A model generated the notes under the pieces. It was not told the origin of the DNA, searched no databases, and saw nothing but the letters and a program-made list of their open reading frames with translations. Shown here piece by piece: positions 1 to 10,019 of a DNA stretch of 10,019 bases (within the stretch, counting starts at the first letter, position 1; the number at the start of each line of letters is the position of its first letter). Origin of the DNA: an uncultured Prevotellaceae bacterium (GTDB taxonomy: Bacteria > Bacteroidota > Bacteroidia > Bacteroidales > Bacteroidaceae); the NCBI GenBank assembly GCA_945486445.1, contig CALYTD010000022.1, forward strand, positions 1 to 10,019, given 5' to 3'. The translations under genes were made by a program, and so were the position numbers.

Positions 1-3000
1 ACTGAAAGTCTTATGGGGACAATGGCAAGAATACTTAATTTGCCTGACCCAATAAGATATATAGGTGCTATTGACGCAAAAGGCCGCCTCCGCATGAATG
101 GCGGCAGTCACCTCTCTGCCAATGCAGACATCAGCGCCAGCAAGGCGGGTAAGGTATCTGTAAACGGTGAATACAATGCCGGGAAGGTACGTTCTACCAT
201 CAAAACCTCAGTCTTAGACCTCACTCCACTTTTCCCAAGACAACAACTTACCCGCCTGAAATGCGAACTTGCCTTAATGGCTGGTATTGACAAACAATGG
301 AACATCACGTCTGGTACGGCCAAAGGTACTATCTCTGAACTGACATACCGCAACTATACATACCGCAACATCAATACGGACATGGCATATACAGGCCAAT
401 CTGTCAGCGGAGTTCTTAGCATACAGGACCCCAACATCAGGCTTTCCTTCGACGGTAAGGCAGACCTCGGAAGACGGAAAGGACTTCATGCCAAGGTATC
501 TCTCAGCGACTTCTGCCCTTCTGCGCTTAACCTCACCCGACAACTTGCAGGCGACCGCATCGCATTGTCACTCAACGCTGACGCCAGTGGCTCCAGCATA
601 GATGACATTTCTGGCTCTGTAAGCCTCACAGACATCAGCATCACCAATCCCAACAGTGACAAGGCTGACACCTATCTGGAAGAAATAAGAATGGAAGTAG
701 GGCACACTGAGGATGGGAAGAAAACAATAAACATGAACAGTGACTTCGCCAATGCCTACCTTCATGGGGACTTTACCGCATCAACGATAGTCAAGAGTTT
801 CACAAACCTCATCACAACCCACCTGCCAGCCGCTACATTCCTGCCAGCACCATCTATAAACTCCAACGACTTCCGTTTTGATGTAACAGTGCAAGACCTC
901 AACTTTGTAAAACGCCTTGTAGCCCTCCCCCTCACTATCAACAGTCCTTTGAGTGCTGGGGGATATGTAAACTCATCCACAGGCAGCGCTGATATATCAC
1001 TGTCAGCACCTGACCTAAACATCTCTGGAACGATATTAAAAGGCACGGACATAAGGGTATGGACAGAGACAGACGCGATATACAGCACAATCAACACCTA
1101 CCTAAACGACAAGACAGGACAAGTAGCAATCTCGCTTGACTGTAAAGGCGAGGATAACACACTCTGCACTAAACTGTCATGGGACAATCAGCGGGCCAAC
1201 ATCTTCCGTGGCGCACTAAACAGCGTGGCACAATTTAACGTTGGCACAAACCGCTCATCAGACATACAGGTGAGTATCCCCCACTCCACATTTGCCGTTG
1301 GCGACACGTTATGGAACATACGCTCACACGGAATAAGCTACAAGAACGGCAGTCTTACCATAAACCATCTCGCCATTGAGAACGACAGCCAGCACCTTTA
1401 CGTCAGCGGAACGGCCTCACCCAACCCCAACGACACTATAGCGGCGGAACTAAAAGACATTAACGTAAGATACATTCTCGACCTTGTAAACTTCCATTCC
1501 GTTGACTTTGACGGTCTTGCCTCTGGCAGTGCTGTATGCTCTGGCGTGATGCAGAAACCCAATGCCATGGCAACTCTCACCATAAAGGACTTCAAGTTTG
1601 AGGGGGGAAAACTCGGAACTATGTCTCTTAACGCTGACTATAACGACGATGAAGGGCAGATAAACGTTGACGGCGCAGCGGTACGTGATACTACTGAACT
1701 GCTTGTCAACGGCAACATATCCCCTATTCGCAACACTATCGACCTCAACATGACACTGCATGACACCCAACTGGACTTCATGCAGAGTTTCTGCGGATCT
1801 TTCCTTAACGATATAGCACTGCAAGGCACGGGACACCTACGCCTGCACGGTCCGCTGAACGCCATCAACCTTGAAGGCAAAGTGAAAACACAAGGGGCGT
1901 TCACACTGACCTCTACCGGCTGTCGCTACACCATGGAGAATGACACTATATCATTCATTCCCAACGACATATTATTCAACTCCTTAACGATAAAGGACAA
2001 AATGGGCGGAATAGCATACCTTGAAGGAGGAGTACACCACCGTAACCTCGGAAGAATATCATACGACATCACGGCAAAGACCAAACGTCTCATAGCATAT
2101 AACTGCCCAATACCTGACGCAGAAGACAACTTCTGCGGATATGCTGTCATTGACGGCGAGATAGGAGTACATGGAAAGGGAAACGAAGTCAACATCACCG
2201 CAGATTGCACACCGCTTGATGGCACGTACTTTACATACAACGCTTCCTCGCCAGAAGCCATAAAGTCACAGGACTTCATAACATGGGGAAGCGCAGACAA
2301 AACCACCCCCAACAACGGAAACACCGAGAAGACAGACTCCATTAGCAAAGCCACTAACACGGAACACCTGCTCAATGCCGGCAACGACAGAGCCAACATA
2401 CGCTTGAACTTCATGCTAAACGTCACGCCCACCGCACGCCTGCACCTTATCATGGACGAGACAACAGGCGACTACGTGGACATCTTCGGCAACGGAACAC
2501 TACGTGTACAGTACTATAACAAGGGCTCATTAGACATTTTCGGCAACTACGTCATTGACCACGGCACATACAAGATGACAATACAGAACCTCATGCGCCG
2601 TGACTTCGCCTTCCAAAAAGGCGGCACAATAGCCTTCGCAGGAGACCCATATAACGCTATACTAAACCTACAAGCAGCCTATACGCTAAACAGCGTGTCA
2701 CTGGCCGACCTCAACATAGGCAGTTCCTTCACCTCAAACAATGTGCCTGTAAACTGTCTTATGAACATATCAGGCACACCAGAAAAGCCAAAGGTGGAAT
2801 TCGGACTAAACCTACCATCACTCAGTTCGGACGCAAGACAGATGGTTTACTCCGTAATAAACTCTGAGGAAGAGATGAACCAGCAGGTGCTGTACCTACT
2901 CGCCATAGGACGATTCTATTCCCAGACCAACGACGACGAGAACACACAACGCACCAAACAGTCAACCCTTGCCATGCAAAGTTTCCTCAGCGGAACACTG

Positions 3001-3351
3001 TCACAACAATTCAACAACGTGCTTGGACAAGTAACAGGCAACACAAACTGGTCATTCGGCGCAAACATCACACCCGGTACCGACGGATTCAACAACGCTA
3101 TATATGAGGGATTGCTAAGCGGAAGAATGTTCAATAACCGACTTATCTTCAACGGGCAGTTCGGCTACCGTGACAATATCAATACCGACACGCAGAACTT
3201 CATAGGCGACTTCACCCTGCAATACCTCCTTACGCCAAACGGGAACTTCGCACTCAAGATGTACAACCAGTCCAACGACCGATACTTCACACGCAGTTCA
3301 CTAAACACACAGGGCATCGGCATAGTGATACAAAAGGAGTTTGGAAAGTAA
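1..3351 (+). CDS. tamB: TamB-like translocation/assembly module protein, C-terminal part (5' end outside window)
   Basis: The frame is open from base 1, so the ATG at base 13 is probably internal; 1116 residues are visible. TamB is an inner-membrane-anchored periplasmic protein with a long beta-rich groove, linked to outer-membrane protein assembly or lipid transport to the outer membrane. The visible part is almost entirely short alternating beta strands rich in N, D, T, S and G (residues 1 to about 755). A polar linker follows (about 757-797, rich in T, N, S), then the conserved TamB/DUF490 C-terminal domain (about 800-1116). Family landmarks are SGTPEKPKVEFGLNLPSL (about 924-941), the stretch NQQVLYLLAIGRFYS, and a C-terminal block with NGQFGYRDN and a short basic end. 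The N-terminal membrane anchor is not in view. No stop or frameshift interrupts the frame. The family call is firm; the exact substrate in Bacteroidota is not established from sequence. Confidence 0.9.
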   Translation, partial: TESLMGTMARILNLPDPIRYIGAIDAKGRLRMNGGSHLSANADISASKAGKVSVNGEYNAGKVRSTIKTSVLDLTPLFPRQQLTRLKCELALMAGIDKQWNITSGTAKGTISELTYRNYTYRNINTDMAYTGQSVSGVLSIQDPNIRLSFDGKADLGRRKGLHAKVSLSDFCPSALNLTRQLAGDRIALSLNADASGSSIDDISGSVSLTDISITNPNSDKADTYLEEIRMEVGHTEDGKKTINMNSDFANAYLHGDFTASTIVKSFTNLITTHLPAATFLPAPSINSNDFRFDVTVQDLNFVKRLVALPLTINSPLSAGGYVNSSTGSADISLSAPDLNISGTILKGTDIRVWTETDAIYSTINTYLNDKTGQVAISLDCKGEDNTLCTKLSWDNQRANIFRGALNSVAQFNVGTNRSSDIQVSIPHSTFAVGDTLWNIRSHGISYKNGSLTINHLAIENDSQHLYVSGTASPNPNDTIAAELKDINVRYILDLVNFHSVDFDGLASGSAVCSGVMQKPNAMATLTIKDFKFEGGKLGTMSLNADYNDDEGQINVDGAAVRDTTELLVNGNISPIRNTIDLNMTLHDTQLDFMQSFCGSFLNDIALQGTGHLRLHGPLNAINLEGKVKTQGAFTLTSTGCRYTMENDTISFIPNDILFNSLTIKDKMGGIAYLEGGVHHRNLGRISYDITAKTKRLIAYNCPIPDAEDNFCGYAVIDGEIGVHGKGNEVNITADCTPLDGTYFTYNASSPEAIKSQDFITWGSADKTTPNNGNTEKTDSISKATNTEHLLNAGNDRANIRLNFMLNVTPTARLHLIMDETTGDYVDIFGNGTLRVQYYNKGSLDIFGNYVIDHGTYKMTIQNLMRRDFAFQKGGTIAFAGDPYNAILNLQAAYTLNSVSLADLNIGSSFTSNNVPVNCLMNISGTPEKPKVEFGLNLPSLSSDARQMVYSVINSEEEMNQQVLYLLAIGRFYSQTNDDENTQRTKQSTLAMQSFLSGTLSQQFNNVLGQVTGNTNWSFGANITPGTDGFNNAIYEGLLSGRMFNNRLIFNGQFGYRDNINTDTQNFIGDFTLQYLLTPNGNFALKMYNQSNDRYFTRSSLNTQGIGIVIQKEFGK

Positions 3352-3393
3352 AACAAGACAACACTCTAAAACCATACTCACCAACTCCCACAA

Positions 3394-3437
3394 CAATCAG
3401 CCGTTAATCACATTGCAATCAGCCGTTAATCACAATG
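3394..3437 (+). repeat. Tandem 22-base direct repeat, two copies
   Basis: Two head-to-tail 22-base copies lie at 3394-3415 and 3416-3437 and differ at a single base (T versus A, third from the end). Each contains CAATCAGCCGTTAATCAC. The second copy is also the 5' arm of the tamB terminator hairpin, so the first copy can be viewed as a duplicated, competing arm. Confidence 0.85.
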
Positions 3438-3460
3438 TAATTAACAGCTGATTACTTTTT
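3417..3460 (+). terminator. Rho-independent-type terminator after tamB
   Basis: The arm at 3417-3433 pairs with 3437-3453 over 17 positions with two C-A mismatches and a three-base AAT loop. A run of five T follows at 3456-3460. It lies 66 bases past the tamB stop. The upstream repeat copy (3394-3415) could pair with the same 3' arm, giving an alternative, longer-looped hairpin. Confidence 0.65.
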
Positions 3461-3642
3461 ACACCATAGCCACTCACCACGGCACGGCCATCATAGCACC
3501 ACAGTCACCATATCATAACCTCAAGAAACACACTCCCCAAAGATTTACGACCAATAAAACACCATACGATGAACCACCTTACACTCCATCGATGACACTT
3601 GTCAAGAAAAAGGTGTGTGCGCATATAAAACGAGGTTATTCC

Positions 3643-3673
3643 TTTGCGAAAACAGAGAAAAAGAGTAATTTTG
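3643..3673 (+). promoter_or_regulatory. Bacteroidota-type sigma-ABfr promoter
   Basis: A TTTG -33 element (3643-3646) and a TAATTTTG -7 element (3666-3673) are separated by 19 bases, a full match to the TTTG / TAnnTTTG consensus of Bacteroidota. It faces right, yet no protein-coding gene on the + strand follows; the next gene (eutC) is convergent. Transcription would start near 3678-3680. Confidence 0.65.
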
Positions 3674-3678
3674 CACAC

Positions 3679-3783
3679 AGAAAATGATAACAGAGAATTC
3701 ATAAGATATTATTTATAAGGTGGGTGGTCCGCTATGATGTTTGCCGCTGTCATTGACAAAAGCAACATCTGGCGGACTTTTTT
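3679..3783 (+). ncRNA. Candidate small RNA of about 105 nt
   Basis: This stretch is bounded by a consensus promoter (3643-3673) and a structured hairpin ending in six T (3778-3783). That is the layout of an independent small-RNA gene between tamB and the eut operon. The 5' part (about 3679-3718) is A/T-rich and probably single stranded; a G-rich run GGTGGGTGG (3719-3727) leads into the 3' hairpin. The only short frames are a six-codon one (MITENS) and a 30-codon one that runs through both hairpins, so coding is unlikely. I do not recognise it as a known RNA family. The exact start is inferred from promoter geometry, and no expression evidence exists here. Confidence 0.4.
3727..3783 (+). terminator. 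Structured hairpin with T6 tail ending the candidate small RNA
   Basis: GTCCGC (3727-3732) pairs with GCGGAC (3772-3777), followed directly by TTTTTT. Inside it, GATGTT (3736-3741) pairs with AACATC (3764-3769), and GC (3743-3744) with GC (3762-3763). A small apical stem, TGTC (3748-3751) with GACA (3755-3758), closes on ATT. The layered pairing is more elaborate than a plain terminator. Confidence 0.6.
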
Positions 3784-3806
3784 ATGCAGGAATACGTATA
3801 ATACAA

Positions 3807-3844
3807 TCAAGCCCGGAGTTCTCTAAACATAACTCCGGGCTTGA
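3807..3844. terminator. Bidirectional terminator between the small-RNA candidate and eutC
   Basis: A perfect 14-base stem (3807-3820 with 3831-3844; core GCCCGGAGTT / AACTCCGGGC) closes a 10-base loop. On the + strand it is followed by a T-rich stretch (CTTTCTTTT); on the - strand by a weaker T-rich stretch. It lies 24 bases past the eutC stop, so it most likely ends the eut transcript and blocks read-through from the left. Confidence 0.8.
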
Positions 3845-3868
3845 CTTTCTTTTGTAAAATCGTGGATG

Positions 3869-4693
3869 TCATAACAGCAGTTGCGGCGACTGATGCGGCT
3901 TCAGAACGCGGTACTGCGCAGGATCATCACTCTTGTCTTTCAGGGCTGTGCCGCTAACCTTGTTTGCAAACGCCATCTCCACAAGCCAGGCGAGTTTGAA
4001 TGCTGCGCGATCATACGGCAGACCCTCCGGCCGTATGTTGGAGATGCAGTTGCGCTCACTCTCCAGACGACCGGCGAAAGGCTTGTATGTCATATACAAT
4101 CCAAGGCTGTCCAGCGATGAAAGACCGGGACGTTCGCCTATAAGCATAGCCACAAGTCCGCAGTTCTTCACCTCTGCAATGTCATCACCCAGTGCCACAC
4201 GGCTCTGCTTGGCAAGCACAACAGGCCCTACGGAGAGCCCTAACTCACGCATATAAGGCAGAAATTCGTGTATTAACGGCACGGCCTGCTTGTGGACAGC
4301 CTTGCTCGACAGGCCATCACCAATGACTATCAGCACGTCAGCACCTGCGTATTTCATCTTACGCAAGCGTTCACGACTGACCTCACTAAGCCTTCTTCCG
4401 AGGTCGGGACGCCGTATAAACACATCTCTACTCGTTGCGGCACTCTCAGCAAAGACCACGTCTAAGCCCATATCCTCCAGTCTTTTACGTACCAGCTGCC
4501 TGTCAAACGGCAAATTGATAGTATCTCGTGCACGGGCATGTGCAAGGCTGAAACGCAGATATTCGTCTGTAAGAACACTGCAACCCGTGCGTCCCAACGC
4601 TATGCGGGCATCGGTAAAACGCTTCAGTTCCTCCCAAGGGTCACGGTGAAAAAAGCCTTCTTGCCCCACCGTCAATGTGTTTTCCTTATCCAT
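3869..4693 (-). CDS. eutC: Ethanolamine ammonia-lyase small subunit EutC
   Basis: EutC pairs with EutB to form adenosylcobalamin-dependent ethanolamine ammonia-lyase, which cleaves ethanolamine to acetaldehyde and ammonia; EutC supplies much of the cobalamin pocket. The 274 residues align throughout with the enterobacterial protein (about 295) from its core start. Landmarks are ARIALGRTG (29-37), RRPDLGRRL (94-102), VIGDGLSS (123-130), LIGERPGLSS (184-193) and ERNCISNIRPEG (213-224). The N-terminal extension of microcompartment-type EutC, associated with encapsulation, is absent, which fits a cytosolic enzyme. The start ATG overlaps the end of the upstream EutB frame by 8 bases (4686-4693), implying translational coupling in one operon. 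The subunit appears complete and intact. A bidirectional hairpin lies just downstream. Confidence 0.93.
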   Translation of the reverse strand: MDKENTLTVGQEGFFHRDPWEELKRFTDARIALGRTGCSVLTDEYLRFSLAHARARDTINLPFDRQLVRKRLEDMGLDVVFAESAATSRDVFIRRPDLGRRLSEVSRERLRKMKYAGADVLIVIGDGLSSKAVHKQAVPLIHEFLPYMRELGLSVGPVVLAKQSRVALGDDIAEVKNCGLVAMLIGERPGLSSLDSLGLYMTYKPFAGRLESERNCISNIRPEGLPYDRAAFKLAWLVEMAFANKVSGTALKDKSDDPAQYRVLKPHQSPQLLL

Positions 4694-6530
4694 TTACAGC
4701 CTCCATATGTTCTATTTGCATTAGTCTGTTAGTATTATTAATGGGCAATATGTCGCCATTGTCATCAATGACACTCATGCGTTGCAGCCATTTCTCAAAT
4801 TCAGGAGCATGACGTTTGCCGAGCAGTTTACGTGCATAGAGCGCATCATGATATGAGGTGCTCTGATAGTTCAGCATGATGTCATCAGCGCCCGGTATGC
4901 CCATGATATAGTTCACGCCTGCTGCCACAAGCAAAGTAAGCAGGTTATCCATATCGTCTTGGTGGGCCTCAGCATGGTTGGTGTAACAGATGTCGCACCC
5001 CATAGGCACACCCATCAACTTGCCGCAGAAGTGATCTTCCAGTCCTGCACGCGTGATTTGCTTACCGTCATATAGGTATTCCGGTCCGATGAACCCCACC
5101 ACGGTGTTGACAAGCAACGGTTTGTAGCGGCGTGCCACGGCATAGCAGCGTGCCTCACAGGTCTGTTCGTCAACGCCGAAGTTGGCATCAGAGGACAGAG
5201 CGGAGCCCTGCCCCGTCTCGAAATACATACAGTTGTTGCCTACGGCACCACGACGTAGCGAGGTGACAGCCTCATATCCCTCATCAAGCATCTTGAGATT
5301 TATGCCAAAGCCGGCATTGGCAGCCTCCGTACCTGCTATGCTTTGGAACAACAAATCGACCGGCGCACCGTGCTCTATCATCTCCATGCAGGTGGTGACG
5401 TGCGTAAGTACGCAACTCTGCGTAGGTATTTCGTATGTCTGTATGATGTCGTCCAGCATGTAATTCAGTTCCGTTAGCACCGGCAGCGAGTCGCTCGCAG
5501 GGTTGATTCCGATGACGGCATCATCACTACCGTACATAAGTCCATCAACAATACTGACGGCAATGCCTTTCAAGTCGTCAACAGGGTGGTTAGGCTGAAG
5601 CCTTACTGAAAGATGCCCTGGCAGCCCTATGGTGTCACGAAACTTAGTGACCACGATACATTTCTGAGCAACAAGCATAAGGTCTTGATTGCGCATCATC
5701 TTACTTACATCTGCTGCCATCTCAGGAGTTATGGCAGGTGCCACCTGTGCCAACATACCACTTGTTGTTGATTCGCTAAGAAGCCAGTTACGAAAGTCGC
5801 CCACCGTGAGATGACTGGTAGGTAATACACTGATTTTCAACGCACGTGGAAGAGTATATTGAGGGTATTTTGTCTCACCACCTACTGACACACAGGTCTC
5901 GAAACCAGTATAACACCACCATACAAGACCAAAGATATACATCATTTCCTTAAATGGAGGCATCTTGTCCATTGCTATACCGCCAAAGTATTCAAGGTGA
6001 ATCTTGGGTATCATGTAAAGAAACCAGCAGATACTACAAGCCCAGAAGAAGAAAATGAAGAACGTCTGAGCCTTGCCTGACTGCTTGATACCAAAATAGT
6101 TAAGCACCAAGAAAATGGCTACCAGCAAACAAGCGATAATACGAGGGTTAAGCCACGTTATGTCAAAACCTGTGGCTTGAAGCAGAATAGTGAAATAATT
6201 AGAAAAGGCAAGGGTCTCACCTGCACCAATGGCAACCACAGAAACAATGTAATGCCAGCCCGCCATATTTGCCCAAATGCGGTTAAGTCCACGCTTAGCA
6301 AAGTTGTATGTACCTCCTGCCTCTGGCAACACAGCTGACATTTCGCCATATATAAGACACGGCCAGATACTTACAAGGAGTGATACAAACGTGAAACCGA
6401 TAATCCAGGAACCTACAAGGCCAATCTGTGAGGAACCACATGTGAAAAGACCTACGCCCACTACTGTACCAATAGTCATGCTGATAGACTCCTTGAGTCC
6501 CAGCACTCTCAACAATTTGTTTTCTACCAT
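4686..6530 (-). CDS. eutB: In-frame fusion: N-terminal half of an APC-family (ethanolamine?) permease joined to N-truncated EutB
   Basis: The 614-residue frame has two unrelated parts. Residues 1 to about 235 are the first half of an APC-superfamily permease: about six membrane segments (roughly 14-36, 40-62, 88-112, 130-148, 155-175, 195-215) and the post-TM6 loop GGETKYPQYTLPRAL. Segments 7-12 are missing. From about residue 238 the protein is EutB, aligning with E. coli EutB (453 residues) from about residue 89 to its end. Substrate-site residues align with E. coli R160, Q162, N193, E287, F329 and D362 as R310, Q312, N343, E438, F480 and D513. The region between, namely the permease C-terminal half, the gene boundary and about 88 EutB residues, is absent, probably roughly 1 kb. 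The likely ancestral order is permease-eutB-eutC. The frame is unbroken, but neither half is complete, so transport is unlikely and lyase activity doubtful. Misassembly is a real alternative. The start has an A-rich leader, usual for the phylum. Confidence 0.88.
   Translation of the reverse strand: MVENKLLRVLGLKESISMTIGTVVGVGLFTCGSSQIGLVGSWIIGFTFVSLLVSIWPCLIYGEMSAVLPEAGGTYNFAKRGLNRIWANMAGWHYIVSVVAIGAGETLAFSNYFTILLQATGFDITWLNPRIIACLLVAIFLVLNYFGIKQSGKAQTFFIFFFWACSICWFLYMIPKIHLEYFGGIAMDKMPPFKEMMYIFGLVWWCYTGFETCVSVGGETKYPQYTLPRALKISVLPTSHLTVGDFRNWLLSESTTSGMLAQVAPAITPEMAADVSKMMRNQDLMLVAQKCIVVTKFRDTIGLPGHLSVRLQPNHPVDDLKGIAVSIVDGLMYGSDDAVIGINPASDSLPVLTELNYMLDDIIQTYEIPTQSCVLTHVTTCMEMIEHGAPVDLLFQSIAGTEAANAGFGINLKMLDEGYEAVTSLRRGAVGNNCMYFETGQGSALSSDANFGVDEQTCEARCYAVARRYKPLLVNTVVGFIGPEYLYDGKQITRAGLEDHFCGKLMGVPMGCDICYTNHAEAHQDDMDNLLTLLVAAGVNYIMGIPGADDIMLNYQSTSYHDALYARKLLGKRHAPEFEKWLQRMSVIDDNGDILPINNTNRLMQIEHMEAVNG
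5808..5832 (-). other. Junction between permease and EutB sequence
   Basis: Family resemblance switches around residues 233-241 of the fused frame: permease-like LPRALKISV ends and EutB-like SHLTVGDFRNWLL begins. Either LP or PTSH could belong to either parent, so the exact breakpoint is uncertain by a few codons. No insertion sequence, obvious inverted repeat or composition change marks the site. Confidence 0.75.
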
Positions 6531-6550
6531 AATTGTAATTGTGTTTGTGT

Positions 6551-6595
6551 TGTTGTTATCCTAATATATAAATAATGTTGTCGTGTTGTTATCCT
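6551..6595 (-). repeat. 12-base direct repeats in the eut leader
   Basis: TGTTGTTATCCT occurs at 6551-6562 and again at 6584-6595, a spacing of 33 bases (about three helical turns). On the eut-sense strand it reads AGGATAACAACA, placed about 20 and 55 bases before the permease-EutB start. It could be a regulator site or a chance duplication in low-complexity sequence. Confidence 0.5.
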
Positions 6596-6693
6596 GCAAG
6601 AGCGTTCTGGCCCAAATCACATTACCACATTATTGTGTTATCCATCAAATTACCAATTTGTAGCATCAGCATTGAAACCTACAAAGAAGCAAA

Positions 6694-6726
6694 CAAAATA
6701 TCTTCGCGTTCTAATTTTGATACAAA
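6694..6726 (-). promoter_or_regulatory. Possible promoter of the eut operon
   Basis: On the - strand, TTTG (6723-6726) lies 22 bases upstream of TATTTTG (6694-6700), a near match to the -33/-7 pair but one base short of TAnnTTTG. It would give a leader of about 155 bases. No better candidate was seen upstream of the eut genes. Confidence 0.3.
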
Positions 6727-7014
6727 TTCATACATTTTGTCATTATTACGCAAATTTTATTAACAAAAAGTTGCATAATAGATAGATTTTTATTACATTT
6801 CATCAAATAAGAGATAAATATGGTAGATCTATCGACTTATTCGGCAGTTCATCTTGTATTCATGGGTAAATAAACGCTCACATAAAGACAGAGTGTATGA
6901 GGTAACAAACTACTTTACCCGAATTTCACACCTCGTTTTTACTCCAACGATACCAGATAGAGTATAAAAAGCAGCAAAGAGCCTAAGTAACAGAGTAACA
7001 AAACAGTGAAAAAG

Positions 7015-7046
7015 TTTGTGAAAACCAGAATTAATTTGTAACTTTG
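7015..7046 (+). promoter_or_regulatory. alaS promoter, Bacteroidota type
   Basis: TTTG (7015-7018) and TAACTTTG (7039-7046) are separated by 20 bases and match the phylum's -33/-7 consensus fully. Transcription would start about 7051-7053, giving a leader of roughly 35 A-rich bases before the alaS ATG. There is no Shine-Dalgarno motif, as is usual in this phylum. Confidence 0.75.
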
Positions 7047-7086
7047 CATTCAAAATGAACAGAAAAAACAACAAAACAACAAAACA

Positions 7087-9702
7087 ATGTTGACAGCGAA
7101 AGAAATACGTGAATCTTTCAAATCATTCTTTGAAAGCAAAGGACACCTCATCGTACCATCAGCACCTATGGTGGTAAAAGATGACCCTACACTGATGTTT
7201 ACCAACGCTGGTATGAACCAGTTTAAGGACATCATTCTCGGAAACACAACTCCCAAGAGCCGCAGGCAGGCCGATACGCAAAAGTGTCTTCGTGTCTCTG
7301 GCAAGCACAACGACCTTGAAGAGGTAGGACATGACACCTACCACCACACCATGTTTGAAATGCTTGGCAACTGGTCTTTTGGTGACTACTTCAAGAAAGA
7401 AGCCATATCATGGGCATGGGAATACATTGTCGATGTATTAAAGATTGACCCTTCCGACCTATATGCAACAGTATTCGAAGGTTCAGAGGAAGAAGGACTG
7501 CAGCGCGATGATGAGGCAGCAAGCATATGGGAGCAGTATTTGCCCCAAGACCACATAATAAATGGTAACAAACATGATAACTTCTGGGAGATGGGTGACA
7601 CTGGACCATGCGGCCCCTGCTCAGAAATACATGTTGACTCACGTTCTAAAGAAGAAAAAGAAAAGATTCCTGGACGCGAGCTTGTAAACAAAGATCACCC
7701 GCAAGTGATAGAGATTTGGAACCTTGTATTCATGCAATTCAACCGCAAGGCTGACGGTTCTCTTGAAGGACTGCCTGCCAAGGTCATTGACACAGGCATG
7801 GGCTTTGAGCGACTTGTGCGCACATTGCAAGGCAAAACATCTAACTATGACACGGATATCTTCCAGCCTCTTATCACTGTTATGGCAGAGATGGCAGGAT
7901 GTAAATATGGTGAAGACGAGAAAAAAGACATCGCTCTGCGTGTTATTGTTGACCATCTGCGCGCCATTGCGTTTGCCATTGCAGACGGACAACTGCCTTC
8001 CAATGCAAAAGCCGGTTACGTTATACGCCGCATATTGCGTCGCGCTGTGCGTTATGGATACACTTTCCTTGGACAGAAAGAGGCCTTTATATACAAACTT
8101 GTCCCCACTCTTGTAGAAGAAATGGGTGCCGCATTCCCCGAACTCCCTGCACAACAGAAACTAATCATGAAAGTGATGCAAGAAGAGGAAGCATCATTTC
8201 TACGCACACTAGAGAACGGCATACGCCTTCTGCAAGGAGTTATCAACGAGACAAAGAGCGCAGGTAAGACAGAGATTGCAGGCGACAAAGCCTTCACATT
8301 GTTCGATACCTTTGGTTTTCCACTTGACCTCACAGAACTAATCTGTCGCGAACAGGGCATGACTGTTGACGGTAAAGGCTTTGACATTTGCATGCAGGAA
8401 CAGAAAAACCGGGCTCGTAACGCTGCTGAGGTACACCTCGGAGATTGGGTAATGGTAAAAGATGCAGAATCATCATTCGTTGGTTACGACTACACAGAAT
8501 ACCCCTGTCATATTGTAAAATACCGTGAGGTAAAGCAGAAGAAGAGCACTGCCTACGAGATGATACTCGACTACACTCCCTTCTACGGCGAAATGGGCGG
8601 TGAAATAGGTGACACCGGCGTACTCGTAAGTGAGAACGAAGAGATAAAAGTGCTTGATACGAAGAAGGAAAACGGCGTAGCAATACAGATTGTCAATAAG
8701 CTTCCAGAGAACCCGGAGGCAGAGTTCATGGCCTGTGTTGACATTGATCGCCGCCATGCCATAGAGTCAAACCACACCTGTACACACCTGCTTGACGCTG
8801 CATTGCGTGAAGTTCTCGGTACACATGTTGAGCAAAAAGGCTCGCTCGTAACTGCTGATTATCTACGTTTTGACTTCTCACACTTTGAGAAAGTCACCGC
8901 TGAGCAGTTACGCGAGGTAGAACATATCGTAAACAGGAACATTAGACAGAACATCCCTTTACAGGAATTCCGTGACACACCGATAGAAGAAGCAAAGCAA
9001 CTGGGTGCCATAGCATTATTCGGTGAGAAGTACGGCGACAAGGTGCGCGTTGTAAAATTCGGTAACAGTGTTGAATTTTGCGGCGGTTGCCACGCAAAGT
9101 CCACTGGCCAGATAGGCATGGTGCGTATAACAGCAGAAAGCAGTGTCGCTGCTGGAGTGCGCCGCATAGAGGCCATAACGGGCAAGGCGGTAGAGGAAAT
9201 GATGGATAATGCACAAGACATGATTAACGACCTCCGTGCCCTTTTCAACAATGCTCCTAACCTGATGGCAACAATTGAGAAAGCCATTAACGACAACAAG
9301 GAACTGCAAGCACAAGTGGACGAGTTCAAAGCACAGAAGGCTATGCAGTGCAAGGAGGCTCTCATAAGCAAAGCCAACGATGTAAACGGCATAAAAGTAA
9401 TATCCGGCATTTGTCCTGTTGACCCACAGAACGCCAAGGATATTGCCTTCCAATTGCGTGCACAGTTCCCGGAAAACCTCATAGTAGCATTAGGTTGTGA
9501 AGTAGGAGGCAAACCCAACATAACGGTAGCCCTTTCTGATGACCTTGTGGTGGCTGGCAAGAACGCAGGCAAGATAGTGCGTGAGGCAGGCAAACTCATT
9601 CAAGGTGGCGGAGGCGGACAGCCTCATTTTGCTACGGCAGGAGGCAAGAACGCAGAAGGCTTGAAGGCTGCCATTGACAAGATTGTAGAACTTTGCGTAT
9701 AG
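7087..9702 (+). CDS. alaS: Alanine--tRNA ligase
   Basis: AlaRS charges tRNA-Ala with alanine in the cytosol and edits mischarged serine or glycine. The 871 residues match the usual bacterial length (E. coli 876). The class II catalytic domain is N-terminal: motif 1 region around [10 protein letters not shown] (20-29), motif 2 region [13 protein letters not shown] (69-81) with [13 protein letters not shown] (90-102), and motif 3 GMGFERL (237-243). A helical tRNA-recognition region follows (about 245-455). The editing domain carries the zinc ligands H563 and H567 in HTCTH, and C665 and H669 in CGGCH. The C-terminal C-Ala (DHHA1) domain spans about 760-871, with a glycine-rich [14 protein letters not shown] stretch near 840-853. 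All core residues are present and the gene looks fully functional. The start at 7087 aligns with family N-termini ([10 protein letters not shown]). It is transcribed alone, between its own promoter and terminator. Confidence 0.98.
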
Positions 9703-9736
9703 AATATCGCACACAGCACAACAAAAGACATAGCAC

Positions 9737-9773
9737 AGGTGCAGCAGATTTATACTCTGCTGCACCTATTTTT
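9737..9773 (+). terminator. Rho-independent terminator of alaS
   Basis: A perfect 12-base stem AGGTGCAGCAGA (9737-9748) / TCTGCTGCACCT (9756-9767) closes a 7-base loop and is followed by ATTTTT. It lies 34 bases after the alaS stop. Confidence 0.92.
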
Positions 9774-9892
9774 GTTCTTATACAAAAGGACAATGATGAC
9801 ATAATACAGAATTGTTCATTAAGGCACCGATAACTATCCTCACCTTATTATAAGCGAAAATGGGCATATATCTAACAAGCCCCCTGAACTTT

Positions 9893-9957
9893 TCACACGG
9901 CATAGTGGTGTGAGTGCCATGGGAGTATCAAGTGTTATTTTTACCACTATACACTTG
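9893..9957. repeat. Cluster of three overlapping inverted repeats
   Basis: TCACAC (9893-9898) / GTGTGA (9908-9913), ATAGTGGT (9902-9909) / ACCACTAT (9943-9950) and CAAGTGT (9929-9935) / ACACTTG (9951-9957) are each exact. The first and second share bases 9908-9909, and the second and third abut at 9950/9951. The last arm covers the -33 element of the adjacent promoter. Confidence 0.5.
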
Positions 9958-9985
9958 CGAAAGTGAAATAAAAGCATTAACTTTG
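9954..9985 (+). promoter_or_regulatory. Probable promoter for a gene right of the window
   Basis: TAACTTTG (9978-9985) is an exact -7 match. CTTG (9954-9957), 20 bases upstream, is a one-mismatch -33 element. The -7 box is identical to that of alaS. No downstream gene is in view to confirm it. Confidence 0.5.
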
Positions 9986-10019
9986 AGGCTTGAAAAGCGG
10001 ACCATTAGATTATCAGGTG

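Follow-up and report, generated by a model that had tools for sequence, protein, structure and literature searches.

An open permease-EutB fusion left by a 1034-bp deletion in a Prevotella lineage: probably a young chimeric pseudogene

The window analysed here, 10,019 nucleotides long, is an entire contig of a 1.42-Mb draft genome (50.6% complete, 272 contigs), which we assign to Prevotella on the strength of its nearest relatives' records. At 4686-6530 on its minus strand lies a single open frame of 614 amino acids with an ATG start, made up of residues 1-235 of an APC permease followed by EutB from residue 87 on. The closest relative found, Prevotella sp. SUG853 (locus L032), is 91-93% identical at the DNA level and syntenic across the 10 kb. 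The features are as follows.

1..3351, plus strand: C-terminal part of a flanking gene that we take from its sequence, without a family call, to be TamB/AsmA-like; syntenic in L032, 92.6% identical to the L032 protein
3869..4693, minus strand: eutC, full length (PF05985, 283.7 bits; NF003971, 297.3 bits, cut-off 230)
4686..5822, minus strand: EutB portion of the fusion (3'), residue 87 through the normal C-terminus, with the whole (beta/alpha)8 barrel kept
5817..5825, minus strand: junction where the permease reading ends and the EutB reading begins (blastn and breakpoint scan against L032)
5826..6530, minus strand: permease portion of the fusion (5'), residues 1-235, the N-terminal half of an APC-family protein (PF13520 profile 1-231 of 427; about 96% identical to the N-terminal half of the L032 permease)
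7087..9702, plus strand: flanking gene, presumably alaS, named from its sequence rather than by a family call; syntenic in L032, 97.5% identical to the L032 protein

The first-pass annotation described a frame running without interruption from a permease into EutB, and both domains are indeed found in the one frame by Pfam, with residues 10-239 matching positions 1-231 of 427 in AA_permease_2 (PF13520, E 3e-22) and residues 239-594 matching positions 78-432 of 435 in the EutB profile (E 1e-182). The EutB part scores above cut-off with both family models (PF06751, 608.3 bits against 25; NF011649, 596.6 bits against 554). Its entry point had been put at about E. coli residue 89, which is close; since residue 242 aligns with E. 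coli EutB 92, residue 237 corresponds to E. coli 87, and the same residue is also residue 87 of the intact L032 EutB. The normal C-terminus and the 8-base overlap with eutC were correctly read, the overlap lying at 4686-4693 and being identical in L032. Against E. coli EutB (3abo_A) the fused protein is 46% identical over 363 structurally aligned residues, and the residues aligned with R160, Q162, N193, E287 and D362, which we take to be the active-site residues of the E. coli enzyme, are all present. The fusion thus resembles EutB of E. coli (3abo) and Listeria (2qez) in its barrel and aligned active-site residues, and differs from them in having a half-permease where the conserved N-terminal segment (residues 1-86) should be, and in being altered, in the window and its relatives, at near-invariant columns. 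The structure model of the intact L032 EutB is poor (mean 42), and hence was not used for the N-terminal segment.

The permease part agrees with the first 235 residues of the intact 490-aa APC-superfamily permease of L032, and in contrast to that protein lacks everything from residue 236; accordingly the full-length APC core is absent, the PF13520 match stopping barely past the middle of the profile. As expected of the family, this part would end in the loop that follows membrane helix six or so, and with twelve helices typical of APC proteins about six would be missing. The six or so membrane segments claimed initially fit this family pattern and the profile range, a count to which the structure model adds no support because its permease half is too poor (pLDDT mostly under 50). 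The fusion falls short of the ethanolamine permease equivalog TIGR00908 (27.4 bits, cut-off 381.75), as does the intact L032 permease (100.2 bits), and ethanolamine as the substrate is suggested only by the gene neighbourhood.

Comparison with the intact operon, one of the checks proposed for this locus, defines the missing bases. L032 encodes a separate permease (4262-5734) and a 464-aa EutB (5746-7140) with 11 nt between them, and 1034 bp of its sequence, between about 4968 and 6009, are missing from the window, taking with them permease residues 236-490 and EutB residues 1-86. The first-pass annotation was right to propose a deletion of about 1 kb across the permease-eutB boundary and wrong to call it in-frame: 1034 is not divisible by 3, and it is by chance that the deletion put into one frame two genes that stand in different frames when intact. 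Homology at the breakpoint, judged against L032, amounts to at most 1-2 bp; a TTCCT microhomology near both L032 breakpoints was considered and rejected, as the observed joint is one codon shorter. The other Prevotella-type loci with both genes (L033/G029, L034, L035, G011, G037 and G314) also have the permease directly before eutB, and five eutB-bearing genomes of the same genus (G023, G051, G195, G289 and G420) give no match to the permease half at E <= 1e-30. Elsewhere in the 10 kb, the window is colinear with L032 except in part of the tamB-eutC intergenic region. By gene coordinates, this region is about 245 bp longer in L032; in the window it holds, at 3394-3447, two tandem 22-nt repeats and an inverted partner that give a long terminator-like hairpin. 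Rfam has no match in the window.

Two points against a natural fusion had been raised: an intact operon in the same species, and an assembly collapse. The first is only approached, as L032 at its level of DNA identity is probably a sister species rather than the same species, and none of the intact permeases among the best 120 of 690 permease-half matches exceeds 96% identity to the window. As for the second, a search of 5.8 billion proteins for the same junction, another of the proposed checks, found four more proteins in which both domains meet at the same joint: P0001, P0002, P0003 and P0004, listed on 1, 2, 1 and 1 contigs (five in total). P0001-P0003 have 614 residues and P0004, which begins at residue 64 of the other fused alleles and may be cut by a contig end or by a break in the gene, has 551; all are 97-98% identical to the window's protein, and each of the five fused alleles differs from the other four. 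With residues 196-275 as the query the four score 162-168 bits, and the next protein among the 120 best of 289 matches scores 88. The cluster sizes of P0003 (4) and P0004 (16) were not taken as counts of fused proteins, as intact EutBs may be inside. Collapse of a single metagenome-derived contig might be feared in a draft genome so incomplete and fragmented, yet the same junction stands in four non-identical proteins that differ from the window's by 2-3%, on which ground we reject it as very improbable; moreover, no repeat that could drive a collapse or misassembly was found at the junction, and the colinearity of the remaining 10 kb also speaks against it. The fusion is a real deletion chimera, common to its lineage.

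Outside these alleles the fusion is scarce in what was searched. It was recognised in none of the 397 genomes that the genus sample contains besides the window's own (398 in all); ten of the 397 do match at E <= 1e-30, and in one case the match is just a fragment. None of 93 other loci has both parts in one stop-free frame; of all 96 loci, just the window's own three copies do. There was no fusion match in viral_contigs, and none of the 206 matching plasmid records covers 80% of the query at one place. Apparent full-length fusions in G029 and G011 (980 and 987 aa) were rejected, their frames reading through the stop between separate genes. In the literature, a permease-EutB fusion was not found in titles or abstract openings among the matches listed.

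A real fusion may be either kept or decaying, the two outcomes foreseen in the first-pass annotation, and here the distribution of changes among the fused alleles is informative. These changes were scored by how conserved each column is in intact relatives (L032 set apart; 162 EutBs and 103 permeases). Of 16 changes in the EutB half, 7 fall in columns that are at least 98% conserved, about the 46% expected of random hits, whereas 20 control clusters of near-identical intact EutBs have 18 of 182 changes there (Fisher p = 0.0012, a rough value, since changes in related alleles are not independent). Intact EutB pairs that are 93-99% identical give 50 of 1543 at such columns, with single pairs reaching up to one half (120 of 260 pairs). 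The near-invariant changes are A274D, A325V and D523H in the window, G336D in the window and P0001, R494H in P0002, and R494C and P576H in P0004. Sequence errors in single contigs could be a source of extra random changes, and are an unlikely cause at two of these positions because G336D is common to two alleles and R494 is altered in two different ways. G336 corresponds to EutB G186, seven residues before N193. In the permease half the difference is not significant (4 of 13 against 8 of 56, with 57% expected at random; p = 0.22, equally rough).

Several other observations speak against decay. Between the window and L032, dN/dS is 0.10 for the permease, 0.053 for eutB, 0.079 for eutC, 0.043 for alaS and 0.16 for tamB; these low values speak for a mostly constrained history, much of which may predate the deletion. 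P0003 and L032 differ at eight EutB positions, none of them in the at-least-98% columns, and the private changes in the N-terminal half of P0003 all lie in variable columns except at position 132. In a tree, the fused EutB halves group together beside L032 (support 0.905), and the N-terminal half of P0003 falls outside the other fused N-terminal halves with weak support (0.676), a placement that could leave room for recombination or an older deletion. No stops or frameshifts were seen in the five fused alleles, in a search that covers proteins of 0.55-1.75 times the query length and so lets broken alleles escape. In eutC, 0 of 15 differences between window and L032 lie at columns conserved to at least 95%, which make up 53 of its 271. 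Two residues of the window's EutC, produced by M176K and P194L, occur in 0 of 54 other EutCs at those columns.

Taken together, the conserved-column damage in the EutB half supports the decaying-operon alternative, and we put at roughly three in four the chance that the fusion is a young chimeric pseudogene, still open and losing function. A 1034-bp deletion in the ancestor of this Prevotella lineage would have struck the permease-eutB-eutC operon and by chance have left one open frame. Half a permease would not be able to transport, and a EutB without its head would no longer assemble into a normal lyase, so that the open chimeric pseudogene would drift as selection on it relaxes; if it still yields a membrane-anchored EutB, that protein would be a by-product, nearly or wholly inactive.

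The opposite possibility, a new membrane-bound lyase, had also been raised at the outset and is weakened because a conserved segment of EutB is lost and near-invariant columns have changed at a random rate. It would have the six-helix half of the permease anchor the EutB barrel on the cytoplasmic side, where the barrel, partnered by EutC, would deaminate ethanolamine that enters by diffusion or another carrier. The frame has stayed open in five alleles, the barrel and the putative catalytic residues are retained, eutC is full length and without excess damage, and overall dN/dS is low. The proposal is also not absurd, since in the excerpted text of PMC9426561 the native EutBC of Acinetobacter baumannii supports growth without a metabolosome or EutA and is located at the cell membrane, and that species is said there to have no identifiable EutA or shell genes. 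Its eutH permease gene and eutB are separate, 16 bp apart, and that text mentions no fusion, in contrast to the window. Likewise, eight eutB-bearing Prevotella-type genomes (G000, which is the window's and incomplete, G011, G023, G029, G037, G051, G289 and G438) give no EutA matches and no BMC shell matches, in agreement with the short eut operons in the excerpted text of PMC5821096. Against all this stand the 86 residues lost, 31 of them in at-least-98% conserved columns and 35 in at-least-95% columns (scored over 46 EutBs of other loci, mostly non-Prevotella), the random rate of change already described, and the lack of any transport function expected of half a permease. The evidence thus favours decay, and a working tethered lyase appears unlikely. 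We judge it a shade less likely still that the half transporter, as an anchor replacing the N-terminal segment of EutB, has been kept in the Prevotella lineage as part of a functional ethanolamine ammonia-lyase.

It is conceivable, and less probable again, that only one part is still in use: the EutB portion would drift, and the fusion would act as a stub in the membrane or as a leader through which eutC goes on being translated. In keeping with this, neither the permease half nor eutC has a significant excess of damage, and the 8-base eutC overlap is retained. Both damage tests are of small power, however, and neither a six-helix APC half nor EutC by itself has a role known to us.

The preferred reading, decay of an open chimera, has parallels in other eut loci. 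In G343, an 86%-complete genome of the same genus, a eutB-eutC relic lies inside a 78.7-kb contig (L095, G343:C59, 1359-1737); of EutB it keeps only residues 358-435, including a stop, and of EutC only residues 210-266, and it adjoins a tamB-like gene that is 74% identical to the window's and stands in the other relative orientation. A second chimera is P0135, a 680-aa protein listed on nine contigs, in which EutB 1-259 runs into a permease without roughly the first two helices. The two portions match Blautia schinkii L087 at 5728-6519 and 8190-9458, where the gene order is eutB-eutC-permease, and relative to that order P0135 is without eutC and the C-terminal half of EutB. Like the window's fusion it unites eutB in frame with a related permease gene; unlike it, the order is reversed and the C-terminal half of EutB is gone, so that P0135 should not be a working lyase. 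The relic and P0135 indicate that deletions in eut loci can leave open chimeric frames that are not expected to be working lyases. Two further proteins, P0200 and P0206, are related permeases cut short and joined to a DUF6198 or an FDX-ACB domain, as chimeras or assembly joins.

In a draft genome, then, an unusual in-frame fusion can be real and found across a lineage and yet be disappearing, and the way in which allele differences are distributed over conserved columns can help to separate fusions that are real and kept from those that are real and decaying. Were the fusion active, it would offer a natural system for testing whether EutB can do without its N-terminal segment, and what tethering to the membrane does to an AdoCbl enzyme.
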